Origin: Dehalococcoidia bacterium
GTDB taxonomy: Bacteria > Chloroflexota > Dehalococcoidia > CAUJGQ01
Assembly: GCA_035310145.1 (NCBI GenBank)
Contig: DATGEL010000069.1
Span: 1 to 50,109 of the forward strand
Direction of reading: 5' to 3'
DNA: 50,109 bases
The first letter of the stretch is position 1; every line of letters begins with the position of its first letter. The notes under the pieces are model-generated. The model was not told where the DNA came from. It worked only from the letters and a program-made list of their open reading frames with translations, and did not search any database. The position numbers and the translations under genes are program-made. Below are positions 1 through 50,109 of this stretch, in pieces.

Positions 1-126
1 CAGAACAACACGGGCGTCATCCTGCAGGGCCCGGCGCTGTGGAACACCGCCAGCCTGAGCCAGGCCAACGTCGCCTTCGCGGCCGGCACGCAGAACAACA
101 CCGGCGTGATCGTCCAGGGCCACTAA
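1..126 (+). CDS. Two-repeat curlin-like small protein, 3' part only
   Basis: The window opens inside this gene: 41 codons and a TAA remain. They correspond to residues 21-61 of the complete copy at 471-656, and the DNA is identical to that copy over the full overlap. The segment carries the end of repeat 1 (QNNTGVILQG) and all of repeat 2 (SQANVAF...QNNTGVIVQG). It is the first visible member of a family of small Asn/Gln/Gly/Val-rich proteins without signal peptides. The spacing of N, G and Q recalls curlin repeats, but that resemblance is my reading, not a demonstrated homology. Function unknown. Confidence 0.75.
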   Translation, partial: QNNTGVILQGPALWNTASLSQANVAFAAGTQNNTGVIVQGH

Positions 127-130
127 GTCC
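1..130. repeat. Exact 130-bp direct repeat, copy 1
   Basis: Bases 1-130 are identical to 531-660. The identity starts at or before the window edge, covers the 3' two thirds of the gene and stops four bases after the stop codon, where the flanks diverge. The offset is 530 bp. This implies a recent duplication or gene conversion within the small-protein array. Confidence 0.95.
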
Positions 131-161
131 GTTACGGCAACCGGCGACACACACGCGGATA

Positions 162-179
162 TGCGCCACGAACGGCGCA
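162..179 (+). promoter_or_regulatory. Leader hairpin upstream of repeat-protein gene
   Basis: TGCGCC and GGCGCA form a 6-bp stem around a 6-nt loop, followed by an A-rich spacer and a GGGGAGGG ribosome-binding site. The same arrangement (GCGCC-ACC-GGCGC, then an A-rich spacer and GGGGAGG) precedes the gene at 471. Conservation of the hairpin between two otherwise diverged leaders suggests a role in mRNA stability or translation control. That role is inference. Confidence 0.45.
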
Positions 180-205
180 CAAAGATACAGGGGAGGGAAA
201 ACACC

Positions 206-391
206 ATGGGCTTCAGCAACTACGCGACCCTGAGCCAGCTCAACGCCGCCGTCTTCGCGGGCGTGCAGAACAACACGGGTGTGATCGTGCAGGGCCCGGC
301 CCTGTTCAACACCGCGCACCTGAGCCAGGCCAACGTCGCCTTCGCGGCCGGCACGCAGAACAACACGGGTGTGATCGTCCAGGGCCACTAA
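206..391 (+). CDS. Two-repeat curlin-like small protein (61 aa)
   Basis: A 61-residue protein beginning MGFSNYATLSQLN. The ATG at 206 is chosen over an in-frame ATG at 161 because GGGGAGGG lies 8 nt before it and the sister gene at 471 starts at the same motif. It contains two repeats with an exact period of 30 residues: L9-S-Q-x-N pairs with L39, G-x-QNNTGVIVQ (19-29) with 49-59, and G30 with G60. There is no signal peptide, membrane segment or cysteine. Composition (N, Q, G, V, T, A) suits a beta-solenoid or self-assembling strand stack. Function is unknown; a fibre or surface-layer subunit, or a modified-peptide precursor, are possibilities. The neighbours at 1-126 and 471-656 are close paralogues. 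Confidence 0.8.
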   Translation: MGFSNYATLSQLNAAVFAGVQNNTGVIVQGPALFNTAHLSQANVAFAAGTQNNTGVIVQGH

Positions 392-429
392 GCCCGTTCG
401 ACGGCCAGCCGCACTCCACAAACGAATTC

Positions 430-442
430 GCGCCACCGGCGC
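430..442 (+). promoter_or_regulatory. Leader hairpin upstream of second repeat-protein gene
   Basis: GCGCC-ACC-GGCGC, a 5-bp stem with a 3-nt loop, ends 14 nt before a GGGGAGG ribosome-binding site at 457-463. It corresponds to the hairpin at 162-179 in the leader of the previous paralogue. Confidence 0.45.
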
Positions 443-470
443 ACAGTGAACAAACAGGGGAGGAATCACC

Positions 471-656
471 ATGGGTATCAGCAACTACGCGACCCTGAGC
501 CAGCTCAACCTCGCGGCCTTCGCCGGCGTGCAGAACAACACGGGCGTCATCCTGCAGGGCCCGGCGCTGTGGAACACCGCCAGCCTGAGCCAGGCCAACG
601 TCGCCTTCGCGGCCGGCACGCAGAACAACACCGGCGTGATCGTCCAGGGCCACTAA
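471..656 (+). CDS. Two-repeat curlin-like small protein (61 aa)
   Basis: Paralogue of the 206-391 product, 61 residues, with a perfect GGGGAGG ribosome-binding site 7 nt before the ATG. It has the same two 30-residue repeats. Differences from the sister copy fall mainly in repeat 1 (L14, A15-A16, I28) and in the inter-repeat linker (LWNTAS instead of LFNTAH). Repeat 2 is identical in protein across all three copies, which points to purifying selection or gene conversion. No export signal is visible. Function unknown. Confidence 0.8.
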   Translation: MGISNYATLSQLNLAAFAGVQNNTGVILQGPALWNTASLSQANVAFAAGTQNNTGVIVQGH

Positions 657-660
657 GTCC
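531..660. repeat. Exact 130-bp direct repeat, copy 2
   Basis: Identical to 1-130. Upstream of 531 the gene continues uniquely with respect to this window. Downstream, identity ends four bases past the TAA. Confidence 0.95.
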
Positions 661-673
661 ATCCCACGGCAGG

Positions 674-707
674 CGGCGGGCCGGAAGCTGAACCATCCGG
701 TCCGCCG
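674..707 (+). terminator. Hairpin after repeat-protein genes, possible terminator
   Basis: CGGCGGGCCGG (674-684) pairs with CCGGTCCGCCG (697-707), 11 bp with one G-T pair and a 12-nt loop. The downstream tail is not a real T tract, so intrinsic termination is uncertain. It could end the repeat-protein transcripts or act as an mRNA-processing stem. Confidence 0.4.
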
Positions 708-747
708 CGCCGTTCCCAATCAGATTTCACAGCGAGGAGGTGCGCCC

Positions 748-927
748 ATGCTGCGTTGCACGCTTTGTCACTTCGATTGTCCGTTGGACGACGTAGTCGT
801 CATGCGCGGCGATCGCGGCTGCATCTGCCTGGGCTGCTTCTCGCGCGAGACGGGAACGGCGCTGCGCATGCCGAAGCCGCTCCGGCGGCAGCTCCAGGCC
901 GCTCTGGCCGAACTCGACGCCGTCTAG
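748..927 (+). CDS. Small Cys-rich zinc-ribbon-like protein (59 aa)
   Basis: A 59-residue protein starting at an ATG 7 nt after GAGGAGG. Cysteines occur at 4, 7, 11, 25, 27 and 30, giving a C-x2-C-x3-C ... C-x-C-x2-C pattern, followed by a basic then helical tail (residues 40-59). CxxC pairs about 18-20 residues apart are typical of small zinc ribbons, so metal binding is likely. The two extra cysteines (11 and 25) are unusual. The gene lies between members of the repeat-protein family and shares their orientation, so it may regulate or assist them. No known family recognised. Confidence 0.7.
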   Translation: MLRCTLCHFDCPLDDVVVMRGDRGCICLGCFSRETGTALRMPKPLRRQLQAALAELDAV

Positions 928-982
928 AATCCAGTTCCGGGAGAATGCTTCTGCGAACTTAACCCCTTCAGGGAGGTGCACC

Positions 983-1129
983 ATGGGTCCAGTCGTCGTT
1001 CTGAACAACGTGGGCAGCCCGGTCATCGGTGTTGCCGTGGCCACCATCACGCAGCTCAACATCGCCGGCCTGTACGCGGGCTCGCAGTCGAACGCCGCGA
1101 TCGCGGTGCTCAACGGCATCCGCTTCTAA
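983..1129 (+). CDS. Short repeat-family protein (48 aa)
   Basis: A 48-residue protein with GGGAGG 6 nt before the ATG and the same MG start as its neighbours. The C-terminal half, TQLNIAGLYAGSQSN (residues 23-37), follows the family pattern [ST]-Q-L-N-x-A ... A-G-x-Q-x-N seen in the 61-residue proteins, with one extra residue. The first half is a Val/Gly/Ala-rich strand-like stretch (VVVLNNVGSPVIGVAVATI). It appears to be a single-repeat, diverged member of the family. No cysteines and no signal peptide. Function unknown. Confidence 0.65.
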   Translation: MGPVVVLNNVGSPVIGVAVATITQLNIAGLYAGSQSNAAIAVLNGIRF

Positions 1130-1132
1130 GAC

Positions 1133-1205
1133 ATGGTTCCAAAACCCGCTGGTCGGTGAACGGGGTGAATGCACACCGTGGGCCGGATGCGGGTTTTGGA
1201 ACCAT
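1133..1205. repeat. 17-bp perfect inverted repeat, 39-nt spacer
   Basis: ATGGTTCCAAAACCCGC at 1133-1149 is the exact reverse complement of 1189-1205. The arms begin four bases after the stop of the preceding gene and end 85 nt before the next start. No T tract follows, so it is not a classical terminator. It could be a small non-autonomous mobile element or a processing hairpin. Only one copy is in this window. Confidence 0.7.
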
Positions 1206-1289
1206 CTGCAAAGACCGCTCGCAACGAAGGTCCCGCCCGCCGCGCCCCGATGTCGGGCGCCGGCGGGCGGGGCGCGCAGGAGGCCGATC

Positions 1290-1715
1290 ATGCGTCGCAC
1301 GCGCACCCTTGTGGCGGGGCTCGCCACACTGCTGCTCGGATTGGGCGCGCTCGCCTGCACGCCGGCACGGGCCGACATGGATCCGGGCGCCCAGGCGTAC
1401 TATGTCGTGGTGCTGCCGGCGGACGCGGGCAGCGGCAACAGCAGCAACACTATGCAGATCGTCCAGGTCAACGGCGACAGCAACACGCAGGTGCAGATCA
1501 ACGGCGGCACGGCGACCGTGGGCTGCACGCGCTACAGTAGCTACGACGACGCCAGCGCGGCGGCGAGCCTCGCGCACGCCGACGCCAACTGGAGCGTCGT
1601 GCTGGCGCCGGACGCGCTGCACGCCGTGCTGGCGGCGAGCGGCGTCTCGCCGGACGTGGCCAGCTGGATGCCCGCCCTCGCCGACGCGGACATCTGCACC
1701 CCGGACGCGGGCTAA
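1290..1715 (+). CDS. Exported protein with Asn/Gln-rich strand segment (141 aa)
   Basis: A 141-residue protein. The ATG at 1290 is preceded by CAGGAGG and opens a clear signal peptide (MRRTRTL, hydrophobic core, cleavage expected after ARA near residue 29). The open frame continues upstream, but only this start gives the export signal. Residues about 50-75 read NTMQIVQVNGDSNTQVQING, where Q, N and T alternate as in curlin repeats (Q-x-N-G-x-x-N-x-x-x-Q). The second half has a two-cysteine pattern (GCTRYSS and DICTPDAG) that could form a disulfide around an alpha/beta domain. It may be the exported partner of the surrounding repeat proteins. Function unknown. Confidence 0.7.
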   Translation: MRRTRTLVAGLATLLLGLGALACTPARADMDPGAQAYYVVVLPADAGSGNSSNTMQIVQVNGDSNTQVQINGGTATVGCTRYSSYDDASAAASLAHADANWSVVLAPDALHAVLAASGVSPDVASWMPALADADICTPDAG

Positions 1716-1738
1716 GCGACGCTCGCAGGAGCTGCGCA

Positions 1739-2113
1739 ATGAGCTTCTCATCGTCGGGAAGTGACTGGCTGGAGCAGATCCTGCGCCAGGCGCAGGCGGC
1801 CGCTTCAGGCGTCGCCGCCGGCGGACCGGGCATCTCGCTCTCGCTCTCGCTCTCCGGCAACCGCCGCGTCACGGCGCGGGTGCGCGTCAGTGACGCGGCG
1901 GGGCGGGGACAGGCCGGTGTGCACGTGGATGGGCAGATTCGCATCGACGCTTCCGGCGTGGTCCGCTCGCTCCGCTTTCCGCCGACCGATGCGGCCGGCT
2001 GGACGGAAGTGAGCGCCGAGCTGGCGGGCGAGGCGGGCAGCCGCTGCACCTGCACGGTGGCAGTACGAGCCGGCGGCAGCGTGATGCAGGCGCGGCAAAC
2101 GCTCGTCTGCTGA
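1739..2113 (+). CDS. Unknown protein with probable Ig-like beta-sandwich (124 aa)
   Basis: The ATG at 1739 follows the previous stop by 23 nt, with GCAGGAG upstream, so the two genes are probably cotranscribed. Residues 1-30 are Gly/Ala-rich. Residues 31-120 alternate as beta strands with the pattern V-x-V-x-D-x-x-G-x-x-x-x-G-V-x-V and later a TDAAGW turn, as in bacterial Ig-like or carboxypeptidase-regulatory-like sandwiches. Cysteines sit at CTCT (near 102-104) and at the C-terminus. There is no signal peptide or membrane segment in the chosen frame. Fold assignment is weak and function unknown. The next 225 nt hold no gene I can support. Confidence 0.6.
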   Translation: MSFSSSGSDWLEQILRQAQAAASGVAAGGPGISLSLSLSGNRRVTARVRVSDAAGRGQAGVHVDGQIRIDASGVVRSLRFPPTDAAGWTEVSAELAGEAGSRCTCTVAVRAGGSVMQARQTLVC

Positions 2114-2338
2114 CCCGCCGGCGGCCCCGATCCACGCCTGGCGGTCGCCGAAGTGTGGCCCGCCGCACACGCGCGTCGTGAAGGCGCTCACCGCTTCGCG
2201 CGCCTCTTGGCCGCCTTCTGCGGTCGTGATCGTCATCGGTCGGGCATCGGGCAGCGCACAGCGCCGTCCCGCGCCCACGGTTGATACTGTCATCACAGGG
2301 GACAGCGGCCGCGAGCCGCGGCCGAAGAGGAGGCAACG

Positions 2339-2578
2339 ATGACGATCAATGTGACGGGCAACAACGACACGGTGATCATCCTGAACCAGACGAACATCGC
2401 CTTCGGGTCGGTGGGCAGCCAGAGCAACACGGCGTTCATCGGGACCGGTGCGCTGGGCGGCGTTGCGGCCCCCAACCTGAACCCGGCGGCCTACGGTGTG
2501 GCCGCTCAGCCGCCGTCGATCGTGCCCCAGCCGCAGGTGTGGAACCCCTTCGGCAGCGGCGTGGTGCTGATGCACTAA
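2339..2578 (+). CDS. Repeat-family protein with proline-rich tail (79 aa)
   Basis: A 79-residue protein with AGAGGAGG 5 nt before the ATG. The N-terminal half has two strand-like segments, GNNDTVIILNQTN (7-19) and IAFGSVGSQSNTAFIGTGAL (20-39), matching the family pattern N-x-A ... G-x-Q-x-N-T. The C-terminal half is Pro/Ala/Gly-rich (QPPSIVPQPQVWNPF). It is the most distant member of the local family and the last before a strong terminator. No signal peptide, no cysteine. Function unknown. Confidence 0.7.
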   Translation: MTINVTGNNDTVIILNQTNIAFGSVGSQSNTAFIGTGALGGVAAPNLNPAAYGVAAQPPSIVPQPQVWNPFGSGVVLMH

Positions 2579-2600
2579 GCCGCGGTGCGGAAGCAAACGA

Positions 2601-2630
2601 CGGCCCGCACCGCGATCGTGGTGCGGGCCG
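2601..2630 (+). terminator. Terminator after small-protein array
   Basis: CGGCCCGCACC pairs perfectly with GGTGCGGGCCG (11 bp, 8-nt loop), 23 nt after the stop of the 79-residue protein, followed by CTTGTGTGT. The stem is strong and the T tail modest. Confidence 0.7.
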
Positions 2631-2764
2631 CTTGTGTGTCTCCACGCAACGCACAGCGCGCGAGTCGGCAGGGCACCGGCGACCGGTGCACGAATCCGCG
2701 GTAAGCTATCGTTTGCGTGGGTGTGAGGCGATCTGTCTTGGCCCATCTCTTCGCGATCCCGACC

Positions 2765-4297
2765 ATGCGACGAAACGCCGGCAGCGGGCGCCCGTTCGGC
2801 GGACGCCTGCTGCCGGCGCTCCTGCTCGCCCTCTGTGCGCTGCTGGGGCCGGCCCGCGCCGCCCGCGGCGCCCAGGCGGCAGCGGGCACGCCGGTGACGT
2901 ACAGCGCCGGTTGGAACCTGGTGGCGCTGCCTTCCGGGACCGTCCTGCCGGCGAGCGTCGGTCCTGCCTACTCGCTTACGGCAGACGGCAACGCCTACGA
3001 GCAGGTGGCGAACGGCGGCGCCGTCGGCGGTCGGGCGCTTTGGATCTTCTTCCCGCAGGACACGACGCTGACGCTTGACCGCAGCGCCGCAGAGACGAGC
3101 CGCACCGTGGCGCCGCCCGGCCAGCACGCGCTGGTCGGCAACCCGAGCAGCGACGCCACGCTCGACATCAGCGGCGCCGACGCCGCGTACAGCTTCGATC
3201 CGCAGCAGGGCTGGGAGGCCGTGACCTCGCTGGAGCCGGGCCGCGGCGCACTGGTGCAGGTCGGCGCGGCGGGCAGCGTGACGCTTGGCAAAGTGACGGG
3301 CGATGCGCTTGATGCGACGCTGAACCAGCTCCAGAACACGCTGAGCGACGCGCCCACCGACCGTGACGCCGTCGAAGGCGTGGCGCGCGTGGCGGGCGAA
3401 TTGCTGCGCAGCCGCCAGTACGCACGCGTGCAGGCGCTGCTCGACGACATGCGCCGGACACAAGAGGAGGGGCTGCGCCGCACCGGCAGCGCCCCACTGC
3501 CGGCGCTTTCCGCGAACGAGCAGCGCGCCGTCGTTACCGTGCGAGAGAACGTGGCCGCGGCGCGCGATGCCACAGACGCCGGCTCGGTGGCGGCGGCCGA
3601 CGCCGCGATCGAGCAGGCTCGAACGGCGGCGCAGGCGGCCAGCGATGAAGCGGTCGCCGTGGCCCGCGGCGGCGATGCCGCGCCGGCGTCGCTGAGCTGG
3701 GAGGCCGCCGGCCAGTCCGCACCGAATACCGGTCTCGCGGCCGCGGGCGCCTTGCTGCGCGGCACCTTGCTGCTGACCGGCCTGGGTACACCGCCGTCGG
3801 ATATGGTCTGGACGCTCGTGAGCACGCTCAGCAGCGGCGGCGCCTGCCAGGTCACGCCGGCCGCGTTCACCCTGGACGGCGAAGAGCAGCGCATGCTTGC
3901 GCTGGTCAACCAGTTGCGCGCGGCGCACGGCCTGGCGCCGCTGCAGCTCTCCGCGAACCTCGAACGCACCGCGGCCTGGAAGGCGCACGACATGGTCACG
4001 CGGCAGTCGTACGGGCACGAGGACGGCTTCGGCTCGCTGGTCGCCCGCTTCGACGCCTGCGGCTATCCGGCCGGAGAGGCGGCGATCGCCGAGAATCTCA
4101 ACGGCGGCCAGCCCGGCGCCGACGCGGTCTTCGCCGACTGGCAGAGCGACTCCAGCCATCTCGGCAACCTGCTCGGGCCGGACTACGTCGTCGCCGGCAT
4201 CAAGCGCGCCCCGGCCGCGTCCAACGGCGGCACCTATAGCTGGGTTTGGGTGATGGAGTTCGGCAGCGCCGTGGACACGCTGCTGCCGAACCCCTGA
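2765..4297 (+). CDS. Secreted CAP/SCP-domain protein with N-terminal beta domain
   Basis: 510 residues from the ATG at 2765, chosen because it opens a signal peptide (MRRNAG, hydrophobic LLPALLLALCALLG, ARA near residue 30). A GTG at 2717 would add 16 residues. Residues about 35-150 form a beta-rich domain opening with YSAGWNLVALP, a motif I associate with secreted proteins. Residues about 160-300 are Ala-rich helical and may form a stalk or coiled coil. The C-terminal 140 residues match the CAP (SCP/PR-1, YkwD-like) superfamily: LVNQLRAAHGLAPLQLS, the HDM and YGHEDG stretch, and AENLNGG. The CAP domain is usually extracellular, and its activity in bacteria is poorly defined. Cell-surface or secreted role inferred. 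Confidence 0.8.
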   Translation: MRRNAGSGRPFGGRLLPALLLALCALLGPARAARGAQAAAGTPVTYSAGWNLVALPSGTVLPASVGPAYSLTADGNAYEQVANGGAVGGRALWIFFPQDTTLTLDRSAAETSRTVAPPGQHALVGNPSSDATLDISGADAAYSFDPQQGWEAVTSLEPGRGALVQVGAAGSVTLGKVTGDALDATLNQLQNTLSDAPTDRDAVEGVARVAGELLRSRQYARVQALLDDMRRTQEEGLRRTGSAPLPALSANEQRAVVTVRENVAAARDATDAGSVAAADAAIEQARTAAQAASDEAVAVARGGDAAPASLSWEAAGQSAPNTGLAAAGALLRGTLLLTGLGTPPSDMVWTLVSTLSSGGACQVTPAAFTLDGEEQRMLALVNQLRAAHGLAPLQLSANLERTAAWKAHDMVTRQSYGHEDGFGSLVARFDACGYPAGEAAIAENLNGGQPGADAVFADWQSDSSHLGNLLGPDYVVAGIKRAPAASNGGTYSWVWVMEFGSAVDTLLPNP

Positions 4298-4350
4298 TCG
4301 CCGCCCCTCGTTCCCCTCGTAGCGGCACCACCCTCCGTGTGGCGTCGCGC

Positions 4351-4379
4351 TGGACGCAACGCGGAGCGCGTCGTACGGT
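4351..4379 (+). promoter_or_regulatory. Probable sigma-70-type promoter
   Basis: TGGACG (4351-4356), a 17-bp spacer, then TACGGT (4374-4379) and an A-rich start region. It lies 68 nt before the ATG of the Rieske-fusion gene and may drive that gene and the CoA-transferase pair. Confidence 0.5.
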
Positions 4380-4446
4380 AAAAATCGGCGCCGAGAAGGC
4401 GCCGGCGCGTCGGCCGGTCCGGCGGGCGCGAGGGGAGGTTTCGCGC

Positions 4447-5556
4447 ATGCCAGCGGTGCTCGCCATCACGCCGGAGGAGCGGCCGGTCTTCGCGTTCATC
4501 GCGGCGCGCAGTATTCCCATCTGCGCGAAGGGCACGCGGGAGCAGCAGGAGGTCGCGGAGCGGCTGGTCTACATCTCCCGCGCCCTGGACGACGCGCCCC
4601 CCGGCCCCGGCGAGATCGAGCTGTTTGTCGAGGACATCTACCACCTGGGCGTGCGCATCTTCGCCTACAGCGTCGACGTCGAAGAGTTCTGGCACGATCG
4701 CCTCGCCGAGGCGCGCGGCCAGGCCCCGATCGAGCCGGTCGACCCCAACGTGGAGCTGGCGATCCGCCGCTATCTGCCCCAGGCCGAGCAGAGCCCGCAG
4801 AGCTGGAGCTTCCGCCAGGTAGACGGCGCCTTCGTCGATCTCGGCTTCAAGTTCGACCGCCTGCTCGATGCGGAGGCGCCGCAGGTGCGCGGCCTCTACA
4901 ACAAGGAGCGCACCACGATCTCGAACACGGCCCGCGAGCGGCGCGAGAAGAACGCGATCAAGCGCGGCGTCGTCTCGCCGCTCGACGCCGCGACGCCGCC
5001 GGCCCTGCCGGCGCCCGACGGGGCCGCGCAGGCGGCGGAGGCCACTGCCGGCCACGCGGACGAGGATGCCGAGCCGGCCTGGCCGCGTCCCGTTGGTAAT
5101 GCCGCCGCCCGGCCCCAGCCGAGCGCCGCGCTCTCCACGATCAGCCGTGCGACCTTTCCCGACGCCTACGGCTGGGGCGTCGATGTCGCGACCGGGGTAA
5201 GCGCGGACACGCTGGCGCCGGACAAGCCGCGCAAGGTCAACGTCGGCGGCGTAGAGATGATGCTCGTGAACACGGAGGGGGTGGTCTGCGCCGCGGCCCG
5301 CACCTGCCCGCACCGTGGTTGGGACTTGACGCGCGGCACGGTCGAGAATGGCCTGCTCACCTGCAGCTTGCACGGGGCCCAGTTTGAGGTCTGCTCCGGC
5401 AAGGTCGTGCGCGAGCCGTACGACCCGGCCTTCAACAAAGAGAACACGCTGATGGGCAGCGTGATGGGCGCCCTCGATCCGAAGCACACGACGGACCCGA
5501 TCGCCACCTATCCGACCACGGTGGCCGCAGACGGTGAGGTCCACGTTCACATCTAG
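4447..5556 (+). CDS. Rieske [2Fe-2S] protein with unknown N-terminal domain
   Basis: 369 residues; the ATG at 4447 has GGGGAGG 8 nt upstream. The last 130 residues are a Rieske-type domain: C287-P-H289-R-G ... C306-S-L-H309-G-A-Q-F, the ferredoxin or dioxygenase-type ligand set, without the extra disulfide cysteines of bc1 Rieske proteins. It should therefore be a soluble electron carrier or an oxygenase component. Residues 1-165 form an unrecognised, mostly helical domain (FIAARSIPICAKGT, then many acidic residues). Residues 185-240 are a Pro/Ala-rich linker. No catalytic mononuclear-iron domain is seen. It sits 28 nt before a CoA-transferase pair. Partner and substrate unknown. Confidence 0.8.
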   Translation: MPAVLAITPEERPVFAFIAARSIPICAKGTREQQEVAERLVYISRALDDAPPGPGEIELFVEDIYHLGVRIFAYSVDVEEFWHDRLAEARGQAPIEPVDPNVELAIRRYLPQAEQSPQSWSFRQVDGAFVDLGFKFDRLLDAEAPQVRGLYNKERTTISNTARERREKNAIKRGVVSPLDAATPPALPAPDGAAQAAEATAGHADEDAEPAWPRPVGNAAARPQPSAALSTISRATFPDAYGWGVDVATGVSADTLAPDKPRKVNVGGVEMMLVNTEGVVCAAARTCPHRGWDLTRGTVENGLLTCSLHGAQFEVCSGKVVREPYDPAFNKENTLMGSVMGALDPKHTTDPIATYPTTVAADGEVHVHI

Positions 5557-5584
5557 GTCACGGTAAGTCACTGCGGATGCCGCG

Positions 5585-6271
5585 ATGAACAAGCTGGTCG
5601 CCAGCGCCGAGGAGGCGGTCTCCGACATTGCCGACGGCGCCACGGTGATGCTGGGCGGCTTCGTGGGCGTGGGCGCGGCCTGGGACCTGATCCACGCCCT
5701 CGCGCGGCACGGCGCGCGCAACCTTACCTGCATCCAGACGGCGACGCGCATCGAGATGGCGCCGCTGATCGAGGCCGGTCTGGTCGGCAAAGTGATCACC
5801 TCGTTCCCCGCCTACGCCTCCGCCGATCGGATCTCACCCTTCGAGGAGCAGTACAAGCGCGGCCAGATCGAGCTGGAGCTGGTGCCGCAGGGCACGCTGG
5901 CCGAGCGCATGCGCGCCGCCGGCGCCGGCATTCCCGCCTTTTACACGGCCACCGGCGTGGGCACGCTGATTGCCGAGGGGAAGCCAACGGCCTGGTTCGA
6001 CGGCCGCGAGTATCTGCTCGAACGCTGGCTGCCGGCCGACTTCGCGCTGGTCGGCGCCTTGCGGGCGGATCGCTTCGGCAACCTCGTCTACCGGCGCAGC
6101 GGGCGCAATTTCAACCACGCCATGGCCGCCGCCGCGCGGATCACCATCGCCGAGGTGCGGGAGATCGTCGAGCCGGGGCAGATCGAACCCGACGCCGTGC
6201 ATACGCCGGCGGTCTACGTGCAGCGCGTCGTGCTGAGCAGCGGCGCCGGGCAGAACGGCGCCGGCCGGTGA
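5585..6271 (+). CDS. CoA-transferase family I, subunit A
   Basis: 228 residues. It resembles the alpha subunit of 3-oxoacid and related CoA-transferases: an N-terminal DGATVMLGGFVGVGAAWDLI glycine loop, then IPAFYTATGVGT and a C-terminal RRSGRNFNHAMAAAARITIAEV segment. The enzyme would move CoA between an acyl-CoA and a free acid. The exact substrate (acetoacetyl, oxoadipyl, glutaconyl or other) cannot be read from sequence. It overlaps its subunit-B gene by four bases, so the two are translationally coupled. Confidence 0.88.
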   Translation: MNKLVASAEEAVSDIADGATVMLGGFVGVGAAWDLIHALARHGARNLTCIQTATRIEMAPLIEAGLVGKVITSFPAYASADRISPFEEQYKRGQIELELVPQGTLAERMRAAGAGIPAFYTATGVGTLIAEGKPTAWFDGREYLLERWLPADFALVGALRADRFGNLVYRRSGRNFNHAMAAAARITIAEVREIVEPGQIEPDAVHTPAVYVQRVVLSSGAGQNGAGR

Positions 6272-6942
6272 GCGCCGCCCACCCGCGCGCCATCACCCGC
6301 GAGCTGATGGTATTGCGCGTCTGCCGCGAGCTGCGCGACGGCATGGTGGTGAATCTCGGCCTCGGCGTGCCCACGCTGCTGGCCGACGTGATTCCCGCCG
6401 ATATCGACGTGCTGCTGCACGGCGAGAACGGCGTGCTTGGCTACGGTGCCTACGCGAAGCCGGAGGAGGAAGACACGGAGACGATCAACCCCGGCGGCGC
6501 CCACGTCACCTTGCGGCCCGGTGCCAGCTTCTTCGACAGCACCGAGTCGTTCGCGCTGGTGCGCGGCGGCCACGTGGACATCGCGGTGTTGGGCGCGATG
6601 CAGGTGTCGGAGCGGGGTGACCTGGCGAACTGGATGGTGCCGGCGCGCGGTGTGGGCGGCATCGGCGGCGCCATGGACCTCGCGGCCGGGGCTAAGCGGG
6701 TGATCGTGGTGATGGAGCACGTGACCAGGGACGGCCTAGCGAAGCTCGTGCGCGAGTGCAGCTATCCGCTCACGGCGCGGGCCTGCGTGCAGACGATCGT
6801 CACCGACCTGGCCGTGCTGGAGATCGTGCCGGAGGGCATGCTGCTCAAGGAGCTGGCGCCGGGCGTGAGCGCGGTGGAGGTGCAGGCCCGTTCCGAGCCG
6901 CGCCTGCTGATCGCGCCCGACCTCCGCGAGATGCGGTTCTGA
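6268..6942 (+). CDS. CoA-transferase family I, subunit B
   Basis: 224 residues from a GTG that overlaps the preceding stop (GTGA). The subunit-B signature GLGVPTLLADVIP is followed by GENGVLG, in which E53 is the residue expected to form the glutamyl-CoA thioester. Later motifs (LGAMQVSERGDLANW, GGIGGAMDLAAGAKRVIV) are typical of the family. It forms the heteromeric enzyme with the preceding gene product in the cytoplasm. Location beside a Rieske protein hints at degradation of an organic or aromatic acid, which is inference. Confidence 0.9.
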   Translation: MSAAHPRAITRELMVLRVCRELRDGMVVNLGLGVPTLLADVIPADIDVLLHGENGVLGYGAYAKPEEEDTETINPGGAHVTLRPGASFFDSTESFALVRGGHVDIAVLGAMQVSERGDLANWMVPARGVGGIGGAMDLAAGAKRVIVVMEHVTRDGLAKLVRECSYPLTARACVQTIVTDLAVLEIVPEGMLLKELAPGVSAVEVQARSEPRLLIAPDLREMRF

Positions 6943-6952
6943 GGACGCAAGC

Positions 6953-7858
6953 ATGGTACTGAAGGCGACGCACAGTGTCAGCGTGCCAACGTACGACCAG
7001 CTCATCTGGCCCACCATCGTCGCTCTGCGCGAATTGGGTGGCTCGGGTACTAACCGCGAAATCGACCAACGTGTAATAGCGCTCGAAGGGCTATCCGAAG
7101 AGCAGCAGCTGGTGCCTCATGGCGATGGCCGGCTCACCGAGATTTCCTACCGATTGATGTGGTCACGAACGTACTTAAAGGTTGCTGGCGCACTGCAAAA
7201 CAGCAGCCGCGGCGTCTGGGCGCTCACTGAAATCGGGCGAGCCTTAGCAGAGCCTGATGCCCTTGCGATTCCGCAGAAGGTTCGTGCACAGTATGCGGGC
7301 CGACCTGCCCAACGCAGGCGACCAAAACTGGCTCCGCCAGAGCTGGAGACCACTACGATCTCGACCTCGATCGGGACGCCACTGAGCAGCACGGAGTTCG
7401 AACAGTGGCGAGATTGGCTGCTTGAGGCCCTCCGTGACATGCCTCCTCCAGCCTTTGAACGATTGGCTCAGCGCCTTCTGCGCGAAGCCGGATTCGTGCG
7501 CGTCGAAGTCACAGGTCGGAGCGGAGATGGTGGGATCGACGGCATCGGCGTGCTGCAAATGCAGTTGCTCAGCTTTCAAGTCTTCTTTCAGTGCAAACGA
7601 TACCGAGGCAGTGTCGGGGCCGCGGCTGTGCGTGACTTCAGGGGAGCGATGGTCGGCCGCACAGACAAAGGGATCCTCATCACTACTGGATACTTCACCG
7701 AGGACGCCAAACGTGAGGCGACCCGTGACGGGGCACCAGCGCTGGACCTCATTGACGGCGACCGCCTATGCGGTCTCCTGAAGGAGTACGCGCTGGGGGT
7801 CAGTACGCGTCAGGTCGATGCGGTGACGATCGACCCAAGTTGGTTTCAGTCACTTTAG
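6953..7858 (+). CDS. Mrr-type restriction endonuclease (type IV-like)
   Basis: 301 residues. The N-terminal 110 residues resemble the Mrr winged-helix domain (YDQLIWPTIVALRELGGSGTNREI). The C-terminal half has the Mrr catalytic PD-(D/E)xK fold: FERLAQRLLREAGF, then GDGGIDG with D192 and D196, and FQCKR with Q213 and K215. It would cut foreign DNA, probably modified DNA, as Mrr does. Base composition is visibly lower in GC than in flanking genes, with many A/T-ending codons, which suggests horizontal acquisition. It starts 10 nt after the CoA-transferase stop. No partner methylase is in the window. Confidence 0.85.
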   Translation: MVLKATHSVSVPTYDQLIWPTIVALRELGGSGTNREIDQRVIALEGLSEEQQLVPHGDGRLTEISYRLMWSRTYLKVAGALQNSSRGVWALTEIGRALAEPDALAIPQKVRAQYAGRPAQRRRPKLAPPELETTTISTSIGTPLSSTEFEQWRDWLLEALRDMPPPAFERLAQRLLREAGFVRVEVTGRSGDGGIDGIGVLQMQLLSFQVFFQCKRYRGSVGAAAVRDFRGAMVGRTDKGILITTGYFTEDAKREATRDGAPALDLIDGDRLCGLLKEYALGVSTRQVDAVTIDPSWFQSL

Positions 7859-7909
7859 TCATCAGGAGTCGCGTGGCCGTTGTAGAGCCTGCCGCAACCG
7901 CGCAGCGCC

Positions 7910-8215
7910 CTACGCCAGGTGCTCGCGGATCATTTGCGCGACACCGAGCACGCCGATCACGATTGTCGCCACGATCGCGCCCGGTGTGTGGCCGAAGACG
8001 CCCGCAAGCACGACGAACGGGATGCCCACCCCGACGATCGCGGTGATGTTGCCCGCGTCGCGCTTGTGGGCCGGCGGCGATTGGATCGCCTGCATCTGGG
8101 CCAGCCGCGTATCGATGTGACGGTCGATCTCGGCCAGGAAGGTGTCCAGGGTGGCATCGTCCAGTTGCACTGACGAGCCGAAGCCGGCGCTCGGCTGGGT
8201 GGGAAGCTGCTGCAT
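7910..8215 (-). CDS. Small membrane protein (101 aa)
   Basis: 101 residues from the ATG at 8215, directly downstream (16 nt) of the GAF gene, so probably cotranscribed. Residues 1-60 are polar with an amphipathic helix (LDTFLAEIDRHIDTRLAQMQAI). Two hydrophobic segments follow, ITAIVGVGIPFVVLAGVFG and AIVATIVIGVLGVAQMI, consistent with a hairpin in the membrane. No known family recognised. It may be the membrane partner of the neighbouring GAF sensor. Confidence 0.65.
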   Translation of the reverse strand: MQQLPTQPSAGFGSSVQLDDATLDTFLAEIDRHIDTRLAQMQAIQSPPAHKRDAGNITAIVGVGIPFVVLAGVFGHTPGAIVATIVIGVLGVAQMIREHLA

Positions 8216-8231
8216 GCGAAGCGGCCTTCGT

Positions 8232-8798
8232 TCAGTACCAGAAGTTCTCGACGATGTAGGTCGCGTGGCGGGCGAGCGCGACCATCGCCCGCTCGTCGTC
8301 GTCGTCGAACGGCTCACCATCCGTGCGATCGGTGATGTACATGCTGCCGCGCACCTCGCCCTTCGCCCAGATCGGCACGCCGAGCATGCGCTGCATCACC
8401 GGATGCCTGGGCGGGAAGCCGAAGGCGTAGGGATGGTTCTCCAAATCGTTGATGCGCACCGGCCTGCCGTCGCTGCGCAGACTGCCGAGCGGTCCGTGGC
8501 CGGTGGGCGGCACCTTCAGACCCTTCATCTCGGCGCGGGTCAGGCCGCTGGTGTAGAAGCCTTCGGTGCGGTCGCGTTCGTCGGTGATCGCCAGCGCGGC
8601 GTAGCGGCCTCGGGTTAGATCGCGCGCCAGGTCGCAGATCGCCTGCAAGGCGATGTCGGGCTTCTGCGGCGAGGCGAAGCGGCGGTGCAGCTCGGCCAGC
8701 CGCAGCAGCGCCTCGAATTCGCCGTCGGGCCGGGAAAGGGACGGCGACGGGGCGGCCGCCGCGCCGGAAGCGGCCACGGTGACGTGCTCGCTGCTCAT
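8232..8798 (-). CDS. Stand-alone GAF-domain protein
   Basis: 188 residues. After a short Ala/Ser-rich start, residues 27-188 form one GAF domain: an LLRLAELHRRFASPQKPDIALQ-type lead helix (given here only in part), YAALAITDE, GFYTSGLT, HPVMQRMLGVPIW, then MYITDRTDGEPFDDDDERAM and a terminal helix. The wording is closest to the GAF domains of DevS/DosS-type sensors, but no kinase, phosphodiesterase or DNA-binding module is attached. The haem-ligand assignment cannot be judged. It probably senses a small ligand or redox state and signals through a partner, perhaps the membrane protein encoded next. Confidence 0.8.
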   Translation of the reverse strand: MSSEHVTVAASGAAAAPSPSLSRPDGEFEALLRLAELHRRFASPQKPDIALQAICDLARDLTRGRYAALAITDERDRTEGFYTSGLTRAEMKGLKVPPTGHGPLGSLRSDGRPVRINDLENHPYAFGFPPRHPVMQRMLGVPIWAKGEVRGSMYITDRTDGEPFDDDDERAMVALARHATYIVENFWY

Positions 8799-8924
8799 AC
8801 TCCCAGACTACCCCTCGCCGCAGTGCGACGCTACCTGCAAGCCTAACCCCGCCGCTCGCGGCGTCGCCCTTCCCCACAGGGGAACGGACGGCCGCGCCTG
8901 AGCGAGGCAGGGATAGGCGCCGCG

Positions 8925-9680
8925 CTACTGCATCACGGCGAGGACGGGCACGTCTGCCGCGGCGCTGGCAAGCACGACGGCGTCGGCGCCGCCCGCGAGC
9001 AGCAGGCGCGCGAGGCGCTCACCGGCGGCGCGGTGCGCCGGCTCGGCCTTGTTCAGCACCGGCAGCCAGCGGGCGCCGGCGGGCACGCCTTTGCGGCCGC
9101 CATCCGCATGCAGCAGTACGCGGGCAATGGCCTCCGGTGAAAGCGGCTCGCCCGGCGCCAGCCCGCTCAGTGCGGCCACGCGCTCCGGACGGTGCACCCA
9201 CTCCTCGCCCAGCGGTCGACCGACGACATCGAGGCCGACGACCGCGAGCACGAGCGTGGTCGAGGCTGGAATCACCGGCTCGCCCGCGCCTGGCGCCTTG
9301 AACGGCCGGTTGCGGCTGCCGTCCGCCTCCAGCGCCAGCAGCGCCAGCTCGGGCATTGCAGCCAGCGCGTCGGCCTGGGCTGTGCTCAGCGGCAGCCAGC
9401 GGCCCTTGTCGCCGCGTCCGCTGGCCAGCGTCAGGGCGGGCGACGTGCGCAATGCCGCCGAGACGGACTGAGATGGATCGTCCTCGGGGCCCACGATCAG
9501 CAACGGCGGAGGCCGGCCGGAGCGCGGCGGCGTGAAGCGGGTGGTGCCGGCGATGACGACGGTGCGTCCGGTGGCGATGGACTCGGCGGCCAGGCGAAAC
9601 AGGATCGTGGTCTTGCCGCCGCCGCCCACGATCGCCACCCGCTCGCGTGCCTGCAGCGCGAACGCCTCGCTCAGGTTCAT
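8925..9680 (-). CDS. yqeC: YqeC-like P-loop protein
   Basis: 251 residues. A P-loop VGGGGKTT at residues 18-25 is followed by GTTRFTPP, then LALEADGSRNRPFKAPGAGEPVIP, a signature of the YqeC family (putative selenium- or molybdenum-cofactor-associated ATPase; the motif is shown only in part as a family clue). The C-terminus has LNKAEP, a guanine-type nucleotide-specificity motif. YqeC genes often occur with selenium- or molybdenum-dependent hydroxylase maturation genes; none is seen here. It lies 22 nt downstream of the DUF4367-like gene in a minus-strand run. Confidence 0.8.
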   Translation of the reverse strand: MNLSEAFALQARERVAIVGGGGKTTILFRLAAESIATGRTVVIAGTTRFTPPRSGRPPPLLIVGPEDDPSQSVSAALRTSPALTLASGRGDKGRWLPLSTAQADALAAMPELALLALEADGSRNRPFKAPGAGEPVIPASTTLVLAVVGLDVVGRPLGEEWVHRPERVAALSGLAPGEPLSPEAIARVLLHADGGRKGVPAGARWLPVLNKAEPAHRAAGERLARLLLAGGADAVVLASAAADVPVLAVMQ

Positions 9681-9702
9681 CCACCGGGCTTCCCGCCAGC
9701 CC

Positions 9703-10371
9703 TCACTGATGCAGCCCGGCGGCGATCTGGATCAGCTCATCGCGCGGCACATCCGTAAGATCGGCTTCGACGATGATTTCGAGATTGTCCTTGATCAGCA
9801 GCACGCGGTGCGGCTGCGTGTTGCGGGACGAGGGGCCGAGCGCGTCGATCATCTGCCGGTTGCCCGGCCCGACGGTTCCGAACGCGTACACGCCCTGCAC
9901 GCCGCCCACGTCGATGAAGGGCGAGCCGGGCGGCCTGCCGCCGGCCCGGCCGGTGCCCTCGCCCGGCTGAAAGCCGCCGCGGAAGAAGCTGCGATCGTTG
10001 GCCGCGTGCTGGCGCTCGTAGATCTGCACGAAGAGTCCGTCCGGCTTGAAGAAACTGAGCACGACGACGTTGCCGCCGTTCTCGGCCTTCACGTACTGCT
10101 CCCACGGTTGATAGTCCGCCGGCAGCGAGGCCGGGCTGAGCGGCGTGAAGCCGGCGCTGGCCTGCAGCTGGGCGAAGTCCACGAAGCGGCGCGCGCTCGA
10201 GCCCGGCGCTGGGGTGCCGGCAGTGCGCGCCGCGCTGCTGGAGCCAGTTTCGCCGACCGGTACGTTCTCGTTGTGCGCGTGGCTGGAAACGTCGAGCAGC
10301 AGCCTCGGCAGGAGGATGAAGGCCGCGACGAGCACGGCCAGCGAGGCAACGACGCCGACTGCCAGCTTCAT
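9703..10371 (-). CDS. Membrane-anchored DUF4367-like protein
   Basis: 222 residues from the ATG at 10371; a GTG at 10437 would add 22 residues and overlap recQ by 38 nt. An N-terminal membrane helix (LAVGVVASLAVLVAAFILLP) is followed by a Ser/Thr/Pro linker. The extracytoplasmic domain begins with LQASAGFTPLSPASLPADY, the typical opening of DUF4367-like domains found in anti-sigma and lipoprotein contexts, and continues with beta-rich LSFFKPDGLFVQIYE and RVLLIKDNLEIIVEADL. Function unknown. Tight spacing with recQ (28 nt) and yqeC suggests one transcript. Confidence 0.7.
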   Translation of the reverse strand: MKLAVGVVASLAVLVAAFILLPRLLLDVSSHAHNENVPVGETGSSSAARTAGTPAPGSSARRFVDFAQLQASAGFTPLSPASLPADYQPWEQYVKAENGGNVVVLSFFKPDGLFVQIYERQHAANDRSFFRGGFQPGEGTGRAGGRPPGSPFIDVGGVQGVYAFGTVGPGNRQMIDALGPSSRNTQPHRVLLIKDNLEIIVEADLTDVPRDELIQIAAGLHQ

Positions 10372-10399
10372 CAGATCGAGCCCCGCCACCCACCGCGGG

Positions 10400-12652
<2,253 letters not shown>

Positions 12653-12710
12653 GGCGATCGGATCTTAACGAGACGGGCGGCCGCGCGGCAATCGCCGGCA
12701 GGGTGCGCCA

Positions 12711-13292
12711 TCAGCGCGCGGCCCGCGCAGGCTGCCGGATCTCCGCCAGCGCCGCGGCCGTCGGCAAGATCTCGATGCCCATGTTGCGCATGTCGAAGAG
12801 GTTGGCCTGCTGCACGGCGTCGGTGGCCGAGGCGGTCGCATCGCTGAGCACGACGCACTCGTAGTCCAGCGCGTTGGCGTCGACGGCGCTGCCGCGGATG
12901 CAGTTCGGCGTCTGCACGCCGCAGAGATAGAGCCGCTCAACGCGCAGCCGGCGCAGCAGCGCATCCAGGTCGGTGCCGAAGAAGGCGCTCCAGCGGCGCT
13001 TGACGATCTCGTACTCGCCGGGCTGCAGGCGCAGGCCGTCCACCAGGTCGCTGCCGGGGCTCTGCACCAGGAACGGCCGCTCGGCGAACAGCGCCTGGCG
13101 CGAGCGGTCCACGTCGCTGCCGTCGGGCCGGTGCCGGCGCGTGACCCAGACGATCGGCACGCCCGCGGCGCGGAAACCTGACACCGCCTCGATCACGCGC
13201 GGCGTGCAGGCCGGCGCGCCGGCGACGAAGAGGTCGGCGGTAGGAAGGCAGAAGTCATTTTGCATGTCGATCACGATCAGCGCGCGGTTCAT
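12711..13292 (-). CDS. Isochorismatase-family cysteine hydrolase
   Basis: 193 residues. The catalytic triad of the family is visible: D9 (LIVIDMQND), K98 (EIVKRRWSAF) and C131 (CGVQTPNCIRGSA), followed by a conserved cis-peptide-type VQT region. Relatives include nicotinamidases, N-carbamoylsarcosine amidases and ureide hydrolases. The metal ligand set of nicotinamidase is not evident, so the substrate is open. It is the first gene of the minus-strand run leading into recQ. Confidence 0.85.
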   Translation of the reverse strand: MNRALIVIDMQNDFCLPTADLFVAGAPACTPRVIEAVSGFRAAGVPIVWVTRRHRPDGSDVDRSRQALFAERPFLVQSPGSDLVDGLRLQPGEYEIVKRRWSAFFGTDLDALLRRLRVERLYLCGVQTPNCIRGSAVDANALDYECVVLSDATASATDAVQQANLFDMRNMGIEILPTAAALAEIRQPARAAR

Positions 13293-13333
13293 CGCTCCTC
13301 CGTCGGGCGCCCGGCCCCCGGTTCATGCCTCTT

Positions 13334-13434
13334 GCCCTAATTCTAGGGGAGTCTCCTGCTTCGTGTGGGAGCAAGCTCCCCTCTCCCAGGATTGGGACAA
13401 TGAGATCGACCCGAGGGTGAGGGCACACGGCCAT
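13334..13434. repeat. Composite palindromic repeat, copy 1
   Basis: It contains AATTCTAGGGGA, then GGGAGC-AA-GCTCCC, CTCCCCTCTCC and a final GGGTGAGGG. The same modules in the same order occur at 24538-24663, and its second half recurs at 28499-28545 and 31484-31518. It lies between two divergent genes and is noncoding. This copy is the most degenerate: its second stem is incomplete. Confidence 0.6.
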
Positions 13435-13453
13435 CACCCGAATTAGGTATGAG

Positions 13454-13482
13454 CGGCTTAACTTCCCGGTCCATGCTACAAT
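13454..13482 (+). promoter_or_regulatory. Possible promoter of the cox cluster
   Basis: A good -10 hexamer TACAAT (13477-13482) lies 36 nt before the coxB start. No convincing -35 is seen at 16-18 bp (CGGCTT at 13454-13459), so it may need an activator or another sigma factor. Confidence 0.4.
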
Positions 13483-13518
13483 CCGGCGCGGCGCGGGCTG
13501 GCCGCGCGGGAGCCCCGC

Positions 13519-14532
13519 ATGCGATATCGGCGGTGGGGAGTTCTCCTTTCCGGTTTGCTGTGTGGCGCGGCGGTGGTGGCGCTCGGCAGCGGGGCAGCGC
13601 AGGCCGACAGCCCTTCCGCCTTTGACCCGCACTCGCCCACGGCGCGCTCGATCACCACGCTGCTGTGGATCATGCTGGTGCTCGCGGCGATCGTCTTCGT
13701 GCTGATCGAGGGCGGGCTGCTCTATGCGACGTTCCATTTCCGCGCCCGCCGCGACGCCGCCGAGCCGCGCCAAATCGAAGGCAACCGCCGCATCGAGATC
13801 ATCTGGTTCACGATTCCCGGAATCCTCGTGGTCGTGCTCTTCATCCTGGCCCTGCGCTCGATGAACACGATCGCCGCCACGCCGGCCGACGCCCTGCACA
13901 TCGACGTGATCGGCCACGACTGGTGGTGGGAGTACCGCTATCCAGACGCGAAGGTAGAAACCGCGAACGAGCTGGTGGTGCCGGCGGGCCGGCCGGTGCA
14001 GCTCGACCTCTATTCGCAGGACGTGATCCATAGCTGGTGGGTGCCCGAGCTTGCCGGCAAGACCGACGTGATTCCCGGCAAGCACAACACGCTCTGGTTC
14101 AAGGCGGAGAAGGAGGGCACCTATCTTGGCCAGTGCGCCGAGTTCTGCGGCCTGCAGCACGCGGGCATGCGCCTGCGCGTGATCGCGCTGCCCGACGATC
14201 GGTTCAACCAGTGGCTTGCGGCGGAGGCGGCGCCGGCAACGGCTCCGGCCGCCGGCGACGCCCAGGCCGGCGCCGCGGTCTTCGCAGGCCGTACCTGCAT
14301 CTCCTGTCACGCGGTGCGCGGCAGCAACGCCGCCGCGCAGGTGGGGCCGGACCTGACGCACTTCGGCGCGCGGCAGACGCTGGCCGCCGGCGTGCTCGAC
14401 AACACGCCGGCCGATCTCGCCCGTTGGCTGGCGAACCCCCAGGCGGTGAAGCCCGGCAACCAGATGCCGAACCTGAAGCTCTCGGCGCAGGAGATCCAGC
14501 AGCTCGTGACCTATCTCGAAGGGTTGAAGTAG
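13519..14532 (+). CDS. coxB: Cytochrome c oxidase subunit II with fused cytochrome c (caa3 type)
   Basis: 337 residues: a signal peptide (ends near AQA, residue 29), two transmembrane helices (about 45-68 and 95-117), the periplasmic cupredoxin domain with the WWWEY motif, and the CuA ligands C206 and C210 in GQCAEFCGLQHAGM. After an Ala/Pro linker the C-terminal 80 residues are a class-I cytochrome c with CISCH (260-264) and a distal Met in GNQMPNL. Electrons therefore enter through the fused haem, pass to CuA and on to haem a in subunit I. It is the first gene of a seven-gene respiratory cluster, three bases before coxA. Confidence 0.95.
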   Translation: MRYRRWGVLLSGLLCGAAVVALGSGAAQADSPSAFDPHSPTARSITTLLWIMLVLAAIVFVLIEGGLLYATFHFRARRDAAEPRQIEGNRRIEIIWFTIPGILVVVLFILALRSMNTIAATPADALHIDVIGHDWWWEYRYPDAKVETANELVVPAGRPVQLDLYSQDVIHSWWVPELAGKTDVIPGKHNTLWFKAEKEGTYLGQCAEFCGLQHAGMRLRVIALPDDRFNQWLAAEAAPATAPAAGDAQAGAAVFAGRTCISCHAVRGSNAAAQVGPDLTHFGARQTLAAGVLDNTPADLARWLANPQAVKPGNQMPNLKLSAQEIQQLVTYLEGLK

Positions 14533-14535
14533 CCG

Positions 14536-16188
14536 ATGGCGAGCGTCGCCGGAACCCAGCCCGGCGCCGTGCCGCGCCCCGCCAGCGAGCTGGCGCTGTG
14601 GCGCTGGGTGGCGACGGTCGATCACAAGCAGATCGGCATTCTCTACCTGGTCACGACCTTCGCCTTCTTCGCCATCGGCGGCGTCGAGGCGTTGCTGATG
14701 CGCATTCAGCTCGCCACCAGCGACAACCACTTCCTTTCGCCCAGCCAGTACAACGCGCTGATGACGATGCACGGCACGACGATGATCTTCCTCTTCGTGA
14801 TGCCGGCGCTGATCGGTTTCGCCAACTACTTCGTGCCGCTGCTGATCGGGGCGCGAGATATGGCCTTTCCCCGGCTGAACGCGCTCAGCTTCTGGCTGCT
14901 CTTGTTCGGCGGGCTGCTGCTCAACTTCAGCCCCTTCGCCGGGGGATCGCCCGATGCGGGCTGGTTCGCCTACGCGCCGCTGACGGAGCGCGCCTACTCG
15001 CCCGGCTTCGCCGTCGATTACTGGTCGCTTGGCATCCTCGTCACCGGCGCGGGCACGATCGCCAGCGCCGTGAACCTGCTGGTGACGATCACGAACATGC
15101 GGGCGCCCGGCGTGAGCTGGGGACGGCTCTCGATGTTCGTCTGGATGATCCTGGTCACCGCCGTGCTGATCCTCGCCGCGTTCCCCAGCCTCACCGCCGC
15201 GGCGTTCATGCTCGAAGCGGACCGTCGCTTCGGCGCCCACTTCTTCGACACGAACGTCAACGGCGACGCGCTGCTCTGGCAGCACATGTTCTGGTTCTTC
15301 GGCCACCCCGAGGTCTATATCATGGCGCTGCCGGCCTTCGGCATCGTCTCCGAGGTGATCCCCGTCTTCTCGCGCAAGCCGCTGTTCGGCTACACGGTGA
15401 TGGCGGCCTCCGGCGTGGCGATTGGCTTCCTTTCGATGACCGTCTGGGCGCACCACATGTTCGCCGTGGGCATGGGCACGGCGGCGAACGCCTTCTTCGG
15501 CGCCTCCAGCATGCTGATCGCGATTCCCACCGGCATCAAGATCTTCAACTGGCTGGCGACGATGTGGGGCGGCGCCCTGCGTTTGACGACGGCGATGCTG
15601 TTCTCGATCGGCTTCATCGCCATGTTCTTCATCGGCGGGCTCAGCGGCGTCAGCCTGGCGCTGGTGCCGGTGGACTGGCAGGTGACGGACAGCTATTACG
15701 TCGTGGCCCACTTCCATTACGTGCTCTTCGGCGGCACCATGCTCGGTGTCTTCTCCGGCATTTACTACTGGTTCCCCAAGGTCACCGGCCGGCTGCTGGA
15801 CGAGCGCGTCGGCCAGTTCCATTTCTGGCTGACGCTGATCGGCTTCAACCTCACCTTCTTCCCCATGCACCTGCTCGGCCTGCTGGGCATGCCGCGCCGC
15901 ATCTACACCTATCCGGCCGATCGCGGCTGGGACGGCTACAACCTGATCGCGACGATCGGCGCTTTCGTGCTGGCCGTGGCCGTGATCGTCTTCCTCTGGA
16001 ACGTGTTGCAGAGCTGGCTGCGCGGCGCACCGGCCGGCGACAATCCCTGGGAGGCGTGGTCACTGGAGTGGGCGACCAGCTCGCCGCCGCCGCCGCACAA
16101 CTTCGACCGCATTCCCATCGTGCACGGCCGCCGCCCGCTGCGCGACGGACCGGTCTTTGACGGGCTTGAGGCCGGAGGGACGCCGTGA
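14536..16188 (+). CDS. coxA: Cytochrome c oxidase subunit I
   Basis: 550 residues with about 12 membrane helices. Haem and copper ligands are visible: MTMHGTTMIF (low-spin haem His), GHPEVYIMALPAFGI (CuB His, cross-linked Tyr and the D-channel Glu), VWAHHMFAVG (two CuB His) and VAHFHYVLFG (haem a3 and haem a His). The GHPEV glutamate places it with A1-type haem-copper oxidases. It is the catalytic, proton-pumping subunit. The stop overlaps the GTG start of coxC. Confidence 0.96.
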   Translation: MASVAGTQPGAVPRPASELALWRWVATVDHKQIGILYLVTTFAFFAIGGVEALLMRIQLATSDNHFLSPSQYNALMTMHGTTMIFLFVMPALIGFANYFVPLLIGARDMAFPRLNALSFWLLLFGGLLLNFSPFAGGSPDAGWFAYAPLTERAYSPGFAVDYWSLGILVTGAGTIASAVNLLVTITNMRAPGVSWGRLSMFVWMILVTAVLILAAFPSLTAAAFMLEADRRFGAHFFDTNVNGDALLWQHMFWFFGHPEVYIMALPAFGIVSEVIPVFSRKPLFGYTVMAASGVAIGFLSMTVWAHHMFAVGMGTAANAFFGASSMLIAIPTGIKIFNWLATMWGGALRLTTAMLFSIGFIAMFFIGGLSGVSLALVPVDWQVTDSYYVVAHFHYVLFGGTMLGVFSGIYYWFPKVTGRLLDERVGQFHFWLTLIGFNLTFFPMHLLGLLGMPRRIYTYPADRGWDGYNLIATIGAFVLAVAVIVFLWNVLQSWLRGAPAGDNPWEAWSLEWATSSPPPPHNFDRIPIVHGRRPLRDGPVFDGLEAGGTP

Positions 16189-16775
16189 GCGCCGCCCGCG
16201 CCGCGCCCGCCGCCCGCCCGTCGGGGCCCTCGAACGCCGCGCTCGGCACGCTGATCTTCATCTCGTCGGAGGCGACCTTCTTCCTTTTCCTGCTGATCGC
16301 CTACATCAGCTACCGCGACGCCAATGCCGGCCCCTCGGCGAAGTCGGCGCTCGACGTCGGCCGCACGGCGATCTTCTCGGCCTGCCTCTGGGCGAGCAGC
16401 GGCACGATCTGGCTCGCCGGCCGGCAGCTACGGCGGGGTGACGGGCGCGGCTTCCGCCTCCTGCTCGGCCTGACGATCCTGCTGGGGCTGATCTTCCTGC
16501 TGGGCCAGGCGTGGGAGTACCACACCCTGCTGGATGAGCACGTGACGCTGGCGCGGAACCTGTTCGGCTCGACGTTCTTTACGCTCACCGGCTTTCACGG
16601 CCTGCATGTGGCGATCGGCCTGCTGCTGCTCTGCACGCTGTTCGGCCTGAATGCGGCCGGCGTCATCGCCTCGCCGCACAACGGTGCGCTGCGCAGCATC
16701 GAGTACTACTGGCACTTTGTGGACGCCGTCTGGGTGTTCATCTTCGTCTTTGTTTACCTGTGGGCGCTGAGATGA
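16185..16775 (+). CDS. coxC: Cytochrome c oxidase subunit III
   Basis: 196 residues from a GTG overlapping the coxA stop. Five membrane helices are apparent. Motifs include LIFISSEATFFLFLLIAYIS, the WEYHTL region, GSTFFTLTGFHGLHVAIGL and a C-terminal YYWHFVDAVWVFIFVFVYLW, all classical for subunit III (motifs quoted in part). At 196 residues it is the short, five-helix form. It stabilises the subunit I core. Its stop overlaps the next ATG. Confidence 0.93.
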   Translation: MSAARAAPAARPSGPSNAALGTLIFISSEATFFLFLLIAYISYRDANAGPSAKSALDVGRTAIFSACLWASSGTIWLAGRQLRRGDGRGFRLLLGLTILLGLIFLLGQAWEYHTLLDEHVTLARNLFGSTFFTLTGFHGLHVAIGLLLLCTLFGLNAAGVIASPHNGALRSIEYYWHFVDAVWVFIFVFVYLWALR

Positions 16776-17074
16776 GCCGCAGAGAGCAACGCCGCCCGCG
16801 ACAGCAACCACCGCCGGCGCATGCCGAAGCGCCGGACAGGCGTCCGCCCGCGGCGGCTCAGCCCGCGCAGCCGTTCCATCTGCCACGGCCCACGGTCTGG
16901 CCGGCCGTGCTGGCCTCGGGCGTGACGCTGCTGGCCTGGGGCGTGATCACCAACGTCGCGGTGTCGATCGCGGGGCTGGCGCTGTTCGTGGTCGCGCTCT
17001 GGGGCTGGGGGCGGGAGATCGTGCACGAGTACCGCGAGCGCGGCGGCGGGCACGGCGATCGAGGTGGGCCGTGA
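16772..17074 (+). CDS. Small cytochrome oxidase-associated membrane protein (subunit IV-like)
   Basis: 100 residues; the ATG overlaps the coxC stop (ATGA) and the gene's own stop overlaps the next GTG. A Pro/Arg/Gln-rich N-terminal 40 residues precede two membrane helices (VWPAVLASGVTLLAWGVI and VAVSIAGLALFVVALWGWG), then a charged tail. This fits the small fourth subunit found after coxC in caa3 operons (CtaF/CoxD-like). Family identity is inferred mainly from position and topology. Confidence 0.7.
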   Translation: MSRREQRRPRQQPPPAHAEAPDRRPPAAAQPAQPFHLPRPTVWPAVLASGVTLLAWGVITNVAVSIAGLALFVVALWGWGREIVHEYRERGGGHGDRGGP

Positions 17075-17781
17075 TCGGCCGGCGCGGGCGAGAACTGGCC
17101 GTGCTCGGCGCGCTGCTGATCTTCGGCGCCGCGCTGCTGGCCGCCTGCGGCTCGGAAGGATCGAGCTTGCTGCCGAGCCAGATCACGGATGGCGGCACGC
17201 TGTACGCGCAGAACTGCGCCGCCTGCCACGGGGAGCGCGGCCGCGGCGGTATCGCCGTCTCGCTGGACGATGCGTTGTATCAGCGGCTGACCTCGGACGA
17301 GACGCTGCGCCAGGTGATCGAGCGGGGCCGGCCAGGCAACCAGATGCCGGCCTACGGCAGCAACTTCGGCGGCACGCTGAGCGATCAACAGCTCGACGCG
17401 CTGGTGAGGGCGATCCGCGGCTTCGGCCCGCCGCAGGCCACGCCGCCCGCCGGCGCGCCGCGCCTTTCCGGGCAGAACCTGCCGGCGGGCGACGCGGCTC
17501 GCGGGCAGCAGGTCTACGCGGCGAGCTGCGCCCGCTGCCACGGCCAGCAGGGCGAAGGCGGCAGCGGCGGCGCGCTCAAGGCGCCGAACGCCCTGGCGCT
17601 GAGCAGCGACGCGCTCCTGCGGCGGGTGATCGTGACCGGCATCGCGCGGCGGGGCATGCCGGATTACGCAAACCTGGGCGGCGCCGCGCTAACCGATCAG
17701 CAGGTGAACGACCTGGTGGCCTTACTCGCCTCCTGGCGGGCCGGCGCACTGGCGACGCCGGCGCCGGGGGGCGCGCACTGA
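17071..17781 (+). CDS. Diheme cytochrome c lipoprotein
   Basis: 236 residues. A lipoprotein signal ends in LLAAC with C26 as the lipidated residue. Two cytochrome c domains follow: CAACH (C49-H53) with a likely Met ligand in GNQMPAYG, and CARCH (C153-H157) with a likely Met in RRGMPDY. It is anchored outside the membrane and placed between oxidase and quinol-oxidising subunits, so it probably carries electrons between the two complexes, replacing a free cytochrome c. Its start overlaps the preceding stop. Confidence 0.88.
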   Translation: MIGRRGRELAVLGALLIFGAALLAACGSEGSSLLPSQITDGGTLYAQNCAACHGERGRGGIAVSLDDALYQRLTSDETLRQVIERGRPGNQMPAYGSNFGGTLSDQQLDALVRAIRGFGPPQATPPAGAPRLSGQNLPAGDAARGQQVYAASCARCHGQQGEGGSGGALKAPNALALSSDALLRRVIVTGIARRGMPDYANLGGAALTDQQVNDLVALLASWRAGALATPAPGGAH

Positions 17782-17839
17782 ATGCGGGCGCTGGCGGAGC
17801 GCCCGCATCATGGCCGGCGGGATGACGGAGGGGCGAGCG

Positions 17840-18367
17840 ATGACAGAGCAGGCCGGAGAGCCGAGGCCGCCGGGAGCCGCACGTGAAGCCGTCCTCTCCC
17901 GCCGCCGCCTGCTGACGCGGGTGGCCGTGGGCGGCGGCGGGCTGGTGGCGCTGGCGCTGGCCGTGCCCGTCGTCGGCTATCTGCTCGGGCCGTTGTTCGA
18001 CTCCACGCCCGCGACCTGGGCCGATCTCGGCCCCGTCGACAGCTTCCGCCAGGGCGAAACGCGCGAGGCCGAGCTGTCCGATCCGTCGTCGCTGCCCTGG
18101 GCGGGCGAGACGGCCCGCACGGCCGTTTGGGTGCGCCGCGGCTCCGGCAACGACTTCACGGCCTTCCAGGTGAACTGCACCCACCTGGGCTGCCCGGTGA
18201 ACTGGCTGCCCGAGGCGCAGCTCTTCCTCTGCCCCTGCCACGGCGGCGTCTACAACGGCGACGGCACGGTGGCCGGCGGGCCGCCGCCGCGCAGCCTCTT
18301 CACCTACGAGACACGGATTCGCGACGGGCGCCTACAGGCGCTGGTAAGCGGGCTGCAGACTGTATGA
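17840..18367 (+). CDS. Rieske iron-sulfur protein of the quinol oxidase (bc-type) complex
   Basis: 175 residues from the ATG at 17840, selected over in-frame ATGs at 17810 and 17822 because GGAGG sits 8 nt upstream. A twin-arginine-like signal (SRRRLLTRVAVGGGG) and one membrane helix precede the Rieske domain: C113-T-H115-L-G-C118 and C131-P-C133-H134-G-G, the bc1-type set with the extra disulfide pair C118-C133. It accepts an electron from quinol and passes it to a haem c. It lies directly before cytochrome b. Confidence 0.93.
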   Translation: MTEQAGEPRPPGAAREAVLSRRRLLTRVAVGGGGLVALALAVPVVGYLLGPLFDSTPATWADLGPVDSFRQGETREAELSDPSSLPWAGETARTAVWVRRGSGNDFTAFQVNCTHLGCPVNWLPEAQLFLCPCHGGVYNGDGTVAGGPPPRSLFTYETRIRDGRLQALVSGLQTV

Positions 18368-18404
18368 CGGCCGGGCAGAGCCGAGGCCGTGACGGGACGC
18401 ATAC

Positions 18405-19841
18405 GTGAAGCTGCTGATCGGAGCGTGGCGCTGGCTGGACGAGCGGCTGGGCTTCTCCAGCACGATCATGCCGGTCGTGCGCCATCCCGTGCCGCGCAGC
18501 GTCAACTGGTGGTACGTCACCGGCAGCGCCACGTTGATGGCCTTCATCTTGCAGGTCGTCACCGGCGTGGCGCTGGCGACGAACTACGTGCCAGCGCCCA
18601 GCAACGCCTACGACAGCCTGCATTTCATCACCAGCCAGGCCGAGTTCGGCAACATCCTGCGCGGCATGCACTTCTTCGGCGCCAGCGCGATGGTCGTGCT
18701 GGTGCTGATCCACATGACGCAGGTCTTCATGACCGGCTCCTACAAATTCCCGCGCGAGTTGAACTGGCTGAGCGGCGTGCTGCTGCTGGCGCTGACCCTG
18801 GCGATGGCCTTCACCGGCCAACTGTTGCGCTGGGATCAGAACGCTTTCTGGTCGACCGTGGTCGGCGCGGAGCAGGCGGCGCGCACGCCGATCATCGGCG
18901 GCATCCTGACGAAGCTGCTGATCGCGGGCAAGACCGTGGGCGGCGCGACGCTGACACGGTTCTTCGCGATCCACGTCTTTCTGATTCCGGCGCTGATCTT
19001 CGGCATGATTGGCCTGCATCTGTATCTCGCGATCCGTCACGGCGTCTCCGAGTGGCCGCGGGCGGGGCGGCCCGTGCACAAGGCGACGTATTTGCAGGAA
19101 TACGAGGAGGAACTGAAGCAGGGTGAGCCGTTCTTCCCGGACGCGGCCTGGAAGGACGCGGTCGTGATGCTGCTGGTCGTCGTCGCGATCATCGCGCTGG
19201 CGGCGATCTTCGGCCCGCCGCACCTGGGCAAGCCGGCCGATCCGACGATCGTGCAGGCGTATCCGCGGCCGGACTGGTACTTCGTCTGGTATTTCGCCGT
19301 GCTCGCGCTGAGCCCACCGTCGATCGAGAATCTGGTGATCCTTGGCTTTCCGCTGCTCGTCTTTCTCGGGCTGGCGCTGATTCCGCTGCTCTGGCCCACG
19401 GGCGAACGCAGCCTGCGCAGCCGGCCATGGGCGCCGGCCGTCGTCACCATTCCGGTGATTCTGGTCGTTGTGCTGAGCGTCGAGGGCTTCCGGGCACCAT
19501 GGTCGCCGAACTTCGCGGCGCTGGGCGCAAGCCCCTTGCCGGCCGCGGTGCAGACGCAACTCGACCCGGCGCGGCAGAAAGGGGCGCAGGTCTTCCAGTT
19601 TCGCGGCTGCCGCGCCTGCCATGCGATCGCTGGTTCAGGCGGGCACAAAGGCCCGGACCTGGGCGCGGTTGGGGATCGATTGACACCGGCGCAGCTCACC
19701 ACGCGCATCGCCGCGGGCGGAGGCGGCATGCCGGCCTACGCCGGCGTGCTCTCGCCCGCGGAGATGCAGGTTCTGGTTGATTTCCTGCAAGGACTGCGCT
19801 CGCCCAACCGGGAGCCGGCTGGCACACCGCTTGCGCCGTAG
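18405..19841 (+). CDS. Cytochrome b with fused C-terminal cytochrome c
   Basis: 478 residues from a GTG. The N-terminal 210 residues are cytochrome b6-like with paired haem ligands in GMHFFGASAMVVLVLIHM and AIHVFLIPALIFGMIGLH. Residues about 250-375 correspond to a subunit IV-like part containing the quinol-site PDWY signature (RPDWYFVWYF). A membrane helix then leads to a cytochrome c domain with CRACH (C402-H406) and Met in GGMPAYAG. A b-c fusion of this kind is known in several Gram-positive and Chloroflexota-like bc complexes. With the Rieske protein it makes the quinol:cytochrome c oxidoreductase. Confidence 0.93.
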   Translation: MKLLIGAWRWLDERLGFSSTIMPVVRHPVPRSVNWWYVTGSATLMAFILQVVTGVALATNYVPAPSNAYDSLHFITSQAEFGNILRGMHFFGASAMVVLVLIHMTQVFMTGSYKFPRELNWLSGVLLLALTLAMAFTGQLLRWDQNAFWSTVVGAEQAARTPIIGGILTKLLIAGKTVGGATLTRFFAIHVFLIPALIFGMIGLHLYLAIRHGVSEWPRAGRPVHKATYLQEYEEELKQGEPFFPDAAWKDAVVMLLVVVAIIALAAIFGPPHLGKPADPTIVQAYPRPDWYFVWYFAVLALSPPSIENLVILGFPLLVFLGLALIPLLWPTGERSLRSRPWAPAVVTIPVILVVVLSVEGFRAPWSPNFAALGASPLPAAVQTQLDPARQKGAQVFQFRGCRACHAIAGSGGHKGPDLGAVGDRLTPAQLTTRIAAGGGGMPAYAGVLSPAEMQVLVDFLQGLRSPNREPAGTPLAP

Positions 19842-19929
19842 TGCCCGCGCTCACGAGGCGTTCTCTGCTGCCGCTCAGGGAAACAAGGTTACAGGCGCTC
19901 CTGGTTGGGGTTTCCGCTTCGAGAATCTG

Positions 19930-20241
19930 CTAGGCGCGCTTGCGGGCAGGCCGCTTCGCCGCTGGCGCGGGCTTCTCTTCCATCCAGGCGCGCACTTCGT
20001 CGCGGCCGCGCATCTTGCGTACGGAGGCGCTGACGCCCGCCCGCTTGAAGGCGCCGCGCAGCGAGAGCACGAACTTTTGCGGATTTTCGTCCAGCTCTTC
20101 GTAGACGACGGCCTCTTCAGGGTTATCCAGCAGATGGCGGGCGTAGCCGTCGAAGAGATCCATACGTTGCCGGCGCACACCGGGTGTCTTCGGCTTGCGG
20201 GTATTCTTCGCCTCTTCTTTGGGCATCAGCCGCGTTCGCAC
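19930..20241 (-). CDS. Unknown small basic protein (103 aa)
   Basis: The GTG at 20241 has GGAGT 6 nt upstream; an in-frame ATG at 20226 would remove five residues. The N-terminus is Lys/Arg-rich (MPKEEAKNTRKPKTPGVRRQ). The middle reads MDLFDGYARHLLDNPEEAVVYEELDEN and LSLRGAFKRAGVSASVRKMRGRDEVRAWME (in parts), a compact alpha/beta fold with a possible nucleic-acid-binding surface, and the tail is again Lys/Arg/Pro-rich. No known family recognised. It lies downstream of a structured RNA and another short open frame. Confidence 0.65.
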   Translation of the reverse strand: MRTRLMPKEEAKNTRKPKTPGVRRQRMDLFDGYARHLLDNPEEAVVYEELDENPQKFVLSLRGAFKRAGVSASVRKMRGRDEVRAWMEEKPAPAAKRPARKRA

Positions 20242-20275
20242 GTCAGCACTCCTATGGCAGAATCGCTCTTTCCGC

Positions 20276-20452
20276 TCATCGCTCCACGAAGTAAGCGTGA
20301 TCGATTCTGTTGTACCGCATCTCCGCGCATACGGTAAACCAGTCGTCGGAGAATTGCGTGCGAATTTGCGGAGTTGCGCTGAGGATCGCGGTGGCAAAGG
20401 CAGCGCGTGCGGCGGCATCGGCCGGCCGCTGTGGGCGCGGGGTGAGCGGCAT
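20276..20452 (-). CDS. Possible small protein (58 aa)
   Basis: An open frame from the ATG at 20452 to the TGA at 20276, 34 nt before the next gene's start. It contains RAAFATAILSATPQIRTQF and SDDWFTVCAEMRYNRIDHAYF, which look protein-like (aromatic and charged residues well spread). There is no clear ribosome-binding site, and a terminator stands 18 nt upstream, so expression depends on read-through. Kept at low confidence. Confidence 0.4.
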   Translation of the reverse strand: MPLTPRPQRPADAAARAAFATAILSATPQIRTQFSDDWFTVCAEMRYNRIDHAYFVER

Positions 20453-20469
20453 GCGTATAGTTGGCGCCG

Positions 20470-20502
20470 GCAAGAAGAAACCCACCGACGGTTGCCGGTG
20501 GG
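20470..20502 (-). terminator. Intrinsic terminator of the structured RNA
   Basis: Read on the minus strand: CCCACCG ... CGGTGGG, 7-bp stem with 8-nt loop, followed by TTTCTTCTT. It lies about 260 nt downstream of a good promoter on the same strand. Confidence 0.7.
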
Positions 20503-20632
20503 CTCAGTGTAGGCTGTGAAGTTATCGCGTTGTTCAGATGATCCCGGCTTACCTGGCGGGAGTACCGCCTGTATCTGCGCTACGCGGCCTATTCCGCCGC
20601 GAGGACCGTTCCTTAACGCGCTGGCAGCCAGG

Positions 20633-20713
20633 TCATCCTCCAGCGATTGCCCCCCTCGGGGCTGACCTGTCCACCATCCAGACTCCGTAGCGGGAGTGGA
20701 GACGTACTCGCAT
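20633..20713 (-). CDS. Candidate leader peptide (26 aa) with overlapping 7-aa frame
   Basis: AGGAGG, 6 nt, ATG gives an ideal start. The 26-residue frame begins MRVRLHSRYGVWMVDR and ends in a TGA that overlaps an ATG (ATGA) opening MTWLPAR and stop at 20613. The second ATG also has GGAGG just upstream. Such coupled mini-frames ahead of a terminator resemble leader peptides in attenuation. Arg is frequent, but no run of one regulatory amino acid stands out. Chance occurrence cannot be excluded. Confidence 0.3.
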   Translation of the reverse strand: MRVRLHSRYGVWMVDRSAPRGAIAGG

Positions 20714-20766
20714 ACGGTTCCTCCTACTGCCCTGTGGTAGCCGCCTGGTGGGGCGGCTGTACCACC

Positions 20767-20794
20767 ACTATAGACGCTCCGCGGCGCACCGCAA
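20767..20794 (-). promoter_or_regulatory. Sigma-70-type promoter of the structured RNA
   Basis: On the minus strand: TTGCGG (20794-20789), 16-bp spacer, TATAGT (20772-20767). The expected start is the A at about 20760. Confidence 0.6.
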
Positions 20795-20914
20795 CCCGTT
20801 GCAGACGCGTGCAACCGCTGACAGGGGCGCAGAGAACGAGAGAAGGCGGCATATCGCCCGCGTACGCACGCACGCTCTTGCATTCATTCGTACGAACTTA
20901 TGCGCGGCTTGCCC

Positions 20915-21619
20915 CTAAGCGCGGCCCGCCGCGAAAACGGCCGCCTCCAGCGCCTTCACCACCGCATCCGCGCTCGCTTCCGGCGGGAAATCGCAGGGGG
21001 CGCCGATGTGGACTGCCGCACGGCCGCGCCACGGCAGCCGCCGGCCTTCGCCCATGCCGCGCCGCAGTATCTCGACGCGCAGCGGCACGACCGGCACGGG
21101 CGCAGCCGTGGCCAGCACGCCGATGCCGTGGCGGAAGGGCTGCATCGGCCCGCCGACCGTCAGCCGGCCCTCGGGATAGAGCAGCACCGACCAGCCGCGT
21201 TCCAGCAGCCAGCGGCAGTACTCGATGCTGCGCGCAGTGCCGCCGCCCCGGGCCACGGGAAAGGCATTGCCCAGCAAGGCCGCCAGCATGCCCCGGCCGC
21301 GGCGCTTGAAGATCGTGTCGGCCGCGGCGGCGATCGCCAGCCGCCGGCGGCGCGCGGCCGGCAGCGCCGCCAGGATCAGGGCATTGTCGAGATGGCTGCA
21401 GTGATTGGCGACGATCACGCAGGCGCCGAGCCCTTCGAACTGCTCCGCGCCGCTCATGTCGATGCGGTAGAGCAGTCGCAGCGCCGGGAAGATGACGAGG
21501 CGCAGCAGGGCGCCGCGCAGACGGCAGACCGGCCACCACAGCGGCCAGCGCAGGTGGCGCGGCTGTTGCGGCGGTGGCAGGGCGGAAGCCGGCGGCGCTA
21601 CGCCAGCTTCCCGTGGCAC
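20915..21619 (-). CDS. 1-acyl-sn-glycerol-3-phosphate acyltransferase (PlsC-like)
   Basis: 234 residues if the GTG at 21619 is the start, overlapping the secA end by 22 nt; an ATG at 21457 would give 180 residues but lose the N-terminal amphipathic and hydrophobic segment ([18 protein letters not shown]) usual in the family. The acyltransferase motif I NHCSHLD (H-x4-D) and motif [14 protein letters not shown] are clear. The enzyme would acylate lysophosphatidic acid or a related acceptor at the inner membrane face. The start remains uncertain. Confidence 0.8.
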
Positions 21620-24378
21620 TTCTTGTACTTCATGCCGCTGCCGCAGTAGCAGGGCTCGTTGCGGCCGGGCATTTTCGTGGCAACCAGCGCCGGCGCGGGC
21701 TTGCCTGCGGCGCCGTTCCGTGCCCCGTTGCCGTTGCCGTTCGCCACGGGCGCCTCGCGGTTCTCGCGCAGGCGCGGCGCGGGGCGGGTGACGGACGGCG
21801 GCGGCGCCGCGGCCTCTTCGGCGGCGGGCAAAGCGCCGTTGGCGGCGCCCGCGGCGAGGGCCTGCTGCTCGGCGCTGGCCTGGGGCGGCGGCGGGCCCTG
21901 GCGGAGCGTGAGCTGCTGGTGGAAGATGTTGCGAGCAACCAAATTGCGGATATTGCCCTTCAGCTGATCGAACATGTCGTGGCCCTCCCGCTTGTACATC
22001 ACGAGCGGGTCGTTCTGGCCGTAGGCCTGCAGGCCGATGCCCTCGCGCATCTCCTCCATCGCGGTCAGATGCTCCACCCAGAGCACGTCGATCGTCTGCA
22101 GCAGCACCTGCCGCTCCACGAAGCCGAAGGGATCGTCGCCGAAGGGCGCGATGCCTTTGGCCGGCTCGAACTCGGCGATCTTGCGATCGTAGGCCGCATG
22201 CGCGATCTCCTGCACGTGCTCGCGCATCTGCTCGGGCGTCATCTCCAGCAGCGTGTCTTCGCTGAGGCTCGCGGGCAGCGGCATGATCGCCGTGAGCTGC
22301 GCCAGCATGCTGGCCAGGTCCCACTCGTCCTGCGGCCGGCCCTCGACGTGGGCGCTGACCACGGCGGCAAGCTCCTCGTCCACCATTTGCCGCACGTTGG
22401 CGCGCATGTCGCCGCCTTCGAGGATCTTCTGGCGCTCCTCGTAGATCACTTTGCGGTGCATGTTCATCACGTCGTCGTACTCGACCACATGCTTGCGGAT
22501 GTCGAAGTTGTAGCCCTCGACCTTCTGCTGCGCGGTGGAGATCGCCTTGGTCACCCAGGAGTGCTCGATCGGCGTCTGGTCGTCCATGCCGAGCTTGGTC
22601 ATCATGCCCGGCAGCCACTCCGGCGCGAAGCGACGCATCACGTCGTCTTCGAAGGAGACATAGAAGCGCGAGCTGCCGGGGTCGCCCTGGCGACCGGCAC
22701 GGCCGCGCAACTGGTTGTCGATGCGTCGCGACTCGTGGCGCTCGGTGCCGATAATGTGCAGACCGCCCAAACCCACGACCTGCTCGTGCTCGGCGGTCCA
22801 CTCCTGCGGGTCGCGGTCCTCCGGCTCGCCGCCGAGGATGATGTCGGTGCCGCGGCCCGCCATGTTCGTCGCGATGGTCACCGCGCCCCGCCGGCCGGCC
22901 TGCGCCACGATCGCCGCCTCGCGCTCATGCTGCTTGGCGTTCAGCACTTCGAGCTTGACGCCGCGCCGGCTCAACAGCTCCGCCAGGTACTCGGACTTCT
23001 CGATCGAGACCGTGCCGACGAGCACCGGCTGTCCCACCGCGTGCCGCTCGATCACGTCTTCGACCACGGCGTTGAACTTGCCCTCTTCCGTGCGGTAAAC
23101 GAGGTCGCCGGCGTCTTCGCGGACCATGGGCATATTCGTCGGGATCGCCACGACTTCGAGCTTGTAGATCTTGTCGAACTCTTCGGCCTCCGTCAGCGCC
23201 GTGCCGGTCATACCCGCAAGCTTCTCGTAGAGGCGGAAGTAGTTCTGCAGCGTGATCGTGGCGTAGGTCACGCTTTCGTTCTGAATCTTGACCCGTTCTT
23301 TTGCCTCGACCGCCTGATGCAGGCCGTCGGACCAGCGCCGGCCATACATCAAGCGCCCGGTGAAGTCATCAACGATGATGATCTCGCCGTCTTTAACCAC
23401 GTAGTCGCGGTCGCGCTGGAAGATGATCTGCGCCTTCAGCGCCGCGTCGAGAAAGCGGGTGAGCTTGTAGTTTTCGGCGGAGTAGATATTGTCGATGCCG
23501 AGGCCGTGCTCGACCTTCTCGACGCCGGCATCGGTCAGCGTCACGACCTTCTGCTTCTCATCAACTTCATAATCTTCTTCGTGGCGCAGCGTGGGCACGA
23601 TGCGGGCGAAGGCCTGGTAGATGCCGACGTTCTCTTCCGCCGGGCCGCTGATGATCAGCGGCGTGCGCGCTTCGTCGATCAGGATGCTGTCGACCTCGTC
23701 CACGATCGCGTAGTACAGCTCGCGCTGCACGCAGTCGTCGAGGCTGCGGGCCATGTTGTCACGCAGGTAGTCGAAGCCGAACTCGTGGTTGGTGCCGTAG
23801 AGCACGTCGGCCCGATACGCGTCGCGACGCTGGCAGGGCACGAGATACTCGGCGTTGGGCACGTCGGAGACCTTCTCCTGCGCCACGAGGAAGGCCGATT
23901 CGTGTTGCAGCACACCGACGCTGAGACCGAGCCGGGTGAAGATCTGGCCGGGGCCCATATACTGCGGGCCGCGCTTGGCCAGGTAGTCGTTGACGGTGAC
24001 GAGGTGGGCGCCGCGGCCGGCCAGCGCGTTGAGGTAGAGCGGCAGCGAGGCGACGAGCGTCTTGCCCTCGCCCGTCTTCATCTCCGCGACCTTGCCCTGG
24101 TGCAGCACGATGCCGCCCACGAGCTGCACGTCGAAGTGACGGCGGCCGGTCCAGCGGCGTGAGGCCTCGCGCACCACGGCGAAGGCTTCAGGCAGCAGAT
24201 CGTCGAGCGTTTCGCCTTCGTCGAGCCGGGCGCGGAACTCCTCGGTCTTGGCGCGCAGATCGTCGTCTGCAAGCGCCATCAGCTCCGGCTCAAGCTCGTT
24301 GATCTCGTCCACGATCGGCTGGAGCCGTTTCAGCTCCTTCTCGTTGGGATCGCCGATCAGTTTGTTCAACCACTTCAT
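21598..24378 (-). CDS. secA: Protein translocase ATPase SecA
   Basis: 926 residues from the ATG at 24378 ([16 protein letters not shown]); an ATG at 24387 is also possible. Features in order: Walker A MKTGEGKT (100-107), the preprotein cross-linking domain, the second nucleotide-binding fold with NMAGRGTDI, the helical scaffold and wing, a disordered Ala/Pro/Asn-rich linker, and the C-terminal zinc-binding tail C-x-C-x-SGxKYKKCHG. The motor drives secreted proteins through SecYEG, including the many exported proteins in this window. A 292-nt gap upstream contains composite palindromes. Confidence 0.97.
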
Positions 24379-24537
24379 GGGGTCCATCCTGGGTGCGCGG
24401 CTGGCGACGTAGGCAGCCGGCAAGCCGCGAGAACGATACAGCGCTGCGCCGAACCGCCGGCGTGGGGCACAGCAAAGCGGGCGCCATGCCGCGCGTCACA
24501 ATAAGGATACACCAGCGCCTGCGGTTACGGGCGCGGC

Positions 24538-24663
24538 CCCCATCCCCCGGCCCCTTCCCCCAATTCTAGGGGAAGGGGAGATCTCAGTTCGGATGATTGA
24601 GGCTGAAGGCGCGGCTGAGCAGCTCCCCTCTCCATGGCATGGAGAGGGGCCGGGGGTGAGGCC
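24538..24663. repeat. Composite palindromic repeat, copy 2
   Basis: Two palindromes joined by 46 nt: CCCCTTCCCC ... GGGGAAGGGG (24551-24578, containing AATTCTAGG in the loop) and CCCCTCTCCATG-G-CATGGAGAGGGG (24625-24649), followed by CCGGGGGTGAGG. It fills most of the intergenic space between prs and secA, both on the minus strand, and could act as terminator or mRNA-processing site for prs. Confidence 0.75.
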
Positions 24664-24669
24664 ACGCGC

Positions 24670-25629
24670 TCAGGGCGCCAGGGGCACCGGCTTGAACAGG
24701 TCGCCGACGGACTGGCCGGTGTGGATGTTGTGGATCGCGCGGGCCAGCAGCGGCGCCAGCGACAGCACCTTGATCTTCTCGCGTTGCTTCTCCTCGGGCA
24801 GCGGCAGCGTGTCCGTGATCACCAGCTCCTGCAAGGGGCTGGCCTGAATGCGCTCCACCGCGTTGCCGGAGAGCACGCCGTGTGTGACGCCGGCGTAGAT
24901 CGCGCGGGCGCCGCGCTCGTGCAGGGCGCAGACCGCCTGGAGCAGGGTGCCGCCGGTGAGCACTTCGTCGTCGATGATGATCGCGGTCCGGTCCTTGACC
25001 TCGCCGATCACGGTCATGATCTCGGCGTTCTCGTCGTTGCTCACCCGGCGCTTCTCCATCACGGCCAGCGGTGCGTCGAGCCGCGCCGCGACGTTGCGCG
25101 CCCGCTTGGAGGCGCCGAGGTCGCTGGCGACGACCACCGGATCGGGCAGGTGTAGCCGCTCGTAGTAATCCACCAGCGTGTACAAGCCGGTCAGCTCGTC
25201 CACCGGCACATTGAAGAAGCCCTGAATCTGGCCGGCGTGCAAATCGACCGTGAGCAGGCGGTCGGCGCCGGCCACTTCGAGGAAGTTGGCGATCAGCCGC
25301 GCCGTGATCGGCACGCGCGGCTGGTCCTTCTTGTCGCTACGGCCGTAGGCGTAGTAGGGCATCACCACGGTAATGCGGCCGGCCGACGCCCGCTTGAAGG
25401 CGTCGATCATAATGAACAGCTCCAGCAGGTGGTCGCTGACCGGCGCGGCCGCGGGTTGGACCACGACGACGTCGCGCTCACGCACGTTCTCCTGGATCTG
25501 CACGAAGATGTTGTCGTTGCTGAACTTGTAGACGGCGACGCGGCCCAGCGGCCGGCCCAGGTGGTCGCAGATCGCTCGCGCCAGCGCCTCATGAGCGTTG
25601 CCCGAGAAGATACTGAGCTCCTGGTACAC
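24670..25629 (-). CDS. prs: Ribose-phosphate pyrophosphokinase
   Basis: 319 residues from the GTG at 25629, chosen because AAGGGGG lies 6 nt upstream and the protein then has the usual family length; another GTG at 25668 is weaker. Motifs: LSIFSGNAHEALARAICDHLG, PYYAYGRSDKK, TVDLHAGQIQGFFNVPVDEL, EKRR catalytic loop and the PRPP loop IIIDDEVLTGGTL. The glutamate after the two loop aspartates differs from the usual hydrophobic residue. The enzyme makes PRPP from ribose-5-phosphate and ATP for nucleotide and amino acid synthesis. Confidence 0.94.
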   Translation of the reverse strand: MYQELSIFSGNAHEALARAICDHLGRPLGRVAVYKFSNDNIFVQIQENVRERDVVVVQPAAAPVSDHLLELFIMIDAFKRASAGRITVVMPYYAYGRSDKKDQPRVPITARLIANFLEVAGADRLLTVDLHAGQIQGFFNVPVDELTGLYTLVDYYERLHLPDPVVVASDLGASKRARNVAARLDAPLAVMEKRRVSNDENAEIMTVIGEVKDRTAIIIDDEVLTGGTLLQAVCALHERGARAIYAGVTHGVLSGNAVERIQASPLQELVITDTLPLPEEKQREKIKVLSLAPLLARAIHNIHTGQSVGDLFKPVPLAP

Positions 25630-25792
25630 CGCGTCCCCCTTCGCGTGGCTCGCGGGCGGCGCCGGCACGCGGCCACAACCGCTCGCACTTTCCGGCGCAT
25701 TTCAGTGTCACCCATGCCCCGATTAGGGGCTAGAGGTCGGCGGGTGCTTCGCCCGCGGCCGTGCCGTGCGATCGCCACCGCGCCGCCGTTCG

Positions 25793-25822
25793 TTGACGCA
25801 TTTCAACGGCCGTCCGTACCAT
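25793..25822 (+). promoter_or_regulatory. Promoter of the aspartate-tailed protein gene
   Basis: TTGACG (25793-25798), 18-bp spacer, TACCAT (25817-25822). The start would be near 25829, giving a leader of about 85 nt. Confidence 0.55.
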
Positions 25823-25914
25823 CGATCGCAGAGAGCGCGACGCGCCCGGCCACCGGGCCGCAGGCAGATCGTCGCGGGATTCTTCACCGGTTTTGGGCAA
25901 AGGACTCGGTCATC

Positions 25915-26655
25915 ATGAGCAAACTTTCAGAGGCTATCAAACGCACCACGCGGGCCGAAGCGCCGCAGATCGGCTTCGCGCCCGCTCAAACCAAGCCCCG
26001 CGCCACGATGTTGCTGGCGGCGCTGATCGGCCCGAACGCGGCCGCGCCCGAAGCGGCCGATGTGCTGCTCATCCAGGGCGCGGCCAAGGCGCCCGCGGCG
26101 AACGGCGCAAAGCAGGAGCCCGTGCGCGGCGCCTGGCTGGACGGCGCCGCCGACGCCGTGCAGGCGCGTGAGGGCGGCTTTGATTTCATCGTCTTCAACG
26201 GCGACGAGGCGCCCGCCGCCGTGCTGCTTGAAGAGGACGCCGGCCTGGTGATGCAGGCGCCGGACGAGCTGCCCGACAGCCTCTTGCAGGCGTTGCAGTG
26301 GCTGCCGATCGACGCGCTGCTGGTGCGCTGGAAAGGCGCGCTCACCGTGCGCCGCCAACTCGAGCTGCAGCGCGTCTCCGGCTTCTCGCGCAAACCGCTC
26401 TTCCTCTTCCTCGCCAACGAGCCGGCCGGGCGCGAGCTGGAGGCGCTGCGCGAGGCCGGCGTGGTCGGCATCGTCGTCGACCTCGGCGAAAGCGGCGGGG
26501 AGAAGCGTCTCGCCGCCCTGCGCGCCGCGATCGACGGGCTGCGCCCGCGGCCGAAACGCTCGCGCAACGACTCCGGGCTGCTTTCCGTCAACAGTTCGAT
26601 GCTGACGATGGCCGAGCCGGTACAAGAAGATGACGACGACGATGACGACGAGTGA
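25915..26655 (+). CDS. Unknown cytoplasmic protein with poly-Asp tail (246 aa)
   Basis: The ATG at 25915 has AAAGGA 10 nt upstream. After a basic start (MSKLSEAIKRTTRAE) the protein alternates strands and helices (MLLAALIGPNA, DVLLIQGAAK, FDFIVFNGDEAP, IDALLVRWKGAL, LFLFLANEPAG, VVGIVVDLGE), suggesting an alpha/beta or TIM-barrel-like fold. The last residues are EDDDDDDDE, preceded by a short Ser/Leu/Met linker. No catalytic motif recognised, no signal peptide. It is preceded by a good promoter and stands alone. Function unknown. Confidence 0.75.
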   Translation: MSKLSEAIKRTTRAEAPQIGFAPAQTKPRATMLLAALIGPNAAAPEAADVLLIQGAAKAPAANGAKQEPVRGAWLDGAADAVQAREGGFDFIVFNGDEAPAAVLLEEDAGLVMQAPDELPDSLLQALQWLPIDALLVRWKGALTVRRQLELQRVSGFSRKPLFLFLANEPAGRELEALREAGVVGIVVDLGESGGEKRLAALRAAIDGLRPRPKRSRNDSGLLSVNSSMLTMAEPVQEDDDDDDDE

Positions 26656-26735
26656 AGGTGATCGCGCGGGACCGCTGTGCCGCGCCGCCGGTGCGGATGG
26701 CCGAGGCCCGCGCACACCTCACCCCGCCGCCCACC

Positions 26736-26764
26736 TTGACGTGCGCGGAAGGGCCGACTAGTCT
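26736..26764 (+). promoter_or_regulatory. Promoter of the MerR-family gene
   Basis: TTGACG (26736-26741), 17-bp spacer, TAGTCT (26759-26764). The spacer is normal length, unlike the 19-20 bp spacer of promoters that MerR proteins activate by distortion. Confidence 0.6.
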
Positions 26765-26821
26765 GGCCGCACCCGACGCGGCGGCGGGGGTTTCCGCGTA
26801 CACCCCCTTCGAGGACGGCGT

Positions 26822-27301
26822 GTGACTGCTACCCGTGAAGACGCCTACCTGCAGATCGGCGAGGTGGCCGAGCGCCTCGGCGTGACGCACCGTACGCTGC
26901 GCTTCTACGAGGAGAAGGGCCTGCTGAAGCCGCCCACGCGCATGGAGGGCGGCTTCCGGCTCTACTCCGAGGACGACGTGCGCCGCGTGGAGCGGATCAA
27001 GCAACTGCAGCGGCTGCTCAATGTCTCGCTGGCCGAGATCAAGGAGATGGTCGAGGCCGAGGAGCTGAAAAGCCAGATCCGCGCCGAATACCGTCGCGAC
27101 GCGGACGTGGCCGAGCGCCGTGAGAAGCTGCGTCGCGCCCTCGCCGAGACGGAGAAGCAGTACGCGTTGATCTGCCAGAAGGTCGAGCAGCTGCGCGCGA
27201 TGCAAGACGAGTACGCGCAGAAGATCGCCAAGTACCACGGCTGGCTGGCGCAGCTCGGCGAAACCGAGCCGGCGAGCAGCGATACGCAGCGGCCCTCGTA
27301 A
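26822..27301 (+). CDS. MerR-family transcriptional regulator
   Basis: 159 residues from a GTG with AGGA 8 nt upstream. The winged helix-turn-helix is clear: YLQIGEVAERLGVTHRTLRFYEEKGLL, GGFRLYSEDDVRRVERI (quoted in parts). A long coiled-coil dimerisation helix follows (about 75-145). There is no cysteine cluster or ligand domain at the C-terminus, so the effector is unknown; it could respond to a second protein or act as a simple regulator. The gene stands alone with its own promoter. Confidence 0.88.
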   Translation: MTATREDAYLQIGEVAERLGVTHRTLRFYEEKGLLKPPTRMEGGFRLYSEDDVRRVERIKQLQRLLNVSLAEIKEMVEAEELKSQIRAEYRRDADVAERREKLRRALAETEKQYALICQKVEQLRAMQDEYAQKIAKYHGWLAQLGETEPASSDTQRPS

Positions 27302-27402
27302 CCTGCGCAATCGCGATCCGCGACATCGCTCCCGAGGGCAGGCGTCGCAGCACAGGCTCAGGACGCCCTCCGTCTCCGGGCCGATGCTGTGTTCCCTGTT
27401 CC

Positions 27403-28764
27403 CTATGAAAGCGGGCAGCGGCCGCAGCCGCCCTGTGTGCACCAGTCGCGGGTGAGCGCAAGGGCGCCCTGCGTCGCCGCGGCGCCGCGAAGCAGCGATC
27501 GACCGTTCGCCGTGCGAAGCGCCGCCGTGAGCGGCCGCGTCGCGCCGTAGCTTGCCGACGCCGGCAACGCTTCATAGGCGGCGAAAACCGCGGCGGCCAG
27601 GTCGGCGTCGGCGCCGTGCGCAGCCAGCAGCCAGGGCAGCACCGCGTTCACCGCCAACTCGATGGCGCGGTCGCGGCCGATGCTGCCGCCCACCTGCAAG
27701 GCGGCGAGCAGCGCCTTCGGCCCAGCGGCGAGCAGCGCCGGCCATTCCGGCATGGTGGCGTCCAGCGGCGGACCCGATCGCAGCGACAGCGCCGCCAGGC
27801 CGAGCAGCCGCTCGCGCGGGGAGCAGCCGGGACGCTCGCCGCCGGCAAAGACCAAATCTGGGACAGCCGGCGCACCGGCCGCCTGCCAGGCTGCCCACCG
27901 GCGAGCAGCGGCGCCGTCTCCGTGATCCGGCCAGAGCGAGAGCTGCGGCTCGAGCAAGCCGGCGGTGCCGAGCAGCAGCCCTTCGACGGCGCACTGTGGA
28001 TCGCCGGCGCGTGCGGCGACCGCGCGCAGCTCTGCCAGTGGCAGGGCGCGGGCGAGTTGCTCGAACGCCGCGGTGTTGCGCGTCAACCCCAGCGCCCGCG
28101 CCAGCGCCACGTAGAGCGCCTCCTCGGCGCCGAGGGCATGGATCCAGGCGCCAAGCGGGGCGGCATGCTCGCGCAGCCGCCGCCGACCGGCTTCACGCAG
28201 CACGCCACGCACATGATCGGCGCCAAGGCGCGCCTGCGCCGAATGGCAGGGCTCGCGGTACGGCTCGGGCGACGCCAGCGCCAGCCGGATCTCGCCGGCG
28301 CGGCGCTGCACCCACCGGCCGAGCGCAACCGTCGGCACCACGCGGCCGTCCAGCAGCGTTACCGGGCCGCCGTCGTCCTCGAATACCACATGCAGCGCCA
28401 GCCGCAGGTACGCCCGGTCCTCGTGATGCCCGTGCCGGCGAAAATCCGACGAGCGCACATGCAGCTCGACGTCTCCCCGGAAAGAAAGCCCGTCCGTACT
28501 CTCCCCCTCTTCATGTCCATGGAGAGGGGGCCGGGGGGTGAGGCGAATCACCGCGTCGCGGAAGTCCGGCCCTGGCCCCAGGCCGCGCCGGCCGCGGTAG
28601 ATGACCTCGACCTCGGCGCCGTCGGCCGTCACCAGCGCCTCCGGCGCCAGCCGCTGCTCCTGCCACAGCCGTGACAGCTCGCGCTCGCGCAGGGCGCCGC
28701 GGCGGCGCGCAGCCGGCCTTCGCGGCTCGGCAAGCACGCTGGAGTTCGTCGGCGTCGCGGTCAT
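27403..28764 (-). CDS. DUF2851 family protein
   Basis: 453 residues from the ATG at 28764 (AGGA 7 nt upstream). It shows the family hallmarks: ERELSRLWQEQRL, EVIYRGRRGLGPGPDFRDAVIR, GDVELHVRSSDFRRHGHHED, and a C-terminal cysteine cluster (CTQGGCGRCPLS). The family's function is not established; the N-terminal fold has been compared with nucleases. Residues about 73-90 are replaced by a segment encoded by a composite palindromic repeat (28499-28545), inserted in frame between DAVIRL and GDVELHV. The domain appears otherwise intact. Confidence 0.82.
   Translation of the reverse strand: MTATPTNSSVLAEPRRPAARRRGALRERELSRLWQEQRLAPEALVTADGAEVEVIYRGRRGLGPGPDFRDAVIRLTPRPPLHGHEEGESTDGLSFRGDVELHVRSSDFRRHGHHEDRAYLRLALHVVFEDDGGPVTLLDGRVVPTVALGRWVQRRAGEIRLALASPEPYREPCHSAQARLGADHVRGVLREAGRRRLREHAAPLGAWIHALGAEEALYVALARALGLTRNTAAFEQLARALPLAELRAVAARAGDPQCAVEGLLLGTAGLLEPQLSLWPDHGDGAAARRWAAWQAAGAPAVPDLVFAGGERPGCSPRERLLGLAALSLRSGPPLDATMPEWPALLAAGPKALLAALQVGGSIGRDRAIELAVNAVLPWLLAAHGADADLAAAVFAAYEALPASASYGATRPLTAALRTANGRSLLRGAAATQGALALTRDWCTQGGCGRCPLS
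28499..28545. repeat. Composite palindromic repeat, copy 3, inside a coding sequence
   Basis: CCCCCTCT-T-CATG, TC, CATG-G-AGAGGGGG (28503-28530) followed by CCGGGGGGTGAGGC. This is the second palindrome and tail of the element at 24538-24663. It lies within the DUF2851 gene and is translated there (residues about 73-89). Confidence 0.8.
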
Positions 28765-28816
28765 CTTCCCATCCTGGCCGCGTGGCGATGCAGATGCGCG
28801 GTTCCGGGCCAGCGGG

Positions 28817-29116
28817 TCACGGCGGTTCCTCGCCGGGTTGTGCTCGCGCGGCGTCGGCTTCCTCCTCGCCTGCCGGCTCGCTGGCAGCGACGTAGGCGAA
28901 GCCGGCCCGCTCGGCGACAATGCCCAACAGGCGGCGCGCGGCGCCGCGCGGCCGGTACATCCCCGTCTCCCACTCGGAGACCGTCTGCTGGCGCACGCCC
29001 AGCTCGTCCGCCAGCCCGCGCTGCGTCAGGCGAAGATGGCGGCGCAAGGCGCGCAGGTCGTCCGCCGCCCAATCGTAATGGCCGCCGGCGCGGTATGGCT
29101 GCCGCCGTTCCGCCAT
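28817..29116 (-). CDS. XRE-family helix-turn-helix regulator
   Basis: 99 residues from the ATG at 29116; upstream in-frame sequence lacks protein character. Residues about 22-75 are a Cro/CI-type helix-turn-helix (LRALRRHLRLTQRGLADELGVRQQTVSEWETG, quoted in parts), followed by a helix and an acidic tail. It could control its own gene through the palindrome at 29128-29143, or the downstream DUF2851 gene 52 nt away. No toxin or antitoxin partner is evident. Confidence 0.82.
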   Translation of the reverse strand: MAERRQPYRAGGHYDWAADDLRALRRHLRLTQRGLADELGVRQQTVSEWETGMYRPRGAARRLLGIVAERAGFAYVAASEPAGEEEADAARAQPGEEPP

Positions 29117-29127
29117 ACCGTGAACTC

Positions 29128-29143
29128 TACACGGAACCGTGTA
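29128..29143. promoter_or_regulatory. Palindromic operator candidate for the XRE regulator
   Basis: TACACGG-AA-CCGTGTA, 7-bp perfect arms, 11 nt upstream of the regulator's start codon. Position and symmetry suit an autorepressor binding site; binding is inferred. Confidence 0.5.
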
Positions 29144-29242
29144 CCGCGTCCAGCGATACGGCCGGCCGCGGCGGGCCGCGGCGCCGTCGGCCCATCGCGC
29201 GCGGGGGCCGCGGGCATTTCTCGGCAAACGGCTCGCCGGGGC

Positions 29243-29271
29243 TTGCCTCTCCCGCGCGCGTTGCGTAGGAT
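29243..29271 (+). promoter_or_regulatory. groESL promoter
   Basis: TTGCCT (29243-29248), 17-bp spacer, TAGGAT (29266-29271). The predicted start falls at about 29278, directly against the CIRCE element, the usual arrangement for HrcA repression. Confidence 0.75.
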
Positions 29272-29278
29272 TTGCCTG

Positions 29279-29305
29279 TTAGCACTCTGCCAGTGCGAGT
29301 GCTAA
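29279..29305 (+). promoter_or_regulatory. CIRCE operator (HrcA binding site)
   Basis: TTAGCACTC, 9 nt, GAGTGCTAA: both arms match the CIRCE consensus perfectly with the standard spacer. It indicates HrcA-mediated heat-shock repression of groESL. No hrcA gene lies in the window. Confidence 0.97.
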
Positions 29306-29364
29306 GCTGTGCAGCGGCATCAACAGAAGCGACACACAACACATGAGGCAGGAGGGTCTCGCTC

Positions 29365-29664
29365 GTGGCATCCAAGATTGTTCCCCTGGCAGACCGGCTC
29401 GTCGTCAAGAACATTCAGGCCGAAGAGACGCTGGCCAGCGGCCTGGTGATCCCGGACACGGCCAAAGAGAAGCCGCAGCAGGGCGAGGTGATCGCCGTCG
29501 GTCCCGGCCGCCTGGACGACGACGGCAAGCGTGTGCCGATGGACGTGGTGGTGGGCGACCGCATTCTCTACGCCAAGTACTCCGGCAACGACATCAAGCT
29601 CGACCAGGAAGAGCTGCTCGTCCTCTCCGAGAAGGATGTCCTCGCCAAGATCGTGACTGCCTGA
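29365..29664 (+). CDS. groES: Co-chaperonin GroES
   Basis: 99 residues from a GTG with GGAGG 9 nt upstream. Family features: [17 protein letters not shown], the mobile loop [20 protein letters not shown], and the [24 protein letters not shown] barrel (quoted in parts). It caps the GroEL ring. Expression is expected to be HrcA-controlled through the upstream CIRCE. A hairpin separates it from groEL. Confidence 0.96.
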
Positions 29665-29693
29665 TCCTGCCCGGCAGCACCGCCCGCGACTCG

Positions 29694-29721
29694 CAAAGAC
29701 GCCGCTCCGCCGGCGTCTTTG
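29694..29721 (+). terminator. Intercistronic hairpin between groES and groEL
   Basis: CAAAGACGCCG and CGGCGTCTTTG form a perfect 11-bp stem with a 6-nt loop, 30 nt after the groES stop. The T-containing arm ends in CTTTGTCC. It may partly terminate transcription or protect the groES message. The groEL start is 128 nt further on. Confidence 0.6.
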
Positions 29722-29812
29722 TCCGCAAAGCCACCGGTGGCGGCGCCGTCGTCTTCCAACCCGCGGCCGCGCGAGCCGATCGCCGATGGCCGTCCGTTTT
29801 GAAGTGTTTTGA

Positions 29813-31465
<1,653 letters not shown>

Positions 31466-31483
31466 GCCCGGCTGGCCTCACCT

Positions 31484-31518
31484 CCTGCCCCCTCTCCAGT
31501 CTCTGGAGAGGGGGTTTT
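31484..31518 (+). terminator. groEL terminator formed by composite repeat, copy 4
   Basis: CCCCCTCTCCAG (31488-31499), 3-nt loop, CTGGAGAGGGGG (31503-31514), then TTTT. It is a strong intrinsic terminator. Its stem is the second palindrome of the composite repeat seen at 13, 24.6 and 28.5 kb, in the opposite orientation (CTCACC precedes the stem). Confidence 0.85.
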
Positions 31519-31555
31519 CCTCGGCAGAAGTTGAGATCAGCGGGACGAAGGTGGG

Positions 31556-32158
31556 ATGGCAGAGCGCGCCTCGCGTCACTCGATTCGCCTCGTGGGCTAC
31601 GACTATGCACGCGCTGGTGCGTACTTCGTTACGCTCTGCACACAGGGCCGTCTGCCGCTGTTCGGTGATGTATTCGATGGCACGATGCATTCGAGTTCGG
31701 CCGGCGAGGCCGTCGTTGGGTGCTGGCAGTGGTTGGGTGAGCAGTATCCGTACGTGTCGCCGGATGCGTTCGTGGTGATGCCGGACCATCGGCACGGCAT
31801 CCTCGTGATTGCCAACCGCACTGCGATGTACGAGCCTTGCGCAGTTGGTCGCGGCGGTGCCGCGCTGGGCGGTTCACAAACCGCCCCTACCGAACGATTG
31901 GTGAATAACCAGGAACGGAAGCCGCTCGGACGATTGATTGGATCGTTCAAGACAGTTTCGACGAAGCGGGTGAACGACCTGCGTGGCGAGCCAGGCGCAC
32001 AGCTCTGGCAGCGCAACTACTACGGGCACATCATTCGATCCGAACGGACGCTGAACCGTATCCGCCAGCACATCATCGAAAATCCTGCACGCTGGCACGG
32101 CGATCCCGACGGCCGCGAGGCGTTCCGCGAGGTCGGTATCAAGCCAACACTGCGGTAG
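31556..32158 (+). CDS. REP-associated tyrosine transposase (RAYT)
   Basis: 200 residues of the IS200/IS605-like Y1 transposase superfamily: AYFVTLCTQGRLPLFG, the metal-binding HuH motif H78-R-H80 in VVMPDHRHGIL, and the candidate nucleophile Tyr at 155-156 (QRNYYGHIIRSERTL). RAYTs cut and mobilise REP hairpins. Three matching palindromes accompany it: one inside the coding sequence (31867-31891), one overlapping the stop codon (32154-32178) and one downstream (32300-32324). The gene appears intact. GC is lower than in neighbouring genes. Confidence 0.88.
   Translation: MAERASRHSIRLVGYDYARAGAYFVTLCTQGRLPLFGDVFDGTMHSSSAGEAVVGCWQWLGEQYPYVSPDAFVVMPDHRHGILVIANRTAMYEPCAVGRGGAALGGSQTAPTERLVNNQERKPLGRLIGSFKTVSTKRVNDLRGEPGAQLWQRNYYGHIIRSERTLNRIRQHIIENPARWHGDPDGREAFREVGIKPTLR
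31867..31891 (-). repeat. REP palindrome a, within the RAYT gene
   Basis: Read on the minus strand it starts GGTAGGGGCGGTTTGTGAAC and ends CGCCC: arms GGGCGGTT and AACCGCCC around a short loop. It encodes part of the RAYT protein in frame (GGSQTAPT) and shares the 25-nt pattern of copies b and c. Confidence 0.8.
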
Positions 32159-32178
32159 GGGTCGTTCGTGAACGACCC
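32154..32178 (+). repeat. REP palindrome b, overlapping the RAYT stop codon
   Basis: Starts GGTAGGGGTCGTTCGTGAAC and ends GACCC: 9-bp stem GGGTCGTTC / GAACGACCC with a 2-nt loop. The TAG of the leading GGTAG is the RAYT stop. The stem has compensatory changes relative to copies a and c. Confidence 0.85.
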
Positions 32179-32299
32179 GTTGCGGCGCAGCCGCAAGTAC
32201 CAATGCGCCGGGAACGGTGACACATCAGCGGATTCAGGGTCCCACAGTGGCTGTCGTACTGGGTGAGGAAGTCGAGATCCTCGCGCCCGCGAGCGCGGA

Positions 32300-32324
32300 G
32301 GGCGGTTCACGAAGCGCCCCTACC
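32300..32324 (-). repeat. REP palindrome c, downstream of RAYT
   Basis: On the minus strand GGTAGGGGCGCTTCGTGAAC then CGCCC. It lies in opposite orientation to copy b, 121 nt away; the b and c pair would frame a BIME-like unit. The sequence between them holds no gene I can support. Confidence 0.8.
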
Positions 32325-32451
32325 GGGTGGTGGTGATCGTTGCAGGGCTAGCGCCTAAGCGGCCGCCCGTTGTAGCATCCGCTTCGGCCAGGACTGAGCC
32401 CCGTCGCGGGCGGCCTGGACCGGCGTTTGCTTGACGAAAGGACGATGCGCC

Positions 32452-33579
32452 GTGGACCTCGGTCTCTCCGAAGAACAGGAAATGCTTAAGAACTTCGCCC
32501 GCGACTTCCTGGAGAAGGAAGTGCCGGAGAAGTATGTGCGCGACATGGAGGAGGACGAGAAGGGCTATGGTCCCGAAGTCTGGTCCAAGATGGCCGAGCA
32601 GGGCTGGCAGGGCCTGATCATCCCCGAGGAGAACGGCGGCACCGGCCTCGGCTTCCTCGACCTGATCGTGCTGCTCGAAGAGTTCGGCCGCGCGCTGGTG
32701 CCCGGGCCGTTCATCCCCACCACGCTGGCCGCCATCGCTTTGCTTGAGGGTGGCAGCGCCGAGCAGAAGAAGCAGTACCTGCCGCGCATCGCCTCCGGTG
32801 AGGCGATCGGCACGCTCGCCATCACCGAGCCGTCGGCCCGCTGGGACGCCGAGGGCATCCAGCTCAAGGCCGAAAAAGGCGCCGGCGGCTACACGCTGAA
32901 CGGCACCAAGCTCTTCATCCCCGATGCGCACGTGGCCGACCTGCTGGTGGTGGCCGCCCGCACCGGCGGCAAGGGCGAGGACGGCGTCTCGCTGTTCGTC
33001 GTCGACGCCAAGAGTCCCGGCATCTCCACCGAGGTGCTGAAGACGATCGCCAGCGACAAGCAGTGCGAGGTCAAGTTCGAGAACGTGCAGGTGCCCGCCG
33101 CCAACCTGCTCGGCGCCGAGGGCAAGGGCTGGGAGACGCTGCAGAAGATCGTGCTCAAGGCGACGGTGATGGAGTGCGCCTACCTCGTCGGCCTGGCGCA
33201 GATGGATTTCGAGATCAGCGTCAACTACGCCAAGGAGCGCGTGCAGTTCGGCCGGCCGATCGGCTCCTTCCAGGCGATCCAGCACAAGTGCGCCGACATG
33301 GTGACCGATGTGGACGGCGCCCGCTTCATCATGTACCGCGCCGCCTGGAGCGTGGCCGAGGGCGAGCCCGACGCGGCGCTCAACGTACACATGGCGAAGG
33401 CGTGGTGCAGCGAGGCGACGCGGCGTGTCGTCGCCCACGGCCAGCAGATCCACGGCGGCATCGGCTTCACCAAGGACTACAAGATCCAGCTCTTCTTCCG
33501 CCGCCAGAAGCGCAGCGAGCTGATGTGGGGCGACGCCGACTTCCACCGCGAGAAGGTCGCCGACGCGCTGGCCCTGTAG
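32452..33579 (+). CDS. Acyl-CoA dehydrogenase
   Basis: 375 residues from the GTG at 32452 (AAAGGA 9 nt upstream); a TTG at 32431 would be less usual. Domain order is the family's: N-terminal helices (LGLSEEQEMLKNFARDFL), the middle beta domain (GTLAITEP, GTKLFIPDAHVADLLVV), and the C-terminal four-helix domain with the flavin-binding RVQFGRPIGSFQAIQH and QIHGGIGFTKDY. It oxidises an acyl-CoA using FAD and passes electrons to an electron-transfer flavoprotein. Substrate chain length cannot be assigned. A terminator follows. Confidence 0.92.
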   Translation: MDLGLSEEQEMLKNFARDFLEKEVPEKYVRDMEEDEKGYGPEVWSKMAEQGWQGLIIPEENGGTGLGFLDLIVLLEEFGRALVPGPFIPTTLAAIALLEGGSAEQKKQYLPRIASGEAIGTLAITEPSARWDAEGIQLKAEKGAGGYTLNGTKLFIPDAHVADLLVVAARTGGKGEDGVSLFVVDAKSPGISTEVLKTIASDKQCEVKFENVQVPAANLLGAEGKGWETLQKIVLKATVMECAYLVGLAQMDFEISVNYAKERVQFGRPIGSFQAIQHKCADMVTDVDGARFIMYRAAWSVAEGEPDAALNVHMAKAWCSEATRRVVAHGQQIHGGIGFTKDYKIQLFFRRQKRSELMWGDADFHREKVADALAL

Positions 33580-33592
33580 GTTACAGGTGACT

Positions 33593-33713
33593 GGTTACCG
33601 GTGACAGTGGGAGGGGCCGCTCGCACGGATGCGAGCGGCCCGCCGTTTGTCCCCGCTGCGGGCAGCGGCAATGCGCGCCCGCACTCGCTTCCTGTACCCT
33701 GTCACCGGTAACC
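33593..33713. repeat. 15-bp inverted repeat enclosing a terminator
   Basis: GGTTACCGGTGACAG (33593-33607) is the exact reverse complement of 33699-33713. A related unit GGTTACAGGTGACT (33579-33592) lies directly before the first arm, so the left side is a tandem pair. The repeats surround the terminator at 33614-33641 and fill the gap between two unrelated genes. Confidence 0.75.
33614..33641 (+). terminator. Terminator of the acyl-CoA dehydrogenase gene
   Basis: GGGCCGCTCGCA and TGCGAGCGGCCC pair perfectly over 12 bp with a CGGA loop, followed by GCCGTTTGT. It is 35 nt after the stop. Confidence 0.8.
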
Positions 33714-33735
33714 TGTAATCTCAAGCGGAGCGGCC

Positions 33736-34080
33736 ATGCCCGACGACTGCCTCTTCTGCCGCATGGCCAGCGGCGCGCTGGACGTGCCGAAGGTCTACGA
33801 GGACGAGCGGCTCTTTGTGATCCGCGACATCAACCCGCGGGCGCCGATCCACGACCTGGTCATTCCGCGGAAGCACATCCCCACCGCCGAGGACGTGAGC
33901 GCTGAGGACGGCCCGCTGCTTGCATACATGCTGCAAACGGCGACACGCGTGGCCGAGATCGAGCACGTCGCCGAGCGCGGCTACCGGCTCGCCTTCAACG
34001 TGCGCGGCGATTCGGGCATGACGATCTGGCATCTGCACCTGCACCTCGTCGGCGGCCGCAAACTCGGCCCGGAGGGCTGA
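33736..34080 (+). CDS. HIT-family nucleotide-binding protein
   Basis: 114 residues. An N-terminal C-x2-C pair (CLFC) suits a zinc-stabilised HinT-like protein. The active-site motif is WHLHLHLVGG (H-x-H-x-H). INPRAPIHDLVIPRKHIPT and FNVRGDSGMTIWH match the histidine-triad hydrolase fold (purine nucleoside phosphoramidase-like). It acts in the cytoplasm and has its own ribosome-binding site (GGAG). Confidence 0.93.
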   Translation: MPDDCLFCRMASGALDVPKVYEDERLFVIRDINPRAPIHDLVIPRKHIPTAEDVSAEDGPLLAYMLQTATRVAEIEHVAERGYRLAFNVRGDSGMTIWHLHLHLVGGRKLGPEG

Positions 34081-34148
34081 TCGCGCGCCTGGCAAGCTCA
34101 GCCGTGCGGGTTTTCACCGAATTTTCCCGGCATTACGTCGCGCAGCCG

Positions 34149-34179
34149 TTGACCGCGTACCAGCGACGGCGGGTACGCT
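34149..34179 (+). promoter_or_regulatory. Possible promoter of the first lipoprotein gene
   Basis: TTGACC (34149-34154), 19-bp spacer, TACGCT (34174-34179). The long spacer weakens the call. Confidence 0.35.
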
Positions 34180-34227
34180 GATACAACATGTCCCGCGACA
34201 TACCAGCACTGCACGAAGGGAGAGCCG

Positions 34228-35088
34228 ATGCTCCGCTCGAAGCCCCTGGTCTTTGCCGCGCTGGCGATGACGCTGGCGCTCGCCGGCTGCGGCAGCAGCA
34301 GTAAAAACAACAACAGCAAGAACGAGAAGGGCCTGTTCACCCAGACCGCGGCCACGCAGGCCGCGCCCGTCGCCGCGACGACGGTGGCCGCGCCGAGCGC
34401 CGCCAGCGCCACGAGGGCCCCGGCCGCGGCGACCGCGGCCGGCGGCGCAACCTCGCCCACCAAAGCGGCAACGGTCGCCGGCGTCGTGACACCACCGTCG
34501 GCAGCCGCGGGCAGCGACGTCTGCGGCACCAGCGTTTCCGGCTCCCCCGGCCAGACGGACGCGAACCTGCAGTCGCAGCTCGCCAAGGTCGCGCTCACCG
34601 ACAAGGATCTGCCGTCGGGGTACACGAGCCTCTCGGGACTGGTGGGAAACACTGCGAACGACCTGAGCTTCGGCAATCAGACCGCCTCGTATTCTGACCT
34701 TTTCGTCAAGGGGAATCTCACGAGCCTGGGCTCCGCGAATCCGTTCGCGGGCGGCGTCGTGATCGAATCGCTCAACGGCTTTAAGGACAGCGCCGCGGCC
34801 GGCGCAACGCTGAAGGACCTGCGCTTGCAGGCGCTGAGACAAGACTGCTCGCCCGATACCAAAGTCGAGCAGGTTTCGGGCGCGCCGAAGCTCGGCGACG
34901 AGACGCTGGCCTACAAGATCAGCAGCACCGACAGCCAGCAGCCGTATTCCGGCTACCTGATCGTCTGGCGTCGCGGCAAGGTCGATGCCGTCGTCGGGCA
35001 GATCAGCAACCCCGGCCCCAAGAACATAGACGAGACCGCGGCGCTGGCGCAGAAGCTCGACGCGAAGATGAAGGCCGCGGGCCTGTAG
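34228..35088 (+). CDS. Lipoprotein, paralogue 1 (286 aa)
   Basis: A lipoprotein signal peptide ends in LALAGC (lipidated Cys about residue 21), followed by GSSSKNNNSKNEK and a Thr/Ala/Pro-rich linker of about 70 residues that spans the wall or keeps the domain away from the membrane. The C-terminal 170 residues form a domain shared with the next gene: LPSGY, a GFKDSAAAG helix, PKLGDETLAYKIS, GYLIVWRRGKVDAVVGQI and a terminal LAQKLDAKM helix. No enzyme motif is seen. It may bind a ligand outside the cell. Function unknown. Confidence 0.82.
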   Translation: MLRSKPLVFAALAMTLALAGCGSSSKNNNSKNEKGLFTQTAATQAAPVAATTVAAPSAASATRAPAAATAAGGATSPTKAATVAGVVTPPSAAAGSDVCGTSVSGSPGQTDANLQSQLAKVALTDKDLPSGYTSLSGLVGNTANDLSFGNQTASYSDLFVKGNLTSLGSANPFAGGVVIESLNGFKDSAAAGATLKDLRLQALRQDCSPDTKVEQVSGAPKLGDETLAYKISSTDSQQPYSGYLIVWRRGKVDAVVGQISNPGPKNIDETAALAQKLDAKMKAAGL

Positions 35089-35282
35089 GCCGGAGCCGGG
35101 CGGGATCGCGCTCATCGCCGGCGCCGGCTGCAGGCAACGGCGCGAACCGAGGCTGCCCCGGCGTGCGCCGCGCGACATGCGCGGCTGGATGGAAATATCT
35201 CGCAGTCGATCCGTATCCTGTGTGCGCACGAGCCGTGCCGGGCGTTGGGCCGGCGTGAACGGTTCGCCCGAAAGGACAGATA

Positions 35283-36152
35283 ATGCTCGACCTTTCCCGG
35301 ACGCAGAAGCTGGCCGTGCCGCTGGCCGCGCTGGCGCTGCTGGCGGCCTGCTCCAGCAGCAACAACAAGAACAAGGCGAACAACGCCGCCGCCAACGCGC
35401 CCGTGGCCACGACCGTCGCTGCCGCGGCCAGCGCCACCACCGCGGCAACGACCGCCGCGGCGAGTGCTACCGCGGCGCGCACGGCTACGGCCGCGCCGAC
35501 GGTTGCCGCTGCCGGCAGCAGCACGCCGGCCGGCAGCTCGGTGACCAACGGCCGCAGCCCCACGCCGGCCGCCGAAGCACTGGCCGGCAGTTGCAGCGGA
35601 CCCGCCGCCGGGGGCGCCGCGGCCGCGGCCGGCACGCCGGCAGCCGGAGCCTCCGCCGACGAGAAGCTGCTGCGCGACGCCGCGCTCACGCTGGCCGAGC
35701 TGCCGAAGGGATATGCGGTCGACACCGCGGAGTCTTCTCCGCCCTCTGACCCCGACATGACGGCCAACTTTGAAACGACCTTCACCTGCATCGGCCAGGG
35801 CGGCACGGGCCTCAACATTCAGGCCGTTGTCGATGGCCTCTTCGCCTTCAAGGACGCCGCAACCACCGCGGCCGGCTTCAAAGAGCTGCCCGCGCAGATC
35901 ACGCAGTCGGCGGGGGAGGATTTCCAACTGAAGCCGGTGCCCAACGCCCCGAAGATCGGCGATGAGGCGATCGCCTACCAGGTCAGCGGCTCGACCCAGG
36001 GCATCACCCTGGGCGGCTATGCGGTGATCTGGCGGCACGGCCGGTTCGGCGCCTCCGTCATCCAGGTCGGGGCGCCCGCAAGCGGCACGATCGACGACGT
36101 GGCCGCGCTGGCGCAGAAGCAGGACGCCAAGCTGCAGAGTAACGCCCGCTGA
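35283..36152 (+). CDS. Lipoprotein, paralogue 2 (289 aa)
   Basis: A paralogue of the preceding lipoprotein in domain order: signal peptide ending LALLAAC, an SSSNNKNKANN start, a low-complexity Ala/Thr linker of about 80 residues, then the same C-terminal domain (LPKGYAV, AFKDAATTAAGFKELP, PKIGDEAIAYQVS, GGYAVIWRHGRFGASVIQV, LAQKQDAKLQ). The linkers have diverged while the folded domain keeps its motifs, which suggests the domain is what matters. A strong terminator follows. Function unknown. Confidence 0.82.
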   Translation: MLDLSRTQKLAVPLAALALLAACSSSNNKNKANNAAANAPVATTVAAAASATTAATTAAASATAARTATAAPTVAAAGSSTPAGSSVTNGRSPTPAAEALAGSCSGPAAGGAAAAAGTPAAGASADEKLLRDAALTLAELPKGYAVDTAESSPPSDPDMTANFETTFTCIGQGGTGLNIQAVVDGLFAFKDAATTAAGFKELPAQITQSAGEDFQLKPVPNAPKIGDEAIAYQVSGSTQGITLGGYAVIWRHGRFGASVIQVGAPASGTIDDVAALAQKQDAKLQSNAR

Positions 36153-36175
36153 GCGCGGTACCTGCCAATGACAAA

Positions 36176-36207
36176 CGAGCGCGGCCGCCCGCAAGCGGCC
36201 GCGCTCG
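36176..36207 (+). terminator. Terminator after the lipoprotein genes
   Basis: CGAGCGCGGCCGC and GCGGCCGCGCTCG, 13-bp perfect stem with a 6-nt loop, then ACGTTTCTG. It lies between convergent genes and could serve both strands. Confidence 0.8.
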
Positions 36208-36243
36208 ACGTTTCTGATGTTCACGCCGGACCGGCGTGTCCGC

Positions 36244-36810
36244 TCAGAACGGAATGCCCCAGATCGCGTACCAGTGGTCCGTCGCCTTCTCGATCGGCAG
36301 CTCCTTCGCCATCACGGCGGACAGGCGCAGCTCTTCGCCGTTGTCGCGCTCGTGGTTGCCCTGCGGCACCATCGGGTAGAAGGCGCCGCGCTTGTAGTTG
36401 TAGATCCAGTACACCGGGTGCGAGGCCGTGTCGAAGCGGAAGACGGCGGCGAGCAACTGGTCGCCGAAGCCGTTGTCGGTCAGCGTGATACTGACCATGT
36501 GCTGGGCGGCGACGAGCTGCTCAAAGCTGTCGTGCTGGAGGATGATCCAGCGGAAGCCGTAGCTGTCGGTCTCCGTGCTGAAGCGCAGGTTGTCGTCCTT
36601 GCCGCTCTGGTCGAGGATGCCCTGCACTTCCTGCTCGGCCTGCTCGAAATAGGACGACTCCACCGGCTTGAAGACGATGCCCGCCCGTTTCGCCGGCGTT
36701 TGCTGCAGGCTGGTGCTGAGCGTCACCTCCGCCGTGGTCATGGCGAACAGCGCCTCGCTCTTCGACTTCACGGGCTTTGTGCGCCCGAACAGCACTTCCA
36801 GCAGTCCCAC
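36244..36810 (-). CDS. pspAB: PspA-associated protein PspAB
   Basis: 188 residues from the GTG at 36810, which gives the family-typical start MGLLEVLFGRTKPVKSKSEAL; the longer frame upstream crosses a terminator hairpin. Further family features are LFAMTTAEVTL, AGIVFKPVESSYF, YGFRWIILQHDSFEQLV, YNYKRGAFYPMVPQG and the C-terminal WYAIWGIPF (quoted in parts). PspAB is known from actinobacterial phage-shock/envelope-stress loci and often lies beside an HtpX-type protease, as here. No pspA gene is in the window. A role in membrane stress is inferred. Confidence 0.82.
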   Translation of the reverse strand: MGLLEVLFGRTKPVKSKSEALFAMTTAEVTLSTSLQQTPAKRAGIVFKPVESSYFEQAEQEVQGILDQSGKDDNLRFSTETDSYGFRWIILQHDSFEQLVAAQHMVSITLTDNGFGDQLLAAVFRFDTASHPVYWIYNYKRGAFYPMVPQGNHERDNGEELRLSAVMAKELPIEKATDHWYAIWGIPF

Positions 36811-36830
36811 CGCGTGCCCGCCTTCAAGCG

Positions 36831-36879
36831 AAAAACCGCCGGCCCCTCCCCGCCGCGCAAGCCTGGCGGGAAGGGGCCG
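36831..36879 (-). terminator. Terminator between htpX and pspAB
   Basis: On the minus strand a 15-bp stem with one mismatch (CGGCCCCTTCCCGCC against GGCGGGGAGGGGCCG), 10-nt loop, then GCGGTTTTTC. It ends about 20 nt before the pspAB start, so it could attenuate read-through from htpX into pspAB. Confidence 0.7.
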
Positions 36880-36919
36880 TCTGGTCAAACCCGATACCCT
36901 GCGCTCGATCGCTCATACG

Positions 36920-37834
36920 CTACCGCGCCCCGTACAGCTCGCGCTGGATCTTCTGCAACTGCGCGATGCGCCGCTCCAGCGACGGGTGCGTGGAGAACAG
37001 CTCGCCGAACGAAGCGCCGCCCGTCAGCGCCGGCACGATGAAGAAGGCGTTCAGCGTCTGCTTCGAGCGCAGGTCGTCGTTGGGGATGCGCGCCATGCCG
37101 GTGCTGATCTTCATCAGCGCCGACTCAAGGTGCGCCGGGGCGCCGGTGATGATCGCCGAGCCGCGGTCCGCCGCCAGCTCGCGGTAGCGCGAGAGGGCGC
37201 GGATCAGGAAGAAGCTGATCACCCAGACGAGGATCGACGCGAAGTAGACGAGCATGAAGGCGCTGGCGCCGTTGTCGCGGTCGCGCCCGCGCCGGCCGCC
37301 GCCCGCCAGCCCCAGCCAGAAGCCCCACTGCATGATGAACGAGGCCACGGTGGCGAAGAAGCTGGCAAAGGTGATCACGGCCACGTCACGGTTCTTGACG
37401 TGCGTCAGCTCGTGACCGAGCACGGCCTCCATCTCTTCGGTGTTGAGCCGGCGCAGAATGCCCGTAGTGCAGCAGACGACCGCGTGCTTCGGGTTGCGGC
37501 CGGTGGCGAAGGCGTTGGGCATATCCGTGTCGGCGATCGCCACGCGCGGCTTGGGCAGGTCCATCTGCTGCGCCAGCCGCTCGACCATGCCGTGCAGCTC
37601 CGGCGCCTGCGCGGGCGTGACCTCATGCCCGCCCATCGAGAGCAACGCCAGCTTATCTGAAAGAAAATACTGAACCAGCAGGCCGCCGCCGGCCAGGACC
37701 AGGATCAGCACCCAGGGCACGTGCGCCGCGAAGAGCACGCCCATGAAGAACAAATAGACCGCGGCCAGAAGAAAGCCCACGATCACCATGCGGGTGATCA
37801 AGCCCCCGTCGGGACCGGGCATCCGACGTCGCAT
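36920..37834 (-). CDS. htpX: HtpX-like M48 membrane metalloprotease
   Basis: 304 residues. Two N-terminal membrane helices (about 15-35 and 40-56), the zinc motif HELTH (H141-E142, H145) after TEEMEAVLG, further helices (about 158-175 and 185-210) and the third zinc ligand region in YRELAADRGSA. Ahead of it lies PNAFATGRNPKHAVVCCTTG, typical of the family. It degrades damaged membrane proteins under envelope stress. It is encoded just upstream of pspAB. A TACAAT box (37981-37986, minus strand) may be its -10, without a clear -35. Confidence 0.93.
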   Translation of the reverse strand: MRRRMPGPDGGLITRMVIVGFLLAAVYLFFMGVLFAAHVPWVLILVLAGGGLLVQYFLSDKLALLSMGGHEVTPAQAPELHGMVERLAQQMDLPKPRVAIADTDMPNAFATGRNPKHAVVCCTTGILRRLNTEEMEAVLGHELTHVKNRDVAVITFASFFATVASFIMQWGFWLGLAGGGRRGRDRDNGASAFMLVYFASILVWVISFFLIRALSRYRELAADRGSAIITGAPAHLESALMKISTGMARIPNDDLRSKQTLNAFFIVPALTGGASFGELFSTHPSLERRIAQLQKIQRELYGAR

Positions 37835-37851
37835 GACGCCACCTCACTCTT

Positions 37852-37890
37852 GCGGGCGCCGGGGGCGCCCGCGACACGCGCAGGCGTGTC
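37852..37890. repeat. Two adjacent palindromes in the htpX leader
   Basis: GCGGGCGCC-GGG-GGCGCCCGC (37852-37872) is followed directly by GACACGC-GCAG-GCGTGTC (37873-37890). Both are perfect. They lie 18-56 nt upstream of the htpX start and would be in its leader RNA. The rest of the 324-nt gap up to 38158 holds a divergent promoter and no gene I can see. Confidence 0.6.
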
Positions 37891-38048
37891 CCTCGACATG
37901 TCACACTCCCCGCTCGACGCATCCCAAACGCCGCCGCGCACCGGCGCGACGGCGACCGCGAATGCGGCGGGGCCACCTCTATTGTACCCCCGCGCGGCCG
38001 TTTCCGCGCAGCGCGCCTGCCGCCTGCGAGCGCTGCATGCGCCTCGCG

Positions 38049-38078
38049 TTGACTCATTTCCTTCGCACGCGCTAGACT
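38049..38078 (+). promoter_or_regulatory. Promoter of the desulforedoxin-like pair
   Basis: TTGACT (38049-38054), 18-bp spacer, TAGACT (38073-38078), about 80 nt before the first miniprotein start. Probably also reads into the second. Confidence 0.6.
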
Positions 38079-38158
38079 CTGGCCGGGCAGGTTAGCCGCC
38101 CGTTAACGGGTGCAACACCGCCTGCAGGCAAGCAGGAAGACAGAGGCGGAGCGAGCGC

Positions 38159-38278
38159 GTGGCGAATCAGGTGGGCAAACGGTATCAGTGCACGAAGTGT
38201 AACACGGAGATGATTGTGACCAAGGCCGGCGCCGGCGCGCTCGGATGCTGCGGTCAGCCGATGCAGCTCAAGCAGTAG
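38159..38278 (+). CDS. Desulforedoxin-like miniprotein 1 (39 aa)
   Basis: A 39-residue protein from a GTG: MANQVGKRYQCTKCNTEM, then a Gly/Ala turn and GCCGQPMQLKQ. Cysteines C11, C14, C30 and C31 give C-x2-C ... C-C, the Fe(Cys)4 pattern of desulforedoxin and of the N-terminal domain of desulfoferrodoxin, with the CCGxPM motif intact. It would be a small redox or iron/zinc protein. GGCGGAG lies about 10 nt upstream. The next gene encodes a paralogue. At 39 residues it is easily missed by gene finders. Confidence 0.75.
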   Translation: MANQVGKRYQCTKCNTEMIVTKAGAGALGCCGQPMQLKQ

Positions 38279-38334
38279 GTTCGTGGCTGCTGGTACAGAC
38301 GGGTACGAACGATCACAGCGCGGGGGCGAGAGCG

Positions 38335-38478
38335 ATGGCGAACCAGCTTGGCAAGCGGTTCCAGTGTGAGAACTGCGGCACGGAAGTGCTCTGCATCAAG
38401 CCCGGCGACGGCGAGGTGCAGTGCTGCGACAAGGCGATGACCCTGCTGCAACCGAAGGTGCTCCCTTCGGCCGACTGA
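38335..38478 (+). CDS. Desulforedoxin-like miniprotein 2 (47 aa)
   Basis: A 47-residue paralogue: MANQLGKRFQCENCGTEVLC, GDGEVQCCDKAM and a short hydrophobic tail. The four ligand cysteines C11, C14, C30 and C31 fall at the same positions as in the first copy, with an added Cys20; the CCGxPM motif has become CCDKAM. The ATG at 38335 is set by alignment with the neighbour and the GGGGGCGAG upstream. Possible roles are electron transfer, metal storage or superoxide defence. Confidence 0.78.
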   Translation: MANQLGKRFQCENCGTEVLCIKPGDGEVQCCDKAMTLLQPKVLPSAD

Positions 38479-38562
38479 GCAGGCGCAGCGGACAGGCGCA
38501 GCAGGCCGCGGGACGAAGTCGCCCGCGGCCTTCGCGTTGCCGCCGCGCGCGCACAAGAAGCG

Positions 38563-40515
38563 ATGACGAACGATATCGACGGAGCCATCTACGACGTCGC
38601 CGTGGTCGGCGCCGGCCACGCCGGCTGCGAGGCGGCACTGGCCGCCGCGCGGCTGGGCGCACGGACGCTGCTGCTGACGATGAACCTGGAGACGGTGGCG
38701 CTGATGCCCTGCAACCCCTCGATCGGCGGGCCGGCGAAGGGGCACCTGGTGCGCGAGATCGATGCCCTCGGCGGCGAGATGGCGCGGGCGATCGACCGAA
38801 CCTTCATCCAGATTCGCATGCTCAACACGGGCAAAGGCCCCGCCGTCCAGGCGCTGCGCGCCCAGGCAGACAAGCGTCTCTACATGCGCGAGATGCGCCG
38901 CACCATCGAAGACGAGCCGGGACTCTGCATCGAGCAATGCCTTATCGAAGCGGTGACGCCGCGGCCGGCAGAGGATGGCCTGCCCGAACACTTCCTGCTC
39001 CGCGGCGGCGCCGGCGAGCGCTTCCGCTCGCGCACGGTCGTGCTCACCACCGGCACCTCGCTTGCGGGGCGCATGCTCACCGGCGAACGGTCAGAGGTCG
39101 GCGGCAGGCGTGGTGAGGGCGCGGCGACGGCGCTCTCCGCCAGCCTGCGCGCCCTCGGTTTCCGCCTGGGGCGGCTGAAGACGGGCACGCCGCCGCGCGT
39201 GCACGCCGCCAGCATCGACTACACGCAAACCGAGCTGCAGCCCGGCAGCAGCACGCCGCTGCACTTCCGCTTCCAGCCGGAGAGCGATCCCGAAGCGTTC
39301 CCCGAGCCGAACCCGGCCTATCCGTACGTCGAGCGCGGCGGCTGGCGGCCGCAGATGCCCTGTTACCTTGTGCACACCACCCCGGAAACGCACGCCGTGA
39401 TCCGCGCCAACCTCGACCGCGCGCCGATGTTCAACGGCGCGATCAGCGGCGTCGGCCCGCGCTACTGCCCCTCGATCGAGGACAAGATCGTGCGCTTCGC
39501 CGACAAGCCTTCGCACGGGCTCTTCCTCGAACCCGAGGGCTGGCAGACCGACGAGGTCTACGTGCAGGGCGCCAACACCAGCCTGCCCGAAGACGTGCAG
39601 GAGGCGATGCTGCGCAGCATCCCCGCGCTGGCCCGCTGCGAGATGCTGCGGCCCGGCTACGCCGTCGAGTACGACTACGTGGTCACCGATCAGACGCGCG
39701 TCACGCTGGAGGCGAAGGCGCTGCCCGGCCTCTACTTCGCCGGCCAGATCAACGGCACCTCCGGCTACGAGGAGGCCGCGGCCCAGGGCCTGATCGCCGG
39801 CACCAACGCCGCCCGCGCCGCGCAGGGCAAGCCGCCGCTGATTCTGGGCCGCGACCAGGCGTACATCGGCGTGATGCTCGACGACCTGGTCTCGCAGGAG
39901 CTGCGCGAGCCGTACCGCCTCTTCACCTCCCGCGCCGAGTACCGGCTGCTGCTGCGCCAGGACAACGCCGACCTGCGTCTTGCGCCGATCGGCCACGCGA
40001 TCGGCCTGCTCGACGCCCGCCGCGCCGCCGCCGTCGAAGCGAAGCGCGAACGGATCGCCGCCGAGATCGCCCGGCTGGAGCGCACGCATCTGAGCGAGGC
40101 GATGCGCCGGGCCGGCGAGACATTGAGCGGTTCCCTGGGTGCACTGCGGCCGGGGCTGGCGGCCGCCGATCTGCTGCGCCGGCCCGAATGCGGCTATCGC
40201 GAGCTGCTGAGGCTGGGGCTGGGCGATCCAGCATTGGCGCCCGACGCCGCCGAGCAGGTCGAGTGCGAGGTCAAGTACCGCGGCTATCTGGAGCGGCAGC
40301 AGCACGAGGTCGAGCGCGTGCGCCGCTTCGACGGCCGACCGCTGCCCGCCGGGCTCGACTACGCCGCGTTGCACGGCCTGCGCACCGAGGCGAAGGAGAA
40401 GCTGGCCCGCTTCCAGCCGGCCACGCTCGGCCAGGCCGGCCGCATCGCCGGCGTCACGCCCGCCGACGTGGCCGTGCTGCTCGTGCATCTCGAGCGGCTG
40501 CCCGCGGCCGTCTGA
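38563..40515 (+). CDS. mnmG: tRNA uridine-5-carboxymethylaminomethyl modification enzyme MnmG
   Basis: 650 residues. FAD-binding [19 protein letters not shown] at the N-terminus, the family signatures [24 protein letters not shown] and [20 protein letters not shown], GTFLxG-type [20 protein letters not shown], and a C-terminal helical domain that binds tRNA and MnmE (signatures quoted in parts). With MnmE it installs the cmnm5 group at U34 of certain tRNAs. mnmE is not in the window. The next gene begins eight bases after its stop. Confidence 0.95.
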
Positions 40516-40523
40516 GCCGCGCC

Positions 40524-42032
40524 GTGCTGCCGCTGGTGCTGCACCACGCCGACCTGCACACGATGAATCGCGCGCGTCCGCGTGCCGGGGCGCTGTTGAT
40601 TCGCGACGGCCGCATCGCCGCCGTGGGCACCGACGCCGACGTGCGCGCGGCCGCGGGCACGAGGTACGACGCCATCGACTGCGGCGGCGACCTGCTGCTG
40701 CCCGCCTTCGTCGACGCGCACATCCACCTGCTGGCTTACGCCGCCGGCCTGGCCTCGGTCGATTGCTCGCCGGCCGCCGCCCCCGATATCCCGGCGCTGC
40801 TGGCGGCGATCGCCGCGCGGGCGGTGATCAGCGAACCGGGGCGTTGGATCCGCGCCGTTGGCTATCGCGAGACAGAGCTGCGCGAGCGCCGCCATCCTAC
40901 GCGCTGGGAGCTGGACGCCGCCGCGCCGGCCAATCCCGTGCGCCTCATCCATGCAAGCGGCCACGGCTGCGTGCTCAACTCGCGGGCGCTGTGGCTGTCA
41001 GGCATCGGCCTGGAGAGCGAGGAGCCGGCCGGCGGCCACATCGGCCGGCGGCTGAAAGACGGCGAGCCGGATGGTCTGCTCCTCGGCATGAACGCGGCGG
41101 TCGAGCGCGCCGTGCCGCCGGCGGAGTACGCCGATTTGCGTACACAGGTCGCCGAGGCGGACCGCCGGCTGCTGGCCCAGGGCATCACGGCCGTCCAGGA
41201 CATGGGCGTGCAAAACGACGCGGCCACACTGGCGATGTTCGAGCGGCTGCGGCAGGACGGCGCCCTGAGCGTGGCGCTGACGCCCGCGATCGGCATCGAG
41301 CCGTTCCTCGCCGGCAATCTCCCGCCCGGCTGGACGGGGATGGTGAAGATCGTGATTGAAGAGCTGGGCGACGAGCTGCACCCCGATGCAGTGACCCTCG
41401 GCGCACAGATCGGCGCGATTCACGCCCGCGGCGCCCGCGCGGCGGTGCACTGCATCGGCCGCCAGGCCGTGCAGCAGGCGATCGCCGCCTTCGAGACGCT
41501 CGCGCAACGGGAGCCCATCCGCGCGCGGCGGCACCGGCTGGAGCACGCGGCGCTCTGCCGGCCGCAAGAGGCGGGGCGCGCGGCGGCGCTCGGCCTGCTC
41601 GTCGTCTGCAACCCCGGCCTGCTCCGCCCGAACGGCGACCGCTATCTGCGTGATCTGCCCGCCGGCGATCTCCCCTGGCTGCACAACCCCGCCACGTTCG
41701 CCGCCGCGGGCATTCCTGTTGCAATCGGCAGCGACGCGCCGGTAGGCCCGCCCGATGCGCTAGGATCGATCGCGGCCGCTGCCTCGCGGCTGAGCGCCTC
41801 TGGGCAGCGGCTCCCAGGCAAGGTTGCGCCGCTCGCCGACGCGCTGCGGGCACATACGCTGCACGCCGCCAACGCCGGCGGCAGCGAACGCGAACGCGGC
41901 GCCCTGCGGCCGGGAGCGGCGGCGGACCTGGTCCGCCTGCCGGCCGCGGCCTTCGCTGACCCGGCCGTGCTGGGCGGAAGCCGGCCGCGCGTCATGCAAG
42001 CGGGAATCTGGAGAGACGGGGGACGCGAATGA
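40524..42032 (+). CDS. YtcJ-like metal-dependent amidohydrolase
   Basis: 502 residues from a GTG eight bases after the mnmG stop; another in-frame GTG lies at 40536. The fold is an amidohydrolase barrel: an N-terminal beta sandwich (GALLIRDGRIAAVG), the first metal motif FVDAHIHLL, then ITAVQDMGVQ, VKIVIEEL, HARGARAAVHCIGRQAVQQAI, RRHRLEHAA and IGSDAPVGPPD with the last metal aspartate (quoted in parts). It is closest in layout to YtcJ/N-substituted formamide deformylase-like proteins. Substrate unknown. Its stop overlaps the next start. Confidence 0.88.
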   Translation: MLPLVLHHADLHTMNRARPRAGALLIRDGRIAAVGTDADVRAAAGTRYDAIDCGGDLLLPAFVDAHIHLLAYAAGLASVDCSPAAAPDIPALLAAIAARAVISEPGRWIRAVGYRETELRERRHPTRWELDAAAPANPVRLIHASGHGCVLNSRALWLSGIGLESEEPAGGHIGRRLKDGEPDGLLLGMNAAVERAVPPAEYADLRTQVAEADRRLLAQGITAVQDMGVQNDAATLAMFERLRQDGALSVALTPAIGIEPFLAGNLPPGWTGMVKIVIEELGDELHPDAVTLGAQIGAIHARGARAAVHCIGRQAVQQAIAAFETLAQREPIRARRHRLEHAALCRPQEAGRAAALGLLVVCNPGLLRPNGDRYLRDLPAGDLPWLHNPATFAAAGIPVAIGSDAPVGPPDALGSIAAAASRLSASGQRLPGKVAPLADALRAHTLHAANAGGSERERGALRPGAAADLVRLPAAAFADPAVLGGSRPRVMQAGIWRDGGRE

Positions 42033-42391
42033 AGCGAAGCGTTGCGATCAGCGGCGCCCTCGGCGGCCTCGTGTTGTGGTCCGCGCCAATCCTCTGGTCC
42101 GCTCCGGCCCAGCAAGGCCCTACGGCGATCACGATCGAGCCGCAGCCCGTGTACCGCGGCTGCAACTCGATCGTCGTGACCGCGCCGCTGGGCACGAGCT
42201 GGAAGGAGATCGTCGAACGCTTCGCCGATCCCTCGACGGTGCGCGGCGTCTGGCAGTTCGACAACGTGGCGCAGCGGTATCACGGCGTCTATTTCCCCAG
42301 CTCCACCGCGCCCACGGATGGCCCCGCGAGCAGCGCCGCCTCCGTGATGGGGCTGTTCTTCTGCGTCTCGGCCGACGGCAGTATCTCGTAA
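42029..42391 (+). CDS. Exported twin-cysteine domain protein (120 aa)
   Basis: The ATG overlaps the amidohydrolase stop (ATGA). A signal peptide (MKRSVAISGALGGLVLW, cleavage near SAPAQQ) is followed by one domain of about 80 residues with C45 and C112. The same domain, with the same spacing of 67 residues between cysteines, forms the C-terminus of the next protein. Shared pattern: GC ... APxGT ... VW ... YF ... AP-x-D ... C. A disulfide-closed extracytoplasmic beta domain is likely. Not recognised as a known family. Confidence 0.72.
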   Translation: MKRSVAISGALGGLVLWSAPILWSAPAQQGPTAITIEPQPVYRGCNSIVVTAPLGTSWKEIVERFADPSTVRGVWQFDNVAQRYHGVYFPSSTAPTDGPASSAASVMGLFFCVSADGSIS

Positions 42392-42505
42392 GGCCGGTTC
42401 AATCGCGGCTCGCATCGCCGCGAGACAGAACAAACGCCCGCACCCCGGGCAACCGTTGCTACGATCGCCGCACGGCCTGCTCGAGCGGGTCCGGCGGAGC
42501 GTGCC

Positions 42506-43291
42506 GTGCGAGCCACGCGTCTGGTGCATGGCGGAGCGCTGGCGAGCGTGGCGATCGCCGCCGTGCTGGTCCTCGGCTCGCAGGGTCGCGCGGCGCGGGC
42601 GCAGCTTGCGCCGGTGGTGCTCTACCCTCCGCAGATCGGCGCCGACGGCATCACCCTGACCTGGTCAGCGTCGCAGGCAGAAGCCTACTACGTGATCTAC
42701 CGCTCAGACCCCGAGCACGCGGGCACAATCGCGATCACAACGGTCAGCGCGACGACCTGGTTGGACGAAGACGTCTACGCGCCGGGTCAGTACTGTTACT
42801 CCGTCTCCGTCAGTGTCGGAGACACGCACGCCGCAGGCTCGAACACCTGGTGTGTGCAGATCCTGACGGCGAAGCCGGGCGGCGTGGTGGGCAGCGTGGT
42901 CGGGCTCTTCCTGCCGCCCACGCCGAGTCCGACGCCGCAACCCGCCCCAACGCAGGCCACACCTGCACCGACGCCCACGGCGTCCCCGACGCCATCGGCC
43001 ACGCCCGCGCCGGCGTTGCCCCCGGCGATCGCGGTCGACCCCGCCAGCCTGCCGGCCGGCTGCTCGGTTGCGCGGGTGCAGGCGCCGGCGGGGACGGCGA
43101 TCAGCGACGTGCTCGCGCACGGCAGCGCGCCCACCGCCGTGCTGGCGGTCTGGGCGGTCGATCCGGCGGGCGGCCGGCTGCAATCGCTCTATTTCGAGGA
43201 GCCGAGCGCCCCTGCCGACCTGCCGCCACGCACCCTCTCCGACCAGCAACTGGTCTGGATCTGCGCGCTGGTGCCGGTGAGCTTCCACTGA
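42506..43291 (+). CDS. Exported FN3-like plus twin-cysteine domain protein (261 aa)
   Basis: From a GTG with GGAG 6 nt upstream. A signal peptide ends near ARA (about residue 32). Residues about 36-125 resemble a fibronectin type III domain (DGITLTWSASQAEAYYVIYRS, and YCYSVSVSVGDTHAAGSNTW; quoted in parts). A Pro/Thr/Ala linker (about 138-172) follows. The C-terminal domain has C186 and C253, 67 residues apart, as in the preceding protein. This layout suits a surface or secreted binding protein. Function unknown. Confidence 0.8.
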   Translation: MRATRLVHGGALASVAIAAVLVLGSQGRAARAQLAPVVLYPPQIGADGITLTWSASQAEAYYVIYRSDPEHAGTIAITTVSATTWLDEDVYAPGQYCYSVSVSVGDTHAAGSNTWCVQILTAKPGGVVGSVVGLFLPPTPSPTPQPAPTQATPAPTPTASPTPSATPAPALPPAIAVDPASLPAGCSVARVQAPAGTAISDVLAHGSAPTAVLAVWAVDPAGGRLQSLYFEEPSAPADLPPRTLSDQQLVWICALVPVSFH

Positions 43292-43608
43292 GCCACCGAG
43301 GCGCCTATCCCTGGTTTCGCGGGCGAAACCTGTCCCTTCCCCTCATGTGCCATCATGTGCCGTCATAAGCCATCGTATGCCGTCATGTGCCTTGAGGAAG
43401 GGTAGATTCGAGAACTGCCGTTAGCTCGCGGACAACCCTTCCCGCATCGGGCCAGAGCGCAGCGCAACGGTGCTCGATGGGCGCTGGGCGCCCACGTCAG
43501 ACCGAGACTTCCCATGCGGACGCGGCGTTCTTCGGATCGCCGCGAAACGGCGCTGTTGAAGCAAAGCGGGGTTAGGCCGCAGGAGCCTGAGCCGGCCAGT
43601 CTGCTATC
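43292..43608. other. Intergenic region of 317 nt with no gene
   Basis: No open frame with protein character or ribosome-binding site. It holds the 10-bp tandem array at 43344-43393, flanked by CCCTTCC and GGAAGGG arms, and GC-rich sequence up to the PgpH-like gene. No clear promoter seen. Confidence 0.5.
43344..43393. repeat. Five tandem 10-bp units
   Basis: Units CATGTGCCAT, CATGTGCCGT, CATAAGCCAT, CGTATGCCGT, CATGTGCCTT, exactly in phase at 10 bp. Complementary arms (CCCTTCCCCTC at 43334-43344 and GAGGAAGGG at 43394-43402) flank the array. The period of one helical turn would place every unit on the same DNA face. Confidence 0.85.
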
Positions 43609-46188
43609 ATGGCCACGATCCGGGGCGGTTGCGCCCCGTGGGAACGTGGTGCTGGCCTTGTGACGCTGATCTCCACGCAGCAAGGCGCGCGGCCGCGGGG
43701 ACGCACGGCCGTTTTCGTCGCGCTGCTGACGCTGCTGCTCGTCGCGATTCTCTTCCCCATTCTGCCCAGCCGCCTGCACGCGCACGAGGGCGACATCGCC
43801 TCCCAGACCGTGCGCGCCCCACGCGACTTCAGCTACAACAGCGATGTGCTGCGTCGCCAGCAGCAGGATCGCGCCCGCGCTGCCGTGCCGGACGCCTTCT
43901 CCTACAACGTCAACGTCAAGAACGATCAACTGGCGCGCCTGAGCGACATGCTCGCGCGGATCAACACGACGCTGGCGAATACCTCGCTCAGCCGCCCGCA
44001 GATGGCCGACGCGATCGGCGCGCAGGTCACATCGCTGAGCGCCGATCAACGCACAGCCGTGGTGCAGTTCAGCCCCCAGGAATGGAAGCAGGTCGAGGAC
44101 GAGGCGACGCGGCTGCTCGGCACGGTGTTGGAAGACGCCTTCGCGCAGGCCGACGTGCCCAGCCGTAGCGCCAGCCTCACCAACCGCGTCAGCGTCGGCC
44201 TCACCGCCGTGCAGGGCGACGTAGCCGTGGCGCTGGTGCGCGGCCTCGTCGTACCGACCGAGCGCATCGACGATGCGGCGACCAAGCAGGCGCGCGACCA
44301 GGCGGCCGCCACCGTGCCGCCGCAGCCACAGCATTTCGCCGCGAACCAGGTGCTGGTGCGCGAAGGCGATGTGATCGACGCGCAGAAGCTGGAGTCGCTG
44401 CAAAATGCCGGCCTGTTGACCGTGCGCCTGCGCTATTCGGACCTTGGCGCGGTGGCGCTGCTGGCTCTGATCAGCAGTGCGGCGCTGGCGGCGTTCCTGC
44501 TGGCCTTCCATCCTGCGGTGCTCGAGGCGACCCGGCGACTGCTGTTGCTGGCCGTCATCGTCGCGGGTGCGGTGTTGCTGGCGAAAATCTACATGCCACT
44601 GGTGCTGCCGGACGGCAAGCGCCACTTCCTCGCCTTCGCCTTCCCGGCGGCAGCGGTGCCGATGCTCGTCGCCTCGCTCTTCGATACGGGGCTGGCGGTG
44701 GCGATCGCCGGCGTGGGCGCCCTGCTCGTCGCCTTCACCGCGCTCTACCTGCCCGATCTCTCCGGCATCGTCGGCCTCACCGCCCTGCAGCCGCTGGAGA
44801 TGACGGCCGCCTTCTTCTTCTCCGGCCTGGCCGGCGTGCTGGTCGTCAACCGCGCCGAGCGCTTCAACCGCTTCCTGCTTGCCGGCGTCGCCGTGGCCGC
44901 GGCCGTGTCCGCGGTGCTGTTCGGCTTCTGGCTGCTGGACACGACGCATCGCCCGGCGGATGTGGGCTGGCTGCTGCTGGCGGGTGGGATCAGCGGCGTG
45001 AGCAGCTCGTTGCTCACGGTCGGCACCTTCGTCCTGCTGGGCACCGTGTTCAACGTCACCACACGCCTGCAGTTGATGGAGCTGGGGCAGCTCAACCAGC
45101 CCTTGCTGCGCCGCCTGCAGGACGAGGCGCCGGGCACCTTTCATCACAGCATCCTCGTCGGCAACCTGGGCGAGCGCGCCGCCGACCTGATCGGCGCCGA
45201 CGCGCTGCTGGTGCGCGTGGGCTGCTACTACCACGACATCGGCAAGCTCTCGCGTCCCGGCTTCTTCATCGAAAACCAGCTCGGCGGCAAGAACCCGCAC
45301 GAACAGCTCGACCCGCTCACCTCGAACCAGATCATCCAGGAGCACGTGCGCTACGGCGCCGAGCTGGCTCGGCGCCACCATCTGCCCGAGCGCGTGCGCG
45401 ACTTCACCCAGGAGCACCACGGCTCGCGCGTCGTCGCCTACTTCTACCGCAAGGCCGCGGAGCGCGACCCGGAGATCGACCCGGCGATCTTCAGTTATCC
45501 CGGCCCGCGGCCGCGCAGCCGCGAGACGGCGATCGCCATGCTGGCCGACTCGACGGAAGCCGTGGTGCGCTCCTCGCGGGACCACAGCTTCGAGACGATC
45601 GACCGCCTGGTCGAAGGTGTCGTGGCGGAACGGCTGGCGGAGGGCCAGTTCGACGACTGCGCCCTGACGCTGCGCGACCTGCGCACGATCGCCAACTCGT
45701 TCAAAGCCACGCTGCGCGCCATCTACCACCCGCGCATCGAGTATCCGCAGCCGACCGAAGCGGAGAAGCGCCGCCTGTCGCGGCGCGCCGGCGCCGCCGC
45801 GGACGCCCTCGCCGCCGAGGAGCCCATCGTGCCGTCGCTGGCCACGGGCACGACGGCGCCGCGGGGCGAGCCGCTGCTGGGCGACGAGGCCGCGCCCTGG
45901 CCGGTGCCGGTGCGCGAGGATCCGCCGGCCGCGGCAGCGGCCCATGAAACAGCTCCGGCGCCCCCGTCTCCGCAGCCGGCCGCACAGCCGGTGGAAGGCG
46001 AGCGTGACGGCGCCGCCGAGCCGGCCGGCGACGACAGCGCGCTCACCGCCGACGCAACGCCCGCCGTCGAGCACGCCGAGGCAGCGCCGGCAGCCGGCGA
46101 CGATCTTCCGGGCGCGCAGCGCCAGCGTTGGGAGGCGGCGGACGAGGAGCAGGAACGGCCCGCGCCAGCCGGCCGCCGCGCCGGTTGA
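43609..46188 (+). CDS. PgpH-like 7TM-HD (HDIG) cyclic-dinucleotide phosphodiesterase
   Basis: 859 residues. An N-terminal membrane helix (about 33-52), an extracellular region of about 240 residues (7TMR-HDED type), then seven membrane helices (about 280-490), and a cytoplasmic HD domain: HHSILVGNLGERAADLIGAD, YYHDIGKLSRPGFFIENQ with the HD pair, EHVRYGAELARRHHLP and QEHHGSRVVAYFYRK (quoted in parts). The family includes PgpH, which hydrolyses c-di-AMP. A Pro/Ala/Glu-rich, probably disordered tail of about 140 residues is added. A GTG at 43660 is an alternative start. Confidence 0.9.
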   Translation: MATIRGGCAPWERGAGLVTLISTQQGARPRGRTAVFVALLTLLLVAILFPILPSRLHAHEGDIASQTVRAPRDFSYNSDVLRRQQQDRARAAVPDAFSYNVNVKNDQLARLSDMLARINTTLANTSLSRPQMADAIGAQVTSLSADQRTAVVQFSPQEWKQVEDEATRLLGTVLEDAFAQADVPSRSASLTNRVSVGLTAVQGDVAVALVRGLVVPTERIDDAATKQARDQAAATVPPQPQHFAANQVLVREGDVIDAQKLESLQNAGLLTVRLRYSDLGAVALLALISSAALAAFLLAFHPAVLEATRRLLLLAVIVAGAVLLAKIYMPLVLPDGKRHFLAFAFPAAAVPMLVASLFDTGLAVAIAGVGALLVAFTALYLPDLSGIVGLTALQPLEMTAAFFFSGLAGVLVVNRAERFNRFLLAGVAVAAAVSAVLFGFWLLDTTHRPADVGWLLLAGGISGVSSSLLTVGTFVLLGTVFNVTTRLQLMELGQLNQPLLRRLQDEAPGTFHHSILVGNLGERAADLIGADALLVRVGCYYHDIGKLSRPGFFIENQLGGKNPHEQLDPLTSNQIIQEHVRYGAELARRHHLPERVRDFTQEHHGSRVVAYFYRKAAERDPEIDPAIFSYPGPRPRSRETAIAMLADSTEAVVRSSRDHSFETIDRLVEGVVAERLAEGQFDDCALTLRDLRTIANSFKATLRAIYHPRIEYPQPTEAEKRRLSRRAGAAADALAAEEPIVPSLATGTTAPRGEPLLGDEAAPWPVPVREDPPAAAAAHETAPAPPSPQPAAQPVEGERDGAAEPAGDDSALTADATPAVEHAEAAPAAGDDLPGAQRQRWEAADEEQERPAPAGRRAG

Positions 46189-46259
46189 GCCTCCGCCGGT
46201 CGCTCCGCAGCGGCAGACCGCGCCGCGCAACGCACGGGTGCGATCGCCGGAGTGTGGGC

Positions 46260-48554
<2,295 letters not shown>

Positions 48555-48634
48555 GCCCGCAGCGTAGCCGAGCACGGGCTCGTGGCCAACGGCCGTTCTG
48601 TCGATCTGGTCGCCTGGGGAGCTGCGGCTTAGTA

Positions 48635-49968
48635 TTACCGTGACCGTTTAGCGCCGAGGATGGTGCGTCGGCGGCGGACGTGGCAGTGGCGGGCGACGGC
48701 CTGATGCCGTCTGCGCCAGCGCGACCAGGCGATCACCTCCGCTGGTGGGTGACCGGTAGCGAGTCGGATGATCCGGTGACGCAGCTCGGGGACGCTGATC
48801 GGCACCTGCTCGGTGTGCGCCGGATCCCCCTTTTTGCCCGCGTTGCCTCCACCGCAAGGATCGCCAGTGCCCACAGGGCCAACGTCATATGCCGGTGCCA
48901 GCCCTGCCAGGAGCGGACTGCGTAGTGGTCCAGCCCCACCTGCCCCTTCGCCTGCTTGCAGACGGTCTCGATGCTCCAGCGTGTGCCCGCCACGCGCACC
49001 AGCTCTGTCAGCGCGGTGCCGTCGGGGGCGTACACGAGATCGTAGGCCAGTTCGGTGGGATCGCTGAGCGAACGACGCACCAGCAGGCCGTGCGTCCACC
49101 CGTCGCGGAGCGCCGGTCGGCGCGCGAGCGAGAGCCAGTCGTACAGCCGTTCCCCCTGGGCGCCGTCCCCGCAACTCAGCCGCTGCCAAGGCTCGGGCGC
49201 CTGCGCCGCCGCCAAGGTGTCCGCGTGGTGAGAGCCGATCGGCGGGCAGGGCGGGCAGGTGGGCACCGTCTGGGTGCGCTTCACCGCGAGCACATCCGCC
49301 TGCTCGCGCGCTTCCAGCGCCTGGCGGAAGCTCCCATCACCACCCTAGACCTCGTCGGCCGTGACCCAGGCCACCGCCACCCCACCCGCCAGCGCCCGCT
49401 CGATCAGGCCAAGTGCGAGCTGCGGCTTGGTCTGGAAAGACACGTCCTCCGGCACACCGCCACCCGTGCGGCGCTCGCCGTTTGCGGCCCACTCCTGCGG
49501 CAGGTACAGCGCGCGGTCCAAACCGACACGTCCCTGCGGACTCGCGTAGCCCAGAAAGACGCCGATCTGGCAGTTCTCGATGCGCCCCGCGGTGCCACTG
49601 TACTGGCGCTTGACGCCCACCGACTTGCGCCCCTGTTTGAGCAAGCCCGTCTCATCCACGACCAGCACCCCGCCCGGGTCACCCAACTCCGTCATCACGA
49701 AGTCACGCAGCTCATCGCGCACGGCGTCAGCATCCCAGATCGAGCGGTCCAGCACGCGCTGGATCGCCCGCGGTTGGCGGTAGCCCAACGCTTCGGCCAG
49801 TTGCCAGCCGTTCTTGCGTTCCACACCGCTCAGCAGACCGCGCACCTACGCGCAGGCGTGGCGATGGGCTGCCGGCCGACGGAACCGTGGCCGCAAGCGC
49901 CCCTCCACCACAGCGATGGCACGCGCCGTTGCGGCAACGGTGCGCGTTTCGTGCTCTTCCACTGGCAC
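48635..49968 (-). pseudogene. IS701-family transposase, inactivated
   Basis: A reading frame on the minus strand from a GTG at 49968 shows the IS701 DDE transposase along its length: VRGLLSGVERKNGWQLAE, VLVVDETGLLKQGRKSVG (first Asp), VTADEV-x-GGDGSFRQALE (second Asp) and TRWSIETVCKQAKGQVGLD (Glu). It is interrupted by TAG at 49846-49848 and at 49345-49347, both where the family has a Tyr, and shifts frame at the AAAAAGGGGG run (48830-48839), after which the C-terminus (VPISVPELRHRII, AWSRWRRRHQAVARHCH) continues in another frame to the TAA at 48635. Terminal inverted repeats were not identified. The remaining bases to the window end (49969-50109) show no gene. Confidence 0.85.
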
Positions 49969-50109
49969 CGGAACCTGTCAACCTTGTTGAGACAGCCTTC
50001 GCAGGGAATTAGGGAAGGATTGTCTGCGTTACATCAGGCGCCTGCACGCGCGGAGGCGCCGGCTTGTTGATCCAGGCCGCCGTTGGCAGTGGCGGCGGGG
50101 TGGGCGCTT

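Follow-up and report, generated by a model that had tools for sequence, protein, structure and literature searches.

The window, the 50,109 nt stretch of DNA analysed, begins with a group of small genes encoding Gln/Asn-rich (QN) proteins, four complete and one truncated, all on the plus strand and at the coordinates where the earlier note had placed five reading frames. The 61-residue proteins encoded at 206..391 and 471..656 are of a two-arch type, contain no charged residues and have four curlin-type kernels each (NYATLSQ, NTGVIVQ, NTAHLSQ and NTGVIVQ in the 206-391 protein, whose gene has a GC3 of 0.97). A third protein of this length had been counted but the gene at 1..126, a 3′-fragment of 41 codons of the two-arch type with three curlin half-kernels, is cut by the contig end and nucleotides 1-130 of the window are an exact copy of 531-660, so that there are two complete 61-residue proteins rather than three. 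Profile matches identify two further genes as encoding one-arch proteins, one of 48 residues (983..1129) with kernels degenerate through N to A in motif a and Q to L in motif b, and one of 79 residues (2339..2578) with degenerate kernels and a Pro-rich C-terminal tail. Three additional QN genes are present on a second contig, C6, of the same genome (L006:4706-4885, 4989-5168 and 5444-5584). Members with 59-61 residues consist of two repeats, each of 30-31 residues, and the remaining members of one repeat; in the 61-residue members, the period is exactly 30 residues as reported (residues 5/35 and 23/53). Both loci have the same gene order, two-arch genes followed by a one-arch gene and then by a gene encoding an exported protein, the exported-protein paralogue on C6 coming after the QN genes there as in the window.

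The exported protein (1290..1715, plus strand, 141 residues) has an N-terminal signal sequence, MRRTRT... followed by a hydrophobic stretch and an ARA cleavage-like site, and its mature portion contains two Cys that are conserved. It is 54% identical to the product of C6:6577-6978, and the genome has no further copy. A QVNGDSNTQVQ stretch in the window protein had been considered related to the QN repeats, a relationship that does not hold, its kernel match being near chance (reached in 915 of 20,000 shuffles) and missing from the paralogue; a role of the stretch as an amyloid nucleator was likewise rejected as unsupported. The AF2 model of the exported protein is poor, with a pLDDT of 49.5 that is too low for use, and matches of this protein and its paralogue to a Shiga toxin subunit, a phage neck terminator and GH45 are sub-threshold (E 0.006-0.07) and attributed to chance. 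Between QN genes, an ORF at 748..927 (plus strand) encodes a 59-residue Cys-rich protein of the C-x2-C ... C-x-C-x2-C type that has no match in Pfam and is possibly a zinc ribbon. The gene at 1739..2113 (plus strand) encodes a 124-residue protein that has no signal peptide, an Ig-like match below the cut-off (Pfam Big_1, E 0.011) and no clear relationship to the C6 gene at the corresponding place, and its membership of the QN system is uncertain. Directly 3′ of the last QN gene, a terminator-like hairpin of 13 pairs (2601..2630, plus strand) likely marks the end of the cluster, weak evidence since 4 such sites were found where 1.7 are expected in shuffled sequence. Rfam has no match in positions 1-5000.

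All four complete QN genes in the window start with ATG and have a purine-rich, Shine-Dalgarno-like sequence directly upstream (GGGGAGGG for 206-391 and GGGGAGGAA for 471-656). Their codon-position composition, with a GC3 of 0.90-1.00 versus a GC2 of 0.43-0.48 across the QN genes, is a strong coding signature. Further frames are also open, as is usual at 69% GC, but that the QN genes are spurious frames within a GC-rich repeat is scarcely credible given this composition, the ribosome-binding sites, a diverged second locus, a dN below dS in the window pair and conservation confined to one face of the predicted fold. Equal silent and replacement rates between copies would, according to the earlier note, have counted against its reading; for the window sister pair they are unequal (dS 0.23, dN 0.07, Fisher P = 0.017). 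For the C6 pair the overall values are similar (dN 0.20, dS 0.25), yet the strand replacements are all on one face. The 61-residue members have 0 charged residues in 61, and 14 Gln/Asn, whereas for 61-residue stretches in the long real ORFs of the window the averages are 13.6 charged residues (never fewer than 1) and 4.0 Gln/Asn.

The genome was searched with two profiles, A1 from the five long members only and A2 from these together with the short members. In support of a true local gene family, as had been proposed, A2 recovers all eight genes, at the two loci only, with E-values of 1e-20 to 4e-11 that for its own members are partly by construction. With A1, the three short members rank next best (E 0.015-0.09); the 983-1129 and 2339-2578 proteins have E-values of 1.8e-14 and 3.8e-11 with A2, of which they are members, and of 0.0175 and 0.0148 with A1, of which they are not. 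No conservation in related genomes was found, because none of the ~800 searched contains a convincing relative of the QN family. Weak matches in G269, G305 and G398 had high E-values over 400 genomes, two also having internal stops, and those in G402, G020, G627 and G442 had E-values too high for the number of genomes searched. Genome contigs, viral contigs, plasmids and phages gave no match in scans that detect close or pattern-matching relatives only. Membership of a known non-structural family, which the earlier note would have counted against its reading, was not found, Pfam, NCBIfam, PHROGs and PDB profile searches giving sub-threshold matches at most. The Curlin_rpt profile (PF07012) has no match at either locus, in a genome search at E <= 10 or by hmmscan of the proteins, and its match on contig C78 overlaps an apparent tRNA gene rather than an apparent protein. 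When the fuller units of the family were compared with CsgA and CsgB, CsgA scored as its shuffles and CsgB only slightly above shuffles (2 of 447). By these sequence comparisons, there is no profile-level homology between the QN family and curlin.

The resemblance to curlin is in the short kernel, published as N-$-Psi-$-Psi-$-Q in repeats of 23 +/- 5 residues (PMC10192328). The QN half-repeat N-x-Psi-x-Psi-x-Q matches this exactly, and so is closer to curlin-type strands than the earlier note recognized. There are four kernels in each complete two-arch protein and two in the C6 5444-5584 protein, with a background of 2 in 13,093 residues; these counts were equalled in 0, 0, 0, 1 and 9 per 20,000 shuffles of the four two-arch proteins and the 5444-5584 protein. 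The kernels are separated by 18-19 and then 12 residues, versus 11/11 with X-G-X-X arcs in curlin, because the first arc is enlarged and has an invariant Q-x-N-x-A...G-x-Q. Six strand and arc positions (Q, N, A, G, Q, N) are invariant across 11 units. Mean column entropy is 0.33 bits for inward and 1.81 bits for outward positions (permutation P 2e-4), and strand replacements between sister copies number 15 outward and 0 inward (P 2.7e-6), P values that are somewhat optimistic because the family consensus was already visible when positions were designated inward or outward. The inward codons of the sister copies do show silent changes. As this invariant face pattern extends over the entire protein, it is very improbable that the QN proteins, although short, repetitive, Asn-rich and present in several tandem copies, are precursors of ribosomally made, modified peptides, as had been suggested. 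They have no Cys, nor do they have a leader in which a cleavage site is conserved, and that suggestion is unsupported because neither cluster is adjoined by a modification enzyme or dedicated transporter; the typed genes nearby encode a Rieske protein, an AA-kinase, a LuxR regulator and an MFS transporter.

The AF2 model of the 471-656 protein, obtained with an input of 8 sequences from a single genome, has a pLDDT of 75 and four strands (residues 4-15, 20-29, 34-45 and 50-59) with a 30-residue period. Its closest structural matches (FHA, HET-s, SufD, FapC, GlmU and bactofilin) are non-significant and are mostly parallel beta-solenoids or amyloids. The best has a Foldseek E of 0.69, and FapC, the sole VIA row with a Z of 2 or more, also falls short of significance (VIA Z 2.2, rmsd 3.3, 56 aligned residues; Foldseek E 3.3). 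The predicted beta-arch fold is well supported. Each arch would consist of a long strand a (N-x-Psi-x-Psi-x-Q-x-N-x-A), a tight Gly-containing arc and a strand b (Q-x-N-x-Psi-x-Psi-x-Q), with a second short arc (GPALW or GPAGV) connecting one arch to the next. Asn, Gln, Ala and Ile would face inward as ladders, as in curlin repeats, with the alternate residues outward, and both the prediction and the substitution pattern support in-register stacking of the arches within two-arch proteins. A short solenoid of this kind could instead be a monomeric, for example ice- or surface-binding, protein that does not polymerise, and the outward face diverges rapidly between copies as a binding face might. 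This is improbable, as an isolated solenoid of just one or two arches is unstable, there is no regular T-x-T array, and stacking is favoured by edges that are open and inward residues that are identical.

We therefore consider that the QN genes probably encode minimal fibre subunits, of one or two beta-arches, that stack into an amyloid-like fibre. A self-assembling beta-arch or beta-solenoid protein, as the earlier note proposed, is thus the best reading; the new surface fibre also proposed there is the part that we infer, as are polymerisation and location generally. With edges open and arches alike, subunits would stack upon each other as a cross-beta fibre, in which the one-arch members may be minor or end subunits. 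Since their outward face carries no charge and is mildly hydrophobic, fibres should bundle or form a hydrophobic coat, with the co-located exported protein as a candidate anchor or partner. As had been noted, no signal peptide is recognizable in the seven complete QN proteins, which, unlike their exported neighbour, have low hydropathy and no K/R in residues 1-8; none has a long hydrophobic core. CsgG (PF03783) has no match at E <= 1 in this 99.8% complete genome, in a search whose control detects E. coli and others. Neither locus matches Curlin_rpt, CsgG and a signal peptide are missing, and there are only one or two repeats; the curli system itself is thus absent and the QN proteins are not standard curli, as the earlier note stated, and a curli-like extracellular assembly would need some other route. 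The lack of N-terminal K/R, of a long hydrophobic core and of CsgG, and of a signal peptide in the neighbouring Ig-like protein (1739-2113), would also fit an intracellular assembly of the same fold, as a filament or inclusion in the cytoplasm that is never exported. This seems rather unlikely, since both clusters are accompanied by an exported protein and a cytoplasm would poorly suit outer faces that are sticky and uncharged. That the fibre subunits represent a separate class of functional amyloid, with minimal leaderless subunits of one or two enlarged, curlin-like arches forming an uncharged co-polymer, no csg machinery, a different export route and a small exported partner, is a possibility that we put forward tentatively.

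If the fibre interpretation is correct, few natural building blocks of the curlin-type fold would be smaller than the one- and two-arch subunits, which would also be simple to synthesise. The minimum number of arches for assembly could then be asked directly, and the subunits would bear on how an enlarged arch affects the fibre and on how a leaderless amyloid subunit is handled. The one-face substitution pattern itself provides a test for stacked beta-arches that needs only sequences.

Several known amyloids provide comparisons. The chaplins and rodlins of Streptomyces, a monoderm, are small hydrophobic surface amyloids with multiple gene copies, a description that may also suit the multicopy QN proteins; chaplins and rodlins carry signal peptides, and the QN proteins, in contrast, have no chaplin or rodlin domain match in Pfam or NCBIfam scans. 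Phenol-soluble modulins are leaderless and have dedicated export. They are amphipathic helices, unlike the QN beta-arches, with no sequence relation expected, and so are an analogy only for export without a Sec signal. In staphylococci, these short peptides can form cell-surface amyloid (PMC4261907). Pseudomonas FapB and FapC also have Asn/Gln-rich repeats and an inner core with invariant Asn/Gln, but FapC combines three long, linker-connected repeats with a Greek-key layer (PMC12392863), and the QN units are single short arches. A 2012 survey documented curli systems in Proteobacteria, Bacteroidetes, one Firmicutes strain and one Thermodesulfobacteria strain (PMC3521004). As in CsgA and CsgB (PF07012), the kernel N-$-Psi-$-Psi-$-Q is present in both strands of every long QN unit, with a Gly-containing arc, alternating inward and outward residues, several copies per genome and, predictably, Gln/Asn ladders. 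The known proteins with curli-type kernels are long, bear a signal and are handled by CsgG. The QN proteins have neither signal peptide, CsgG nor profile match, one or two repeats rather than four or more, and outward residues that are uncharged and mildly hydrophobic rather than polar or charged. Their period is 30-31 residues, versus ~22-23 in curlin, because strand a and the first arc are extended by the invariant x-N-x-A...G-x-Q. Having the core code of curli but a strand of greater length, and lacking the usual export parts, the QN protein is therefore perhaps a separate, minimal self-assembling fibre subunit.

Small Gln/Asn-rich repeat-protein (QN) genes form a family in this 5.3 Mb genome of 148 contigs that occupies two loci, carries a curlin-type kernel and is under selection on one strand face. 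The window is all of contig C69. Every gene in its first 2.6 kb is on the + strand; those of the QN family are a fragment truncated at the contig boundary (1-126), complete 61-codon genes at 206-391 and 471-656, a 48-codon gene (983-1129) and a 79-codon gene (2339-2578), with a terminator-like hairpin (2601-2630) downstream of the last. Within this cluster there are also a Cys-rich ORF of 59 codons (748-927; LRCTLCHFDC ... CICLGC), the gene for an exported protein of 141 residues (1290-1715) and one whose 124-residue product shows a weak Ig-like match (1739-2113). Positions 1-130 are an exact 130-nt duplicate of 531-660, the end of the 471-656 gene, and identical repeat copies are typical sites for assembly breaks. 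This points to an assembly break within the array of QN genes, and, as the sequences after the two copies differ, an additional QN gene probably lies upstream of base 1. Between the 48-codon QN gene and the gene for the exported protein lies a perfect 17-nt inverted repeat (1133-1149 and 1189-1205; ATGGTTCCAAAACCCGC / GCGGGTTTTGGAACCAT; 39 nt apart), the sole such pair in the window and possibly a small mobile element or hairpin regulator. Past the cluster and hairpin, 2717-4297 encodes a protein of 526 residues that carries a CAP domain at its C terminus (Pfam, E 1.4e-10) and is probably unrelated to the QN genes.

A protein search of the genome located two further two-repeat members on contig C6 (positions prefixed L006), both of 59 aa (L006:4706-4885 and, with a GTG start, L006:4989-5168), accompanied by a 46-aa QN gene (L006:5444-5584) and the gene for a 133-residue protein paralogous to the exported one (L006:6577-6978). 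A profile of all eight QN genes revealed no ninth member in the genome. At both loci the two-repeat genes come first, followed by a one-repeat gene and then the gene for the exported protein. The exported proteins, the only two copies in the genome and each beside QN genes, are 54% identical, have Cys79 and Cys136 (window-copy numbering) in common and matched no known family. Upstream of the C6 cluster there are two adjacent AA-kinase-type genes (L006:1526-2338 and 2342-3220, the second tested with Pfam AA_kinase) resembling those for the subunit pair of molybdenum storage protein.

The QN genes have GC contents of about 0.6, 0.45 and 0.9-1.0 at codon positions 1, 2 and 3, respectively, and Shine-Dalgarno-like sequences upstream of their starts. 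Silent and replacement rates between copies, a test proposed in the earlier note, are unequal for 206-391 and 471-656 (dS 0.23, dN 0.07, Fisher P 0.017). Between C69 and C6 genes, dS is 0.68-0.78 and dN 0.36-0.45; for the C6 two-repeat pair, dN (0.20) and dS (0.25) are not distinguishable overall.

Eleven repeat units, each a strand a, arc and strand b, can be aligned without forcing, with six invariant positions (Q, N, A, G, Q, N). The curlin repeat consists of a kernel, N-$-Psi-$-Psi-$-Q, then X-G-X-X and the kernel again (PMC10192328). The curlin resemblance proposed earlier is borne out, as every complete two-repeat protein has four exact kernels, NYATLSQ ... NTGVILQ ... NTASLSQ ... NTGVIVQ on C69 and NFVALGQ ... 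NAAGIGQ ... NVALVGQ ... NTALIVQ on C6. The 46-residue C6 protein has two (NFAVAFQ ... NTLSITQ), and the 48- and 79-residue proteins have a motif a without the Asn and a motif b without the Gln. Shuffles of the QN proteins almost never reach these counts, the background is two kernels in 13,093 residues of long ORFs, and the kernel also occurs in E. coli CsgB (NTAMIIQ) and CsgA (NSALALQ). Both kernel distances in curlin are about 11, whereas in QN units kernel a to kernel b is 18 or 19 residues and kernel b to the next kernel a is 12. The extra length is not filler: in it lie the arc Gly, the Gln two residues ahead of kernel b and, as part of a longer strand a, the invariant x-N-x-A; the unit looks like a curlin arch extended at one end by an additional Gln/Asn layer.

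With strand faces assigned from kernel alternation (each sister pair having 20 outward and 22 inward codons), sister copies differ by 15 strand replacements, 11 for the C6 genes and 4 for the window genes, every one of them outward and none inward; six inward codons differ silently. The combined Fisher P is 2.7e-6 and mean column entropy over all units is 0.33 bits inward vs 1.81 outward, figures that are somewhat optimistic because the consensus was known when the faces were assigned; alternation within a sister pair is alignment-independent. Stacked beta-strands selected on one face should show such a pattern. AlphaFold2, given the eight QN sequences, placed strands at 4-15, 20-29, 34-45 and 50-59 (pLDDT 75, pTM 0.50). 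Foldseek returned no significant match to this model and 16 weak ones, mostly parallel beta-solenoids and amyloids (FHA, HET-s, SufD, FapC, GlmU, bactofilin, ice-binding protein), and the VIA structural comparison gave a single row, FapC (Z 2.2). Prediction and weak matches are consistent with a stacked arch, short of proof. The QN proteins are predicted to be beta-arches with a 30-residue pitch; subunits would stack head-to-tail into a cross-beta fibre with a sticky, uncharged outer face, one-arch members might be minor or end subunits, and the exported protein may be their partner. The main rival to such a fibre is that the QN proteins form an intracellular filament.

Conservation in Chloroflexota, a check the earlier note had proposed, was not found: outside its own genome the QN proteins had no match in 400 phylum genomes (E <= 0.001; a wider profile gave nothing above threshold in 400 phylum genomes), in 393 class genomes (0.01), in the single other genome of the taxonomic family or in genome, virus, phage and plasmid collections. 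The exported protein behaves likewise, and within the reach of these searches the system is therefore lineage-restricted.

The QN system is not curli, because the Curlin_rpt profile matched neither QN locus, CsgG is absent from this 99.8% complete genome, simple measures detect no signal peptide on any QN subunit (as anticipated), and repeat length and number differ from those of curlin. A QN unit profile gave CsgA a score no higher than those of its shuffled versions, and CsgB one only slightly above its own (2/447 shuffles). The kernel likeness is possibly convergent, and kernel-bearing sequences outside Csg operons have been reported from Sinorhizobium fredii (PMC10192328). Outward residues of QN units (V, T, A, L, S, F, G) are almost uncharged, whereas those of curlin are mainly polar or charged (PMC10192328). 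A receiver-LuxR-type regulator gene (L006:3499-4224) directly precedes the C6 QN cluster, much as csgD, likewise encoding a regulator, adjoins csgBA in E. coli. Judged by its sequence, the QN repeat would work like a curlin repeat, with neither curli membership nor common descent being claimed.
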